Assembly: GCA_030248225.1 (NCBI GenBank)
Contig: JASANE010028601.1
Span: 62,001-126,000, forward strand
DNA length: 64,000 nucleotides
Origin: Trileptium ribeirensis
Taxonomy: Eukaryota; Nematoda; Enoplea; Enoplida; Thoracostomopsidae
Direction of reading: 5' to 3'
Shown here: positions 1 through 64,000 of the stretch, piece after piece
Position numbering within the stretch: the first letter of the stretch is position 1
Layout: each line of letters begins with the position of its first letter
Position numbers and translations under genes: made by a program
Notes under the pieces: model-generated
Told to the model about the DNA's origin: nothing
Databases searched by the model: none
The model's input: only the letters and a program-made list of their open reading frames with translations

Positions 1-841
1 ACAAGAGGAAGTAAACAAGGAGACAGCGTACGCGATACGCAATGTGCACCGTTGCCAATTGTCAGCGTATGGCTCTAAACAGTTGGTATTTTGGCTTATA
101 TATCTTGGACTTCACTTGTGATTTAAAACTCAAAAGAAAAAATAAAAAGCAAAAGTTTAATAGTATAATAATACCACCTAGGTATGTAATAATTTCATCA
201 TATATTAACAACCAAAAGATGTGACTGTACAAAAATTAAAGTTCACGACTCTACAACAGTAAGCGACAGGAATTCTTACATTTCGAAAATAAATGACATT
301 TCCAAATCCGCCAATTTTAGCACAATTTAGGAGTTCCGGTTTAGTAAGTTCGTTCGGCTAGTTATAGCGTTTATATATTGCTAGTGAATAAACCGTTACG
401 CCTTACATGGCCCTTAAGAGAAGCTGTACTCTGACTACGCCTACAGAATTTTACAAAGTGCTCAGAATTAGCCTTTGTATTTGCCTATTACGGTATATAT
501 ACTTACGGCCATTTGTTTATTCTCTTAAATCATTATTAGATTATTCTTTAGATGGTTTTATGACATTATAGATACTTTCAAGTCGAATACTAAAACAGCT
601 ACACAGAAGAGACAACCAATTGATTTCATTTGAATGGATAGTTTTTTATTTAAACCAAGAAACTTATTGGTGTGGCATTGAACAGAATGTGAATTTATTA
701 AAGCTTGATGACTAAAACACTCAATGTATTGTATTTTTAAATGCATCAAGCATCAACATGAAAAAAGCGAGGATGCCGCCAGTTTTCGCAACTTCTGAAT
801 CTCTTAATATATTAAATTATTCAAGTTCCGTATCCACGGAC
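1..841. other. AT-rich non-coding DNA, probably TRP-gene intron
   Basis: No coding exon, RNA gene or repeat is recognised here. The short open frames have no family resemblance and AT-rich composition. Because the exon that follows is read on the minus strand, this stretch lies downstream of it and is probably the next intron of that gene. Confidence 0.4.
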
Positions 842-1075
842 CAACTGTCGGTCTGTCACCGCGTTCGGCTGCTTCGAGAAACCGTTTCTCGTTCGGCGCT
901 GGCGCTGGTCGAAGTGCAGCAATTGGAGGAACTGCAGTTAGCGACCGACGTGTGGTCATACGTCCTTGAGGCGGATGATACTGGTTGTTGTAGTCCTGTG
1001 TTCCCGATCGACCAGACCATGACGCTTTAATGCGCGACGCGACGGATGGAGACCTTGCGTCCCGGTAAAATTTGT
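842..1075 (-). CDS. TRP (TRPC-like) cation channel, single N-terminal exon
   Basis: This GC-richer island in AT-rich DNA is open in one minus-strand frame throughout. It begins after a good acceptor (GCTTTTGCAG, ending at 1076). The 3' donor is uncertain: GTCCGT at 841 or GTGACA at 859. The first two thirds are low complexity, rich in Arg, Ser, Pro and Ala. The end reads EKRFLEAAERGD, which fits the start of the cytoplasmic ankyrin region of TRPC/TRP-gamma channels (pattern E-K-x-F-L-x-A-x-E-R-G-D). In the family this N-terminal region precedes the ankyrin repeats and a six-helix cation channel; neither is in the window. The next exon should lie below position 1. A 90-residue plus-strand frame over the same bases (758-1030) has no family match and is judged a shadow. 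Family call is inference from one short motif. Confidence 0.5.
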
Positions 1076-1329
1076 CTGCAAAAGCAATGAAATTATGTCA
1101 TAAAAACTTGTGAAATTTCATAATCATAGCATAAAAATAATAAAAGTTTATTACAAAAAATAACGTTAAATAAATAAATAAAATAAATAAAATAAAGATC
1201 AGTATTAGTTTCACAACTCATATATAAATTATATTTATAATCAAACTTTATAGCTATATATATCGCGGGTTGTATTTTAATATATTTTTGTCGAATGAAT
1301 AAAAACAGAGAATGTTTTAAACACTACAC
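1076..1329. other. AT-rich intron with an AATAA-type simple repeat
   Basis: Directly 5' of the TRP exon (minus sense). It holds a run of AAATA/AATAA units at about 1163-1200 and otherwise nothing recognisable. Confidence 0.4.
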
Positions 1330-1440
1330 CATTGTTCGTAGTGTGGTGATCGGGTCCTATTGTGAAGTGGTAACATGGTAGTATTGCAAGCTGAAAAGGC
1401 CTGGGTTCGAATTCTAATCAGTCCATTGTAATTATCACTA
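1330..1440 (+). repeat. tRNA-like SINE remnant
   Basis: GGTTCGAATTC at about 1392 is a good match to the RNA polymerase III B box. A degraded A-box-like stretch (GAAGTGGTAACATGG) lies about 35 bases upstream. The acceptor and anticodon arms do not fold as a tRNA, so this looks like a tRNA-derived SINE or tRNA pseudogene rather than a working tRNA. Confidence 0.35.
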
Positions 1441-2039
1441 GTGGACCTGGCTAAATGTATTAATTTGTTTACCCGTGAAAGAAAAATTAATTATCAAAAA
1501 CTCATTCCGGCTCACAGTATGCTTTGTGTGTGTTTCGAAATGTGTAATTCGGCTTCACTGTTATAACTTACATTTTGTATAAACATATTCTAGCCAATCC
1601 TAAATTCATATCTGGCATTTCCACTATATGGACACGTTTTCAAATACTAAAAATCATTAGTTTCGTTGTCTCCAAGTGGTTTATGACAATTTATGGGATG
1701 GTAAAGTGTTTTCTAACAAATAATTTTCAAAAATTGTCGCCTTTAAAAGCAAAACATAATATTTTTCGCAAAACCTTGACAAAAGCGTTGTCCCGAAGCC
1801 ATGCTGACTGTTGAAAATGTATCCTTTTCATTAAATATTGTACACTAAGATATTGAAATCCATAAATACTGAAAAAGTTTATATACGTCCTTAAGACTAA
1901 TGTAATGAAAAACGTTACTTAGAGTAGTAGATTCCGATTTTAGGTTTCATTTAGAAAAGGTTGTGGAACAAATAACTGATAGGTGGCCTGTGGTTTTGGT
2001 AACATGAGTTAAAATAAGCTTTCTAAACCACGGTATAAA
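1441..2039. other. AT-rich non-coding DNA
   Basis: No gene or repeat boundary is recognised. The 79-residue frame at 1575-1814 has no family features and is not supported as coding. Confidence 0.4.
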
Positions 2040-2240
2040 AAGTTTATAATGTAAGCGCTGATTTGACGGGGAAGTTTATCCTCCTAATGGTCGGATCGCT
2101 TCTCCTCAAGCCAAATCTATCCATCCCCCTGAAGTCTAGCGCTCCTTCAACTGTTACGGAAAGTTTTAGCAAAAAAATTGCAAAGATAGGGGATATTATG
2201 AAAATTTAATGCAAATTGGCAAAAATTATTCAAAATTCCG
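2040..2240 (+). repeat. Dispersed repeat family A, degraded copy
   Basis: A C/T-rich segment with 'TCCTCCTAATGG' and 'ATCCATCCCCCTGAAG' is followed by AT-rich text containing GCAAATTGGCAAAAATT. The same arrangement (GC-rich head, GGCAAAAATTGG-like middle, C-rich tail) recurs near 6940, 11140, 18000 (reverse), 39540, 46150 and 47790. Boundaries are approximate. Confidence 0.35.
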
Positions 2241-2885
2241 TCAAAATGACGAAAACTATTGAGTTCTTGAATGGTCACAAGTTTAGCAGAGCAAATTTAG
2301 TAGTTTTGAGGCTCAGAAATTTTAAAATTTAGTGCCTTACGTTATAGATTTGAAGCTCTCACCTTAGTCGTATCCTCAAATTTACGAAAGTAAAGAAAAA
2401 CTTAAAAAATTACAGATTCAACAAATTGGGTGGATGAGTCGAAGCTTATAAAATCATGTATATATTTGCAATAATTTTTTGGTGCCGATGATGAAATACC
2501 TGAAAATTTTGTGAACCGAGTGCTCATTCTAGAATCTTAAAATGCAAAGTGTTTAGAAAATCAGCCAGTTATGGCACAATAAGTTCCAATTTTTTTTTCA
2601 GATAAACGCGTGCAATTTTACGCATTTTACGTAACCATACGTGATTGCAGAATTAGTTAAACAAAGTTACAGAAATAGCTATGAGATTCTAACGCCCATT
2701 TCCAATATTTACACTTAAATCAGGGCATTGTGGAATTAGATTTTCTGCATTGCAACAGTATATAAAGTAATTTGAAAAATAAACTTAACAGATTTATCAA
2801 ACAACGTGTTTATAATTACTACAAGAAAATTCGTAAAAATAAGGAACAGGCCAATTCATCGACACCGAACACTAAGTCTCCGTAC
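2241..2885. other. AT-rich non-coding DNA
   Basis: Nothing recognisable; short open frames only. Confidence 0.4.
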
Positions 2886-3083
2886 AATTTATTCCCTTAC
2901 AATTCGTCCCTTGGGCAAATCGTTCCCTGGACGATTCGTTCCCTGACGATTAGCTGCGGCCAGAATGACAACCAGGGTTAGGTTTGCGCTTAGGTTTAAG
3001 CGTGAGCTTCGGCTTAAGCTTAAGCATAGTCCATGTATGACTTGACAAGGGGACGAATTGTCCATGAACGAATTGTCCAGTAA
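2886..3083. mobile_element. Foldback/MITE-like element with repeated inverted ends
   Basis: The left arm (about 2886-2950) carries ACAATTCGTCCCTTG and several copies of a CGATTCGTTCCCTG-like unit. The right arm (about 3040-3083) carries the inverse, CAAGGGGACGAATTGTCC, followed by GAACGAATTGTCCAG. The centre is a run of TTAAGC/GGTTTAAGC-type hexamers. No target duplication was found, so the class is undecided. Confidence 0.45.
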
Positions 3084-3889
3084 CCACAAAAATATAAAAA
3101 GTATTTTGCATAAAAATTTTATTACAAAACTCATCAATATTTAGCTCTACCAAATCTGTTTTGCAATGAACTTACTGAGTCCATCAAAAACGTTTGTACT
3201 TAACCGCCTAACAAGTCGAAAGCTAGCAGCGCCAAGTCGATTTTTATTTGGCTCCAATTTGTTTACCGATTCGTGTAGATGTTGACTCTCATCTTCTGGC
3301 ATTATCAATTTTATTTCTTTACACAATATTATTAGTAGTAGCTACGCCAGAATAAAAGTCACGTTTATAATGAAAGTGTTCTCGGCTACATCACCGCACT
3401 ATAAACGTATTAAAATAAAACGAACATTGTGAATTATAATATTTATGCGGCTGAAACAATGCTAAAAACGAAATTTAATTAATTTTTTTTCATTTAACAA
3501 AATAAATTTGAATAAAATGTAAAAGGTTTTAATTGATTGTTTGACAATCTTTAAGGAAAAACTAGTACTGACCACCTTATCGCTAACAAGTAAACAATGT
3601 TAACAGGGCTAAGTTGTACTGGACAAAACATGCACAGAACAATGCTCTGTTATTGTTGCGGAAACTGTCAGGTTGTGACATTTTTTGACCTTTCTCAAAC
3701 TGGGAATATAAGTCTTCGAATTGTCGTTCAAAAACGGCGAAAGACCTACTATACGAAACCAGTGGTAAAGTTCACTTCGTCATTCGCCGGGTAAATATAC
3801 TTAGTTATGTCGTAAGAATAAAGACAGGATAAAGGACCAATATGAACATTACAGAAACTTGAACAAACGTTGATATCGTAATGGCCGAG
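3084..3889. other. AT-rich non-coding DNA
   Basis: No gene or repeat is recognised. Confidence 0.4.
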
Positions 3890-6480
3890 TCGTTTGATAG
3901 TCCAGTAATAACAGATTGGTCCTTAGTACGAGCCCCAGCCTAGCCTCATTCGTTCTCAGACTTTCATCGTACGCATGTATAGGTTAACCGACAGAAGCGG
4001 TGAAGTAGCCGTTTTGATTCGTAATAATCCAAATCTTTGCGTTATCGATATTACACCTGATGAATATAGCTCCATGAAAAGTACTTCTATTGATAATACT
4101 TGAAGAAAAAGACTATCGTGCCTCTACCGCCCACCATACGAGCATATGTTCGGTTCAGAAGCTTCTAAGATACATTAACAACGTCAGATGTCCCTTTACG
4201 AATGTAGCATCGAAAATTTATAATTTGCCTGATATTGACTGGGTCAACAGTTGCTGGAAAAATTGTCCAGTCAACAACTATTTTATAGATTGATTTCACA
4301 ATTTAGATTCGATCCAAGTGGTTTCGTTTCCAACTCGTCTTATAATCCATCTAGATCCTGTATTAACAACTTCTTCGCAGAATCTTCCATAAATATCCAA
4401 TTAGGAATCTCGTACAGACCACGTTTAGATTGATTTTCATATAGCCTGGTTATTACTTGAATCTATTTGTGCACATAATTCTAGGATTTTCGCATTAGTT
4501 AGTAGCTTCCTTTAATATCGTGTATTTGGGATTTTATGATTGACAATTTATTACATTATATAAAAAATTGAACATGTTCGGCTGCACTTTAAGTGATGTC
4601 TGTGAGAAATTAGTTCCAAATTTAAAGTTTTTATTAACTATGAAAATACATATCGCTTTATCCAAAAGCTTGTTAGACAAAAGGCTACATTATAAAAATC
4701 TTAAGTTAATCTCGAAACACACGGCGTATAAGATTTAAAAATAAAGATAATTTAAAATTCAATACAGCTGTCGCCCGGTTCAGCCGAAATCTAGAGAGGC
4801 AAACTTTTGCTAGCGGTAACAGAAATAATATCTTCAATCATGTAAAAAACGGTTATATCTAAAGGCTGGAGTTAGTACACACTATTCGCCAGACAGTACT
4901 CTGGTTACCGATGACAAATTATGATCAAACGTTTTAGCCGAAGCATTGGTTTCGATTTCCATTTCTTACGACGAGCAAATGCCGGCAGAACCGGTGGCAA
5001 TCTGCCAAGAACCGCTTCATTTACCCCTACATGTGCGATTATTCATAAGTTTATGGAATCTATGAAACCGGAGTACAATCATTTGCCACAATGTTATTCA
5101 CAATATTTTCTTAACAGACTTACAATTATTCTTGTTTTTCGTTATCAAACATTTATCACCATCCTTTTTAACGGAGAACTGCCAAAATATGGCTGCGTGC
5201 TCATACGAAAAAGGTGATCCATCCGACCCGCTGAGCTATCGGCAGATATTATTGCTTTCCAACTGTTGTGACTTTATGCAATCTATCGTAAAAATTGTTT
5301 TGAATCACGCTTACGTAATGATAGCTTAATATGTTCTAAATAACATGGTTTCATATTAAAAAGGGTAACCTGCACGCAACTGCTTGAACCTGTCACGGAC
5401 TGGTGTAAAGTTATTGGTAGTGGAAGCTCGAATGATACATTGTATACAGACTTCTCAAAAGATTTTGATACCATTTCGTACGCGACACTACTCACAAACT
5501 TTTAGCACTTGTAATTGTAATTACCGGACAGCTTTCAAAATGGATCACAATTTTACTTAGTAATCAAGGCTTTTGTGTAACGATGAATAACACATTGTCA
5601 GACCACATCTGGAGCTCCACAGGGTAGTGTGTTAGGGCCAATATTATTTATTTTATATATGATGATACTTACTGTCTTGATGATATTATTTTCGAATTAT
5701 TTGCGGACGACGTTAAGATATATGTCAGTTTATTTTCTAACGAAGACAATGTTTCATCAACTACATTGCAGCACGTGCATATTTTTATCCAAAATTGGAC
5801 AAAACATTGGCAATTATCCATACCGATACCTATATGCAACATATTACGCTTGTACAAATATAATTCTTATTTCGAGTACTACCAACTAGGAAACAATATT
5901 CCATCGATAAATTTATGCAAAGTCAGTTAGGTGTTATGATAAGAAACAAGCTTAAATTTTCAGAACACTGCAATCATGTTGTTTCCAAATCCTATCGCAT
6001 CAATAATATGTTATTTGTTGTTTTTTGACTGATTTTTTGATGTTGCGTTCTCATTTTTCATACGTTAGTCCTGTTGTCGAACATAGTAGTCATGTTTGGT
6101 AAACCTTGTTACTTCTTTGATATCGGTAAATTAACAAAGTACGTTTTTCATACATATATTAACAGCACGGGACATTGCCATATGTCAAATGCTGAAAGAT
6201 TTAAACGTATATTTTAATCTAGGACCTCATCTCATGAGCTGCGAAAATTCGAAATGGTAATGATTCTGAAGTGCCTTAATAACGAAACGAACTCGTGTCA
6301 AGACTTTTTTGTATTATCCCACAATACTAACACATTAAGAATACATAAAAAGCTCATTAAGCCTAAATTCTGTTCTTAGGCACTGTTCTAGAATAATCGA
6401 TTTGTGGAACAACACAATGTGTGTAATAACACAATCGCTGATAAAAGCTGCAAACAGTAGGAAATTCAAGCATGCCGTAC
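3890..6480 (+). pseudogene. Decayed CR1/Jockey-like LINE, endonuclease and reverse transcriptase
   Basis: The translated plus strand, hopping between frames, follows the order of a non-LTR ORF2. The endonuclease part includes a YRPPYEH-type motif near 4120 and LPDIDW near 4230. The reverse transcriptase begins near 5210 with KKGDPSDPLSYR, continues with TDFSKDFDTISYATLL near 5450, SGAPQGSVLGPILF near 5610-5655, and the catalytic LFADDVKIYV box near 5695. A C-terminal SKSYRINNMLF motif follows near 5990. Stops and frame changes occur throughout, so it cannot make a working protein. The motifs parallel those of the better preserved minus-strand LINE at 22-25.5 kb, suggesting the same or a sister family. 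Confidence 0.8.
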
Positions 6481-6939
6481 ACCAGATCTACGTTAATAGG
6501 TTTCTTAGTTTTAGTAGAATTCTACAAATCAGATATAAGTGGTGTTGGCTTCTCAACAAATAAATAATTCGGTGAAACAGCGTTATTTTCACCGTGGAAG
6601 ATTTTAGGTGATCCTGAAATGTCTCTCGGGAAATAAATAAGTTTTGTTTGATTAAGGCGCAACACAGTGTATATGTCAGGCAAAGAAAATTACAATATGA
6701 GTAATATAACAAAAATCTATTATTGCCAAAATGAAATAAAAGTATACTCATAACAGTTAAATTAGTATGCGAATGAAAATATATTTGCACGAAACCCGCA
6801 AGGTAGTCATATATTCACGAATCAGGTGTATTATTTAGTCTCATCATGGAAATGCTGAGATTTAAACGAAAACGAATGTTAATATGCCGCGAGGATATTT
6901 AATACAAAGCCGTGTGTACATTTATCGCACACAGGTGAT
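6481..6939. other. AT-rich non-coding DNA
   Basis: Probably the end of the LINE 3' tail and unique sequence. Nothing else is recognised. Confidence 0.35.
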
Positions 6940-7200
6940 ATATTTATCATAGGAAGGAGCTAGAGGCGGTACTCGGTCAAGGGTTGGATGCACCTAACAC
7001 ATATTTAGCTCCACCCTACGGGCTAGTACCCACCCACGAGCTGAGGACGGCTATGAGCAGAATTTCAAAAAATTTATAAAGATTATGAGAAATCATTGGA
7101 AAGAATAGTTGAAATTTTTGGTTACCCCTGCCCTAATCCAACCTCCTGCTGTGTTTCCCCACCCGCCGGAATCGTCTCCCTCGCTGCCAATGTACCACCT
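6940..7200 (+). repeat. Dispersed repeat family A copy
   Basis: A GC-rich head (GGAGCTAGAGGCGGTACTC, CCACCCTACGGGC) is followed by an AT-rich middle and a C-rich tail (CCCCACCCGCCGGAATCG). This architecture is shared with the other family A copies. It has no coding capacity. Confidence 0.4.
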
Positions 7201-9211
7201 GAGTATCCTATACTTATATAATTACTTCTAAATTCAGTATGTTATACATATTTTTGTTGCACCCATCTTTAATAGTATGGTTATATCTATAATATTATAA
7301 CTATTTAGAAACAGTTCAAATTTTGCAGTTTTTGCGACCGCCCACTTCCAGAAGATATTTGTACTACTTGTTCTACGAATTGTTTATTAGTTTTATGCAT
7401 TTTTATACAGGTGTCTATATTTTATCAATTTTTCTAGAAATTTTGCACAAAAATGAGCTAACACAAGACAAAATATTCAATTAAACGAACAATCTGTAAG
7501 TATTAAATCAACAGAAATGTGCCAAAAATAATTGAAAACTCAATCTGAATATAAGTAATTTGATATAATGTTTTGTATGAATGGAAATCCAGTAGTCAAT
7601 GAAGATGATAATTTTGCTCGCTGCGTTCTACAAAATAAAAGTTTTCAATAAAACTTTGGACTTTGACCCATTATTAAGTACACTGGGTCTGACAAGTCCT
7701 TGACAAAAATCTCCAATCCCTACGTCGTGTACAACACAAATTTTATGTTAACGGCATAGCTTAACTCGTAATAAGATTTGGACGATGATACTAGCCACGT
7801 TTTACTTCAAAACTTGAATATTATACTTAATTAACTGGCAAGCTTCCGAAAGGAGTCCAAAATAATGTCAAACATTTAATGCCTAGTTGCTGTCATAATT
7901 GTTATTTCTGCGTACAGTTTCAGCAGTAAAGTCATTTTTTTAGTTTTTAAGCAATTTTTCGTTGTTATATTATTATGGACGTAGGTTAACTGGTAGTCGG
8001 GTTTTGACCATAATAATAGCCACTTTTAACCTCACAACCTGAATATTGGATACTTATTTATTAGGTGAACATCTATTCATTGAAAGAGTAAAATTTCATA
8101 ATAAAAGCAGTACCATTCAGTTGCTCGGAATATAATATTTAGTAAAGCTTTCCGTATGTGCATAACGGTTTCAGATATTTCCCAGAACCTGGGATAAGGT
8201 GTGATTTGACTCGAATATAGTGACTCAAATATATTCAACCTAACTTTGATTGCAAACCATTTACGCTTGCTTAGTTTACAATGAATTGGACATTTCCATG
8301 TTTGTTGTTATTCCATCCTTTTGAAAGAACACGAAGAATACGAGCAACAGCTGCAGAATAGCTTTGCGTTAAAAGCGATCCAAACAATCTTCATTCATAG
8401 CTGCAACAATTCATAGCTGTAACCCATGTTTGTGTAACGTGGAATATGCATAGTTCACGCGCAGCAGGGTTAATCGAAATCATGTCAATTGCTCGGCTAG
8501 ATGAGCTCGCGGTAACTGGAAATAGTGACACTGCTCATTTTTGTGACTGCTAGGTTAGAGGTGATACTTACAGTCTTGCGCTACCAGCTATGATCCAGCG
8601 GGTATCATGACAAAACTTTACTAAGGTTTATTTCATTGTATAAGGTATTCCGCATGCACACTTTGCCTTCTCTTCGGCTATGTTCTATGCCAGAAAACTT
8701 AGATTCTCGTGGATTGTCGAAACATAAGGCCACAAATTACGATTTGTTTATATAAAAAATGTGATTGAACATTAATTGTAAGAGACGATGCATGACAGCT
8801 GGTGTCTAATAGTTTTAAGTATATTCCAAACTCAGATCTTCAAGAGATACGTTGCTCTAATTTAAAGAAAATCAAGACTGAAATAATGGCTATGCAAATT
8901 AACAATGTTCTATTGATATACTAAAACACTTATTACGATGTTGTTTATGTATCTAATGTGGTTGTACAATATTTGTAACGTGTGCCTGAAAATAGTCTAT
9001 TGATGGATTAAGTGTGATTTAAACTTAGATTTTAAAGTTACATAGATCCAAACTCAAAAAATCAAAGCTGAAAAGAATAACTATTAAAGAACTGCTTAAA
9101 ATTATTCCTTAGATTAGAAATATAACTAAATACCAAAAAATATGATGCGAAAAAAGGAGTAGAATGACAAAATGTTTACAATATTTAAAGTATACATGTT
9201 TGTATACAAAG
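7201..9211. other. Long AT-rich stretch without recognised genes
   Basis: Neither strand has an open frame with family resemblance or exon-like composition, and no repeat could be delimited by eye. Confidence 0.4.
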
Positions 9212-10532
9212 CAGCATTGGAACGGGGTCGCGGGGATATGGGGTCACGGGGTCAGCTAGGGTCACATTTCTCATGCGGTTACTAGGTCAGTACACTGACC
9301 CTGTGACCCCGGATAAAAAATTCTTTTGTGAAGTTACAAACTTTTTCATTAATTTCTATATACAAAGATCTCACTAACATACTGTTCCACATAACCATTT
9401 ATTTATTACTATATACAACTTTTTAATTTTTTTGTGTGTATTGATCACGAAAGGTCACAAAGATCACAAAAATGCGAAAATTTACAAATTCGGCCTTTGT
9501 AGGCCAAATGCCGGATAGGGTAAAGCATACTGGAAAAGATCGGTATTAATTTCTGAAACAGCAACATTCTTGAGTAAAGATGAATCTGCGCCGAGCTGTG
9601 TGACTGTGCTAAGCTGCTACAACGTTCATTACCGCAATGTCTTGTTATTTGGCCTTTGGAGTAGTGTGTGAATCTGATTTCAGACCCGACGAACAATGTA
9701 AGGACGCTTGTAAGCTTGGGCTTACGATTATCACTCAAACACAAGTTTAAATAAATGAAAATGTGAGGAGAAAGTGTATAATCGTCCAAAGTCAGTTGAC
9801 GTCCATCATTTCTGAAATTTGTCCCAGATTTGAACATCTGATGTTATTTGTTTATTATTGCCTTTAAATCTAGGCTCTTTAAGTGTTAGTAGAGTTATTT
9901 GTATACCGTCAGAATTTTCAAATTTTATTTGGTTTTCAATTTTCTTTCGGTTATTTACGTTTGATTAGCGTATCATATATGAGAAATTTTTTTATGTTTT
10001 ACATAAAACAACTGAGAAATTTCACTGATGATGTTTTACAATATTGCAGATTAGAAAATCTTATACAATTTAGATAAAAATTATTTTCCACAAAATTAGT
10101 AATGTTAATTTGTTGACGCTACAGTTGTGCATTCTGGCGATTTTGACCCTAAATTCCGTGTTCCGGAACGAATATTAAAAAAATATTCCAATTTTGAGAC
10201 AGCACAAAGGCCATAATTTATTTAAGACAAATGTTATTGAAATTCGTCTTAAAGATTTGCGTTTACACAAAATTTGGAGGGAACTCATTTGCGGTCACAC
10301 TGAATTCCTCGGAAAAAAATTAATTATTGGTTAGGATAACGGAGACTGGAATATTGGAAACAAATCTTTTTTTAATGAAAGCATAATTTTAATCATGCTA
10401 TGTATTTCAGAAGTTAAAAATACTTGTGTATAAGTGTTTATATATATTTATATATTTATCATCAACGGGGTCACGGGGTCAGGATGCGACGGGGTCACGG
10501 GGTCACTTAGATGTGACCCCGTTCCATTGCTG
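9212..10532. mobile_element. hAT-type DNA transposon, 1.3 kb, non-autonomous
   Basis: The ends are inverted repeats: left CAGCATTGGAACGGGGTCGC, right the inverse of CAGCAATGGAACGGGGTCAC. The CAG start is typical of hAT elements. It is flanked by ATACAAAG (9204-9211) and ATACAAAC (10533-10540), an 8-bp target duplication matching at 7 of 8 bases, again as in hAT. Inside both ends lie repeated GGGGTCAC/GGGGTCA units in both orientations, the layout of subterminal transposase binding sites. Two internal open frames (9445-9837 minus, 130 residues; 9883-10077 plus) show no recognisable BED finger or hAT dimerisation motif, so I treat it as non-autonomous. Low divergence of the ends suggests fairly recent insertion. 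Confidence 0.8.
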
Positions 10533-11139
10533 ATACAAACCAGGGGCACTGCATTGTAAGAAGGGTTTATAACAGTTCAAGATTATTGACATAAAACCCC
10601 AAAATATGTATAATTTTTATTTTTGTTGTGTTTTTTGCGTTTTTTTTAAACATTTTATTGTATTTTATCTTATACATTGTCATATCATTATGTATTTTAT
10701 TTTATACATTTTATTTTATTTTATTATAATGTTCCTTTGTACGGGTAAAAGAAAATTTGACATTCTAACATATCGGTCATCATTATTATAACAGATTTTC
10801 AGCAGTTGACGTCAAAACCGTACGTTCACATCAGTTTGCACAACGCTACATCAGTCTTCACATCAGTTTTTGCTGAAGAGCATTCACTTGCAGATGGCAG
10901 AAAACATCACAGAATTGTCTTACTCCCAATGTCTGAGTCTAAAGACAGCTTTTAGGCCAATACTTCATACTTAATGTATCAAATTAAACATACCTGAATA
11001 TAACAGAGTCCTTTGCGTTGCAAAATATATTCAAATCAAAAAGTAGATTTTGTGAGAGACCGTCTAGTATGTAGCCCCATGTGGTTAGCAGGGGTCAACA
11101 AATGAATTTAATTAAATCTATCATATTGATGACTGGAGT
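10533..11139. other. AT-rich non-coding DNA
   Basis: It contains a T-rich low-complexity tract (10606-10740) that opens a spurious Phe/Ile-rich frame. No gene is seen. Confidence 0.4.
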
Positions 11140-11450
11140 TTGGTTGCTCCCTTTAAGGCTCGGACTCACTCAATCGATTTTTACCCGTGCGAAATTTGGC
11201 GAAATTTGGCAATAATTTGGTAAAGATTAGCAGCAAATGGCAAAACTTGGAGAATTTTTTTCCAAAAATATAAGAAAATTAACAGAGTAGTAGAAAATTT
11301 TGATTAATTATAAAATTTTGATGAAAATTTACCACTCCGTCCGAACACCTTCCGCTCCCCGAAACAGCCGTAAACTGCGAACATTTTCTCGGAACCATCT
11401 ACCCCTAAACCGACGGACATCACATGCCTATGGCCTAGCTCCAACATAAG
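11140..11450 (+). repeat. Dispersed repeat family A copy with diagnostic tail
   Basis: The head is 'TTTAAGGCTCGGACTCAC' and the middle carries GGCGAAATTTGGC units. The tail reads AACCATCTACCCCTAAACCG followed by ACGGACATCACATGCC. That tail recurs at 39830 (GACCATCTACCCCTAG), at 46640 (AACCATCTACGCTCTAAACC) and, inverted, at about 18040. Confidence 0.5.
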
Positions 11451-14400
11451 AAAGGAACGTCGCAGCCGCATCATTAGTTCGAACATAGCAATAACCAGAA
11501 AAAGACACAAATAGGCTATTGCGTTTTTGCCAGATTATCTCCTTTTATAAAGCTGTAGATCTGATACAAAAACTGGGCATTTTTTCGTATATACAGTACC
11601 AAAAAGACAAAGGTAATTGGAAAAAAATATTTTTACTACTTCAAATTCTAAGCTTAAAGCAAATTTTAAGCTAAGATTTCAATTAAGTTGTCCAAACATG
11701 AAAGCTTTAGCAACTTGATTACTGTGTTATACCGTGGCTGTTGCAATTTGGCGAGTTCAGAAAACTATTGACATTACATACAACATGGCCCTTTGGCAAA
11801 TTCTTTCTAAGTATTGATGCCGGTGTTTTTAACATTGTTCAAGCTGACATTTACTGTGAAATAATAAATGAAGCAACAGAGAAAACGTGAAACGAGCCTA
11901 AACGTTTCGGCCCGGCCCAGCCCGGTCCGTTTGAAATCGAGGTTGTCCCGAGCCAGCCCGGTCTGGAACTGTATACTTTTGGCCGTTTGTAATCGTAAAA
12001 AATAAACGCATTGTGAGCGCAACCAAAAATTCTTAGAAGTAGCCCAAGGTTATCCAATTCTGCACTAATTATTTGGTATTCGTTAAGAGATGAAATCGAC
12101 CCGAAAATTTTCGGTCGAACCTCGCTCGTTAGAAATCGGGGTCAGTTCGGTCACGCCTGGCCAGAATCTGCAACATTTCCGTCATGCTCGACAGTTTATA
12201 ATGCCCGTGCCGGGCCGCGACCGAAATTTTCACCTTGAAAACAGAGTCAACGAATTTCTTTTACTCAACTATAATATTGCTCTTGCATTTGAAATCAAAC
12301 TGTTTCAAACATAACAAATTCAATTGTTTTATTTCACAATTTTAATGAGATTTAACATCTTAATATATACAAGCATTAACGTTCAAATTGTAAACCAAGG
12401 AGTCAACTTTTTGCCTAGGTCGGTGTAATTTTTCGAACTTATGGAGGCGAAAGACAGCTTGGATCAACTTGTATCGTCGAAGAAATATGTCTATGCTGCC
12501 GTCTATATTGGCGTAAAGATACACCTGCTCGCAACTATTAGATTACACATTTTGAAACTGTCTCGATTTATACACCACAACATCTCAGACATCGAGCACT
12601 ATAAGGCACCTATTGGCAAGTTAGCATAATATAAGTTCAATATGCCAACTACTATGTCTGTTATGATCCAATTTTCACCATCTTAGGTCGTTACTGATCG
12701 AAAGTCAAAAATATAACAAACCCGTGCTGAAATACCAGATGCAGAGTGACACTGTGAAATTCGACGCCAAAATTTTGTTAAAATCAATACGTAACTAATA
12801 ATAATATTTTCTAGTACTAGACGCTGCACTGCAAAAAGTCAAATACTTTAGTCTCGCAAAAGCGGAACATGTTAAACCCTGACTGTTTATAAAAAATGTC
12901 ATTGCGTTGTGGCAAAACCAAATACAATGCTCAAACTCTTCCTGTGCGACTGAACCATGACACTACGGAGCTAGACGAAAGATATTCTACGATATTACCA
13001 CCCCGGCATGGACAGCAGGTTTTTACATACCGTATACGTTACTGTATACGTATAGCCGTCGCTTTAAATTTACTATGCCGAATTTTCGTACCAACTGTAG
13101 TAAACTTTTTCTTAATCGCAGCGTTATTCCAAACTATATAATTTATGTTAATCAATCTTAATATCATTCTTTTCCGGTCTATATAATTGCAAAGGCTTTT
13201 GCGCAGTGTTTAGCTGTTATAAAACGGATGAATTTACCCAATTTTGTCAAAGGTAGCTTTGTAAAATAAAGATTCGTAGAACTGCAGGAGATAAATTTCG
13301 TAGAATGTAAAATTGTCCTTGACCGCATTCCCCGTTTCTCTTAACAAATCACTAATTACATTGTTTTCTTATTTCTAGCGTAAAAATATGCTCAGTCAGT
13401 AAGTTAATCTATAATTTATATAGTCCTGCTTTCATTGTGATCGGTGCCACATCATAGCAAAAGAAAAGCTACAAAACGCATACCATGCGTAGTCAGGCAA
13501 AAATCAACACAATACTACAACAGCCTGCCGACCATGACAAATACAAAAATATTACACCAACTCGATGATACGGTATAGGGCTGAAAAACTAAAATTTCAT
13601 ACTTGGAACATTTCTTCCATCTGCAGTTTTATTCCTTGCGAAATGGTTTTTCCAAGTGTTACATTTAGTACTGATAGTCGATCTTTCTAACAAATAAACG
13701 TGATAGTAGTTAGATATAAAGCACATAACAAGCTACAAATTGATACCATTTCGAGGTTAAACAAAACATCCACGGCTAAAATATGACTGGTAAATGTAGC
13801 TAATATAGTTTCGTAGTATTAAAAACATAATAGTTAGCAGTTCCGAGAAATAATCAACATTTACATAGAATATTGACTGAGCGCCTAAAGGAATTCTAAC
13901 CTAAATGAACTACTGCACACTTAAATTATTCCACGGAAATATATTTCCAATTCGGTTGTGCCTATAGTGCACTAACTTGACAAAAAATATAATTTTTGTA
14001 ATAAGCAGTAGCTTATGAAAAGGAAGAATAACTCATAATTGTATTTTGTTGCTATCATATAATTCCTTAGCTGTGTTTTTACTACTTTTGGTTATGTCCA
14101 AGCGACAAAACAAATGACGTTGATGCTCCAAACGCCTACTCGTTACTGGATTATGTGGGGTTTAATATATGGCTATTTTTATTACATAGCCATCGTTCAG
14201 GATCTACTATTTAGCGTTTGTTTGTTATTTTTTGTTTCATCTTTCAAGTAACACCAATTTAAGTCCAATTTTTACGGCAGTTGAAAATTAACGGAGTCGA
14301 AACGTCTCTGCCTGCATGATTGTATAAATTATTGCATGATTAACGGACTAAAATTTTAACATAATATTGAGTAAACCGCATTCGGAAGAGAATAACAAAA

Positions 14401-14546
14401 CGGATTCGAGGATATATATGTTATTGCATTGATGTGATCGCTAAGCTGTTCCTTGTTGTGCCAGACACATCTAACCCCCAAATGGAAGGCATGATAATTG
14501 ATATCTCAAGACATTTTTAAAAAATAATTAAATAGCAAATTTGGAA
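11451..14546. other. AT-rich DNA with a GC-rich repeat-like patch
   Basis: A patch at about 11890-12230 contains CGGCCCGGCCCAGCCCGGTC and related GGC/CCG words, and looks like another decayed repeat. The open frames at 12090-12314, 12441-12629 and 12896-13141 have no family features. No exon is supported. Confidence 0.35.
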
Positions 14547-14725
14547 AAATGGAACCGATAAATTATAACAGACTCCTTAGGTACAGAATTTATCGATTTA
14601 AAGCTAAAGCCTACAAATATAAATGCCCGCGTATGGCGAAAACAAAACAATTCCCTTTTGTAAAATAAAAGATCAGTTATTTTCTTATCTTATGTACCTA
14701 TCTAACTACCCTTACACAAGACAAA
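14547..14725 (+). repeat. Dispersed single copy of the 219-bp repeat
   Basis: From AATGGAACCGATAAATTATA through the phrase ATGCCCGCGTATGGCGAAAA to ACCCTTACACAAGACAAA, this segment matches most of the unit tandemly repeated at 16509-16985. It lacks the CTCTCGTCATTAAAGCAATC part. A few substitutions and a small insertion distinguish it. Confidence 0.75.
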
Positions 14726-15370
14726 AACATTTTTCTATTACCTTATTATAAAAGGTGAAATAGCTATGTAATGCAGCAATAACCTTTAATAGCTGTATCG
14801 ACGAGACGCCAAATTATTTTTGTTTTGGCAATATGTGTACTGTAAACAGCAGTAGCAATTATTATTATTTTGTTTTATGTACCATCAACTTTAGCCAAAC
14901 CTTAAATAAACCCGTACCGCACAAACGGTACTTTTAGATATTAAACAAACGATTTGCAAAACCTGATTCTATATTCACACCGCTTTTTAGGAATATTAAG
15001 CGGTAAAGTACGAAATAATATTACAGCAGGTTGCGCTGGTCGTATGTATATCGCTCCCGGTTTAGGAGTCCAAATCTTACGTGATACCAGAATACTCTGG
15101 AGTTCGGAATATCAGCCATCTGTTGTGATCAATTATTTTCTACTGGTCCTTGCTTATGTGAGTTTTGTATGGGATTGAAATGTTTGCGACTTGACAAAAA
15201 AATGCTGCATTCTCTTTGATTAATTTAAATTTGACCTCTCTTCACAAACGAGCTACAAGAAATAATATCTGTTAAATAGTAACTGAGATCATAAAAACGG
15301 AGTACCAAGTCTACAATTGTAACGATATATTTCCAACTACTAACAATACCATAAAATATTGCTATACGAG
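14726..15370. other. AT-rich non-coding DNA
   Basis: No supported gene. The frame at 14954-15178 has no family features. Confidence 0.4.
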
Positions 15371-15378
15371 TGATCAAC

Positions 15379-15783
15379 CAGGAGCGTACCGAAGACATGG
15401 CATGTGTCCCCTGCGAGGTCATCGGGGGACCCGAAGGGCGGGCGTCCTTTCTCCAACCATTTCGCAAACAACAAAATAAATTTCAGAATTTTGAAAGGAA
15501 AAATTTTTCAAGCCTTTATCATGAATTCTTTCCATAAGCGTTATTTAAATGCTGCCAAATATTTAAAATGGCATAATACAAAAATTTTAAAACGCTAAAC
15601 TTAGTAGAGGCGCAAAATTTTTAGCGTAAATAATTTATTTAGTAGGGAGCGTAAAATCATTAAGTAGGAGATACCAAATTTTTCAGCTTATACATTAGTA
15701 GACGTGAGGACGCAAAATCATTGAATAGCGAGCCCAAAATTTTTGCTTAGCCCCAGGCGCCACGTACCTTCGCTACGCCCCTG
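15379..15783. mobile_element. hAT-type MITE, 405 bp
   Basis: The left end is CAGGAGCGTACCGAAG and the right end is the inverse of CAGGGGCGTAGCGAAG, a sequence style seen at many hAT ends. Flanking TGATCAAC (15371-15378) and TGATCATC (15784-15791) form an 8-bp target duplication matching at 7 of 8 bases. The interior has degraded repeats of a GCGTAAAATCATTAAGTAG-like unit and no coding capacity. Confidence 0.75.
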
Positions 15784-15791
15784 TGATCATC

Positions 15792-16104
15792 CGTTATCAA
15801 ATGACAAACAATATTTTGCAAAATCTGTGTCGGTTGGTAACTTTTAGATTCAAATAATGACCCACCGTCGATAGTCATAGTAACTAAAAACACAACCTGA
15901 GAATCTAACGTCCCAGCGTTGAACAATAGATCTAAAAATATATTATAACTTTTATGCTGAACGAGTGTGTGAGCATATACATCAAATGCAAACACCCAGA
16001 GGGTAATTATATGTATAGTGTATGTAACAAAATGAATTGATCAATCATTGAAAAGAACGCTTATTACAATTTTATTTTAAAAGTACGGGTCGCTGTTTAT
16101 ATAT
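15792..16104. other. AT-rich non-coding DNA
   Basis: Nothing recognised between the MITE and the tandem duplication. Confidence 0.4.
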
Positions 16105-16232
16105 TATAGACGTTGTTCACTCTGCCAGGTCACCACTACATATATCCTTGATGTTTATATGTCTCAGGTATAGACATTGTTCACTCTGCCATATCACCAC
16201 TACATAAATCCTTGATGTTTATATGTTTCAGG
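16105..16232 (+). repeat. Tandem duplication, 64-bp unit, two copies
   Basis: Unit 1 (16105-16168) and unit 2 (16169-16232) both run from TATAGACRTTGTTCACTCTG to TATGTYTCAGG and differ at only a few bases. A third unit starts (TATAGA) and breaks off. Each unit contains ATATCACCACTACATA-type sequence and no coding signal. Confidence 0.85.
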
Positions 16233-16508
16233 TATAGAAAGCACAACTTTCAACCACAACAGTGAAATCATCATAACAAAACAGCGAGTATCTTAAAGAA
16301 TTTCGAAAAGAATTCAAATAAAAAAGATTTAATTTAGTTTTCATACATATAGCCTAACAATTACAATTCCCCTGCAAAGATAAGATAGATCAAAAATTTT
16401 ATGGAGTCATTTCGAATTTGTTGTGGTAAAGGTTTCAAAAACTTTTGCTTTAATAAAGCCCGTCCTCCATCTTTCAGTTCAAGATAAGCTAATATTAAAC
16501 GTGTGTCA

Positions 16509-16985
16509 AAACTCTCATCATTAAAGTAATCGGATGTATCAAACAACTGATAAAATGGAACCGATGAATAATAACATACTCCTTTACTTTACAGAATATA
16601 TTGATTTAAAGCTAAAGCCTACAACTATAAATACCCGAGTATGGCGAAAACAATTCCCTTTTGTAAAATAAAAGATCAGTTATTTTCTTATCTTTTGTAC
16701 CTAACTAACTACCCTTACACAAGACAAAGCTCTCGTCATTAAAGCAATCGGATGTATCAAACAACTGATAAAATGGAACCGATGAATAATAACATACTCC
16801 TTATTTACAGAATTTATCGATTTAAAGCTAATGCCTACAACTATAAATGCCCGCGTATGGCGAAAACAATTCCCTTTTGTAAAATAAAAGATCAGTTATT
16901 TTCTTATCTTTTGTACCCAACTAACTACCTTACACAATACAAAGCTCTCGTCATTAAAGCAATCGGATGTATCAAACAACTGATG
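16509..16985 (+). repeat. Tandem repeat, about 219-bp unit, two copies plus part of a third
   Basis: The unit starts around CTCTCRTCATTAAAGYAATC, passes GATAAAATGGAACCGATGAA (16549 and 16768, a spacing of 219) and GTATGGCGAAAACAATTCCC, and ends ACACAAGACAAAG. Two full units and the first 40 bases of a third are present. A separate diverged copy sits 2 kb upstream at 14547. The unit length is divisible by three, which explains an open frame across it, but nothing suggests a real protein. Confidence 0.85.
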
Positions 16986-17989
16986 TAAGCTGAAACAATG
17001 ATAGCTTTATTTGGGTCATGTTACTTTGGTTATTTCATTAACTTGAGAAAAAATACAATATGATACCAATTTTGTGCAAAATTAGTTTACGATCATAGTT
17101 TACAATCGCGATTCAATCAATTTGATCCATATCTGGAGGTCGATTCCACCACATTAACTGATCACGTCTAAATGAGTACAATGTGGCAACTATTACATTA
17201 AATAATGATTTGAAACTTCAATGCCCGCTGCCGGACAATGGTACCTGTACACATTACAAATAGCTGTGTTAACTGATGTTGTGTATATTTGCATGCTCTC
17301 TGTTAGTGGAGTGGCTTTTTAGAATCTTCCTTAACGAAACGAGCAACAATTTTTTACAAAGCAGTGATTTTATATATGCTACCTGCAGTCTTTCATTTCA
17401 GGTTCGTTTTTGACGCCGACTTCCGCTTGGTAACTCTTGTACGATGCACAAACGAATTAAAGCATTAAAAGGTAAATTAAAAATCAATAAATAATCGTTT
17501 GCGTAACAACTTAACCCCCACTGGCGCCCAATGGAACTGGCACACACTCAGTGTTCTGTTAGCTGTGTGTCAAGTATGGTTCACGTGTACACGTGTTACT
17601 CGCCCATTTAACGAGATTACAGAATTTAGGAATACCTCCTAGATAGCTTTTAAGGCCTAGAACGGCTTTTAAACGCATAACTTTATCAAATATTAATATT
17701 GCACTATGCATAAATTAAATCGGGCATGAACTGGTTAAAATGGTCTTACCTTAAATTTTTACCTGGCATGATACACTGATAAAGATTCATTTGGCACATG
17801 TGCTTACCATAATGACTATGATATTGTAGGTATACTTTAAAAGCTTTCGTTAGTTCCGATTTAAATGCAGATTTACTACTTCAAATTAAGACCCGTGCAG
17901 GCCAATTTGAGAATGTGTTAACCTGTGCATACAAGAGCGCCACAGCCTTCCAAAAGACTTAGTTCGTGTAACGGTATCGTCGAAAGTGA
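16986..17989. other. AT-rich non-coding DNA
   Basis: No exon or repeat is recognised. Confidence 0.4.
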
Positions 17990-18290
17990 TCCTTTAATCC
18001 AAAAGTGTCCAAGATCAGTCCAAGTCCGGTGTGAGGTGGGTAGATGGTCCCGGAGCATGGTAAGAGAAGTCGGATATTTAAATTGTATAAGCTCGTACAA
18101 TTTTCAATATTACTAAATTTTCCTCAAATTTTGCCAATTCTCCACTGTTTTTCCTGAAACTTTCCACAATTTGTTAAGCAATTTGTGTGCCAATCGTATA
18201 AAAATCTTTCCCAATTATTGCCAGATGTCACAAAATTTTCCGTGCACCTTCGGCGCGGCCTCAATAAGATTAAAATATGGCTTAATAGGG
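17990..18290 (-). repeat. Dispersed repeat family A, inverted copy
   Basis: On the minus strand this reads as a middle part with TGGCAATAATTGGG and GCAAAATTTGAGG, followed by the family tail GGGACCATCTACCCACCTC (about 18030-18055). It is the only copy of the family in reverse orientation. Confidence 0.45.
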
Positions 18291-19560
18291 ATCCCGTTTT
18301 AGTAAGGCCTAATCCGCATTTGGTACTCTAGATGTAATTCTAAATGTGTAATCTAACATTTTTAGACTGGCTATCGACTGAGATTATTTCCCGAATAAAT
18401 AAAAAAATTATTTATATTAATTTTATTTCGCCTTATTAATTTGTTTTATATTATTTTATTTTTTGGTATTAAGATTCAGGCAAATTTAACTGCATTTTGT
18501 CTAAATGACGAATTTTGATTGCTTAGACATGTGCTGTGTGTGGTGTTCAAGCATCAGTGAACTTTACTCAAATTTTCTTGTCGAACCTGTTATGTTGTTG
18601 TGTCGAATGCATTATTATTTGTTAACACGTAAAATCAAGCAATATTGTCACTGTTCTATGTTTTACCTTGAGCCAATCTATTTGGCTTTCATGGCTCCAA
18701 ATTTTTGACTAAGTGGTAAAATGTATTCAATGCAGCGAAACCACGGCCAAGAATGCGCTATTTTCGTTCTATTTTTTCTTGAGTTAAGCCTCTCTAAATC
18801 GCAATGTCTGGAAATGTATACCATTGTTTGCTAAACCGGAATTAGAATAATAAGAAACGTTAAAACCGCCGTTAGCTTTACAAGGCATCGAAGATAGTCA
18901 TATCGTACGTAGTCAAGAAAACTCACATTGAAGGTGGAGCTAGGGAACCAATGAGAAAGAGAATCGAGTAACGAGAGAAAACGAGAAAAAAGGAAAGAAA
19001 ATCGCAGTGATCATGAAATCAAAAACCCTGAAAAGTGAATTGGTAATGACAAAAACAAATATAAGTTAAAATATATTAAACTGATGGTCACAAAACTTGA
19101 TGAACGCCGATACATACCGGCTCCCGGATTTACTCATTTGTATCCAAGATTTATAAATTTTTACTTCAGTTTCGGGGGTTTTGTATTATTTTTTCAATCT
19201 TAACACTGTAGAATTCATCTTTTATATATAAATTTATCGCCTACCAGCATTAAAGCATCTGTACTGCTTGCTCATAGTATTTGGCAATATTGGACAACTT
19301 GTTTTAATGAAAATTTTTTACATCACTAAACTGTACATCACTCCGGGTACTGCTTAATATCAGACTATTTAGGTAAAGTGCCTTGTTATAAAACATTGAA
19401 TGATTGTAACATTTGAGACCAACAGGTCATTTTATGAACACGTAATACTGAATATTTAAGCCCGTTTGGTATGTTAATGAAAACTATCTTAAAATAATTT
19501 AGTATATATTTCACATTCGAGTAAACCGTAGATCATGCCATACATCAAGCAAAATCTTTC
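18291..19560. other. AT-rich non-coding DNA
   Basis: A low-complexity T/A tract lies at 18390-18480 and an A/G-rich tract at 18950-19010. No gene is recognised. Confidence 0.4.
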
Positions 19561-19936
19561 AATTCTTGTTAAGTGCAATTATTTGTTGGTAAGCTGTAGC
19601 ATAGCAGCACACAGTTTCACTGTTGCTGTGGCGCCCAAGCAGTTTACTGCAAGCAATTCCTGTTAAGTGAAACTGTTTGCTGGTAAGCTGTAGCATAGCA
19701 GCACACAGTTTCACTGTTGCTGTGGCCTCCAAGCAGTTTACTGCAAGCAATTCCTGTTAAGTGAAACTGTTTGCTGGTAAGCTGTAGCATAGCTGCACAC
19801 AGTTTCACTGTTTCTGTGGCTTCCAAGCAGTTTACTGCAACCAATTCTTGTTAAGTGAAACTGTATGCTGGTAAGCTGTAGCATAGCAGCACACAGTTTC
19901 ACTGTTGCTGTGGCCTCCAAACAGTTTACTGCAAGC
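19561..19936 (+). repeat. Tandem array of a 94-bp unit, four copies, with internal dyads
   Basis: Units start at 19561, 19655, 19749 and 19843, with no length variation. Copies 2-4 are nearly identical and copy 1 is slightly diverged at its start. Each unit contains the inverted pair AGTGAAACTG / CAGTTTCACT enclosing GCTGTAGCATAGCAGC, plus the short palindrome GCAGTTTACTGC. One unit could therefore fold as a nested hairpin. Because 94 is not a multiple of three, the same peptide appears in three overlapping minus-strand frames; these frames are artefacts of the repeat. Confidence 0.95.
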
Positions 19937-20710
19937 CTGGAAACAAACATGCGTTGGAAGAGACATATAGCGATTTACTAATTCCAATTGTTCTAACATT
20001 ATTTTCTATATTGTAAAATGGTGGAATCAATGTATCGTCATTAATATACACCACAATACTTTACGATTTGTCTGCTTTTAACTGAACTTACTTCGTGTAA
20101 ATGTTTAACTTTTAAATTAATTTACAGCAAATGTCTGTTGGACAGCATTATGGTCAACATGAGTAGAAAAAGACTTACGCTGTTAAGTATACATGCGCCT
20201 AGTGCTGAGGAGGTTATGCTCTAAGGCTCAGACCACCCTCCCCTACCCCCTTCACTGGTCGTCCAACCGGCCCGGCGGCGCTGCAGGCGCCGAAGCCCCT
20301 CACTTTCCGACCGGCTGAACCTCCTGCTTGCAGGCCGAAGACCTTGCACACCGGAAGACCGCCTACCCCTCTCGCTGACCTCTCAAGTAGAAAAAATACT
20401 TGAATTTTAAAATATATTTTGCAAGCAATCATCCCGACGCTGTTACATAAAATGAGTTAATGCCACCTGATACTACTGTTCAGAAGGCTTCCATATTTGG
20501 TATTTGGAGTAATAATATCAAATATGTTTTCTAGATTAAGCCAGAGCTAACGATAAATAGTTCTGCTAGATTTAACTTTAGATTCGCCTTGGTGGATCAA
20601 CATGACGATCCAGTGAGACTATATGCGAGAATTCGAGCGCACTGACAGAACATGGGTGCTTATCTATGAGAGTATCTAGCTTCGAACAGTATGAGGAACC
20701 ACTAATTTAA
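19937..20710. other. Non-coding DNA with a short GC-rich island
   Basis: A GC-rich island at about 20205-20385 (CCGGCCCGGCGGCGCTGCAG and similar) opens a minus-strand frame rich in Gly, Val and Arg with no recognisable family. Abrupt edges suggest a repeat insertion rather than an exon. Confidence 0.35.
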
Positions 20711-20975
20711 CCCTTTCATGCCGGAATTAATTTGTGAACGGTGCAATGTTTCACAAACTCAAGCCCCCGCCGGGGATCGAACTGGGAACGTATGGGTGAA
20801 ACTTATGTACGCAAACCACTGAGCTATCTGGGAGCTGTTGTTCGGTTCTTTATGGAACCTCACAACGTGAACGAATAACAACGCACGTTCAAACGTACGA
20901 CATACGACAAACGCAGTAAACGCAACGACTCGCAATATGCGTTAGGTCCGTTTGGTCCCAGCCGGCATGAAAGGG
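20711..20975 (-). mobile_element. piggyBac-like TTAA MITE, copy 1, carrying a tRNA-like core
   Basis: Terminal inverted repeats CCCTTTCATGCCGG and CCGGCATGAAAGGG start directly after TTAA (20707-20710); the other side reads TTAG, a one-base change. TTAA target sites and CCC...GGG ends are hallmarks of piggyBac elements. On the minus strand the element contains a tRNA-like A box (TAGCTCAGTGGTTTGCG, about 20821-20837) and, at normal tRNA distance, a B box (AGTTCGATCCC, about 20773-20783). It is 265 bp, the same length as copy 2, from which it differs by scattered substitutions. No transposase is encoded. Confidence 0.8.
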
Positions 20976-21006
20976 TTAGTTATGCGATAGGCTAATTTTT
21001 ATTTAA

Positions 21007-21271
21007 CCCTTTCATGCCGGAATTAATTTGTGTATGGTGCAATGTTTGACGAACTCAAGCCCCCGCCGGGGATGGAACTGGGAACGTATGGGTGAAACTT
21101 GTGTACGTAAACCACTGAGCTGTCTGGGAGCTGTTGCTCGGTTCTTTATGGAACCTCACAACGTGAACGAATAACAACGCACGTTCAAACGTACGACATA
21201 CGACAAACGCAGTAAACGCAACGACTCGCAATGTGCGTTAGGTCCGTCTGGACCTAGCCGGCATGATAGGG
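21007..21271 (-). mobile_element. piggyBac-like TTAA MITE, copy 2, carrying a tRNA-like core
   Basis: This second 265-bp copy lies 31 bp from the first in the same orientation. Here both flanks are intact TTAA (21003-21006 and 21272-21275), confirming the element boundaries. The ends are CCCTTTCATGCCGG and CCGGCATGATAGGG. The internal minus-strand A box reads TAGCTCAGTGG (top-strand equivalent slightly altered by CTGTCT in this copy) and the B-box region carries GTTCCATCCC instead of GTTCGATCCC. This copy is thus less likely than copy 1 to bind polymerase III factors. Confidence 0.85.
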
Positions 21272-21454
21272 TTAAGCATGACGTAATAATTCAGAGTTTG
21301 AGAAAAGTCGAAAAGAAAATAACAGATATTCTGCTGAAACAATAGCCTCGCATTTTGTTATACTTCTCAATTTTTATTTCTGATACAGTAATAAATTTAT
21401 AAGATAGTGTTGAAATATTAATTAATCTGAAATATGTGTATTATGTAACTTTGA

Positions 21455-21840
21455 AACTGTCTTGTACAGCACTCTACAAAATCTATGGCACTTATGTATC
21501 TGTACTGTATCCACTTGTGTCGTTTTTCTGCAAGCACACTGCAAATTGGTGCTACCTTTATGTCGGTACTATGTCACATAGAACCGTTTTTGCAGTATTA
21601 TGTAGATCTATGTCACCTATATGTCAGTGCTAGCTTGCACTGGAAGGTTTTGCAGCATTCTTTAGATTTGCCAGTGCTAGGATCCATATTGAATCGTTTT
21701 TGCACCATTCTATAAATCCATTCAAGCCATATATGTCCTTTCTTGGCCCCGTGGTGGCGTTTAGTAGGCAATCTACAGAACGATGTCACCGATATGCCGC
21801 TACAAGGTTCAAACAAGCAGTTTTCCAGCACTCTATATTT
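21455..21840 (+). repeat. Degenerate tandem repeat, units of roughly 53-68 bp
   Basis: A phrase like CCGTTTTTGCAGCATTCTRTARATC recurs at about 21462, 21520, 21588, 21645, 21698 and 21821, each followed by ATGTCAC-TATATGTCAGTGC-like text. Spacing and sequence vary, so this is an old, decayed array. Confidence 0.55.
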
Positions 21841-22082
21841 CTATGAAAAATTTAATATTATGGGTCCATGCTACCAAAAATTTTATATTCGGCTTTGTGT
21901 GCATCTTATCAAAACATTCAATATATCGAACTGTATTCGCAAAGAACGAATACTATAACACATTCCTTACAATAGTTATCAAAACACAACACATAAAACA
22001 GTGTTGTCATAACACGTGAATAACTTTGCCCTATTTTACATCGTGCTGTCATGCAGAATTTTTTGCAATTGAAACATTAGCA
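21841..22082. other. AT-rich non-coding DNA
   Basis: Nothing recognised between the decayed array and the LINE 3' end. Confidence 0.4.
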
Positions 22083-22312
22083 ATTTGTCAAGTCAAGTCA
22101 ATTTACTGGTAAAACAACTATATAAGACGATTATGAATATATAAGCATAATAATTTTCACAACAAGCTAGTAAACATATAGGTAACAAAATGAGGGAGAT
22201 ACCTACCACCACTTACATCTGTTATAAGTTGCGATCATATTTTAATGATTTGCTGAGGTCTACCTGCATTAGTAGTTTTTTAAAAATTTTAACGTTTGCG
22301 TCCAACTAACAG

Positions 22313-25107
22313 CTATCCGTCCAATGTGTCGGGCAGATTATTCCACTCGCTAATGATACGAGCGGGGAATGTGGGGCTTAAAACATTGGTCTTTATTTTT
22401 GGATTGCGAAGTCTTAGAGAATGTCCACGTGTTCGCATTAAATCATTTAATTGTAAGTATTTAAAATGAAATTGGTATTGGTTTTTCACAGAGCAGATTG
22501 AAGATTGTGCAGAGATCAAAAAGCAAAGTTCGTAGTTCGAGTGAATCAAGGTTCAGGAAATCTAACCGTGTTTTGTACGGCGCGGGTGCCATTATCGCAC
22601 GGCTATAAACGCGCCTAGTATAATACTGTTGAAGACGTTCAACTATATCTATGTCTCCTTGGTATCCTGGAGACCATACTGGGCTGGAATATTCCAATAA
22701 TGGGCGCACATAGGTAACATAAGCACGTAGTAAAATGTCAATGTTACAAGTTACAAAAAAACGAAATAACATATTAGATATGCGATAAGCCTGTGAAGTA
22801 ATGTTTCTCAAATGTGTGTTAAATTTTAGGTCGCTTGTGATCGTGACTCCGAGATCTTTAATATATGTTGTTTCCGGCACTGTGTTTTCTAATAATGACT
22901 AACGTAAATGCGGATTTTAGGACCAAGATGCAGTACTTGGCATTTTGTTGGGGAGATCGAAAGCAATTGCCTATTCTTCAACGCAATTCAGTGCGCGCTG
23001 CATTTGTAAGTTTATATTAACGCTGTTTTCGGGTAGCATAGCAGTGTATAGTTTCACATCATCTGCAAAAACTTTAATATTAATATTGGGATAGCTGCTA
23101 ACTGCGCCGATGAGATCATTAATATACAGCAGAAATAGTGTAGGGAACAGAACGATTCCTTGAGGTACGCCTGAAAGGACCATTTTCTCAGTGGAAAATG
23201 TATTGTTCATTTTTACGCTAAATTTCCTATTTATTAGAAAGTTTTGTAATCATGACAAGCAGAAACCAGAAATTCCTAGGCAGGACAGCTTTTGAACCAG
23301 ATACGTGTGTGAAACCGTGTCAAAAGCTTTAGCAAAATCAATATAAACAACATCTACAGACGACCCTGTATCGAGGCGGGCAGCCCAGTCATATATATTT
23401 TCGATTAGCTGCGTCGTTGTAGATCGTTTAGCTACAAAGCCATGTTGATGCGTTGATAAGAGATTCGAGCGACGAAAAAAATTAACAAGACGCTTTTTCA
23501 GTATTCGTTCCATGATCTTGCAACAATTAGAAACCAAAGAGATTGGGCGATAGTTTAATGGCTCAATTGGTTCGCTTTTTTAATAATCCAATTACATCAG
23601 CACACCGCCATCACCACACCGGTAGTATACCATTTACAAAGGATTGTTCAAAGATATGTCATAGTGGGACGCTTATGGCGTCCCTAAGTTCGCGAAGAAA
23701 GTATTGCGTGAATTTGTCTGTAGAATTGCTGTGTTGGGGTTTAATCTCTGAGACGTTAAATAAACTTCGTGCGGCGTGAATGATAACCATGAAAGTTTTT
23801 GAAGGTTTTCAGTTGCAAAAGCGGGAATATTGCCATCAGATTCAGTGTAAATACTTGCAAAGGCATTTGCTAATATTTCGCACTTCGCGTTCTCGTCTGT
23901 GGCAAGACTCCCGTCTGTGCATTTTAAGGCGCTAATCACATCACTGGCACCGCATCGATGCCTAATATAACTATACAGTGCTTATGGATTATCTGAGCAC
24001 AGTATACGTCTCTCTCTATTTTTTTACGAATTTGCTATTGCTTTTTGGTATTGTTTGGCAATTGCTTTGTATGCAGAAAAATCGTTTGTTTGTCTGCCCA
24101 GTTTCCAGAGCTAGGCTTTTTTCCGTAGAAGTATTTTGATGTGTATGGGGTAATATTTCCTTGGCGTTCTGATACTTGTCTGTTTTTTCGGCACAAATAA
24201 TTCACATACATATAACATGATATTGCAAAATAATAGCCACTTATAATTCATAGTAAATACAGAATATAAGATATCATTCCAATTCAATGACATTAGAAGG
24301 TTCCTTATCTTTTCGAAGTCAGCGTTTTTCAAGTCGAAATTTGTTGTGCACGTTACGGGCTTATTACTTTTACCGCCAGTTAAGAAATCGATTGAAAAGT
24401 GATCAGAATTAGCAAAGTTTTCTGCACATTTAATGCATGCAAGTTGGAGTGGAGCGTTAGTCAATATCAGATCAAGGGTTTTGCTTTCCCTAGTTGGGAA
24501 TGATACTAGCTGTAAAAGACTCGATTCATTTATCGTTTCAATGAATTCTTTGGAATTTGGCGTTAATACACTTTGATTTTTATTCCAATCCAATTCTGGA
24601 AAATTGAAACCACCTAGTATGACCAGTGGCCATGATACTTGACAGATATATTATGTATAATCGCATAACGCAGACATTTGATCAATAGTAGAATAATGCG
24701 GCGGCCTATAAATACAAACAATTGGTGTTTTAGTTTAAAAAAACATCTATCGCAACGGCTTCGACAGTGTCAAATATAGCTGGGATATTTGTCACTGGTG
24801 GATAATCAAGATCTTTTGAAATGAAAACTGCTACGCCACCTCCACGTGAACTTCGATCATTTCTGTAAACTGAATACGATGCACCGGTCAACAAATTATT
24901 AGATATATCATTATGCAGCCAAGTTTCTGTAACTGAGATAATTTGATAGGATCTCGATTCTAGTAAAATATGTAATTCATTAAGCTTGCTGCAAATATTG
25001 CGAGCATTAAAAAATTTACATTTGATAAAATGTGAAAGCGAACGTGGTACCACCGCCTTTAACAGTTTACCTGAACGAGATCCTACCATTGGTTTCAATA
25101 AACTCAT
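22313..25107 (-). pseudogene. LINE ORF2: endonuclease and reverse transcriptase, frameshifted
   Basis: Order on the minus strand: an AP-type endonuclease start (FFNARNICSKLNELH; then SVTETWL and RSSRGGGVAVFI) at 25107-24730; the rest of the endonuclease with LQLVSFPTR, LDLILTNAP and the SDHFSIDF box at 24593-24111; a linker at 23939-23673; reverse transcriptase block 1-2 with ISLVSNCCKIMERIL-type sequence and VYIDFAKAFDTVSH at 23537-23250; SGVPQG and LYINDL, then the catalytic FADDVKLYT box at 23210-22971; and thumb/C-terminal motifs KDLGVTITSDLKFNTH and SRAIMAPAPYKTRL-type at 22880-22313. SGVPQGIVLFPTLF has lost the usual GSVLGP, a probable point change. At least five frame breaks are present. 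It would nick target DNA and reverse-transcribe the element if intact. Confidence 0.85.
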
Positions 25108-25480
25108 AATTCAGATCTGTGTGTTTACCTACGATGACAGACGGACCTTGAGAAGACGCCGCTAGAGCGTTATTTTGTCTCGATGTAGTGTGTCCGTAGA
25201 TTTTCATTCGATACACGTCCTGTATTTCAGTCAATGGATCAAGGATCTTGCAGATTTCACTTGCGTCCTGTAAATCTTCCGTTTTCTGGCAAACCTTTGA
25301 CGACGATACAGCGACGTCGCTTCGTCTCGTCATCATCTTTTTTCGGCGGTGCGTTCAATACTCGAACGGGTGCGGAAGAGTTGCGCGACGATTTGAGCCA
25401 AGGTGCTTGGCATGGTACTAGTATCGGAATTGGTATTGTTTTGTTGGGTGCCTCTACGATAGATCGAACTTAAATAAACG
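25067..25480 (-). pseudogene. LINE ORF1 remnant
   Basis: Frames in this segment give RRRCIVVKGLPE, then ILDPLTEIQDVYRMKIYG. This matches the core pattern of LINE ORF1 RNA-binding proteins (a hydrophobic strand followed by GIPE, later a V-x-x-x-Y-R-M/L-G motif). In the family ORF1p binds the element RNA and forms the ribonucleoprotein. At least one frameshift separates the two motifs, and the 3' end overlaps the start of ORF2 by about 40 bases in another frame. Confidence 0.5.
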
Positions 25481-25515
25481 ATTTTCAAACAGCTAAAAGA
25501 AAAACTGCTTTGCAA

Positions 25516-25773
25516 GTATTCTTCCGCTGGAAATATACCTGAATATTGATTAGTGGGTTTAGATTATATTAAAGCAAACTAATTTTGCCATTGTTCAAAC
25601 AATAAATTGGATGTTCATCATTGTGTGTTAAAATGTTTTTCCTAAAAACGTAATGTAATGATAATTTCTAGTTTACCGCAGTTATATCAAACTTTTATCA
25701 AACTCTACAACTATAATCGCATGTTGTATTTCCCGGCATCAGAACTGTAGTTTTGCATAAATGCATCACTAGC
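25516..25773. other. AT-rich non-coding DNA
   Basis: Nothing recognised. Confidence 0.4.
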
Positions 25774-25782
25774 ATAATAAGG

Positions 25783-26145
25783 CATACATGGCGGCGGTCG
25801 GTCATGCCAGGGGGGTAGAGACCCCCCTTTGGGGGGAGGGGTCGCGGCCATCCCAGAGGGGGGGTAACCCCCCTGGCCGGCCAAATTTTCCTAGGGGGAT
25901 TGGTCGTGTTGACCTTTTTTATTTTGGTCCTAGCAGCTATATTTTTCGCCTATGGGTTCAGTTTCTGCACTATCCGGCCTCAAAACTGGAAGAGGCGGGG
26001 GTTTCCGTTCATAACAACAATTAAACAAAGCATCTCTGTGTATGTAATAGTTTGTATTGTAAATGTAAATTACTTTCGGCCTCGGGGGGGGGCGGTGCGG
26101 ACCTCAGGGGGTTACCCCACTACCCCGCCCCTGCCGCCATGTATG
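25783..26145. mobile_element. MITE, 363 bp, 9-bp target duplication, G/C-run-rich ends
   Basis: The left end CATACATGGCGGCGG and the right end, the inverse of CATACATGGCGGCAG, form terminal inverted repeats. The element is bounded on both sides by a perfect 9-bp direct repeat, ATAATAAGG (25774-25782 and 26146-26154). A 9-bp duplication fits Mutator- or Merlin-type elements better than hAT, but no transposase is present to decide. The subterminal parts carry long runs of G and C (for example at 25810-25875 and 26080-26125) that could fold as hairpins or G-quadruplexes; the centre is AT-rich. Confidence 0.85.
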
Positions 26146-26154
26146 ATAATAAGG

Positions 26155-28089
26155 TCAGACATTTTCGACCGCTGCTAGATGTGTATTCTGTATTGTTCAG
26201 CGTTTATACAACGTACGTTTTATAATTATTAACATAATGTAGATATAAATATTTATTTTTGCTAGCCCAATTGTTGTGGCACTGTGATATTATTATTCAT
26301 TCCGTACTATACGCAAAACCTAAACCGAACTCATTGAACGTTGAAACTAAAGTAACCTTAGCAACAAGTTTCAAATCAGCATATTAGCAGCGCTAATACA
26401 ATGTAGAGGGTACAAATACATATATAGCTTGAATGTGACTCTATTGAGTGCAAGTAAATGATGTGTTAAATCGGTTTGCTAAGTGACAGTCAGAATACAG
26501 TTAAGTTTCAGAGTTTCGTTTTATTGATTTATAATTTTTGAACCAGGTCTATATTGAACTGTTAACATTAATTATGGTGGCTGAACAAAGTGCAAATTAA
26601 CCTAAATATGCTGATCATTATCGCTTTAGGTATTTCGACAACAAAACTAAAATATTTTATTAAAGCATGTAAACGAATTTTAACCCTTAATGAATCGTTA
26701 TTAAGCTAAATTATACATTTTACAATGTTTTAGCGCTGAAATGTTCACTAAAGGAGACAAAAAATTTGTAACTCAAAGTAACAACGTTGTGCAGACATAT
26801 ATACTATATTGCTAGAGATGAATTAATTGTTAAAAAATCAGTTTCCTGAGGTATAGCGGAGGACTAAACGTTATTAGTGGCCAACAGATATGTTAGTGGC
26901 CAAGCTGAACAAAGTGCCCAAAGACATTGGCTTGCTTAAAAATGATATCAAAATGAATAAAAGGCAAATTTTTTTGTTTTCCTTTAAACCAGTACGTTAC
27001 AGGGAACGTTAAGTCGTTCGGTGAGGGTTGTATAATTTTCTAACTCAACTCAAACAAACAAACGTTGGCTTTTACCGCTTTATGCGCTAAAGCTGTCTTT
27101 GATCTACTGCACCGACATTTTCAAAAGTCCTGACCTGTAATGTGCTGCAAGTAACTTATTCATGTTAGACTGACTTATGTCCAATGCAAAACATTACGTT
27201 TTCTGCACAACAAACCGTCAACAGCTAGCAGTCTATTATAGTTTAATACTAACGTATTTGATTTGCATTATGAAGTATGGTTTGTCTAAGTTATAAATGC
27301 TCACAATGTGGAAGTTTATAACACCGCTACTGATATGGTGTATAGAACAACACTAGTATTTTCTAAATTCTATATCGTGATTTGGACATTATCAACTTCC
27401 TTGTACTGTGTTAATCACACTGTCAAATTGCTTAGGGGTGATGAATGAAATCGGGAAAGATACTTCATTATTATTTCGTTGCAAGGAGTCTACACCGCAC
27501 CAGTTGTGCGCTTGCGTTTCCCATGCAACGCTATGGTTTATGGAAGACCATCAACTGGCTTAAACAATTTCAGTTTGAAAATTCTTTTACCAACTTTTCC
27601 ATTTGTATAAACTTAAATTTAAACTACAAATTTATACATAATGTATTGCAGACACCTTAGTATATTGTACATGGAGACTGTAGGTCCATCATGTGTGTTG
27701 CATGGTATTTCCCACCAACTGTTATACAGCACTGTATGGCCGTGATGGCACAGGACAAAACTTTTACTTGGTATGTATACTGCAACGTAAGCGCCGAATC
27801 AATCATAAATCATGCACTTCCAACAAACTAATTTTTGTCAGAAATATTTTCACCTTTAAACCAATCGCTTCGACGGTGAAGTTTAATATGGTCGGCCGGC
27901 AATGTCGTTTCATCCAGAAACATGAATTTCTAAGGTATTTGCTGCGTTGATATGGTGTAGCCTGCCAATGCTATTAGGAAAGACGTAATGAGATTACGAT
28001 AAATTTAAGACAAAAACACAAATGTATAAGCACAGAGAAACTGCAATGTATGAAAATTTTCTGCGACCAACACATCACACATGGACATT
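26155..28089. other. AT-rich DNA without recognised exon
   Basis: The 27445-27950 region opens two frames of 71 and 85 residues that may be older 5' parts of the LINE remnant that follows, but no motif supports this. Nothing else is seen. Confidence 0.35.
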
Positions 28090-28990
28090 TGATGCAATAC
28101 TCAGGAACTAGAATACAGCTGTTGTCTTGCGCCAGCGGAACTATCGCCGAGCATGGCTGACGACCATATCCTATAAGCAATTACAGGCATTTCTCACAAA
28201 TCGCTTCAAAAGATTTCATGTAAAAGTGAAGCCGGAATAACAATCTGGCTACATGTCAGGGAGAGATGCATTTGGTCAAAGCCGGAGTCAATGCGTCTTA
28301 CTTCTGCCGACGAACGAGAACCAATAGCTATAGTCTTTGTCGGCTTCACCGCAGCTTTTTACATGGTTCATCGTTAGTAGTAGTTGTACATCATTCTAGG
28401 GTCTAATGTTATGCAGACCAAAGCTTGTTAACATGATCAAAGCACTTTATACAGTCAACAACGTTTGATATAAGCTCTTGAACTAGGTCAGGCTTTTAAA
28501 ATACGCCACTGATTGACCACTAATTCGGCGCCTTGAAGAATAAGACGGCGTAAACTATTGCGACCCCAGCAAGTACTTCACTGATGTCGTATTAGCAGAC
28601 AATGAAGAAATAGCAACAAAGTTTATCAGAAAATCGCAAACCTGTCTAAAAATGCTAAGAAAATATTTAAATCGAATTGGTCTAGCCCACAGATATAGAA
28701 AACGATAGATATTAATTGCTGCATTGTCACCACAACAGTTAGACCTGAAGATAGAAAAACATCTGGTTGAATTTGGTTTTATATTTTGCTACCGGACAAA
28801 ATATTCGCTTAATCAGGTGACAGAAGTGTTAAAATAATTCTCGTAACTCAAGAGCCCCAACATCAATCTCTATACTTCTAAGACTGTGGCAAAGGTGTGT
28901 CATCAGTCTCTATACGAAACTATGCATTTGCAATTTTGGCATCAGATTATTAGCCCAAATAAAGCGGAGGCACCTTCGATATTCTTGTGA
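28090..28990 (+). pseudogene. Reverse transcriptase fragment of a second LINE lineage
   Basis: Reading across frames gives NYRRAWLTTISYKQLQAF near 28138, QSGYMSGRDAF near 28245, a PIAIVFVGFTAAF-like block near 28325, VNMIKALYTVNN near 28435 and DVVLADNEEIATKF near 28590. These follow the order of reverse transcriptase blocks in LINEs of the type whose fingers read NYRGISLL...EQSGFRPGRD...FIDFRAAFDSVHR. The pattern differs from the CR1-like elements elsewhere in the window. The catalytic box is damaged (VVLADN without an intact F/YADD), and frames are broken several times. Confidence 0.6.
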
Positions 28991-30965
28991 AGATTTCCGC
29001 AAACAGAGGTATTCCGGAACAGTAGCAAAAGAATTTAAGTGTATCAAAGTTCTATTAACTTTCCATCGCAGATATGTGCCGATGCGTGAATTAACGACAA
29101 TGGATGGCAAATAGACTCAAGGAAACTCAACTTGCCCTTGCAAAGACATATGCTAAGAGTCATCTGAAGCCTCTAATGTTATATCACTGCCACTGCTTCC
29201 GTTGCTCAGAGCCAGGCGAAGTACTGCTAGTACGTGCCAAATCTTCAATAACTTGGAGCCATGCTATTACCACGTTCTATGGAAACGATACAAGGCAAAT
29301 CGACTCGTCGGCGAAATGTTAGCTAATCGTAATATTTGGACAAATATGACAAATTAGATGGCCCTTGTGCAATTCACGGCAGACAGAAAACCACGTCTAT
29401 GTTGTCTAGGCACTTTGTAGGCAACAAAGGATTGCCTATAAAGATTGTTGAAAATATGCCTTGCGTTGATATATTATAGATAGAAAGACAACACTGTATA
29501 CTCGTTATTTGAAGAAATTATGGGGGTAATATTTTTTACAAACAATTGCATTGTAAATGTTTTGTTACATTTGCACATTTCATTAAATTGTAACATCCCA
29601 TTATTAGCGGCATTGTTAGTTTAAAGTTCCGCTACTAATCACTGTAATATTAACATATTCTTCCGACTCCCACTCTCCTAACGAATTACAGGAGATACCC
29701 AAAATGTTGCTTTGGAGGCACCAGCTATCAGGTCGCCAATAAATCAAATGACAAATAAAGCAGTTAGAGGCAGCCATTAGTGATTGCTACTCCTGGTCTA
29801 ATATTATTAGTGTTTGTCGACTTTTTAGTCAATAGGAACCTTGAGTGAGGGTAGTCGATACCACTAGCGAATATTAAGGATCATTATTGTAATCCATCAG
29901 GGTAAACTTAACAACGACTCATGTACCGGATAAGACATAGTACATGAGTATGACGGAACGTGATACTCTTCTAAAAAATGTCCTAATGGGCTCTTAGTAC
30001 CATCAATAAAAACTAGTTCGGATCCATCACTGGGTTGGGGGCCATTTTACCTTCTCAAAGATGATGTCGAGGCAAATTTTGTTTTTCAAAATCACCCACT
30101 CACAAACAAAAACTTTGCAGATCTTACCAAATTTTATGTATAATACTATAAACGCTTTTATATGGTGATAGGGGGAAGTTCACATTTCTATCTAAAATAA
30201 ACCATGGACTCATGCTAGCACTAGTTGAATTTTGCCCTATGCCTATGCCATAAAAGAACGATGGAGTTTATTTGATCTATATGTAGTAGCTATGACAATA
30301 ATATTGTCAAAACGTGCGAAAAAGGGTCGTTTGACACTCTTAGCGAAATGTAGTTATTGAACATTAGGAAAATTTACTGACGGCCTTTATGTAAAGATTT
30401 CCAATGAGTTCTTGCATAAAATATTAATACAACAGAGCTTTATAACAAAATGACTTACTAACAAAATTGTTGTATATTTTGAGTTTGCAAAATTGCTATT
30501 TATTTTGATTTTACAAAATTTTTCGTATATTTTGGTCGACGATAACACATTTTCGGATAAATAGCAGTCCAAGGCTTCAATAAATTAACTGAACAAAGAT
30601 GGTTTAGATATCTCATTAACGATTTCAGAAAATACAATGATAAAGGCTGCAAATAACGTACGAATTTTTATAACAATTGCATTATTAATGGTCGCTTTAG
30701 TATTAATATCATATTCCACTGAATACGTGCCAATAGGAAGTGTTAAGATTCGTCAAACACTTGGTCATATACGCCATTATGTTTCAAACCGGTCTCTCCT
30801 GTCTACAGGTAGGTAAAGTCGCTTTTGTACTGAACCACTCAAAGCAGCTTCTCCAAAGACGGATCGCTCAAATTTTATTATTATATCGTTCAGCTCAGCA
30901 AGCAAAGATGTTTAGATGGTTTTCTCTTCATCAATGTCCCAGAAATTGTGTTGCCATTACTTTAA
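28991..30965. other. AT-rich non-coding DNA
   Basis: The first few hundred bases may be the decayed 3' part of the LINE just upstream. The rest shows no recognisable gene or repeat. Confidence 0.35.
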
Positions 30966-31163
30966 GTAACTTCACGTCTTACTAGAAAATAAAACTATCT
31001 TTAACTAATAAAACACAACACGACAATATAGACCTAGCTCTCTATTCTCATTATCAATCATTACAACAATATTATCGACAACATTATCAATCTTCCACTG
31101 ATCCTGTAAAAACGGTTTTATGTGTTTAAATTTAAACTTGCCCAATATCAAAGTTGTGCAACA
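30966..31163 (-). repeat. BEL/Pao 3' LTR
   Basis: On the minus strand it starts TGTTGCACAA and ends CACGTGAAGTTAC-like (top strand GTAACTTCACGTCTTA). It aligns along its length with 38782-38973; for example both contain AAAACTATCTTTAACTAA and ACCTAGCTCTCTATTCTC. It should carry the polyadenylation region. Confidence 0.85.
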
Positions 31164-31544
31164 CTCCGGCGGGAGGAGATTGCTTATTGAATCAAATTTA
31201 TTGAAATTTTCACTCACGGCGAGCTTGACCTTAATTTGAATTGATCGGAGCTTTCAAACAATTTGAACTGAACGCGATCATGCGTAGAACTTGTTGTTAC
31301 ATTAACTAGCAGTATTTTGAAACCGGTGACTTAGTTGACATTGTAGTTTTGAATATACTAGTTGCTACATTGCCTAGCAACATTTGAGAATGCAAGTAGT
31401 TGAGTCCAGAATTTGAATTGAATGAAGTAACGTATTACCCCACTAACGGGTAATAAATTTAAATTTGGTAGAAATACCGCTAACTACGAATTTAAATCTT
31501 GTTTTACGATCAAAAATTTGTAATTTTAACCATTGGAATAATGG
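31164..31544 (-). repeat. BEL/Pao 3' untranslated region with three constant-loop hairpins
   Basis: It lies between the end of ORF3 and the 3' LTR. It contains hairpins at 31293-31313 (wobble pairs, loop CATTAAC), 31361-31381 (arms GTTGCTA and TAGCAAC, loop CATTGCC) and 31433-31455 (8-bp arms TATTACCC and GGGTAATA, loop CACTAAC), as read on the top strand. A polypurine tract is not obvious on the element strand next to the LTR. Confidence 0.7.
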
Positions 31545-32733
31545 TCACTCATTTGATATACAGCAACAGCAACCACTGTTCATGCAGATAACTGTGTAGG
31601 GCATCCGATCCAAACCCGGTCCATGTGTTATACGCGATCGATAAATTTGGCGAAAGCCTGCATAAGTGACGTGGAGGTTATCAGGTTTGAAGAACCTGAT
31701 AACCTCCACGACCCATCTGGATCGAGAAAGACATCGTTGGCGCCTGGACGGATTAAATTGAAATAGTGGAAGTGATTTTCCGGGAAGCGAAACTTGAACT
31801 CCTGGTCGGCACATTCCGTGTGCGATATGCCATTTTCCACAAGAACCCTCGGAACACCGATCGTCGACACCATGAAGACTCGGGACTCTGTGAAATTTTG
31901 CATCTCCTAGAGCAAAAGTCGCAGAGACTCCCAGTTATGCTCCCAGGCTCGGGGATTTGGACGACAGCGACAGGCGACATTTGTGCCACATACAATGATG
32001 ATAAAGACGCAATCTCAAAGCCGTATACCTAGACACTTCGCTGCAAGCTGACTGTATTTCGCGCCTGGAATCGTGATCACCGGGCCGCTAGCAATAGATG
32101 CTACTTGACAGCATTCGCTGTCAGAGAGCAGCAAGACAGCTTGGAGTAGGTCGCCTCTGGCAGCAAACGATCTCGCATCAATTCACCGACGGAATAGTGA
32201 GGAGAGAAGACACCCGCTGTGAATTGCCGGAAGACTTGCTTAACCTGCTGCCCGTAGATGTTGAATCCGAGTAGAGGATGCGATGATGTAGAATTAGCGA
32301 TCCTCCTCTCGCGGAGACCACATGACATTATCCGATTTTCGGAGCTATCGGTTCTGTACTGAAGAAACTCGATGTCATCGTCGATGTTTGCCAGACGGAC
32401 AAATTCGGAATGGAATGGGTTGTCGCCGTGCTTCAGTAGGTGCACCATGACATTGTAGTACATCGTTGGAGAATACAATATAGTGACTGCCCTTGGAGGT
32501 TTTTGAAACCGGGTGCTTTCAACCAAGTTGTGATATTGCTTGGATAGGATCTTGGCATCACGTTCATAACCGTTTTGAAATAGATAGATTACAGCGAACA
32601 TCATCTCTACAGAATTCGCCAAATGAGTGTAGAATGGCAGTGGTGGAAATGTGTAGAAACGGAATAGTGGTCCATTGGAACGAATTAAGTATTTCATGGC
32701 TGAAATGGTACAAATTAATTTAGTTTGACTCAT
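31545..32733 (-). pseudogene. BEL/Pao extra frame ORF3 with SGNH/GDSL-hydrolase-like half
   Basis: Its ATG directly follows the pol stop codon (TAA then ATG, position 32733) in the same frame. The first 210 codons (32733-32101) are open; this part contains YTFPPLPFYTHL and is unrecognised. Then, in shifted frames, come blocks expected of an SGNH hydrolase: VLLLSDSE (nucleophile block, near 32110), ITIPGAKY (near 32070), VCGTN (oxyanion Asn block, near 31985), VFMVSTIGVPR, and finally KPDNLHVTYAGFRQI (catalytic D-x-x-H, near 31690). At least three frameshifts or stops break it. SGNH enzymes are esterases or lipases; related esterase domains are known in some LINE ORF1 proteins. Position between pol and the 3' LTR is where envelope genes sit in some LTR elements, but nothing envelope-like is visible. 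Function in the element is unknown. Confidence 0.6.
31670..31710. other. Perfect 18-bp inverted repeat with a 5-base loop inside ORF3
   Basis: Arms CGTGGAGGTTATCAGGTT (31670-31687) and AACCTGATAACCTCCACG (31693-31710) are exact inverses around TGAAG. On the element strand this covers the codons for the predicted catalytic D-x-x-H of the hydrolase. A smaller perfect inverted repeat (TGACAGC / GCTGTCA, 32106-32123, 4-base loop) covers the predicted nucleophile Ser codon. Confidence 0.95.
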
Positions 32734-34418
32734 TTAGGAGTATTTATTAAATAGCGCACGCCCCCGAACAGCCGCCTTCCGCTGAGGTCTGATCTCTTTA
32801 TGATTTTTGTTCTCTGGAATTTTCGCCGCACTAACGTCAAGAGAGGATTCAATTGGATACAACTGCTTAATCGCTCTATTTATTTTTCTGCCAGTTGCCT
32901 GACGATAGCCGACCAAACATGTTCATCGTTTCCCACTTGAAAACTCTCTATGATTCCCATTCGCCAACGTGACTGGGGTAAATCATCCTTTATCAAAACA
33001 ACTGTTCCCAACCCGTGGAACCAATTCCGAAGAATTCCGCTCATTCATTTTCGGTAGTGGGTGTACGCGAAGTGCAGACAGGAACTCATTGCGCCATGTC
33101 TGCCAGGATTGATTTAATAACTTCTCGCCCTTTGACCAATCAGTCACCAATCCTTCGTGAATCAAAGGTCGACCCTCATTGTATGGGACGGAGGGAAACC
33201 AACGCGATTGCGTTTGGAGAGGAAATATGCGGGAGTAAGAACATCATCGTCGATGTCATCGTCGATATTGAACAAAGGGCGTGAATTAATAACTTCGGAC
33301 ATCTCCGTGACCAACGTTTGAAGCTGAGTTAGTGAGAGACAGCGCTTGCCTATGGATTTTCGCAATGCCCGTTTCACTGAACCGACGAGACGTTCATAGA
33401 ATCCACCCATCCAGGGTGCCAGTTCAATGATAAATTTCCATTCGATGCCTTGGGAGCAGGAGTGATTTTGTACGTCGGCCGTACGAAACACTGTCGCCAA
33501 TGCCTTATCAGCTGAATGGAAGTATATAGCATCGTCTGAAATGATTTTTGTGTGCCTACCATATGTAGCGAAAAGTCTCCTGAGACACAATATGAACTGT
33601 TCCGCGGTAAAATCTGACACAATCTCCACATTGACTGCCCGGGTAGCACAACAGGTGAAAAAACAAATCCAAACTGATTGAGTCTGAGTTACGACACCAT
33701 CTATTGTTGTTCACAGTTTTAATACTTACTGGACCCAAATAATCGACACCAGTATGTTCAAATGGATGAGACTGTGATACCCGAAACCACGGAAGCGGGG
33801 GCTTTCAGGTGGCTTAAACGGACCGGACTCTGCTTTGCGACAGATGATGCATTTTCGTAGGACTAGTTGAATTTGTGCTCGGCCATGTGGAATCCAATAT
33901 TTGAGTCTTAACTGTGATAGGGTATGTTTGCCGGAATGGAACAGTTTCTCATGGCATTGTTGAATGACAAAGTCCGAAAACTGATTATTCTTCGGCACGA
34001 ACAATGGCTCTCTATCTTCCAACGGATGGCTAGCCCAACGTAATCGACCCCTGCACCTTACAAGACCTTCTGCGTCGATAAATAATCCAATGTGTCTTGT
34101 GAGTATGGAATGCCGTTTATCTCCAATACTATTTGAGAATACGGCGGTTTGAATACATTTCACCCAACGCCGTTTAGCTTTCGATGTTTCATCAGCTGTG
34201 AGTGTGTTTCCGTCATTGCTATTTTGACACCTTCGTTTGCATTTTGAAATCCTCCGCTCAGCCCATGCTGTCACACGCAACAGTCGGCTAGCCGACGAAA
34301 ACTTATCTACGTCAACTATTGCTCCGATTCCTTTGGTTTCCTGTGGCGTAGTAATTGCGGCCTGAACATCTACCTCGATGTCCTTGGTTATTGTCGTGAC
34401 ATCATATTCGGGCCACAA
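32734..34418 (-). pseudogene. BEL/Pao integrase region
   Basis: The N-terminal zinc-binding part (34418-33726) has an H-x-x-C-H-like pattern, CHEKLFHSGKHTLSQLRLKYWIP, shortened here by one frame, followed by CIICRK. The catalytic core starts with GVDYLGP (about 33760-33735, in a second frame), continues with EIVSDFTAEQF and SDDAIYFHSA at 33629-33500, and FYERLVGSVKRALRK with the third acidic residue near 33400. The C-terminal region (33165-32734) has WSKGEKLLNQSWQTWRNEFL and ends LYPIESS near the terminal stop, as in BEL integrases with a DUF5641-type tail. In the family it inserts the cDNA into the genome. Interrupted by two or more frame changes. Confidence 0.85.
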
Positions 34419-34427
34419 ATCAAGAGG

Positions 34428-35207
34428 CTAGTTCAAAAATTGTGCGCCGTTCCACCATAGATCCGAAGATTGCGAGTTGGCAAGGCTCGAACCGCGCGAT
34501 GGAACATGAGCAGGCTTGCACATTATTGGGACATAACGAAATTGGAATTTTGAATTGGTCTTTATTTCACGCCCTCGATTCGAGACGAAGACGGGAAGAA
34601 TCTTTTGTGTTGCAATCCATCGTAATACACACTTGGAATCCGTCCAGATTGCGACCTGTTGCATTAGAATTCTTAGTTGATTGACAACAAATGTAGAAAT
34701 TCGGGCTCCAACCAGGAACGCAATTAATTCAAGCTGGGGTAGGGAAATAGTTTTTATCGGCGCTAGTCGAGATTTCGAAAGTATAAGATTTGACGTTTTG
34801 GTACCATCAGGATTTTGGACTGTGAGATAGCATGCTGCTGCATAAGCCGTAATTGAGGCGTCGCAAAAACAGTGGAGATGAAAATTCGGCTTCTGTTGCT
34901 CGTTGCTGAATGTCGCAAGCACAACAAATCGCTTTATATCCGCAGTAGGAATACCAGACATGTCAACTTGAACAGACGCTATTTTTTCACACATTGCCTG
35001 TGAAAGGGTTTGATTCAAGTCCAATTTTAGCTTCCATGTTTCTTGAATGAGCGCTTTGCCTCTAACTGTAATCAGCGAAAAGAAGCCGTACGGATCATAT
35101 TCTGATGACACTGCGGCTAGTACCTGCCGTTTTGTAGTAGTCTGAGTATTACTGTCGCAATCCGTGCAGGACAATGAATCTTCTAATAGCCGCCATTTCA
35201 ATCTCAT
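34428..35207 (-). pseudogene. BEL/Pao A17/RNase H region of pol
   Basis: The 259-residue open segment contains SEYDPYGFFSLITVRGKALI, the hallmark of the Pao-type 'peptidase A17' region that follows reverse transcriptase. Next come FCDASITAYAAACYL and IWTDSKCVLRWI, the RNase H-like blocks with acidic residues in CDAS and TDS. RNase H activity removes the RNA strand during cDNA synthesis. The segment is open end to end and is the best preserved part of pol. It is separated from the reverse transcriptase by a stop at 35226. Confidence 0.85.
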
Positions 35208-35225
35208 TACGCTGGGATGTGTGTC

Positions 35226-36080
35226 TTATTCTCGATCCGCCGAGGCTATTTGGTCACGAACTGCTTCTGAATTGGAGTACCACTCTCGAATATTCATCGA
35301 AATGTCGCTGAAAAGCTGTTTGGCTTCCTGGTAGAAATTGATGGCATCGTTCACACCATCTCGACCAGACAACACATTGTCAACATACAAGTTATCGGCA
35401 ATGTCTCTTGCTACTCTGGACCCGTTCATTCCGAAGTTATGCTTAATTACTGCGGCCAGAAAGAATGGCCATGAAATTACACCGAACAGTACCCGGCAGA
35501 AACGAAGGACCCACAAATTGGATGCTGACACGGGCTTTGTAATGTCCTTCAGCCATAGAAATCTGGTTACGTCACGATCTTGAGTTTGCAGTCCGACTTG
35601 GAGAAACGTCTTTTCAATATCCGAAACCGCTGCTATTTTCGTCAAGAGAAATCGGATCAACATTCCACATAGATTCCGCCAAATCACTGGTCCTCGATGA
35701 AAACTCTCATTTAGGCTCATTTGGTTTTTGGAGACTTGGTCGATGCGTCGTAGACAATTTGGACCATAGTTGTTGACCTATTGGCACGCTCCACCCCGTG
35801 ATGAGGAATATAGTGAGCGCGTGTGGTCTCCAACGGTGACTGTTCATTCACTGTTTCTACAACACCCTTGTTAGCTTGATCGCGAATGATGTTGTCGTAT
35901 TACTTCAACAGTGCCGGCTGTTGTTGCAACCGTTTGACATTGGATACCAGTCGGCCAAATACCAGTCCTCGATTGTTGGGTAACTCTGGGTCATTGGTTT
36001 TCCATGGGAGTGTTACCTCATAATGCCCATTACAACGTTGCACCGCTTTGTTGAACAACTTTACCGCCTAATTGTCAGCA
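35226..36080 (-). pseudogene. BEL/Pao reverse transcriptase region
   Basis: The first part (36080-35721) is readable only with a stop and frame change and contains VYDASTKS, the start of the Pao-type palm. The open part (35720-35226) has VSDIEKTFLQVGLQ (first catalytic Asp), DVTRFLWLKD, RFCRVLFGVISWPFFLAAVI and the box LYVDNVLSG where most members have YVDDV. The second Asp of the YxDD box is thus Asn, a change expected to abolish polymerisation. In the family this domain copies the element RNA from a tRNA primer. Confidence 0.85.
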
Positions 36081-36683
36081 TTATCTTTGACTCAATTCAT
36101 CCTCAAAATTCAAGAAGCATTCAATATCGTTATGATTGAGCATTACGTCATTCGATTGCCAAAACATGACAACAGCAGTGGCTTCCGTGCAATCATCCAC
36201 TTGCACTCTGCCAGTGACGATGTAACCTAAATTGGAAACCAATAAATTCATTCCGTCTTGAAGTTGAATCCGCTCAGTCGAGATAAAGTTATAGTAGTAG
36301 TCCACACCCACAAGAATGTCGATCTGAACGCTTTCGATGCATCTGCTTGGTGGATCGCCTAGATGGATTGATGATCGCAATGGATTGCTGGAAATGTTGA
36401 TTGGATATTTATGGATTGGTGGCGCTATAACATCGGTTACCAATATTGACAAGTTGATGCTGCCGCTGTTTGTCGGAATATTAATAGTGGCTGTCTTACA
36501 GAGCTTAGTGGACCGTTTGCTGTTGGAAAACGTGCCAGTGAACAATTCTTCGCCATCAACACAACCTCCAAGTACTGCGAGAAGCGATTCCGTGATGTAT
36601 GTTCGAGTGCAGCCCGTATCGAAGAATATCCTCGCAGTCACAGGACCGAACTGCGAAGATAGCTGTACTGTTGCCATTTGCAT
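36081..36683 (-). pseudogene. BEL/Pao aspartic protease region (DUF1758 type)
   Basis: An open segment of 200 residues. The active site reads FFDTGCTRTYI near residue 20, with the D-T-G triad intact. Further on, QIDILVGVDYYYNFIS corresponds to the conserved 'I-x-I-L-I-G-x-D-Y/H' end of DUF1758 proteases. The family cleaves the gag-pol polyprotein. It is in a frame different from the zinc knuckle upstream and from the reverse transcriptase downstream. Confidence 0.85.
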
Positions 36684-38110
36684 CTAGACTCGATTGCTTT
36701 CAGAAAGTAGAGGTATATTTTGGTAATCATTCTGAGGCGAAGCACTTGTAGTAGACCATTTCTTTTGATTGGATTGCATCCCGACTGATGGGTTGCTCAT
36801 TCTTTGTTTGCTGTCCGTGGATGGAAATTTCTCTGGGCACAGGCTGCTATGATTTGAAGACTTTTTGCAGTAAAAACACACCTTATCGCGTGTGCAGCTT
36901 TGAGCATCGTGCCCATCAATGAGGCGTCTGAAACATTTGCCGTGAAGCAGTGTTCTTCGTCGGCACGCCGATGGGTATTTTCGGCATTGATCCGAAAAAT
37001 GTGGGCTCTTCCGAAATGCACATTTTACTCCAGGCTAGGATTGGCTGTTTAGTTTGGTTTGGGGCACAGGCCTACGTATGGTGAAGTTCGGTAAACTCTG
37101 TCGATTACCGTTGACGGAACCACTGAGTGAATGTTGCTGTGGGTCAAAATTCCGGCCTCTAACGTTATCTAACTTCTGACCGTAACACTCGCTCATTGCG
37201 CGAGCCTGTATTGCATCATTCATCAATTCTCGGAGTTTAGACAAGGTCCACGGAGCCGTACAGTTCAGACGATGCAGCTGTACACGGACAAAATGGGGAA
37301 ATTTAGAGAGAATCGTCGGTGCAAACACTTACCCAACTGTGTCTTCCGTCAACCCAAGGGCTACAAGACTCCGGATATGCTGTTCGCATTCGTCGTAGAC
37401 TTGTCGTAGCGACACTTCCTTACGCGGAGGAATAGCAAACAATTTTCCAGATGTGCCTGGACTGCTATCTCCGTGTTACCGAAAGGTTCCTTTAACGCTT
37501 CTACCATAGTAATGTAATTAGACGCTGTTAGAAGATAACCTTCGACCATCGAGATTGCTTCACCCATCAAGTAGCTCCGCAGATACTTGAATTTATTGAC
37601 ATCTGCGAGATCGGGATTACTGTGGACGGTTGATTCAAAGCTGTCCCAAAATTCTCGCCATCGAAGCGGGTCACAGTCGCACTTGTCAATCTTCAACTTA
37701 GGAAGGTGCACGGTTTTTGTGTATCTTTGTGATGATGCTTTACTTACGTCGCCGTCGACACCTCTAATCCGGGAAACAATCTAAACAAGGTTCGATAACA
37801 TAATTTCTGCTGAACCGACTGTTTCATAAATGGAGTCGTTGAATTCAGCTGTCCGCATTACTTCGTTTGAAATGGCGTCATCCTCAGCTATCAGCATGAC
37901 AATCTTGGAATCAAGCTCTTCAATCTTTCCTTGGTAGCGGCGGGTCGGTTGCTTTAAGTCGTCGACAATCGACGGATCGGCTTTTTCTGGCACAGCTGAT
38001 CGAACTATGCTAGCTGCTTCTTCATTTGAGTGTGACGCTGAGGACAAAACACCCTGCGGTCTTTCGCTACAGTAGACATGGTTCACAGTGAGACGTTTAA
38101 ATAGTTGCAT
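36684..38110 (-). pseudogene. BEL/Pao gag with zinc knuckles
   Basis: The first open part (38110-37781) is 109 residues and predicted partly coiled. The second (37711-37361) carries LPKLKIDKCDCDPLRWREFW, DSFESTVHSNPDL and KFKYLRSYLMGEA, the signature of the DUF1759 gag core of BEL/Pao. The third (37328-37035) holds the 'KFPHFVRVQ...W' style linker. Near 36950-36850 the Cys/His pattern KCFRRLIDGHDAQSC followed by VCFYCKKSSNHSSLC gives two zinc knuckles, the second with the BEL-style C-x2-C-x5-H-x3-C spacing. Gag would form the particle and bind element RNA. Three frame breaks. Confidence 0.8.
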
Positions 38111-38760
38111 CCAATTGAAGGGATATATTTGTTACACTACCTAACAAAATTGAAAACGCTGCTCCGCAGTCGTTGAATTTTGCTATTTTGTTTGGATATC
38201 GTCTAATTCACTTGCATCGCGCCGTTTTTTCACATCAATAGAAGGAGTCGGTGAAATGACTTCTATCAGTTTGCATTGAGACGTAACTTTTTGTCACACT
38301 ACCTGACAAACTTAACGGATAACTTAGTGATGCAAAACGATAGATTAAGCGATCGACTTAAGAGGATGGAATCAAAAAAATTGTGGCAACAACCCACAAA
38401 TGTGGACCCGAAATATTGCTTGCACAAGATAGAGCCTCTGATCCAGCTGGCCAATTGGTTCTCCGACGTTAGCGTAGAGCGGCGAGCACCGACGGACAAC
38501 GACAAGGATGGAAATTTCACACGTTGAATTTGGCATTTATTAGGTTTTGCCACACTGTGGCAAAGATTTGACACATTGAATGTTGTTGTAGTGCTATTTT
38601 TGCCACATTCACTGGCAAATTACCGGCAAGTGATTTATTATTGTACGAAAAATTGGAATTCAACGAAATTGTAGTCGTCGAGTTCAGGAAGTGACTTTTT
38701 GTCCCATTAACGGACAAATGAAAGTTGAAATTGAAAAGTTGAAACGAAAACAACAACTTT
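38111..38760 (-). repeat. BEL/Pao 5' leader with five constant-loop hairpins
   Basis: Between the primer-binding site and gag, the top strand shows five hairpins with 7-bp arms: 38128-38148 (TTTGTTA, loop CACTACC), 38290-38310 (TTTGTCA, loop CACTACC), 38546-38564 (TTTGCCA, loop CACTG), 38599-38619 (TTTGCCA, loop CATTCAC) and 38698-38718 (TTTGTCC, loop CATTAAC). In every case the second arm is the exact inverse of the first. The leader has no supported coding frame. Confidence 0.9.
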
Positions 38761-38777
38761 CCGCGCTTGCGGCACCA
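38761..38777 (-). other. Putative tRNA primer-binding site
   Basis: On the element strand TGGTGCCGCAAGCGCGG starts five bases after the LTR end. It begins with TGG, which pairs with the CCA end of a tRNA. The remaining bases would pair with an acceptor arm ending in TTGCGGCA; I cannot name the tRNA. Confidence 0.65.
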
Positions 38778-38781
38778 TTTG

Positions 38782-38973
38782 GTAACTACACGTCTTAATG
38801 GAGAATAAAACTATCTTTAACTAACAAAACACAACACGACAACATCAACCTAGCTCTCTATTCTCCGTAAAGAACATTATCAATCTTCTATTTATCCTGC
38901 AAAAACATTTTTTATGACTTTAAATTTAAACTTGTCCAATATCAAAATTGCGCATAAACGAAAGTGTGCAACA
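38782..38973 (-). repeat. BEL/Pao 5' LTR
   Basis: On the minus strand it starts TGTTGCACAC and ends CGTGTAGTTAC. It aligns with the 3' LTR, with substitutions and indels, the largest being a stretch (GCGCATAAACGAAAG on the top strand) absent from the other LTR. Confidence 0.85.
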
Positions 38974-39539
38974 TTATTTCGGGTCTATAAGAACTGACCA
39001 GGTCGTATAGTGCCCAGAATGCTTCAGGCAAGGCAATCAATAATATATTTGCGTATTAAACGTATTTTAACCACAGTTTTATCTTTTGTTCGCTTTGACT
39101 TAATTTACGCTAATTACTTCTTCTAAATTTTCGATTCTTCGCTTGTGCAAATTCATTTTCGACGGGAGAAACATTTCTGACAACTAATACTCAAAACAAT
39201 TCTAAAACACTATTTTATCTATAGCACGCCAGTAATGAAGTAACCAATGATTCTGAACCAATTGAAGTGCACTTTTTTTGAAAATTAGCTACAAGTAATG
39301 GGTGGTAATTAGCTCTAGATTTATAACAACATTATGTTGTTTTGCTTTATTCGATGCATATAAGTCTCTGAGATCACGGCAGTCTTTGTTATAAGTAAAT
39401 TGTTGCATATACAGCAGTGCATACATACTGCCGATGCTACAACTGCTGAAAGCAATATCTCTATGGGTCTTATTCCTTCACATGTTACCTTTATTTTTAT
39501 GTTCATCCCTCTATACCTAACGCAATATCTAAGTGTTGT
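38974..39539. other. AT-rich non-coding DNA
   Basis: No exon or repeat is recognised; it may be intron of the C1GALT1-type gene. Confidence 0.4.
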
Positions 39540-39870
39540 ATAACACGGGTGCCGATAGGAGGGTAGAAGGACTATCCTCTAACGTTCGGCTCTGCAGAAG
39601 GGTCCGCACCCCTTCCCCCAATCTCTGGTGAAAATTTTTGCCAAAATTGGAAAAAATCTTGTGAAAAATGGCAAAAATTGAAGTAAAATTGGTAAAGTAT
39701 AGGATAAATTAGGAAAAATACATCGCAAATTGGAAACAATGGGGAAGTTTTGATTCCTAAAAATTTCAGGAAAATTTATCCCTCCATTGACGATCCTACC
39801 CCGATGACCTCCCCAAACACTTGTCCCCGAAGACCATCTACCCCTAGCTTCGACACCTATGATAAAGCTA
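39540..39870 (+). repeat. Dispersed repeat family A, well preserved copy
   Basis: The head is GGGTGCCGATAGGAGGGTAG and the middle has repeated CAAAAATTGG words. The tail is AGACCATCTACCCCTAGCTT then CGACACCTATG. Head and tail carry an inverted match (GGTGCCGATAGG against TTCGACACCTATG read backwards). This suggests imperfect terminal inverted repeats. Confidence 0.55.
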
Positions 39871-40161
39871 ATTTATCAAGTAAAACCAGATTTTGACATA
39901 ACAAAGCATATGTTTTATGGTAGTCCTAGTACAAATACATTTTATTAATGCTTTAAACATAAGGTTCCCGCTTTTAAATTTGTCCAAATATTGCTGTAAC
40001 TAACTGCGTTAGCGAAGATTTGGTGTAGCTTGCGCTGAAAACACAAAATAAATTAAAATTCACTTTCATAATTTTACCCACTTTGTAATACTCTACTTAA
40101 TTAAAAATATTCTGACATTAATTTACCATCATATTTAATTAAACACATTATCTATTTCTAG
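39871..40161. other. Intron of the C1GALT1-type gene
   Basis: AT-rich sequence ends in the acceptor TCTATTTCTAG at 40161. Confidence 0.6.
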
Positions 40162-40448
40162 ATAAACGCTACAACTTTAATGCTGCAAATCGCCGTGCTT
40201 CGCACAAAATTCTATGTTGGCTATCAACCTCGGAAAAAACAAGCAAGCGTCGCACTGCTGTCGAAGATACATGGGGTCCACGATGTGATCGAACCTTTTA
40301 TGTTACAGCATCACCTGCCGACCAAAACCTCACTGCACCCGTAATAATTAACGAGACAACGCTTCAGGTGCCTTCTGTCGAGCATTATAAACAGCTCAAA
40401 CCAAAAACTTATTATGCTCTAAAATTTCTTATGGACTACTACTTAAAG
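40162..40448 (+). CDS. C1GALT1: Core 1 beta-1,3-galactosyltransferase, exon with start of catalytic domain
   Basis: C1GALT1-type enzymes (family GT31) transfer galactose to GalNAc-Ser/Thr in the Golgi, making the core 1 O-glycan. This exon encodes the beginning of the lumenal domain: HKILCWLSTSEKTSKRRTAV, then EDTWGPRCDRTFYV, matching the family's 'VLCWIMT...VKATWGKRCN' region, and near the end YYALKFLMDYYLK before the DDD motif. Acceptor TCTATTTCTAG precedes 40162; donor AAG|GTGAGT follows 40448. It starts with two bases of a split codon and ends on a whole codon. Exons for the membrane anchor are not recognised; they would lie upstream, possibly beyond the BEL insertion. Confidence 0.8.
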
Positions 40449-40960
40449 GTGAGTAAATTTGTAAGGTCTATTCTATGCTCATATTTAACAGGCTTTAACC
40501 TTCCATACATTATCACGCGTAGATTAAACAACAGAATGTAGCTATCTCTCGTCAAACACAAATCATAGCTGAAGAACGTTAAAAATCAGCGCTGGTCATA
40601 CTCGATGTATCCCGAATTTTTTATAACTTATGGAAAACGGCATAACCCTCTTAATGTTTTGAAGAACAATAACCACGGCTAGACTGCACCAAAGTTCTAT
40701 TTCATCATTAGTTTAGCGCACTTGTAAGTATACAAAAGTTGCGATTCTTAAATTGACGTAATCAAAAAATATCAACTAACGTTTGCAAAAACGTATAGCG
40801 ACACCCGATGTGAAGCAGCTGATGAGACTAGATATCATATTGATAAGTCCTTCGAATGTTGTCGCTTAAATTCAGTGATTAAGCATACAATTCATTCTTG
40901 ATGCTGATTTCTGTAACCTATTAAACAGAAACGGCAATGTATACAGAACAAACTTTCCAG
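40449..40960 (+). other. Intron of C1GALT1-type gene
   Basis: GTGAGT ... AACTTTCCAG, 512 bp, phase 0. This acceptor was chosen over ATTAAACAG at 40928 because it joins the two exons in frame as YLK-EYDWFFK. Confidence 0.7.
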
Positions 40961-41247
40961 GAATACGACTGGTTTTTCAAATGTGATGACGATACATACG
41001 TTGTGATGGAAAATCTTCGCCGATTCTTGGCCAGTTATTCTCCGAACGATCCGCATTATTTTGGCTGTCAACAGCGCGTTCGAGGTGTATTGTATAATAG
41101 CGGTGGTGCTGGTTACACACTTAGTCGTCGGTCGATGTCTATGCTTCGTGACAGTGTTTTCCCTCAATTAGATCCGAAAAATTTGCCGGATCCAACTGAG
41201 CCAGAGGATATCTGGATGGCAAGGCTTGTCGACAAAATAAAAATTAG
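40961..41247 (+). CDS. C1GALT1: Core 1 beta-1,3-galactosyltransferase, exon with DDD motif
   Basis: It begins EYDWFFKCDDDTYVVMENLR. The DDD triplet is the GT31 metal/UDP-sugar binding motif, and the surrounding WF-K-DDDTYV is the C1GALT signature. Further on are HYFGCQQ and SGGAGYTLSRRSM, the conserved acceptor-side loop, and PEDIWMARLV, corresponding to the family's ED-x-x-L/M-A/G element. The exon is 287 bp, starts in phase 0 and ends with two bases of a codon before the donor AG|GTAGTA. Family identity is clear from the order and spacing of these motifs. Confidence 0.9.
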
Positions 41248-42153
41248 GTAGTATATACACCCATTATATATAGTTGCCTGAAAAATTTTCATCTTATATA
41301 TGTTAAGTTTACACTTTATATCATATATATCATAGGACACAGCTTTAGAACTAAAAGCGAGGTCTGCTGAAGGCGTCTTCTGGCATCGTTAACGGTATTT
41401 TTGTAACCTTGTGACTTTTTATTGCACATTAGCGTTACGTAATTTACAATTAGCAGCAGTGAATTCACGGTAGACAGGAGGTGGTCTTCACAGATTTCCT
41501 CCGATAAATATAGAGAAACTTGCGAACAGACCTAGTGTACTTTCAAAATATATTTGGTTTCGAAATTCAAAATGTACGTATTTGAATTTCGTGGTACTAA
41601 AGTCGTATTATATAAGAGGCCCCATAAAACCACTGGAAGAAGCTCACTCCACATTAATGACAAAATATAATTGAAACAATGTATGCCTAGTTCTTATCTA
41701 GCATTGTATAATCGAAATCACTGGGTTTCAAAAAACTTTACCAGAAATCGGAATAATCTATATTAATCTACTTTTACGCTAATCATTTAATCAATGGAGA
41801 AAATAAATTGAGCGAAATACACTTGCTTTGTGCTTATTTTAACAGTAGTATGAGCGTACTTATGACATTGTTCATTGAAACACGAAATTAAATTAAAATT
41901 AAATACAAAATATAGATAAATACAATAATAAATAAACAAATAAAAAGAATTTGAAACTCTTAATTTTTATACTAATGTTACAATTTCTCATTTATTGGTA
42001 GCATTATAATTTTCTTTATATATAAATAATTTTAATAAGATTTATTAGTAAATTTCGCATAGTTTTCAAGGAACAAACTCTGTAAAAATACATCAGCGAC
42101 GAAAACCAGCAACTGTTTTAAGATATAATATTGATTTAATTATCTTTCTACAG
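41248..42153 (+). other. Intron of C1GALT1-type gene
   Basis: GTAGTATATA ... TCTTTCTACAG, 906 bp and strongly AT-rich. A NAGNAG acceptor (CAGCAG) leaves the exact exon start open by one codon. Confidence 0.75.
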
Positions 42154-42286
42154 CAGCGAACGAACTGTGGATAAAGACGGACGACATCGATTTCTGCCAT
42201 TAAACCCAGAACATCTAATTAATCGTGAAATTATGCCGGCCGCTTATCGATGGTTCCCAAACCTATCAAAATATCCTGTTAGAGAT
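42154..42286 (+). CDS. C1GALT1: Core 1 beta-1,3-galactosyltransferase, following exon
   Basis: It completes the split codon and reads RTVDKDGRHRFLPLNPEHLI, then INREIMPAAYRWFPNLSKYP, fitting the family's 'DSRD..GR.RF.PF.PEHHL...YWNYNYYP' segment. The usual next element, G-P-x-C-C-S-D with paired cysteines, must be on another exon. The donor GAT|GTAGGT lies at 42287, although the frame stays open to 42328 if that donor is not used. I did not find the CCSD exon downstream in this window, so the gene is either longer than the window shows or truncated. Confidence 0.8.
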
Positions 42287-44439
42287 GTAGGTTTCAGCAT
42301 CGTTCAAGGTTGTAAAATTATAGTATAGTTTAAAAATTAGCGGCTAATCGACTTGTATAATAACACCTACGATTTGCTATAAAATTAATGGAGCATTAAA
42401 CATAATTACAATGGCAACTCGGAATTGTATTCAAAAATACTTGCGCTGGACATGATTGAATATTTTTAAAACGTTTCGACTTTTCCTAATCAAAATTTTG
42501 TACAAGTAAAAAATCTTTCAAACTAATCATACCATACGCGTAGCGTTACAAGGCACGAATCAATTAATTACATAAATTATGGGTGTCATGTTACCTTTAC
42601 GTACTTGAACGTAGTAAACTTTATGTTTTATTTGAATGAGTCATAGATTAGGTTTTCATATATTATCGTGAGTGAATTGAGTCAACTTGTCCCGAGATGG
42701 CATGCTGGGTAATATTTTTAGACTGTACGATGTGTCTAGGCAGCAATCAAATGTTTTGTTAAAATTTATTAATTCAGTTATTACAATTGTAGTAACTGCC
42801 ATAAAGATTTACTCTTGTTGCATGCAATAAGTAACCCTAACCTTATGTTATATCGTTTGAAAAAGAACAGCTTATTGCAGAATTTACTAATTTAGCAGGA
42901 AAACTATGACCTTGTGCAACTTTGTGGTATGTGGTAACGCAAGCACGATACTAGCGCCACGGCGCGACTTACTTTATACGGCTATTGACTATAACATAAG
43001 ACTTGCTGATAAGTTTAGTAGAAGTAGTAATGTAGTAAATCGATTATTTCCATACATTAAGTGTTGCAGATTGAAGATGTTTGCATCCGGAGTTAAGTCC
43101 ATCGTTGCGAGCCCAACCATTAAGCAATAGGCTGACTGCCCTACCATCCGACCATTATTTAGCAAATAAGCCGATAGAGCAAAACATCGTTTATTGTTAA
43201 TATTCAAAGTTTGCGTAACAAATTGCCCACCATGTGGAAGTTATGTCCACGTACAGCCTAACACGGCCGACGATACACCACGACTATATTTTTAATTATT
43301 ATGGCGTTCATTATGGCGTCGACTTTTTGTGTGCTGTCATTGTCATTGACATCGTCACATTTATTCTATCGCAGTCTCCGGCAAAGTTTATTTGCTATTT
43401 TTTCGCGTTTTCAAGATTCAGTGTTGCCCAAATTATATCTAAACACCCTCACAAACCGATAATAATGTGAGGGTGCCCTGAATACAATAGCAATAAATAT
43501 TTATATAATTTGAAATTTCGCAATGCTAATTGTCTAACATTTTTAAAACCATTTAAAATATATGGTGACGAAAACACCACTGTATATAGAACACGGGGTC
43601 GCCGTCCTTTGGGCTACATAGTATATCATGCAGAGTACCATACATCGTGGTATGGTCATAGTTATGCTACGACAAAACTTCGAAATAGTGAGCCATTTAA
43701 CGTGAACGCAATAGTACTGATTATATATATATATCATTTTTTCAATTTGTATCTTGAAATAAAAGTCATTGATGTTGCAATGTTTATTGCAACAAGAATA
43801 TCTCAAAGACAGATTAGCGGAAGTGACTGAGTTTTTATCATTCCATTCCATAAAATCTGTACCTGCGAATAAAACTGTTTTGGTGTCTCCTTCAGCGTGC
43901 ACAAAAATGGTGTACTATTTAATTTTTGAGTTCATTTTTTTCAAAATTTTGGTTTTGTCGCTTGCAACTTTGTAATAGAAAATTTTCATGGCGCATATAG
44001 TTAAAAGCAACATGCCTGCGAACACAATAATTATGCAAAAAGCCTAATTTATGACAAAACTTTATAAGTTTTGGGGCCACACTTTGTTGCTGTATTTCAT
44101 AACTTGGCCTTCTTCGCTGAGATTTAATTAAAATGCGCACAGTGCTTGAATAATTAACACATGTAAAGTAAATATTCAATGTACCCGTATCATGTTGTGA
44201 CGTTGCTATCTACACGGAGCTTATGCAGGTAAAATCATATTCAGATCAAAATATTTTATTATGCTTTTAGCGCAGCAATGAGACGATTGAATTGCTCAAA
44301 ATGTTTATATCTGAGCATACCCCGCGAACCTATTTATATAAAGTGTCACATAAGTAACGCCAAAGCTTTAAAGTGATGCAGCACGCAATATAATAAACAT
44401 ATCTAAAAGCATTTTTGTATGCACGTACTCTCATATATA
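42287..44439. other. AT-rich DNA, likely further C1GALT1 intron
   Basis: No exon encoding the conserved C-terminal CCSD-x-A-V-S-F-H-Y-V segment could be read here. Open frames at 42906-43130, 43234-43470 and 43510-43975 have no family features. Confidence 0.4.
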
Positions 44440-45420
44440 ACTTAGGTTTTTGATGAATAACACACCAATTGCGAACCTGGGCGCCTGCAAAGTCATTGCA
44501 TTGTTTCTAGCGAAAACGCACACTGCGGCACACATTTATAACCATGTCAGGCTCCTGAAGGGAGAGTTCCTCCGATATAGCCTCTTTCAGGCACAACAGG
44601 GTTTGAGGTTTGTGTTAGTATACCTTTTCCTTCAAATAATTCCCACAGAAAAAGGTCAGGAGGGTTTAGATCAGAAGCTCGACAGGGCCTCGGCGCCCCA
44701 GCCAACGGCGAGGGAAGCTTTCGTCCAACCAACAGCGTACCATCTTGCATAAATTAAGTGGCGCGCCATCTTGCATAAAGCGAAATCTGTCAATATTAGG
44801 TAACTGTAAAATATTAGAATGTTAGAATAAAATTCATTTCAAAGCATCATTAGATAATTGTTCACAGTACCATCGAAAAAGTATAGCCCAAAAACTCCAC
44901 CAAACCCCATGCCAACCCATACTGTCAGACCAGGGGCATGCATATGCTGTAGGACAGTGTTATGAGGGTTTTCTGCGTGCCAATAAACACAATTATGCCG
45001 GTTAACGTGGCCGTTCAGTTTAAATTGCTTTCGTCAGACTAAATGACTTCGTCAGCTGAGTCCGGATCATTGTCGGGACGTTGTAGCCATTTTTACAAAA
45101 CTCAACCCTACGATCATAACCATCCTAATCCACAGCGTGAACTAACGTCGATCTAACAGCTTTTAAACTCAGACATTTAACAATTAGGAAACAGTAGATA
45201 TGTTGATGTCGGTTTCAACAGCACAACGGCGAATTAACTTTGTCGGACTATTGTCAAAATGATAGGAAACTTCAGCTAGCCCAGCATCATCAGATGCCGG
45301 CGGTTGTCTCCCTGTTCGGAGCAAGTTATCTGCAGAACCGGCTAGATCAAACGCGTTATTAATTGAAGCAATATGTTTTTGATATGTATCTGCGAAGAAG
45401 AATGTCGGAACATCTTTTGC
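44440..45420 (-). pseudogene. Tc1/mariner-superfamily transposase pseudogene
   Basis: On the minus strand, helix-turn-helix-like sequence IRRCAVETDINISTV lies near 45235. The first catalytic block is SDESN near 45035, followed after a one-base frame change by FKLNGHVNRHNCVYWHAENP and VWVGMGFGGVFGLYFFDG to about 44860. Then come FMQDGTLL near 44750 and the third-acidic-residue block SDLNPPDLFLWELF near 44665, where active members have S-P-D-L-T-P-L-D-F-F-L-W. The C-terminal YLKEKVY-like and PDMV-NVCR parts follow. Active proteins cut and paste DNA at TA sites with a DDE/D triad. At least four frameshifts or stops; terminal inverted repeats not found. Confidence 0.85.
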
Positions 45421-45721
45421 ACAACTTCACAGCTATTTTGGTTAACTGAATACAGTCTTACTTCAATTATTCGATTACCCTAATTAAGCCGAATATCAGA
45501 CATTCTGTTACACGTTGATATTTATAATGCATTCGGTCGTAATTCCTGAAAGTATGAGTGTTGTAAGTATATTATATCAGTCTCAGCAACAGTTTGAAGT
45601 TGAGGCGTTACTTATGGGACACCCTATACTATAATTAATGTAATCTAAAATCACGACACGAGAGAATAACATGAAATATACCTTGCTATTTTACACATTT
45701 CTTGTTAGTACTCTAACAAAA
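45421..45721. other. AT-rich non-coding DNA
   Basis: Nothing recognised apart from possible flank of the transposase remnant. Confidence 0.35.
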
Positions 45722-45842
45722 CGCATCCCGTCCGAACCAATCCGATAACGAATTTTTCAGCTCCAACTCGGACGATGCTTTCTGGAAAATAAAACAAACA
45801 ACATGTATACACAGCATAAGCGATAAACGCAACATTTTTATA
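45722..45842 (+). repeat. Dispersed 'TCGGACGATGC' repeat, copy 1
   Basis: CTCGGACGATGCTTTCTGGA, AAATAAAACAAACAACATG and CATAAGCGATAAACGC are shared with 55980-56095. The function is unknown; no coding capacity. Confidence 0.65.
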
Positions 45843-46149
45843 TATACACTCTTCTCGACGTTTGCTATTAGCGTCCGTAAAAAAATTTTAGATTTGTTTA
45901 AAACCAACACAATTTTTTACGGTACATTTGTTCGTTTTACCTTTGGTAGTGATATCAATGCAGATAGATAACTAATCGGCTAACACGCTTCAATAACAGA
46001 GTCAATTTAAATTACTAAAGTCGGTAAACTAAGCTAGTACATGAGGGAAGATGCCTAGCCAACTTGCACCTAAGCGTCATAGTGCACAAATGATTATATG
46101 ACGTGCGTTGTATGTGTTAATTTCATTAAATGTATCTATATCGAACGTT
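45843..46149. other. AT-rich non-coding DNA
   Basis: Nothing recognised. Confidence 0.4.
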
Positions 46150-46690
46150 GGGGTTTTTCCCTAACGGTCGGGCTCCATTAAGGCATAGGTGTCGATAGGG
46201 AGGGTAAGGCTAACACCCTAGCGACATTACCCCCCCCCCGCTCCCGAGCGCTCACCTCTCGGTAGGGCGAACAGTGGCAAAAATTGGGGTAAAATTAGCA
46301 AAAATAGAAGAAATGAAAAATTTATAAAAAATTTTTAAATATTGGGCAAAAAATATGCCTTCCTTAATCCCACTCCCCGATGACCTTCCTCCCACTCTCT
46401 CCGACACCCCTCCGACTATTTAGCCCCATAAACCGGCTGGTCTTCGACATAACTGAACAAGTCATATTTAACCCTGAGGCGTCGCCCGTTGCACCCCACA
46501 ACCCTCGTACCATATAAGCAAATATATATTACGATTATAGCAAATTTTAGCAAATTATGAGCATTTGGACACTCAAAACATTTTATTATTTACCGTCCCT
46601 GCCGCAGCCCTTGTCGCACCGCCACGCATCCCACGAAAACCATCTACGCTCTAAACCGACGGATCTTACATGCCGGTAATTAAATAATTC
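46150..46690 (+). repeat. Dispersed repeat family A, long or double copy
   Basis: The head AGGCATAGGTGTCGATAGGG is followed by a poly-C tract, a GGCAAAAATTGGGG middle and a C-rich tail at about 46370-46440. Then a second AT-rich middle and tail ends AACCATCTACGCTCTAAACC, GACGGATCTTACATGCC at about 46640-46675. This looks like two copies or a nested copy. Confidence 0.5.
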
Positions 46691-47789
46691 GATTGCTTTC
46701 AACTGTCTATCTAAACTCATACCCTCACTATTTCCTTCTTCTAACAAAATTTATACACAAACAAAATCAATGCACAAATATCATTTTTTGTTCAGCATTA
46801 ACACCATAAAATTTACAATAAACGGCGTAGTCAAGGCTATTCTGAGGCACTACAGTGAAGAGTTGGCAGCCTCAACTTGGTAGTCATTAAATCAAAAGCT
46901 TAACGCTGATACACGGGAATAGGTGGTTTTAAGCCTCAACTAAAAATAAATGAACCATGCCAGTGATAGCAATTTTACCAACTGCTTTACCATAAATATT
47001 TCAGTTCGCGTTACAAGGTTTTTAAACTCTATTTTTGCGTTTGGTCAGATATCCAGTTCAGTTACGACTCGTGGCAGGTATTAACTTGGCGAATCCACAA
47101 TGTTTAACAGGACTCTTTATCTTTTCCTGTGAAACAAACTGTAAAATTTATCATTATGAGAGTCCAACAAAGGGCTTACAAATCAACGCTGACACCGAGG
47201 AATTTTTGGTTATTTCAATCTTGCTAATCACAACTATTAAAGTACTTCAGCAAGATGTTCATATCTGTTAAACAGTACGAAAACATTTAATATGTATTAC
47301 TGTAATGAACACCGAACCGTAACCGCGGCATACAGGTATGCACACTGAAACCGAAATTTTATGACTAGAATTTCCTGACGTTCACAAATTGCATCTGATC
47401 TGCTCCAATACGATCCAATATAATCCGATCCCATTCGATTTGCGTGCATGCATGCCTATGCAGCGTTCACAGATAAATGTGTGCGCTCACTGCACATTGT
47501 AACATGCAATGTCGCGCTTATACCTACACAACTTGCGGAATTCATTATGCTTATTGCTACTAAATCCGATTTATTGCACTAATTTTGTATCAATGTTCAC
47601 GATTATAGTGCTGCAATTAAAGTGGTGAAATGCGGAAATAAACAAGGCGTTGCCACTGGACATGTAATAATAAACGGTACATTATACCACAGACATTGTA
47701 ACCAATGCCAGATACAATCCTACACTTTCAGTAACACACAGCGTGCTTATTGCTTACTCGCTATTTAATAAAGTGTGGGTATTGACTAT
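46691..47789. other. AT-rich non-coding DNA
   Basis: No gene or repeat boundary is recognised. Confidence 0.4.
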
Positions 47790-47950
47790 ATATGCTCATG
47801 GAGGGTTGCCCCTAAGGTCGCGACTCGTAGGGATAGAGGTGTCAACGGCACTTCCCCGCTGACCAGCTAACCTCACCCGAGAGATCCAAAGCGTCTACCA
47901 CCCCTCACCCAAGGCTCCGGCACCCCCGCATTTTTCCTGAGTAGATAAAT
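47790..47950 (+). repeat. Dispersed repeat family A, head fragment
   Basis: CCTAAGGTCGCGACTCGTAG and GGGATAGAGGTGTCAACGGC are followed by a C-rich tract (CACCCCTCACCCAAGGCTCC). This resembles the head and tail of family A joined without the AT-rich middle. Confidence 0.4.
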
Positions 47951-49502
47951 GCTGTGCAGTGACGCCAGGCAAGTCCTTCACTTACGAACAGAATTACAGG
48001 AGCCGACAATAACAGATTTAAAAAAAGTATAGCATGCCACTTGTACTCCAGATCAGACAGCTATATACTACATGATGATGATACCTAAATATCTTATTAT
48101 ATGTACATGCGCCTTCATCCTCTGATCGGTTTATGGATTATTGCAGCTGCAACAAGTTTTCGGAATCACATGTTATAAACGGTAAATATGAATACCAAAC
48201 ATAACAATAATGAATTTTAATTGTTAGTAAAACAAGGAAAATCTTTATATATACCTGGTTTTGTACATTTTGTTGTGCACCTTACTTTCAAACAAGGATT
48301 TATCGCATGAATGGTATCTCGGTGACGAGCAATGCTAACCATAAGGTACAACACACACCTGCGGTATCTAAAACTGCAAGGATCAAACGTATATTCTCCG
48401 TTAATTATATGCAACCTGACATAAGCTCAACTATAATGAACGGCTTTGTGATTTTTATTATTTTCCGTAGTTCGTAATTTTAAAAAGTTAGGTGACAACT
48501 ACGTTGGTTGTTTTAGGTCGCTTGCTATACTATTATTCTTACTGATATGATCGCGTTATGAACATCGGAACATACTAATTTATATATAGGTTTTGTTAAA
48601 AATTTCTGTCAGCCATTGTTTGAAAGATTTCATTCACGGTAGAGAAAAGAATACAACTTTAAGCATCGAACGTTATCGTCAGGAATATTTTTAGCAACTG
48701 ATAATTTGCCATACCAATTTGGTCGACTCAAATTTGACATGACATGAACTGGCTAAATTTTACAATCTAAATATGCGTCTCCGTCACCATCACAGCAAAT
48801 TCGCCATTGCGATGTCGCCAATATTGCACTAGCAACATGTAATATGATCACTTATACACCATTTATATTCTTTGCAATGCCGTCCATAAAGAAGCAATGT
48901 AAGATAGGCAGCCGATGCATTTTAATTGTTAAATAAAGCGTTCATTATTTATGACAACCACAAAATGGCAATTGTGAATCTGTTACACGCCCCCGCTACA
49001 GCAAAAATTTCAAAACAAATTTGAGCTTTAACGGTATGGTTTCTAATTTATTGGAGGCTGCATATTGAACCAGTGTGAAATGAAAGACGATGGAAGACAC
49101 AAGACAAATTTAACACTACTACCACGAAATGTATAGAAGATACATTTCAACATATGCTCGAAGACAAGAACGACTTTTGACACAACTGTGTGGAATCTTG
49201 GTTCATTGAATAAAATCTGTTTTTGTCGTTAAATACGGTTACATAAACTCAAACACTCAATCAATATAAGGGACATGCGTTTGATTAGCACGAACCAGGG
49301 GCATCCGTTTGATTCCAGGGGCATAAAAGTGTCCAATTCATTCCCGCCAACTTGAAGAAATCAGCAATAAATGATTGTTCTGTGCTCTACGATACAAACT
49401 ATATAAGTAACAGGACCGTTCCGGCCCCGTTACGAGTGTTTTCATGATTCCCACACCCAAAATCGTATTGGAACACGTTGGCACCTGGGTCACGTTCGTA
49501 CA
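47951..49502. other. AT-rich non-coding DNA
   Basis: A minus-strand frame at 48217-48414 is Cys-rich near its end (NPCLKVRCTTKCTKPG) but lacks convincing splice sites or a family pattern. Otherwise nothing. Confidence 0.35.
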
Positions 49503-49775
49503 TAAAAATGCCGTATTTTATCAGTGAATCGTTTTTTTATAAAAATGCCGTTTTTATCAGTGAATCATATTTTATCAGTGAATCGTTTTGTATAAAAATG
49601 CCGTATTTTATCAGTGAATCGTATAATATCAGTGAATCGTTTTGTATAAAAATGTCGCATTTTATCAGTGCATCGTTTTAACAGTGAATCGTTTTGTATA
49701 AAAATGCCGTATTTTATCAGTGAACCATTTTGTATAACAATGCCGTATTGTATCAGTGAATCGTTTCATAATTCG
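49503..49775 (+). repeat. Minisatellite, 36-bp unit built from two 18-bp halves
   Basis: The full unit alternates TATTTTATCAGTGAATCG with TTTTGTATAAAAATGCCG. About six units are present, some made of two first halves in a row. Thirty-six is a multiple of three, so one plus-strand frame repeats ISESFCIKMPYF; this is a by-product of the repeat and not evidence of a protein. Confidence 0.9.
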
Positions 49776-50399
49776 TTCTGATGCCGTATACCCTTATATG
49801 GGTAGGCCCTACCTTGTTGTACCGAATTCTCAACGGGACGAGTGTTACGATTCAAACAAACCTGGGAAAACTAAGCTGCCCCAACCGACGCGTAAGACTG
49901 AACATGGAACCCGTACCGATAGGAAAAAGGAATCACGCCGAACCCCAACCAGTCGCCACTATACGTTAAAAAAATTTGACGATTATGACCGTCCGGGAAT
50001 AGGAGGCCCCTGGCTTCAGGTTCAAGTTAACAAGCTCATTAAGACAGAAATCAAAAATATTAAGTTTACTCGGTTTTAGCTGTATACTAAGCAATGATCA
50101 CTGAAATAACAATTCGCAACCAACTAAATTAACACGTACGGTAGCTTTTGAGCTTACAAAGGACGAAGGATACTGGGTTAACTTGATGGCCCGCACTCGT
50201 CTAGTGCGGTATTATCCGGGGAATAACCGAAGCATGCTGGTATAACATTTTGAGGACTATTGTTGGACACCAAAATCGCCCCGGACAGTGCCCAAACCTC
50301 GCTCGCAAAGTACTAAGACAATCGCTACTTACGCTAAGTTAGGTTGTCAAGACAGAAACAGGACTATTATTCTATATGCTTATAACATACTATACATGT
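49776..50399. other. Non-coding DNA next to the GC-rich block
   Basis: A plus-strand frame at 49756-50079 (107 residues, basic and Thr/Pro-rich) has no recognisable domain. No other feature. Confidence 0.35.
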
Positions 50400-50794
50400 A
50401 CATATATATGTGTCTATGTGCTCCTTAGGCGACTGCGTACGATTTCAAGACCCCTGTGCCCTCCCTCACAACCGTGAACGCTTCGTCCTGAGTGTATTTC
50501 AGGTAAAATCGCCCTTTTTCCTATTACCCCGTTGTAACGTATGACTGAAGCAAGCCCCTCCCTTCTACATCCTCGTTGCCCCACCCCATTCCTGAACCGG
50601 TGCATGCGACCCCTCGTTTTGCTCATCGTGACTGTACAAATCCAACGACGTGCGCCGGACCCCCGTCCGAATCTCGGCTGACCCGCAGTAGTCGCTCAAA
50701 GGTGCCTAACTTTCTGCTACCAACCACTGGTGGGCACAGATAACCCGAGGTTTTTCTCTTTACTCCAAAACGGGCGAACCGCCCCTCATTGTGT

Positions 50795-51020
50795 TCGTCT
50801 CGTCGAGACGCCTCCAAAAATACCCGGCGGGTCTCTGCCCGCCGCCCTGTTAACGCGGGACGGCCGATGAAAGTGCCCCTACCGTAGCCGCTACTCTCTC
50901 TAATCGGTGTACTTTTAGTACCCTTTTAACCCCTGCATTCGAATCGCCGTTTGACGGCGAGCCCAACGATGCCCGGCGGGCGTCGCTCCGCCCAACGGTT
51001 AAGGCGGGAGAACCCACTAA
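50795..51020. repeat. Two diverged modules, each a triloop hairpin followed by a GC hairpin
   Basis: Module 1 has CGTCTC-GTC-GAGACG (about 50799-50813), then GGCGGG-TCTCTG-CCCGCC (about 50825-50842). Module 2 has TCGCCGT-TTG-ACGGCGA (about 50943-50959), then GGCGG-GCGTCGCT-CCGCC (about 50973-50990). In both modules a GTTAA...GCGGG phrase follows. Stem sequences differ but remain complementary. Confidence 0.75.
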
Positions 51021-51246
51021 AACCCCCTACACATATATATGTCCGGGCCCAGCCGTGGGTCCCGACCCGATAGTACGTCCTCCGCCCTCGTGTTTGGTAT
51101 CGATCGGCCCCATTTTTCGTCCTGGGACCGAATCCAACCCCGGCCCCTCGAAAATCCCCCGGGATCCCCCTTGTCCCGCTTCCCGTCACACGCCCTCCTC
51201 GTGTCCTCGCTGTCCTTTTGTCTTCTTGTCCTCGCTCTTTCTCTAA

Positions 51247-51269
51247 CCGACTTCTTTGGTCGGTTGCTT

Positions 51270-51300
<31 letters not shown>

Positions 51301-51351
51301 GGCCGTGTTTTGTGTGTGTTTCTGTTGTGTACTTGAGCGACCTCTCTGTCG
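51247..51351 (+). repeat. TGT microsatellite flanked by two perfect hairpins
   Basis: AACCGAC-TTCTTTG-GTCGGTT (about 51247-51267) precedes a run of about nine TGT triplets (51269-51299). TGAGCGAC-CTCTCT-GTCGCTCA lies at about 51333-51354. The triplet run encodes polyleucine in one frame, which explains the spurious hydrophobic frame there. Confidence 0.8.
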
Positions 51352-53694
51352 CTCAGGTCGCCGTTATGTCTAGTATGTGTTCGTGTGTATGTATGTGTGT
51401 ATATATGTAAGTATGGATATATATATGTAAGGACATAACATGAATCGGACGGACGAGGACAAAACGTACAAATTTTGCTTAAAATTGATAGTTTTACGGA
51501 CGGGCTGGACGCAGATGATTTGAACGGACGGGGGTGCGTTTAACGCCCTCCAGTGGATATGTGGGGGCCTCCGAGTAGGACCCCATCCCGCTAGGAGTCC
51601 CTTGGAGGATGTTCTACCACCAACCTCGAAATGGGTCGATTCCCATCATTGGTACCCCCTGGGACGTGCGGGAACCAGATGGATCAGCTAGAAATCACGA
51701 TCGAAAATGGCTTTCTCGACATTTCGAGGTGTCCTCGCGATTGGGGTCACCTTCTACGACGCGATTGAGCCGAATCGGCGAGCGGCACATCACGACCACA
51801 AAGGTGATGTCGTTGTTTGCCGACCCAATTAAGGCATGAAAGCTGAAACGATCCAAAAGACGGGACAGACTGCAACTTTTGAGGACATTACGGGGAATTG
51901 TGGGGTGATCCGACCATGCTGGGACCGGATGTTGTCTTAAGAACGTGGGCGGTGGATTTGATTTCAAAGAATATCCGGTACTAATTACAGGAAATTTGAG
52001 CTTAAAAGGTCGGATTTCTTGAGAAATTCGGGACATAAATCGCAAATGGCTGACCTCCTAGTACTCGGAGGGTTCAAGTTTGATCTCGGCAAGTTCGATT
52101 GAAGAGGACTATCCCTAAAGACAACGACGGCTTACGGTAGCTGTAAAATTTGAATTTCCGGAAGTGTCCCCAATTGGACGCCCAAAGAAGAAACCCAAAA
52201 AGTGGGCGTCAAGAAACGTCGACGATTGGACGGTGACAAAATTGTCATCCTTAACTACAGGCGGAAATTCCGAGCTTACGACCAACGCGTCGAATCTTGG
52301 AATCAGTTCGACTTCGGCAGCGCGGAGTTCGGTCGACTTTACTGACCGGCTCCGACGCAGTATTTCATTGTTGTGTTTACGCCATTAGCTTCGGTTTGCT
52401 CTGTTTTCTCTTCGTTTACGTTTCGAATCGGGATCGATGGTGAAGACTTCCGCGTAGGCTTTAGCCTCGCGAAGGGGGTTCAGCTATCGCTGCCCCAGGA
52501 TCAGAGTCCGCAAGTGTGAAAGAGAAAGAGCGCCTTACAGGGGTTTTGTTTCCCTGGGGTAACAGGCAGTAACAGGCCATCCGTTTAGGCGTACCTGGAA
52601 TCTAGAGTGATTTTCTCCTAGTTAGGTTGCTTCTCTAACGCTTGATTTGGACCTGGCCGCTGCAGCGGAAAACTTCGCACTTAAGTCGGCCTGGAATTAA
52701 TATTGGGTGTCGAGTTCCGAGGCAGAAGCCCGAAGAGTTTTGAGTACCCAACTGTGGCTCGTTCAACGCTCATGCCGTGTTTGGGCTTGAACAGAAAACG
52801 CAGATTCGGCACGGAGGAATAGCTTCCGTTGGGCTTTAGGAAGTCCTCAAAATTTCATTTGTCAGAACGAGTTAAGAAAATTTGGGAACACAAAAGATTG
52901 AACAAATTTTAAGGCTCTTAGCTTGAGATTGAGGTGTTTGCTGTTCACAAAGAACGCTGGTAATGGATTGTCTCGGTTTAGTTACTGGCCTTTTTACAGC
53001 GTTTAGGTGCACACAGATTAATAAACATTCTGCAGGAACGTTGCGCCAGTGTTATGCAAATACGGTATGCATCTAAATTAAGCCCGAATTTCACCTTGAC
53101 GACTGACCGAAAAATTGTTAGGCGATACCCCCTTGCCTAAAACCGAAAAATGCTATGCGATACCCACCATTCCCACAATCACCCAATAAGCGGCCAATGG
53201 TGCAACGCCCCTAGCCGCCCAAAACTTCCGTTCGCTCCAGTTAATGCCGCGTACGGACAGTTTGATATTAAAACCTCGAGTTGATACACTCTGAAAAATA
53301 CCATTACAGCCATCAAACTTACAAGTGTCTATAGTAATAAAACTACATGGTCTTCCCTTTAGGGCTAACGTCCCGAAATAACCGTTGCTAAAAGAAAGAG
53401 CCCACATGCCCCAGCATGTATTTTTCTGTCGGTATCTCTTGCGGGATACACTCGCCGTGTTCCCATCTTCAAAATAAAATGTTTGAACCACCCCTGGCAA
53501 TAAAGAAAATTCACTCTCTCGTCTGGGCCATCTTGGCCCCATGGCGACCGAGTGCAAAACCCCGATCTTTTTCTGAAGCGAGTTGATCGCTGAGTTTGGC
53601 CTGATTTCACTATTTATCCTGAGTTGCCCGTTAGGCTATGTACTGTGTATGACCATGCTCTAGTTTCCAGCTCTGTTTCCTGTTTCCGTTTTGC

Positions 53695-53775
53695 CTTTTA
53701 GCAGATTCGATCCTGCGCGGGGAAATTAAGCCCGCTGCAGAACTATATGTCTTAACCATTCAGCCATAGGAATAT
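53695..53775 (-). pseudogene. tRNA-Ser/Leu-like pseudogene or tRNA-derived repeat
   Basis: On the minus strand TGGCTGAATGGTTAAGACA matches the A box of type II tRNAs, a C/G-rich variable-arm-like part follows, and GCAGGATCGAATCTGC resembles the T arm of tRNA-Ser but is one base short. The acceptor arms ATTCCTA and TAAAAGG do not pair well and no clean anticodon stem forms, so it is not a working tRNA. Confidence 0.5.
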
Positions 53776-55270
53776 AGAAACTTCGGCAACTATGTTAATA
53801 ATAACTCAACTGGACAACAGTACGGTTGAGACACTACGACACTGCAGTGTATTAACGCATTAGGATGAGCGTTAGGGAGAGTCATCCAACGAGAAAAAAA
53901 AGACACCGAGACACGTGCAGGGCCCGTACGGCTATTTGCCGGTTTTCGAAAAATAACCCTAAGGTTCAGAAAAAGATCGGGGCACCCCCACCTGCCTACT
54001 AAAAATCAACCGAGGCGTCGAAATAAAACAAAGACCAGGCACGCCCCGCCCCGAGGAGCAGCCGATTTCAGAAATCACTAGCTTTACGCAACGACCAACC
54101 CCCACCGCTCGAGTTCCCCCCTCTCTTCTCTCGCTTCCCCTTCGCATCACGATAGGCAAATACCAACGACAGCGCAAATCAAAATAGGCGCAACGATATT
54201 TCAACAACCGACCACATCATCCAAAACGCCCAACACCCTCCATCTTCCCACCACACCCACCCACAAAACAAGACATCACACCAACCCCCCTGCCCCAAGC
54301 AAACAATCGCACAACCAGGGATAACGCAGTCCACGCACGCGCGATCTGCACCTCCCCCCTCTTTTCATCCCATGCCCCAAAATTAATGAAAAGACGCGGA
54401 GAGACGCGTCCAACGGATCCTTGTCCACCTCTCTAGCCGATCAGGAACACTTCGTCCCAACGTCTTTGATAGTGTAATATTTTGTATCATGAGCACCGAG
54501 TACAGTCTTAAATCCCGACCGAGACGAGCAGGCAATTCCCGCCACGGCTTGTGGGCGAGACTGTCCGAAGCACTGACGTGAGATATTTTGAACCTAAGAA
54601 TAAAATTTTCTAAGAGTCAACACGCAAATATATCCCGCGTTCCCCGTTAATTCGCCGAGGTCGCTAGGAACTCTCCCATACACTTTGCCTCAATTAGACA
54701 AAAGCTACACCAATCCACTCACTACTTCTCAGAATTAAATTCGTTAAGAAAAAGCAAGCCACGCCGTTGATCATCCGACGGTAAACTATCAGGGCTGGTC
54801 GGAACCCTGTGGGGACCACATTGGCTACAATGCTTTAGCATGGAGCATAACAGGATCATAACTAGGCAAATCAACTTGAGTTTCAATTTTCTGGGGCAAT
54901 TTTCATTTTTTATTCCAACATTTAAGACAACTAAATAGAACTAAACAACTTCCGAAGAGTCTAAGATAGGGAATAACAGCTGAGCTCCATGACCTGTGAG
55001 CAGGTGTCGGTGCTAGCCTCCCTGGGGGACCTCAGAAATCATACCAGAAACTAGACACATGCGCAACCAGTCGGGCGGGGTCCGAACACACCCCGTGAAA
55101 CGCGGTTGCGGCCTGCTAAGCTCCGTAGCTTCTTGGATATGACCAAGAATGGAGTTAAAATTTTTAGCATTCACGGTCCGCCCTAGAGGTTACGATAGCC
55201 GGGGTCGTATGCGCATGGTGTTAGGAAGTTGCGCCATGCAGCTGCGTCCCGTTATTACATATATCGCTAC

Positions 55271-55979
55271 CTTTAAGTTGTAAAGCATTAGCACCACTCT
55301 ATTAGAGACTTTTTTATTTTATAGCTGCCTTTAAGAGAAAACTTTGCAACCATTAGCCGTTTCGAGACAAAAAATGTTATGCCTAACTACAGGATATTTT
55401 GGACTCTAACGTCTAGCTGTTACAGATTCTTGTCTTTATTGGCTATCTGTAAAAATCAAAGTTTCTTAAAAGTATTTGTTAGAAATTTAATCTCAAATAA
55501 AGTCCTTAATCCTACAGAAGAAGGCTGCGAGCGAACAGTGAAAGCGCACGGAAACGTTTAGTGAAATTTACCTCCTGACGACCTCGCCTTTCCGAGGGCG
55601 CCCACACCCGAAACGATATACCCCTAATCCGACGTACCTTCGATAGGTATGATATATAGCAACTATTTTTACATCAATAATAGTAGTATCAGATCTTATT
55701 GCTACAATGATTGTTGCCATGAGCACGCTCTGTACACAAATTGTGTAGTAATAATACCAACTATTGCTAGAAGACCTATTGATAGTTCAACAATAACTAG
55801 CATTGTTGCAACAAAACTCTTGCAAATTACACAATTATTGCACAAAATATGTAACAATAATATGAATTATTGCTACATATTTCAGAAACATTTGTAGAAA
55901 TAAGCACGCTCATACGTGCTACAATGTGCAGTGAGTGCACACATTTTTGTGAACGCTGCATTACTGCTGTAAAGTTTTC
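55271..55979 (+). other. AT-rich DNA with a family A tail fragment
   Basis: At about 55572-55650 a C-rich phrase followed by CCCCTAATCCGACGTACCTT resembles the end of the family A repeat. The rest (55650-55900) contains diverged ATTGTTGCAACA/ATTATTGCTACA-type words. No gene. Confidence 0.35.
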
Positions 55980-56095
55980 ACATCCCATCCGATATCGCAT
56001 TTTTCGGATCCGATTCGGACGATGCATTCTGGAAGATAAAACAAACGAAATGTATAGACAGTATAAGTGATAAGCGAAAAATTTTATAACAATCC
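55980..56095 (+). repeat. Dispersed 'TCGGACGATGC' repeat, copy 2
   Basis: TTCGGACGATGCATTCTGGA, GATAAAACAAACGAAATG and TATAAGTGATAAGCG align with 45722-45842 in the same orientation, about 10 kb away. Confidence 0.65.
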
Positions 56096-56923
56096 GATTG
56101 CATACAATGTCACGGAAATACTTATCAGATCGAAACGGATTGGATAGGGTGCATTGTATCGTAAACAAGGCCTGTGTCAGTGCTGAGTTCGCATTAGCTG
56201 GTTACTGCAACATCTGCATTCGACATTCGGTAATTCCAAACTGAAGGTTTTTTATTCAATCGTTCACAATTGTTTACGCTTTAATATTTCCAGGGCTTCA
56301 ACTGCTGCAGTACTGAAGCGGTCACGTTTCACGTAATCAGTCCAAGTATGATGCGAACGATCGATTATTTTCTATATCACTTAAGTCCGTCAATTCACTC
56401 ATGGTCTCAACAGAACGACTGATGGTGACAAAAAGCTCTCGGATTTCAAGAGTGTTCCAATACTTGGTCGGATTTGTCGACTGATATTCCTTCTTGAAAA
56501 TTTCGGGATAAAGTTATTCAGAAATTAAAGTAAACTTCCGAATTCAATGAATACTCATCAGCTGCTCGGTCAATTCGCTATCCCGTTACAATGACATATA
56601 GAAATCTATCTTGACTGAAGACTACAAGCTTTCGTCGTCCAGTGAATAACCTGATAATGAAATAAACTAGAAACACCTGGGCTAACCGTGTTATTAGAAA
56701 ATATGTAAAAGATATTGAAAACGGAATTGATGGATAATAATGAGCTATCCAGCTTTGGCGAAACTATAAATATGTATTCACGTACAATATCAGTACATTC
56801 CAGATCATGAAAGCAATCAATGAATATCTATGATTAATAATACTAAGAGTTGATGATGTTTTACTGATGAATATGACACTCTTCAGCTTATGTGTGTTAA
56901 GCCTATAGCGGTATTAGAATCCG
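56096..56923. other. AT-rich DNA with a possible decayed coding fragment
   Basis: On the minus strand 56300-56470 gives ETMSELTDLSDIENNRSF and, after a shift, YVKRDRFSTAAVEALEILK. This looks like an old protein fragment (perhaps from a transposon), but I cannot place it in a family. Confidence 0.3.
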
Positions 56924-57114
56924 TTTCTCCCCCGTGTATTTTATGGGAGGCAATAGTTCATCTTCCTATAACATTTCCTAGAGAGGAGACAAATTTTGCC
57001 CTCGTATTTTGAGGAGGACAAATTGTTCTCCCCTCTCCCCCACAAATTGGGAAGTGGACAAATTGTCCCCCCATTAAATGCATGGAGAAAAATCAGCCAT
57101 AAAATACATGGGGA
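56924..57114. mobile_element. Foldback element with inverted ends, about 190 bp
   Basis: The left end CCCCCGTGTATTTTATGG (about 56929-56946) and the right end, the inverse of GTCCCCATGTATTTTATGG (about 57097-57115), are inverted repeats. Internal words GGAGACAAATTTTG, GGAGGACAAATTGTTCTCC and GTGGACAAATTGTCCCC are further short inverted repeats. No clear target duplication. Confidence 0.55.
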
Positions 57115-57186
57115 CAGCACGAAACGCACGGCGATATACTTCTTGGATTGATGTAGTAGAATGTAAAAATGGTGGTACTGGAACAG

Positions 57187-57292
57187 CCTTATATGGCAAA
57201 CGTTACACAACGTGTTATGATTGCCGTATTTGGCTCTAAAACAACCTAATTTGCCAAAACAATACACAAAGTGTAACGTTTTCCATATATGG
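57187..57292. repeat. Inverted-repeat element, 106 bp
   Basis: The left arm CCTTATATGGCAAACGTTAC runs on into AC; the right arm is the inverse of CCATATATGGAAAACGTTAC plus AC. About 22 bases are paired with two or three mismatches. Internal text (ATTGCCGTATTTGGC) is AT-rich. Confidence 0.6.
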
Positions 57293-57499
57293 TAATGCAG
57301 TCATAGTTACATAAACGTTATATATAAAGATTTGTCACATATCACTTCATTCAGAATACAAATTGTAGAAAGGTAGGCTATTTTAGCACGGGGATTCAAG
57401 GAAACGGAGGCTTATCAGTTAATAAAAGTTACGTTACGTCGCTTTATTTGAGTATGATAGTTATGGTAACTTTTGCATTGACTATGGAGCGAATAGTTT

Positions 57500-58000
57500 G
57501 GGCGTATTTAACGTACTTTTAGATTTTTCAACGTAACGTCCGAATAAATCGTTCGGCAAAACTAGCTTTATATGGATTGTTGGCCCAAAAATGTTTTTGT
57601 TGTTATGCTTCAAATAGTTGTCAAACTCTGCGCAAAATTCTGCTCCATAATCTGTGCGAACAATTTTCGGCGAGGCCGCTGCCCTATTTTAAATAACATC
57701 AAGCACGTTAACAACGTTATTGGAAAATTTTCGACGCACCGGTTCAACGTAAACTTTTCTGTTGAAGCAGTTAACAGTAATGAGCACATAACCGAAGCCG
57801 CTATTTTGTTCCTTCACTTTCTTAATAAAAATTTGATCCAACTTACACTGGTCGTTGGCAGAATTTGCGATAACATTGCGGGTTTTCATTAAGCTTAATC
57901 TACGCTGTTTATAAAGTTTGTGTGTTAGCTGTGTGTTGAACCAACTCTTAAGATCGTGCCTTGTTATTACACTATTGTGCTTTTGGCATGCACGCTACCA
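57500..58000 (-). pseudogene. Polinton/Maverick-type (rve) integrase pseudogene
   Basis: On the minus strand the text reads DLKSWFNTQLTHKLYKQRR near 57960-57900, a match to the conserved pre-core segment of Polinton-type and F54H12.3-like integrases (V/LKxWL...YTLHKP). The catalytic core follows: QCKLDQIFI (first Asp), GFGYVLITVNCFNRKVYVEP, then after a stop KIVRTDYGAEF (second Asp) and, after a one-base shift, KASFAERFIRTLR (catalytic Glu) near 57555. The core is therefore complete in order but broken by a stop and at least one frameshift. No Polinton polymerase or capsid genes are seen nearby, so this is a lone fragment. Confidence 0.75.
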
Positions 58001-58681
58001 TTTTTCTGCACTGGAGTAGCTTCCACCGCTTTCTGCATTGCAATAAAGTGATTTTAGAAGCAAACTTTTATTAGTTTAACACATTTTAGATCGTCCATAT
58101 CGCATCAACAAATAATACATTATATTTATCTGTAATCGCAACGCTTGATTTGTTTCGTTTATTGTAATCTTCTGGCTGTGTTTTGGCTTCAACGATTCGT
58201 CACGAAGTTTCATCAACAGCTTTCCGAGCCAATTTTTGCCGATGAACTAGAAAAAACAACAAATTTTTATAAACATCAGAGTTTTAACGAGTGCATTATG
58301 ATGTTAAATATGCTGACGTATTACAAATCGTAAACTTTATATTAACGTTAGTTTTTTGCGAAACTGCAGATGTATTCACCTTTTCGACAGATATTGAATC
58401 ATCGTGATTGCTTAGAAACCCGATGCTAAGAATAAGATCGTTGAAACTGGCAAAAAAAGACACTACAGCTAGTATTGATCAACGTATCGCGAAGGTCTGG
58501 ATGTTGAACAAATTTTGATCATAATGCAATTTTCAAGTGTTTGAGCATAAGTTGTTTCCAACTGACGAGAAACTGGCTCTATTATTTCATAATACTTTCA
58601 TGAAGAATACGCTTACATCATCAAATTGCACAAGTTAGGTCTCTTCATAAAGATAGCTTTTGGTGCCTCAAGCTAATCAGT
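58001..58681. other. AT-rich DNA
   Basis: It lies upstream (element sense) of the integrase fragment and may contain older parts of the same element. No motif is identifiable. Confidence 0.35.
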
Positions 58682-59159
58682 GACTAAACTTAAGGTGACC
58701 CAGCTAACTATCCTATTTTGTCATTACCGATATCGAATCGTAAACCCTTGCTACGGAAAACTGGCTTAATTTCATTCGGTTTTTCGCTAATCGAAAATTG
58801 GCAAAATCAAATTCAAGTGCCAGAATTTAGACCTTGTGTTCGAATAGAATTTCGGCGATTTCAATTTGCATAAATTCTGTTCCTTAATGCATTATCGTTT
58901 AAATTTGGATTATAACGGTGTTCGCGAATAAATTTAATACAAAAGTGAGAGTCACAATCAAATCGACAAATTTTCGTTCTCAAAAAGTTGGGTGATTTTA
59001 ATTGAATTTTCGCGAAGATAAAATGGTTAGATTTCAATCTCGAGCGCTGTGTTCGCGAACAGTTTTACGTCGAATTTCAATAGACCAAAAAGCGTCCCGT
59101 AACAAATTTTATCCAAAAATACAAAATAGGATGGTTGCTGGGTTCATTTAAGTTTAGTC
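58682..59159. mobile_element. TIR element, about 478 bp, 38-40-bp imperfect inverted ends
   Basis: The left end reads GACTAAACTTAAGGTGACCC, then AGCTAACTATCCTATTTTG; the right end is the inverse of GACTAAACTTAAATGAACCC followed by AGCAACCATCCTATTTTG. The interior is AT-rich with several TTCGCGAA/GTTCGCGAA words and has no coding frame. A TTAA occurs within both ends, but symmetry continues outside it, so TTAA is part of the repeat and the class remains open. Confidence 0.75.
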
Positions 59160-62100
59160 GCGCATAAACCTTTAGGTAAAAAAGCACAACTATTGGCAGC
59201 AATGTTGTATAAATTTGATAATAATGCAACGCAACGCAATGAGCCGTTTATTTATGTAGATGAATTACATCAAATTGTCTTATATATATATTGAACTTAT
59301 TTTGTGATTTTGTTTCCTTCATACGTATTATGTTGTTGCAAGGCAGTTAATTCCTTTGAAATTGGTCATAAAATGTGAATATGAATATGACATTGAAATA
59401 TGTCTTAATGCAAACGATATGCAATTTGTAAACTATAAAGTTTCGCATGTTATTTAGACAGCTTATGAGAGCTGTTTTATGTTATTATTTAATTTTTACT
59501 AAACTATATGTTGCATTGAATAAAAGATTTTCACACTTTACTATGCGTGTATTACACATTTTTAGAAAACATTCTTTGTCCAGACAGACAAGAATTGTGA
59601 CGTAATTTACAACTAGCAAATATGTAATATCCTGCTGCAGATTTTAAGAAGTGTATATTTAATAAGTTTTTTGTTAAACCAGACACAATATTATTTTCCA
59701 AAAGAGTGACATCTTTAAAATACTACATCATCCAATTGTTTATTTATAGAATTAGAAGAACTCTCGATTTTTACATCAATAGACGTCGTGGTTAAACTAA
59801 ATTTTATGTTTGTTGGCAGTTGTTGTAATGGGGAGTTAAGTTCCAGTTTCACAGTCATTGCACAACTTCTAGCTGCAGAGTTTGCAAACAATTGTATTTT
59901 TGCGGACACAGTAATTTCACTAATAAAACCTTGGTAGTTACGCGCATCATCGCAACCCAAAACATTTATCTCCCTCCTGAATTCGTTCACATCCATTCCC
60001 CGACTATGCTTTACATTAACTACCGATGTGTACTCATTAACGCCATCGGACGCTGTCTGGTCAACGCTTTGTACTATCTGTGGTTTGCAACTCCCTGAAC
60101 CCATTGCAGATTTTGACATTTTAAGCCCAGCAGCATTGCTATGTGTTCTCTGTTGTGTAGTAGATGAATGTCACATCGACTGCAAACAGGTAATCCTAAA
60201 ATATTTTTCAACAATGTACATTGTGTTGTAAAAGTTTTATTATCACACTAGCAATTGCACGGAAGCAAGCAACAACCTTATATGTTTAAGAGGACTGCAC
60301 ACTCTTGTTTATGCATGAAAATTATGCGATCTTGCAACATAGTGCAGTAATAACAAGATTTAGAATTTGAAAACTACAATTTGTCGTACAATCACATAGC
60401 CATGTAACAAAGATTACAAATGTTTCTATATGTCAGTAGTAATGGTGTATTACAACATAAATTTCGCTGTTTTGACAAGCAATATAACCGAGATTATGAC
60501 GTTTTATTGTTAAACTTAGAATTTATCACGTTGCTTATTCCAAAATTTAGAACATACTGTTATTTACCCTTGCTTATGAGCCATGCTGCTCATATGATGC
60601 CGTGCCAGTCTTCACGAAAGAAACGACAAAATGTTTTGTAGATTGCTTTTATACGCAATAGATTTTATACATTATATTTTAGAATAGGTATGTAAAATTG
60701 CTAATGGCACGAAGTAATAGAACCACAGCAACCAGCAGCTATTTAATAATACTACTTTGGTTAATCTTTGGCAGTAAGACTGAAGGCACGCATTTGTTTG
60801 CAAAAACATTCTCGAACCAATATAACGCGACTGGCTTAATTAATAAATTTAAAATAATAGCATTTCTACATTTGATAATAAGCAAATGTTTATGTAGATC
60901 GGATTGCTACCAGAAACTTCCACAACTGTTTCATTTAAAAAGCTATTCTAACACATTCTTACACATGTGTTTCTAATACAACTTTTTTTTATCGAAATAG
61001 ATGCGACTGTGTAACATTTTCTAAGTAAATACCCGTTATATTTTATATTCGCTGACATCAAAGTAGCTTACATTTGTTTTCTGTGTTGAAAATTGATTCG
61101 CTGCATATGAAGATCTATTTGCCTGGGCATAATGAAACAGGCTTGCCATGGGCAGGTTTTAGTATTCATATTGTTTAAAAATTCAAGATTATATATACAT
61201 GGTTTAAAGAACGGTATTTGAAACTGTCTACATTGAGAAAGTATGAACAGTACTATGTTCCTTGATATAGTACTTCAGTACAATGTATCACAGCATTAAA
61301 ACAAAACGCACATATTTTATATGCTTTAAATACACATTTAAAAGTAATGATGATATTTGGATATTATCTCTCTGAGAACACTTCTGATATAAACGTCGAT
61401 TTGTTGGCTTCAGCACGCGTTGCTGTGTATTTTAACTTTATGCACCGTCATCATTTTTGATTATATGAACATAATTTTTCTTTATAAATTATAGATACAC
61501 TATATTTGTAAAAATTGCCGTTGTATGTCAAAGAAAAAGCTCTAGTTTTGGCATGTTAACCATAAAATTTGAACAATTCATACTGCGTTGTGAATATATA
61601 TGTTGCATTATATATTATTTAAATTCGCGAAGAACTTTATTTTCTTGTTCTAGTGTTTATTTTATGCGTAAAAACACTCTATGCAGCTATATAAATACGA
61701 GGCGCATGGGAAAATTTGATTAGTGAAGCTACGATAAGCAAAATTATGGTATCATTTCATTTCTGCTCCTAATTTATGTAGATTGCTGTGATGTGGAAGC
61801 TGAGAAACTCGTTTTCCAAAACCAATATTTAGGTGGTTTTCTGCAAAATAAAAAAATTGTGGTTTTGAGGTTTATATATCGCCGGAAAGGTATTGGTGCT
61901 GAACAGTTTTAAAATTTTTGTTTTTTATGAAATTCGTGCTTGTTTTATAAAGACTGGATACATATTTAAACACAACTTCAAATTCACAATGTGGTTGCAT
62001 CTTAGTGCATTTTTGAAGAATGTCACAGCGCTCGCATAAAATTTCGTCTTCAATATTTTGGTTTAATTTATATTTATACGTATTTGAATATTTATATATA

Positions 62101-64000
62101 CAATTTTCAAATGATCTCTGCAACCACACAAGAATTTTTCGCTGCGGTGTGATCCGCGGAACTACTCACGAACTAACATATAAAGTTTTCATGGGCTTTT
62201 TTACTTATAGTTTATATCAGGCAGCTCGATGATATTTATGAACGATTGCTATTTTTAACAACAAAAACCAAATAGCTATAATTTTGCATAGATGCATTAT
62301 ATATTATTTTTCGTAATAAAGCAAATATTTTGTTGCATTTAGTTTTATTTCACAAATTATTTGGCAAATCACAGCAGACTTTACACCACGACTTACGGTG
62401 TTTTACCAGAGACTCCGGAAGCACAATTATTTGAAAATATATCATATTATAGTTATGGAACCAACTGTTAGCATTAAATTTAAAAAAGACATTGAAGCAT
62501 CAGAACTAAACTTTAAACTTGTGTTCTGGCTCGTCTATACATCACACAAGAGCATTAGATGAAACCTTAAGCCGTTTTCCAAAATAACAATGAAAACTGA
62601 ATTATTTACAGCAATTTTTAATCCGAGTTAACACTTGTTTGATTCCTTCAGAGCAGCGTACAAATCTATTGCACACTATAATATATTATAGTACTTGTAC
62701 ACTATAATACAATGTTAAACTGTCTGTTATTTTACGTTGCAAAGTTAAAATATCTACTACTGCAACACACCACAGTATAATGCGAATGTATTCAATACAT
62801 TCTTTTTTATGTGATATGTAAGGTTGTTCTAAAGCTGTCATACATGAATACTGTAACGCGTTGAATTACGGTTTACTATACAAAGCTATATATTGTATGT
62901 TACAGAGCCGTCATTTATATTATGGTAAAGAAGGCAACCTCTGAATTACAATTACCATGGAAAGACTGTTCCACAACCATCATTCATATTCTTTGAAAGC
63001 TTCATCATTTGCCTTAAGATGTGTGCGGCGGGCCGGATTTTGTCACAGTCTGCCGTGGCTCTAAAGCTATCCCTGCCTGGTTAGCTTGCGATGACATTTT
63101 TTTAGCCCGAGCCAGACCATCCAACTATATTAGCTAACAATAAAACGAGGCTGTTCAATTATCACAAGGGCCCATATCGGCTCTAAAAGCCAAAAATATA
63201 TGAGGACAATGGAAAATCGCGAAAAATGGAAATTGGTGATACATATGGGCATGTATTCGTGAAACATCCTTCCAGTCACAATAGCACAATTTTCATGTAT
63301 GAAAGAGCGTGTTTTATATAGATACTAGGTTGGCTTGTAAAAGGTGCTTAAATAAACATTTTGAAAATAGCTATATTTACGTCTTATTCTGCCTGAATTT
63401 TTATGCGCTTTGCTTTAATTACTACTACTGCTCTTGGCTTTTTAGGAGTAGAGCTTTTTTCAGTAGCCCATTCCAGCTATCAAATCCTGAGACATGACTA
63501 CTCCCAGCTAGTGCAAACATACAAAGCATATCTTAGCTATTTATTTTATTTATGAAGCGCCGGATATGGCTAGCCTTTTTGCGACGAGCCAGAATTGGCT
63601 GTGTGACAGAATCCTGCTTTAGGTGCACATATCTTAAGGTAAATGATGCATTTTGTGGTAACAGTTGTATTAAAATTACCATATAATTTACATAATTTAA
63701 ATTACCACCATTTATATTCTACTGATGTGTTTTTGCTGAAGAGTGTCATACCTTATTCCGGGTAAATTCGTTACAAGCCACTATCTTTTTCACTGTAGGT
63801 TTTACTAACACAAATTATCAATCGCAAAATTTTATTTTAAACTCGTATACTTATTGAAGCTGCCGCGTTTAGCTTTGAAAAATACATTATTGCTGAATCA
63901 CAATTTTAGTGTTGTGAGAGACTGATTGGTTTCCAGAAATGTGTATATGTATTGTAATATTACTCCTGCTGTTTAGTTGTTTGCTATCTGGCATATCCAT
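59160..64000. other. AT-rich DNA without recognised genes
   Basis: The longest frame is 134 residues on the minus strand (59715-60119). It lacks any domain, clear splice context or composition contrast. A plus-strand frame at 60698-60976 starts with a hydrophobic, signal-peptide-like stretch but shows nothing further. A GC-richer patch with 'GGGCCGGATTTTGTCACAG' lies near 63030-63120 and another near 63555-63610, both probably repeat remnants. Confidence 0.35.

What the first reader, a model, noticed from the sequence alone, without database searches (positions are those of the whole stretch)
31293..38718. Family of constant-loop, variable-stem hairpins at both ends of a BEL/Pao element
Eight hairpins share one design: two 7-8-bp arms around a loop close to CAYTRNC (CACTACC twice, CATTCAC, CATTAAC twice, CATTGCC, CACTAAC; one shortened to CACTG). 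Arm sequences differ (TTTGTTA, TTTGTCA, TTTGCCA, TTTGTCC, GTTGCTA, TATTACCC), yet the second arm is the exact inverse in seven of the eight. They occur only in the 5' leader (38128-38718) and 3' untranslated region (31293-31455), not in the coding part. Covarying stems with a fixed loop imply selection for the structure, for example as packaging, dimerisation, translation or recombination signals, or the spread of a tiny structured element. I know of no such hairpin family in BEL/Pao elements.
Basis: seen in the sequence. Interest (0 to 1): 0.82.

Follow-up and report, generated by a model that had tools for sequence, protein, structure and literature searches.

The report
Hairpin array in BEL retrotransposon leaders
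A family of BEL/Pao jumping genes carries, ahead of its first gene, repeated 21-letter hairpins that keep nearly the same outer stem and similar loops while the inner stem letters change in matching pairs, a sign that the hairpin shape itself does a job, probably as a landing site for a protein that packages or regulates the element's RNA.

Summary
The hairpins are real and extend beyond the window. Seven of the eight reported arms are exact inverses. The element holds 8 perfect 7-7-7 hairpins with a CAYT loop against 0.003 expected; 55.9 kb of flank holds none. A Gag protein search, blind to hairpins, gave 30 loci in the 687-Mb genome. Leaders of 12, the window's own included, carry the module: sense UUUG-NNN-(7-nt loop near GKUARUG)-N'N'N'-CAAA, 1 to 10 each if one mismatch is allowed. 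Fairest test: of 28 distinct TTTG-N13-CAAA sites in those leaders, the inner three pairs are complete in 20 and two of three in 8; 0.44 complete were expected. Eleven of the 12 share a moderately supported Gag branch; 18 other loci lack the array. Corrections: outer pairs hardly vary; two perfect hairpins lie in coding sequence and are doubtful members; 3'-UTR hairpins are shown for close copies only, plus one imperfect one in a distant lineage. Against: folding predicts only some of the hairpins to form in the leader RNA. Most likely an array of RNA recognition sites, perhaps Gag-binding packaging sites; the binder is inferred.

The parts
30965..31168 (-). 3' LTR of the BEL/Pao element (element lies on the - strand); approximate ends
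   Evidence: aligned with 38781-38968: 181 ungapped columns, 29 differences, K2P 0.182; repeats D1, D3, D5
38781..38968 (-). 5' LTR; approximate ends
38111..38780 (-). 5' leader between LTR and first Gag-like frame (first ATG of that frame at 38110), site of the hairpin array
   Evidence: ORF 37781-38110; hairpins
38698..38718 (-). hairpin, sense TTTGTCC-GTTAATG-GGACAAA
   Evidence: stem intact in copy L002, loop differs
38599..38619 (-). hairpin, sense TTTGCCA-GTGAATG-TGGCAAA
   Evidence: stem intact in L002, loop differs; not predicted to form in the leader RNA
38567..38587 (-). degenerate hairpin candidate
   Evidence: 3 of 7 Watson-Crick pairs
38546..38564 (-). hairpin with 5-nt loop (CACTG on +)
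   Evidence: E = 0.072 with a model built without it
38380..38400 (-). further member, 6 of 7 pairs here
   Evidence: 7 of 7 pairs in L003 and L004
38290..38310 (-). hairpin, sense TTTGTCA-GGTAGTG-TGACAAA
   Evidence: stem intact in L003, L004, L005, broken in L002
38128..38148 (-). hairpin nearest the Gag start, sense TTTGTTA-GGTAGTG-TAACAAA
   Evidence: same stem in Gag-selected loci L060, L061, L077, L084; weakly predicted in the leader RNA
31433..31455 (-). 3'-UTR hairpin, 8-bp arms
   Evidence: stem intact in L011, broken in L012 and L013
31361..31381 (-). 3'-UTR hairpin, sense GTTGCTA-GGCAATG-TAGCAAC
   Evidence: stem intact in L011 and L012, broken in L013
31293..31313 (-). 3'-UTR hairpin, imperfect in this copy
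   Evidence: 4 Watson-Crick pairs; the 3 others are G.T on the + strand; copies L011 and L012 differ from it
34985..35005 (-). perfect hairpin inside the Pao peptidase frame, doubtful member
   Evidence: E = 0.013 with the UTR-only model; not intact in L008, L009
36978..36998 (-). perfect hairpin in the presumed Gag C-terminal region (read by eye), doubtful member
   Evidence: identical in L002, L003, L004; E = 1.3 with the UTR-only model
34428..35207 (-). Pao retrotransposon peptidase (Peptidase_A17) frame
   Evidence: PF05380, E = 2.2e-42
36081..36683 (-). aspartic-protease-like frame (DUF1758)
   Evidence: PF05585, E = 7.1e-06

Best explanation
The hairpins are an array of RNA recognition sites in the 5' leader of one group of BEL/Pao elements. 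Each site is a 21-nt module: outer stem UUUG/CAAA, three inner pairs free in sequence but required to pair, and a 7-nt loop near GKUARUG. Shown here: the module, its repetition, its clustering on the Gag tree, and the complementarity of the inner stem across lineages. Inferred: the module works in the genomic RNA, and its constant loop and lower stem are read by a protein while the inner pairs only hold the loop in shape. The most likely reader, inferred, is the element's own Gag nucleocapsid domain, so that several weak sites together mark the RNA for packaging into particles. The different inner stems may keep neighbouring copies from pairing with one another and limit deletion between repeats during reverse transcription (inference).
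For: Enrichment in leaders found by Gag protein only: 42 perfect 7-7-7 hairpins in 43,244 nt upstream of the Gag match in 30 loci, against 4.35 in 40 first-order Markov resamplings, and 38 of the NTTR-arm type against 0.3. From the match start on (52,399 nt) there are 23, 4 of them of that type, all in one locus. Inner pairing, not used to pick the sites: 20 of 28 distinct TTTG-N13-CAAA sites complete and 8 of 28 with two of three pairs, against 0.44 complete expected; spacings 9-12 and 14-18 give 16 sites, 2 complete. Tree: 11 of 12 carriers on one branch (83/92), 2 changes against 9.6 in shuffles, 0 of 500 as low. Flanks are not shared across lineages (by eye). In close copies stems differ at 8 of 210 sites, loops at 9 of 105, other UTR at 287 of 2,452. 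Multiple hairpins with a shared loop motif are the described layout of dispersed packaging signals (PMC6281560, passages).
Against: No binding, structure-probing or expression data exist here. In the predicted fold of the whole 670-nt leader RNA, the mean pair probabilities of the window's four perfect leader hairpins are 0.84, 0.33, 0.15 and 0.01 and only two are in the minimum-energy fold; with about 60 nt of context 7 of 9 hairpins of L061 and L071 are predicted and 2 are not, and 2 of 4 of the window. The leader as a whole is not unusually stable (z = -1.06, 20 shuffles), nor is the 3'-UTR stretch (z = -0.98). Of the eight imperfect TTTG-N13-CAAA sites only one has a sense-strand wobble pair while three have A/C pairs that would wobble on the other strand (by eye), so an RNA-sense reading is not singled out. 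The 18 other BEL loci do without the array, so it is no general need of packaging. The stem-versus-flank comparison favours stems, because they were chosen as perfect in the window copy. The 28 sites include variants of one ancestral hairpin in near-copies.
Confidence: 0.45

Rival explanations
1. The hairpins are binding sites for a host RNA-binding protein that controls translation, stability, export or localisation of the element's RNA (or silences it).
For: Same anatomy as any protein-read hairpin with a near-constant loop; one hairpin ends 17 nt upstream of the first ATG of the Gag-like frame.
Against: Perfect matches in loci without a match to the window element number 3 of 100 listed (of 172), against 1.6 expected by chance, so no host gene set with the motif was seen; the array follows the Gag tree.
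Confidence: 0.23
2. The module acts as DNA: either double-stranded protein sites in the leader, like the Su(Hw) sites of the gypsy insulator (gypsy arrangement recalled), or single-stranded hairpins in the cDNA during reverse transcription.
For: Repeated protein sites in a retroelement leader are known (recalled; listing only); Watson-Crick pairs dominate and sense-strand G.U pairs are rare; the sense RNA is not predicted to form all the hairpins.
Against: A double-stranded site would not need the inner three pairs to be complementary, yet they are in 20 of 28 sites. This does not count against single-stranded cDNA hairpins.
Confidence: 0.15
3. No function in the hairpin: template switching during DNA replication or reverse transcription keeps making short inverted repeats perfect.
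For: Template switching can create and mend perfect stems (PMC8794818, abstract and passages); an 18-bp perfect hairpin lies at 31670-31710; no hairpin of the window element with the full family loop has exactly 6 of 7 pairs, although the LTRs differ by K2P 0.182; perfect hairpins are also in excess in the window's flanks (94 with arms of 7 or more against 55 in shuffles).
Against: It does not explain the similar loops, the near-constant TTTG/CAAA outer stem, the 7-7-7 size or the confinement to leaders of one part of the Gag tree; imperfect members do exist (38380 here; L002, L046).
Confidence: 0.1
4. A tiny structured mobile element spread into BEL elements.
For: Some copies within the window share flanks (31-nt family D2; the 10 nt on the + strand's left side are 39% identical between nine hairpins against 26% for near-by places).
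Against: Flanks are not shared across lineages; perfect matches away from the element occur at about chance level in the listed part; the inner stem differs between most copies.
Confidence: 0.03

Closest known systems
Dispersed packaging signals of RNA viruses and hepatitis B virus (PMC6281560, passages; PMC7612645 and PMC8677749, abstract starts in the listing)
   Same: Many short hairpins with a shared loop motif and otherwise differing sequence, held to act together in packaging.
   Different: Here they are gathered in the 5' leader (and, in close copies, the 3' UTR); the lower stem is near-constant too; no binding protein is known.
Leader packaging and dimerisation structures of retroviruses and of Ty1/Ty3 (PMC4974528, passages; PMC5454406, abstract start in listings)
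   Same: Position between LTR and Gag of a reverse-transcribing element.
   Different: Those leaders hold individual structures (recalled); here one 21-nt module recurs up to ten times with different inner stems. Ty1/Ty3 Gag binding sites are described as not precisely defined (PMC4974528).
Su(Hw) binding-site cluster of the Drosophila gypsy insulator (recalled; listing only)
   Same: Repeated protein sites in the leader of an LTR element.
   Different: Su(Hw) sites are a fixed double-stranded motif (recalled); here inner bases change in complementary pairs.

Membership tests
BEL/Pao LTR retrotransposon | Pao peptidase A17 domain | tested here: met
   PF05380, E = 2.2e-42
BEL/Pao LTR retrotransposon | paired LTRs around the coding part | tested here: met
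BEL/Pao LTR retrotransposon | reverse transcriptase and integrase domains | tested here: inconclusive
   the frame 35226-35720 gave no Pfam family at 0.01; the frames taken as integrase were not scanned against Pfam
Dispersed packaging signals | several hairpins with a shared loop motif | tested here: met
Dispersed packaging signals | hairpins form in the genomic RNA | tested here: inconclusive
   predicted for some of the window's leader hairpins and not for others; no probing data
Dispersed packaging signals | binding by the particle protein | not testable with these tools
   needs binding or crosslinking assays
Dispersed packaging signals | sites spread through the genome, coding part included | tested here: inconclusive
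   mainly leader and 3' UTR; two doubtful coding sites
Su(Hw)-type DNA insulator | fixed double-stranded motif (recalled) | tested here: not met
   inner three positions vary but stay complementary
Mobile mini-element | copies outside the host element | tested here: not met
   3 of 100 listed matches (of 172) are perfect and without a match to the window element, against 1.6 expected by chance
Rfam families | match at gathering score | tested here: not met
   0 matches in the window

The most novel reading that the evidence does not exclude
One group of BEL/Pao elements has evolved a modular RNA tag: up to ten copies of a 21-nt hairpin with near-constant lower stem and similar loop, read cooperatively by its own Gag, in which each copy keeps a different inner stem (partly conserved by position between lineages) so that the copies fold independently. 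It would be a packaging code specific to the group and evolving with its Gag.
Probability: 0.33. Interest if true: 0.85.

Novelty: new variant of a known kind. Interest (0 to 1): 0.73.

Why it matters
Three literature searches that named BEL or Pao listed no paper on hairpins in the leaders of these elements (open-licence library, best-ranked listings only). An array shared by several lineages, with built-in compensatory variation, gives a natural mutational scan of what a retroelement RNA-binding protein needs. It makes it testable whether dispersed recognition sites, known from viruses, also drive packaging of LTR retrotransposons.

Tried and rejected
Chance in AT-rich DNA: rejected. Loop-loop dimerisation: the loops are not self-complementary along their length (read from the sequence). 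Known RNA family: none in Rfam at gathering score. tRNA genes: none found in the window. Post-insertion maintenance: I calculated that all-perfect stems are unlikely under the LTR divergence (P 0.0009 at K 0.182, 0.13 at K 0.04), but the window also has decayed members and copies show broken stems, so I do not rest on it. Relatives in viral contigs: none confirmed. A global protein search gave 3 distant A17 proteins. The 3' ends of two other carrier lineages, L089 and L090, gave no family hairpin, but their LTRs were not located, so this is inconclusive; L091 (L083 lineage) has a 3' LTR at 717-932 and one hairpin with loop GGTAATG and 6 of 7 pairs at 543. Covariation counts on alignments of hairpins are partly or wholly circular, because pairing was a selection criterion; one search is the fair test.
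Full report
What was checked. The window holds a broken BEL/Pao element on the - strand: Pao peptidase A17 (E = 2.2e-42) and a DUF1758 protease-like frame, between LTRs at about 38781-38968 and 30965-31168 that differ at 29 of 181 aligned columns. In the element there are 8 perfect hairpins with 7-bp arms and a 7-nt CAYT loop against 0.0033 expected, and none in 55,900 nt of flank. Of 99 CAYT sites in the scanned region, 8 have seven Watson-Crick pairs, none six, two five and four four.

Close copies. The genome search tool was unreachable until and worked in part after that. Copies of leader sequence lie on C14325, C3108 (two) and C9404, and of the 3' UTR on C12694, C3108 and C13068, with shorter matches on C9404 and C3000. 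The hairpins 38128 and 38290 are identical in both C3108 copies; in L002 the stems of 38128, 38599 and 38698 stand although the loops changed, and 38290 is broken. In the 3' UTR 31361 is intact in L011 and L012 and broken in L013, and 31433 is intact in L011 only. Over eight copy loci stems differ at 8 of 210 sites, loops at 9 of 105 and the remaining UTR at 287 of 2,452; the six hairpins counted were chosen as perfect in the window copy, which favours the stems.

Distant lineages. A pattern search of the genome for TTTGNNNCAYTNNCNNNCAAA gave 172 matches against 74 for the reversed pattern; 100 were listed. Of the 100, 10 had fully paired stems against 1.6 expected. Seven of these ten lie in loci that match the element: four on C3108, one each on C9404, C3859 and C11882. 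The last two are diverged relatives, recognised by Gag (tblastn E from 2e-5 to 3e-40). The other three (C88, C1370, C8182; two distinct sequences) lie in loci without a match to the window's element, DNA or protein (L016, L021, L048, L049); a remote BEL relative could be missed by that.

Unbiased test. A search with 138 residues of Gag returned 805 candidates, 150 scored, 30 loci fetched. These were chosen without regard to hairpins. Upstream of the match they hold 42 perfect 7-7-7 hairpins against 4.35 expected, 38 of the NTTR-arm type against 0.3; from the match start on 23, 4 of that type. Twelve loci, the window's own included, carry the family; in these twelve 38 of 39 perfect upstream hairpins are of the NTTR type (counted). 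Sites picked only by TTTG-N13-CAAA number 28 distinct in the twelve leaders. Their inner three pairs are complete in 20 and two of three in 8, with 0.44 complete expected. In the 18 other loci there are 3 such sites upstream, none complete. In the twelve leaders the nine other spacings tested (9-12, 14-18) give 16 sites, 2 complete. The twelve were named after seeing their hairpins; over all 30 loci the figure is 20 complete of 31. Several loci are near-copies (L065, L069, L071, L087; L077 and L078), and some of the 28 are variants of one ancestral hairpin, so they are not 28 independent events. Allowing one mismatch, the twelve leaders hold 1 to 10 hairpins each, 72 in 18,000 nt, against 5 in 25,244 nt of the other 18 and 6 in 52,399 nt from the match start on.

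Anatomy. Of 23 distinct perfect upstream hairpins of the NTTR type I dropped one (GTTGTAA arms, loop GACAAAT) as a doubtful member. In the other 22 the three outermost pairs are T-A, the fourth is G-C in 20 and A-T in 2, and the inner three vary: T-A or C-G; C-G, T-A, A-T or G-C; A-T, G-C or C-G. The loop is near GKTARTG. The NTTR filter itself fixes part of the outer stem. Flanks are A/T-rich but not otherwise shared across lineages (by eye); within the window the left flanks are more alike than near-by places. Inner stems are partly conserved by position: the hairpin nearest Gag is TTTGTTA in L059, L060, L061, L077 and L084.

Tree. On a Gag tree of the 30 loci, 11 of 12 carriers sit on one branch (support 83/92, below the tool's star level) and L083 apart; two changes are needed, 22% of bootstrap trees need one, shuffles need 9.6 on average, and none of 500 is as low. 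Near-copies help this clustering. One origin is not ruled out.

Does it fold? Single hairpins are predicted to form, at -3.0 to -9.3 kcal/mol for the perfect ones in sense. In the whole 670-nt leader the four perfect hairpins reach mean pair probabilities of 0.84, 0.01, 0.33 and 0.15 from 5' to 3', and two are in the minimum-energy fold; the two perfect 3'-UTR ones reach 0.64 and 0.99 in a 211-nt stretch; of nine perfect hairpins in L061 and L071 with about 60 nt of context seven are predicted and two are not. Prediction therefore supports the hairpins only in part; competing folds, protein help or a role in another strand are possible.

Mechanism. Selection on the complementarity of the stems is well supported. 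I favour recognition of the RNA by the element's own Gag: the position in the leader, the repetition and the clustering on the Gag tree fit, and dispersed hairpins with a shared loop motif are the described layout of packaging signals in RNA viruses (PMC6281560, passages). For Ty1 and Ty3 a review says that Gag binding sites are not precisely defined and that scattered sites are likely (PMC4974528, passages). A host reader, a DNA-level role and template-switch perfecting (PMC8794818, abstract and passages) remain as rivals.

Limits. One genome of an unnamed organism; 30 of 150 scored Gag loci read; short Gag alignment; 3' ends of other lineages hardly sampled (L089, L090 inconclusive; L091 one imperfect hairpin with loop GGTAATG). 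Literature searches cover an open-licence library only, and apart from PMC8794818, PMC4974528 and PMC6281560 I saw listings and abstract starts.

Noticed in passing
31670-31710: A perfect 18-bp hairpin with a 5-nt loop, not of the family, inside a frame near the element's 3' end; shuffles of the element give 0.02 hairpins with arms of 11 bp or more. It may be a template-switch footprint.
   Followed up: partly
31545-32733: Frames downstream of the integrase-like part: 210 aa (32101-32733) and 129 aa (31545-31934). The first, and another frame of 91 aa at 31628-31903, gave no Pfam match; the 129-aa frame has a relative in the L083 lineage. Possibly a third gene of this BEL group.
   Followed up: partly
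L087 1820-2045: Four further perfect hairpins with ATTG/CAAT outer stems (loops GTCAATG, GTTAAAT and AGTAATG twice) clustered downstream of the Gag match.
   Followed up: no
40143-41251: Exon-like frames beside the element; the one at 40937-41251 is Fringe-like (PF02434, E = 3.9e-10) and nearest among solved chains to a GalNAc 3-beta-galactosyltransferase 1.
   Followed up: no
window 1-30900 and 39000-64000: Perfect hairpins with arms of 7 bp or more and loops of 3-15 nt are in excess in the flanks too: 94 against 55 in shuffles.
   Followed up: no
window 19560-19936 and 20705-21274: Tandem repeats with 94-nt and 296-nt units.
   Followed up: no
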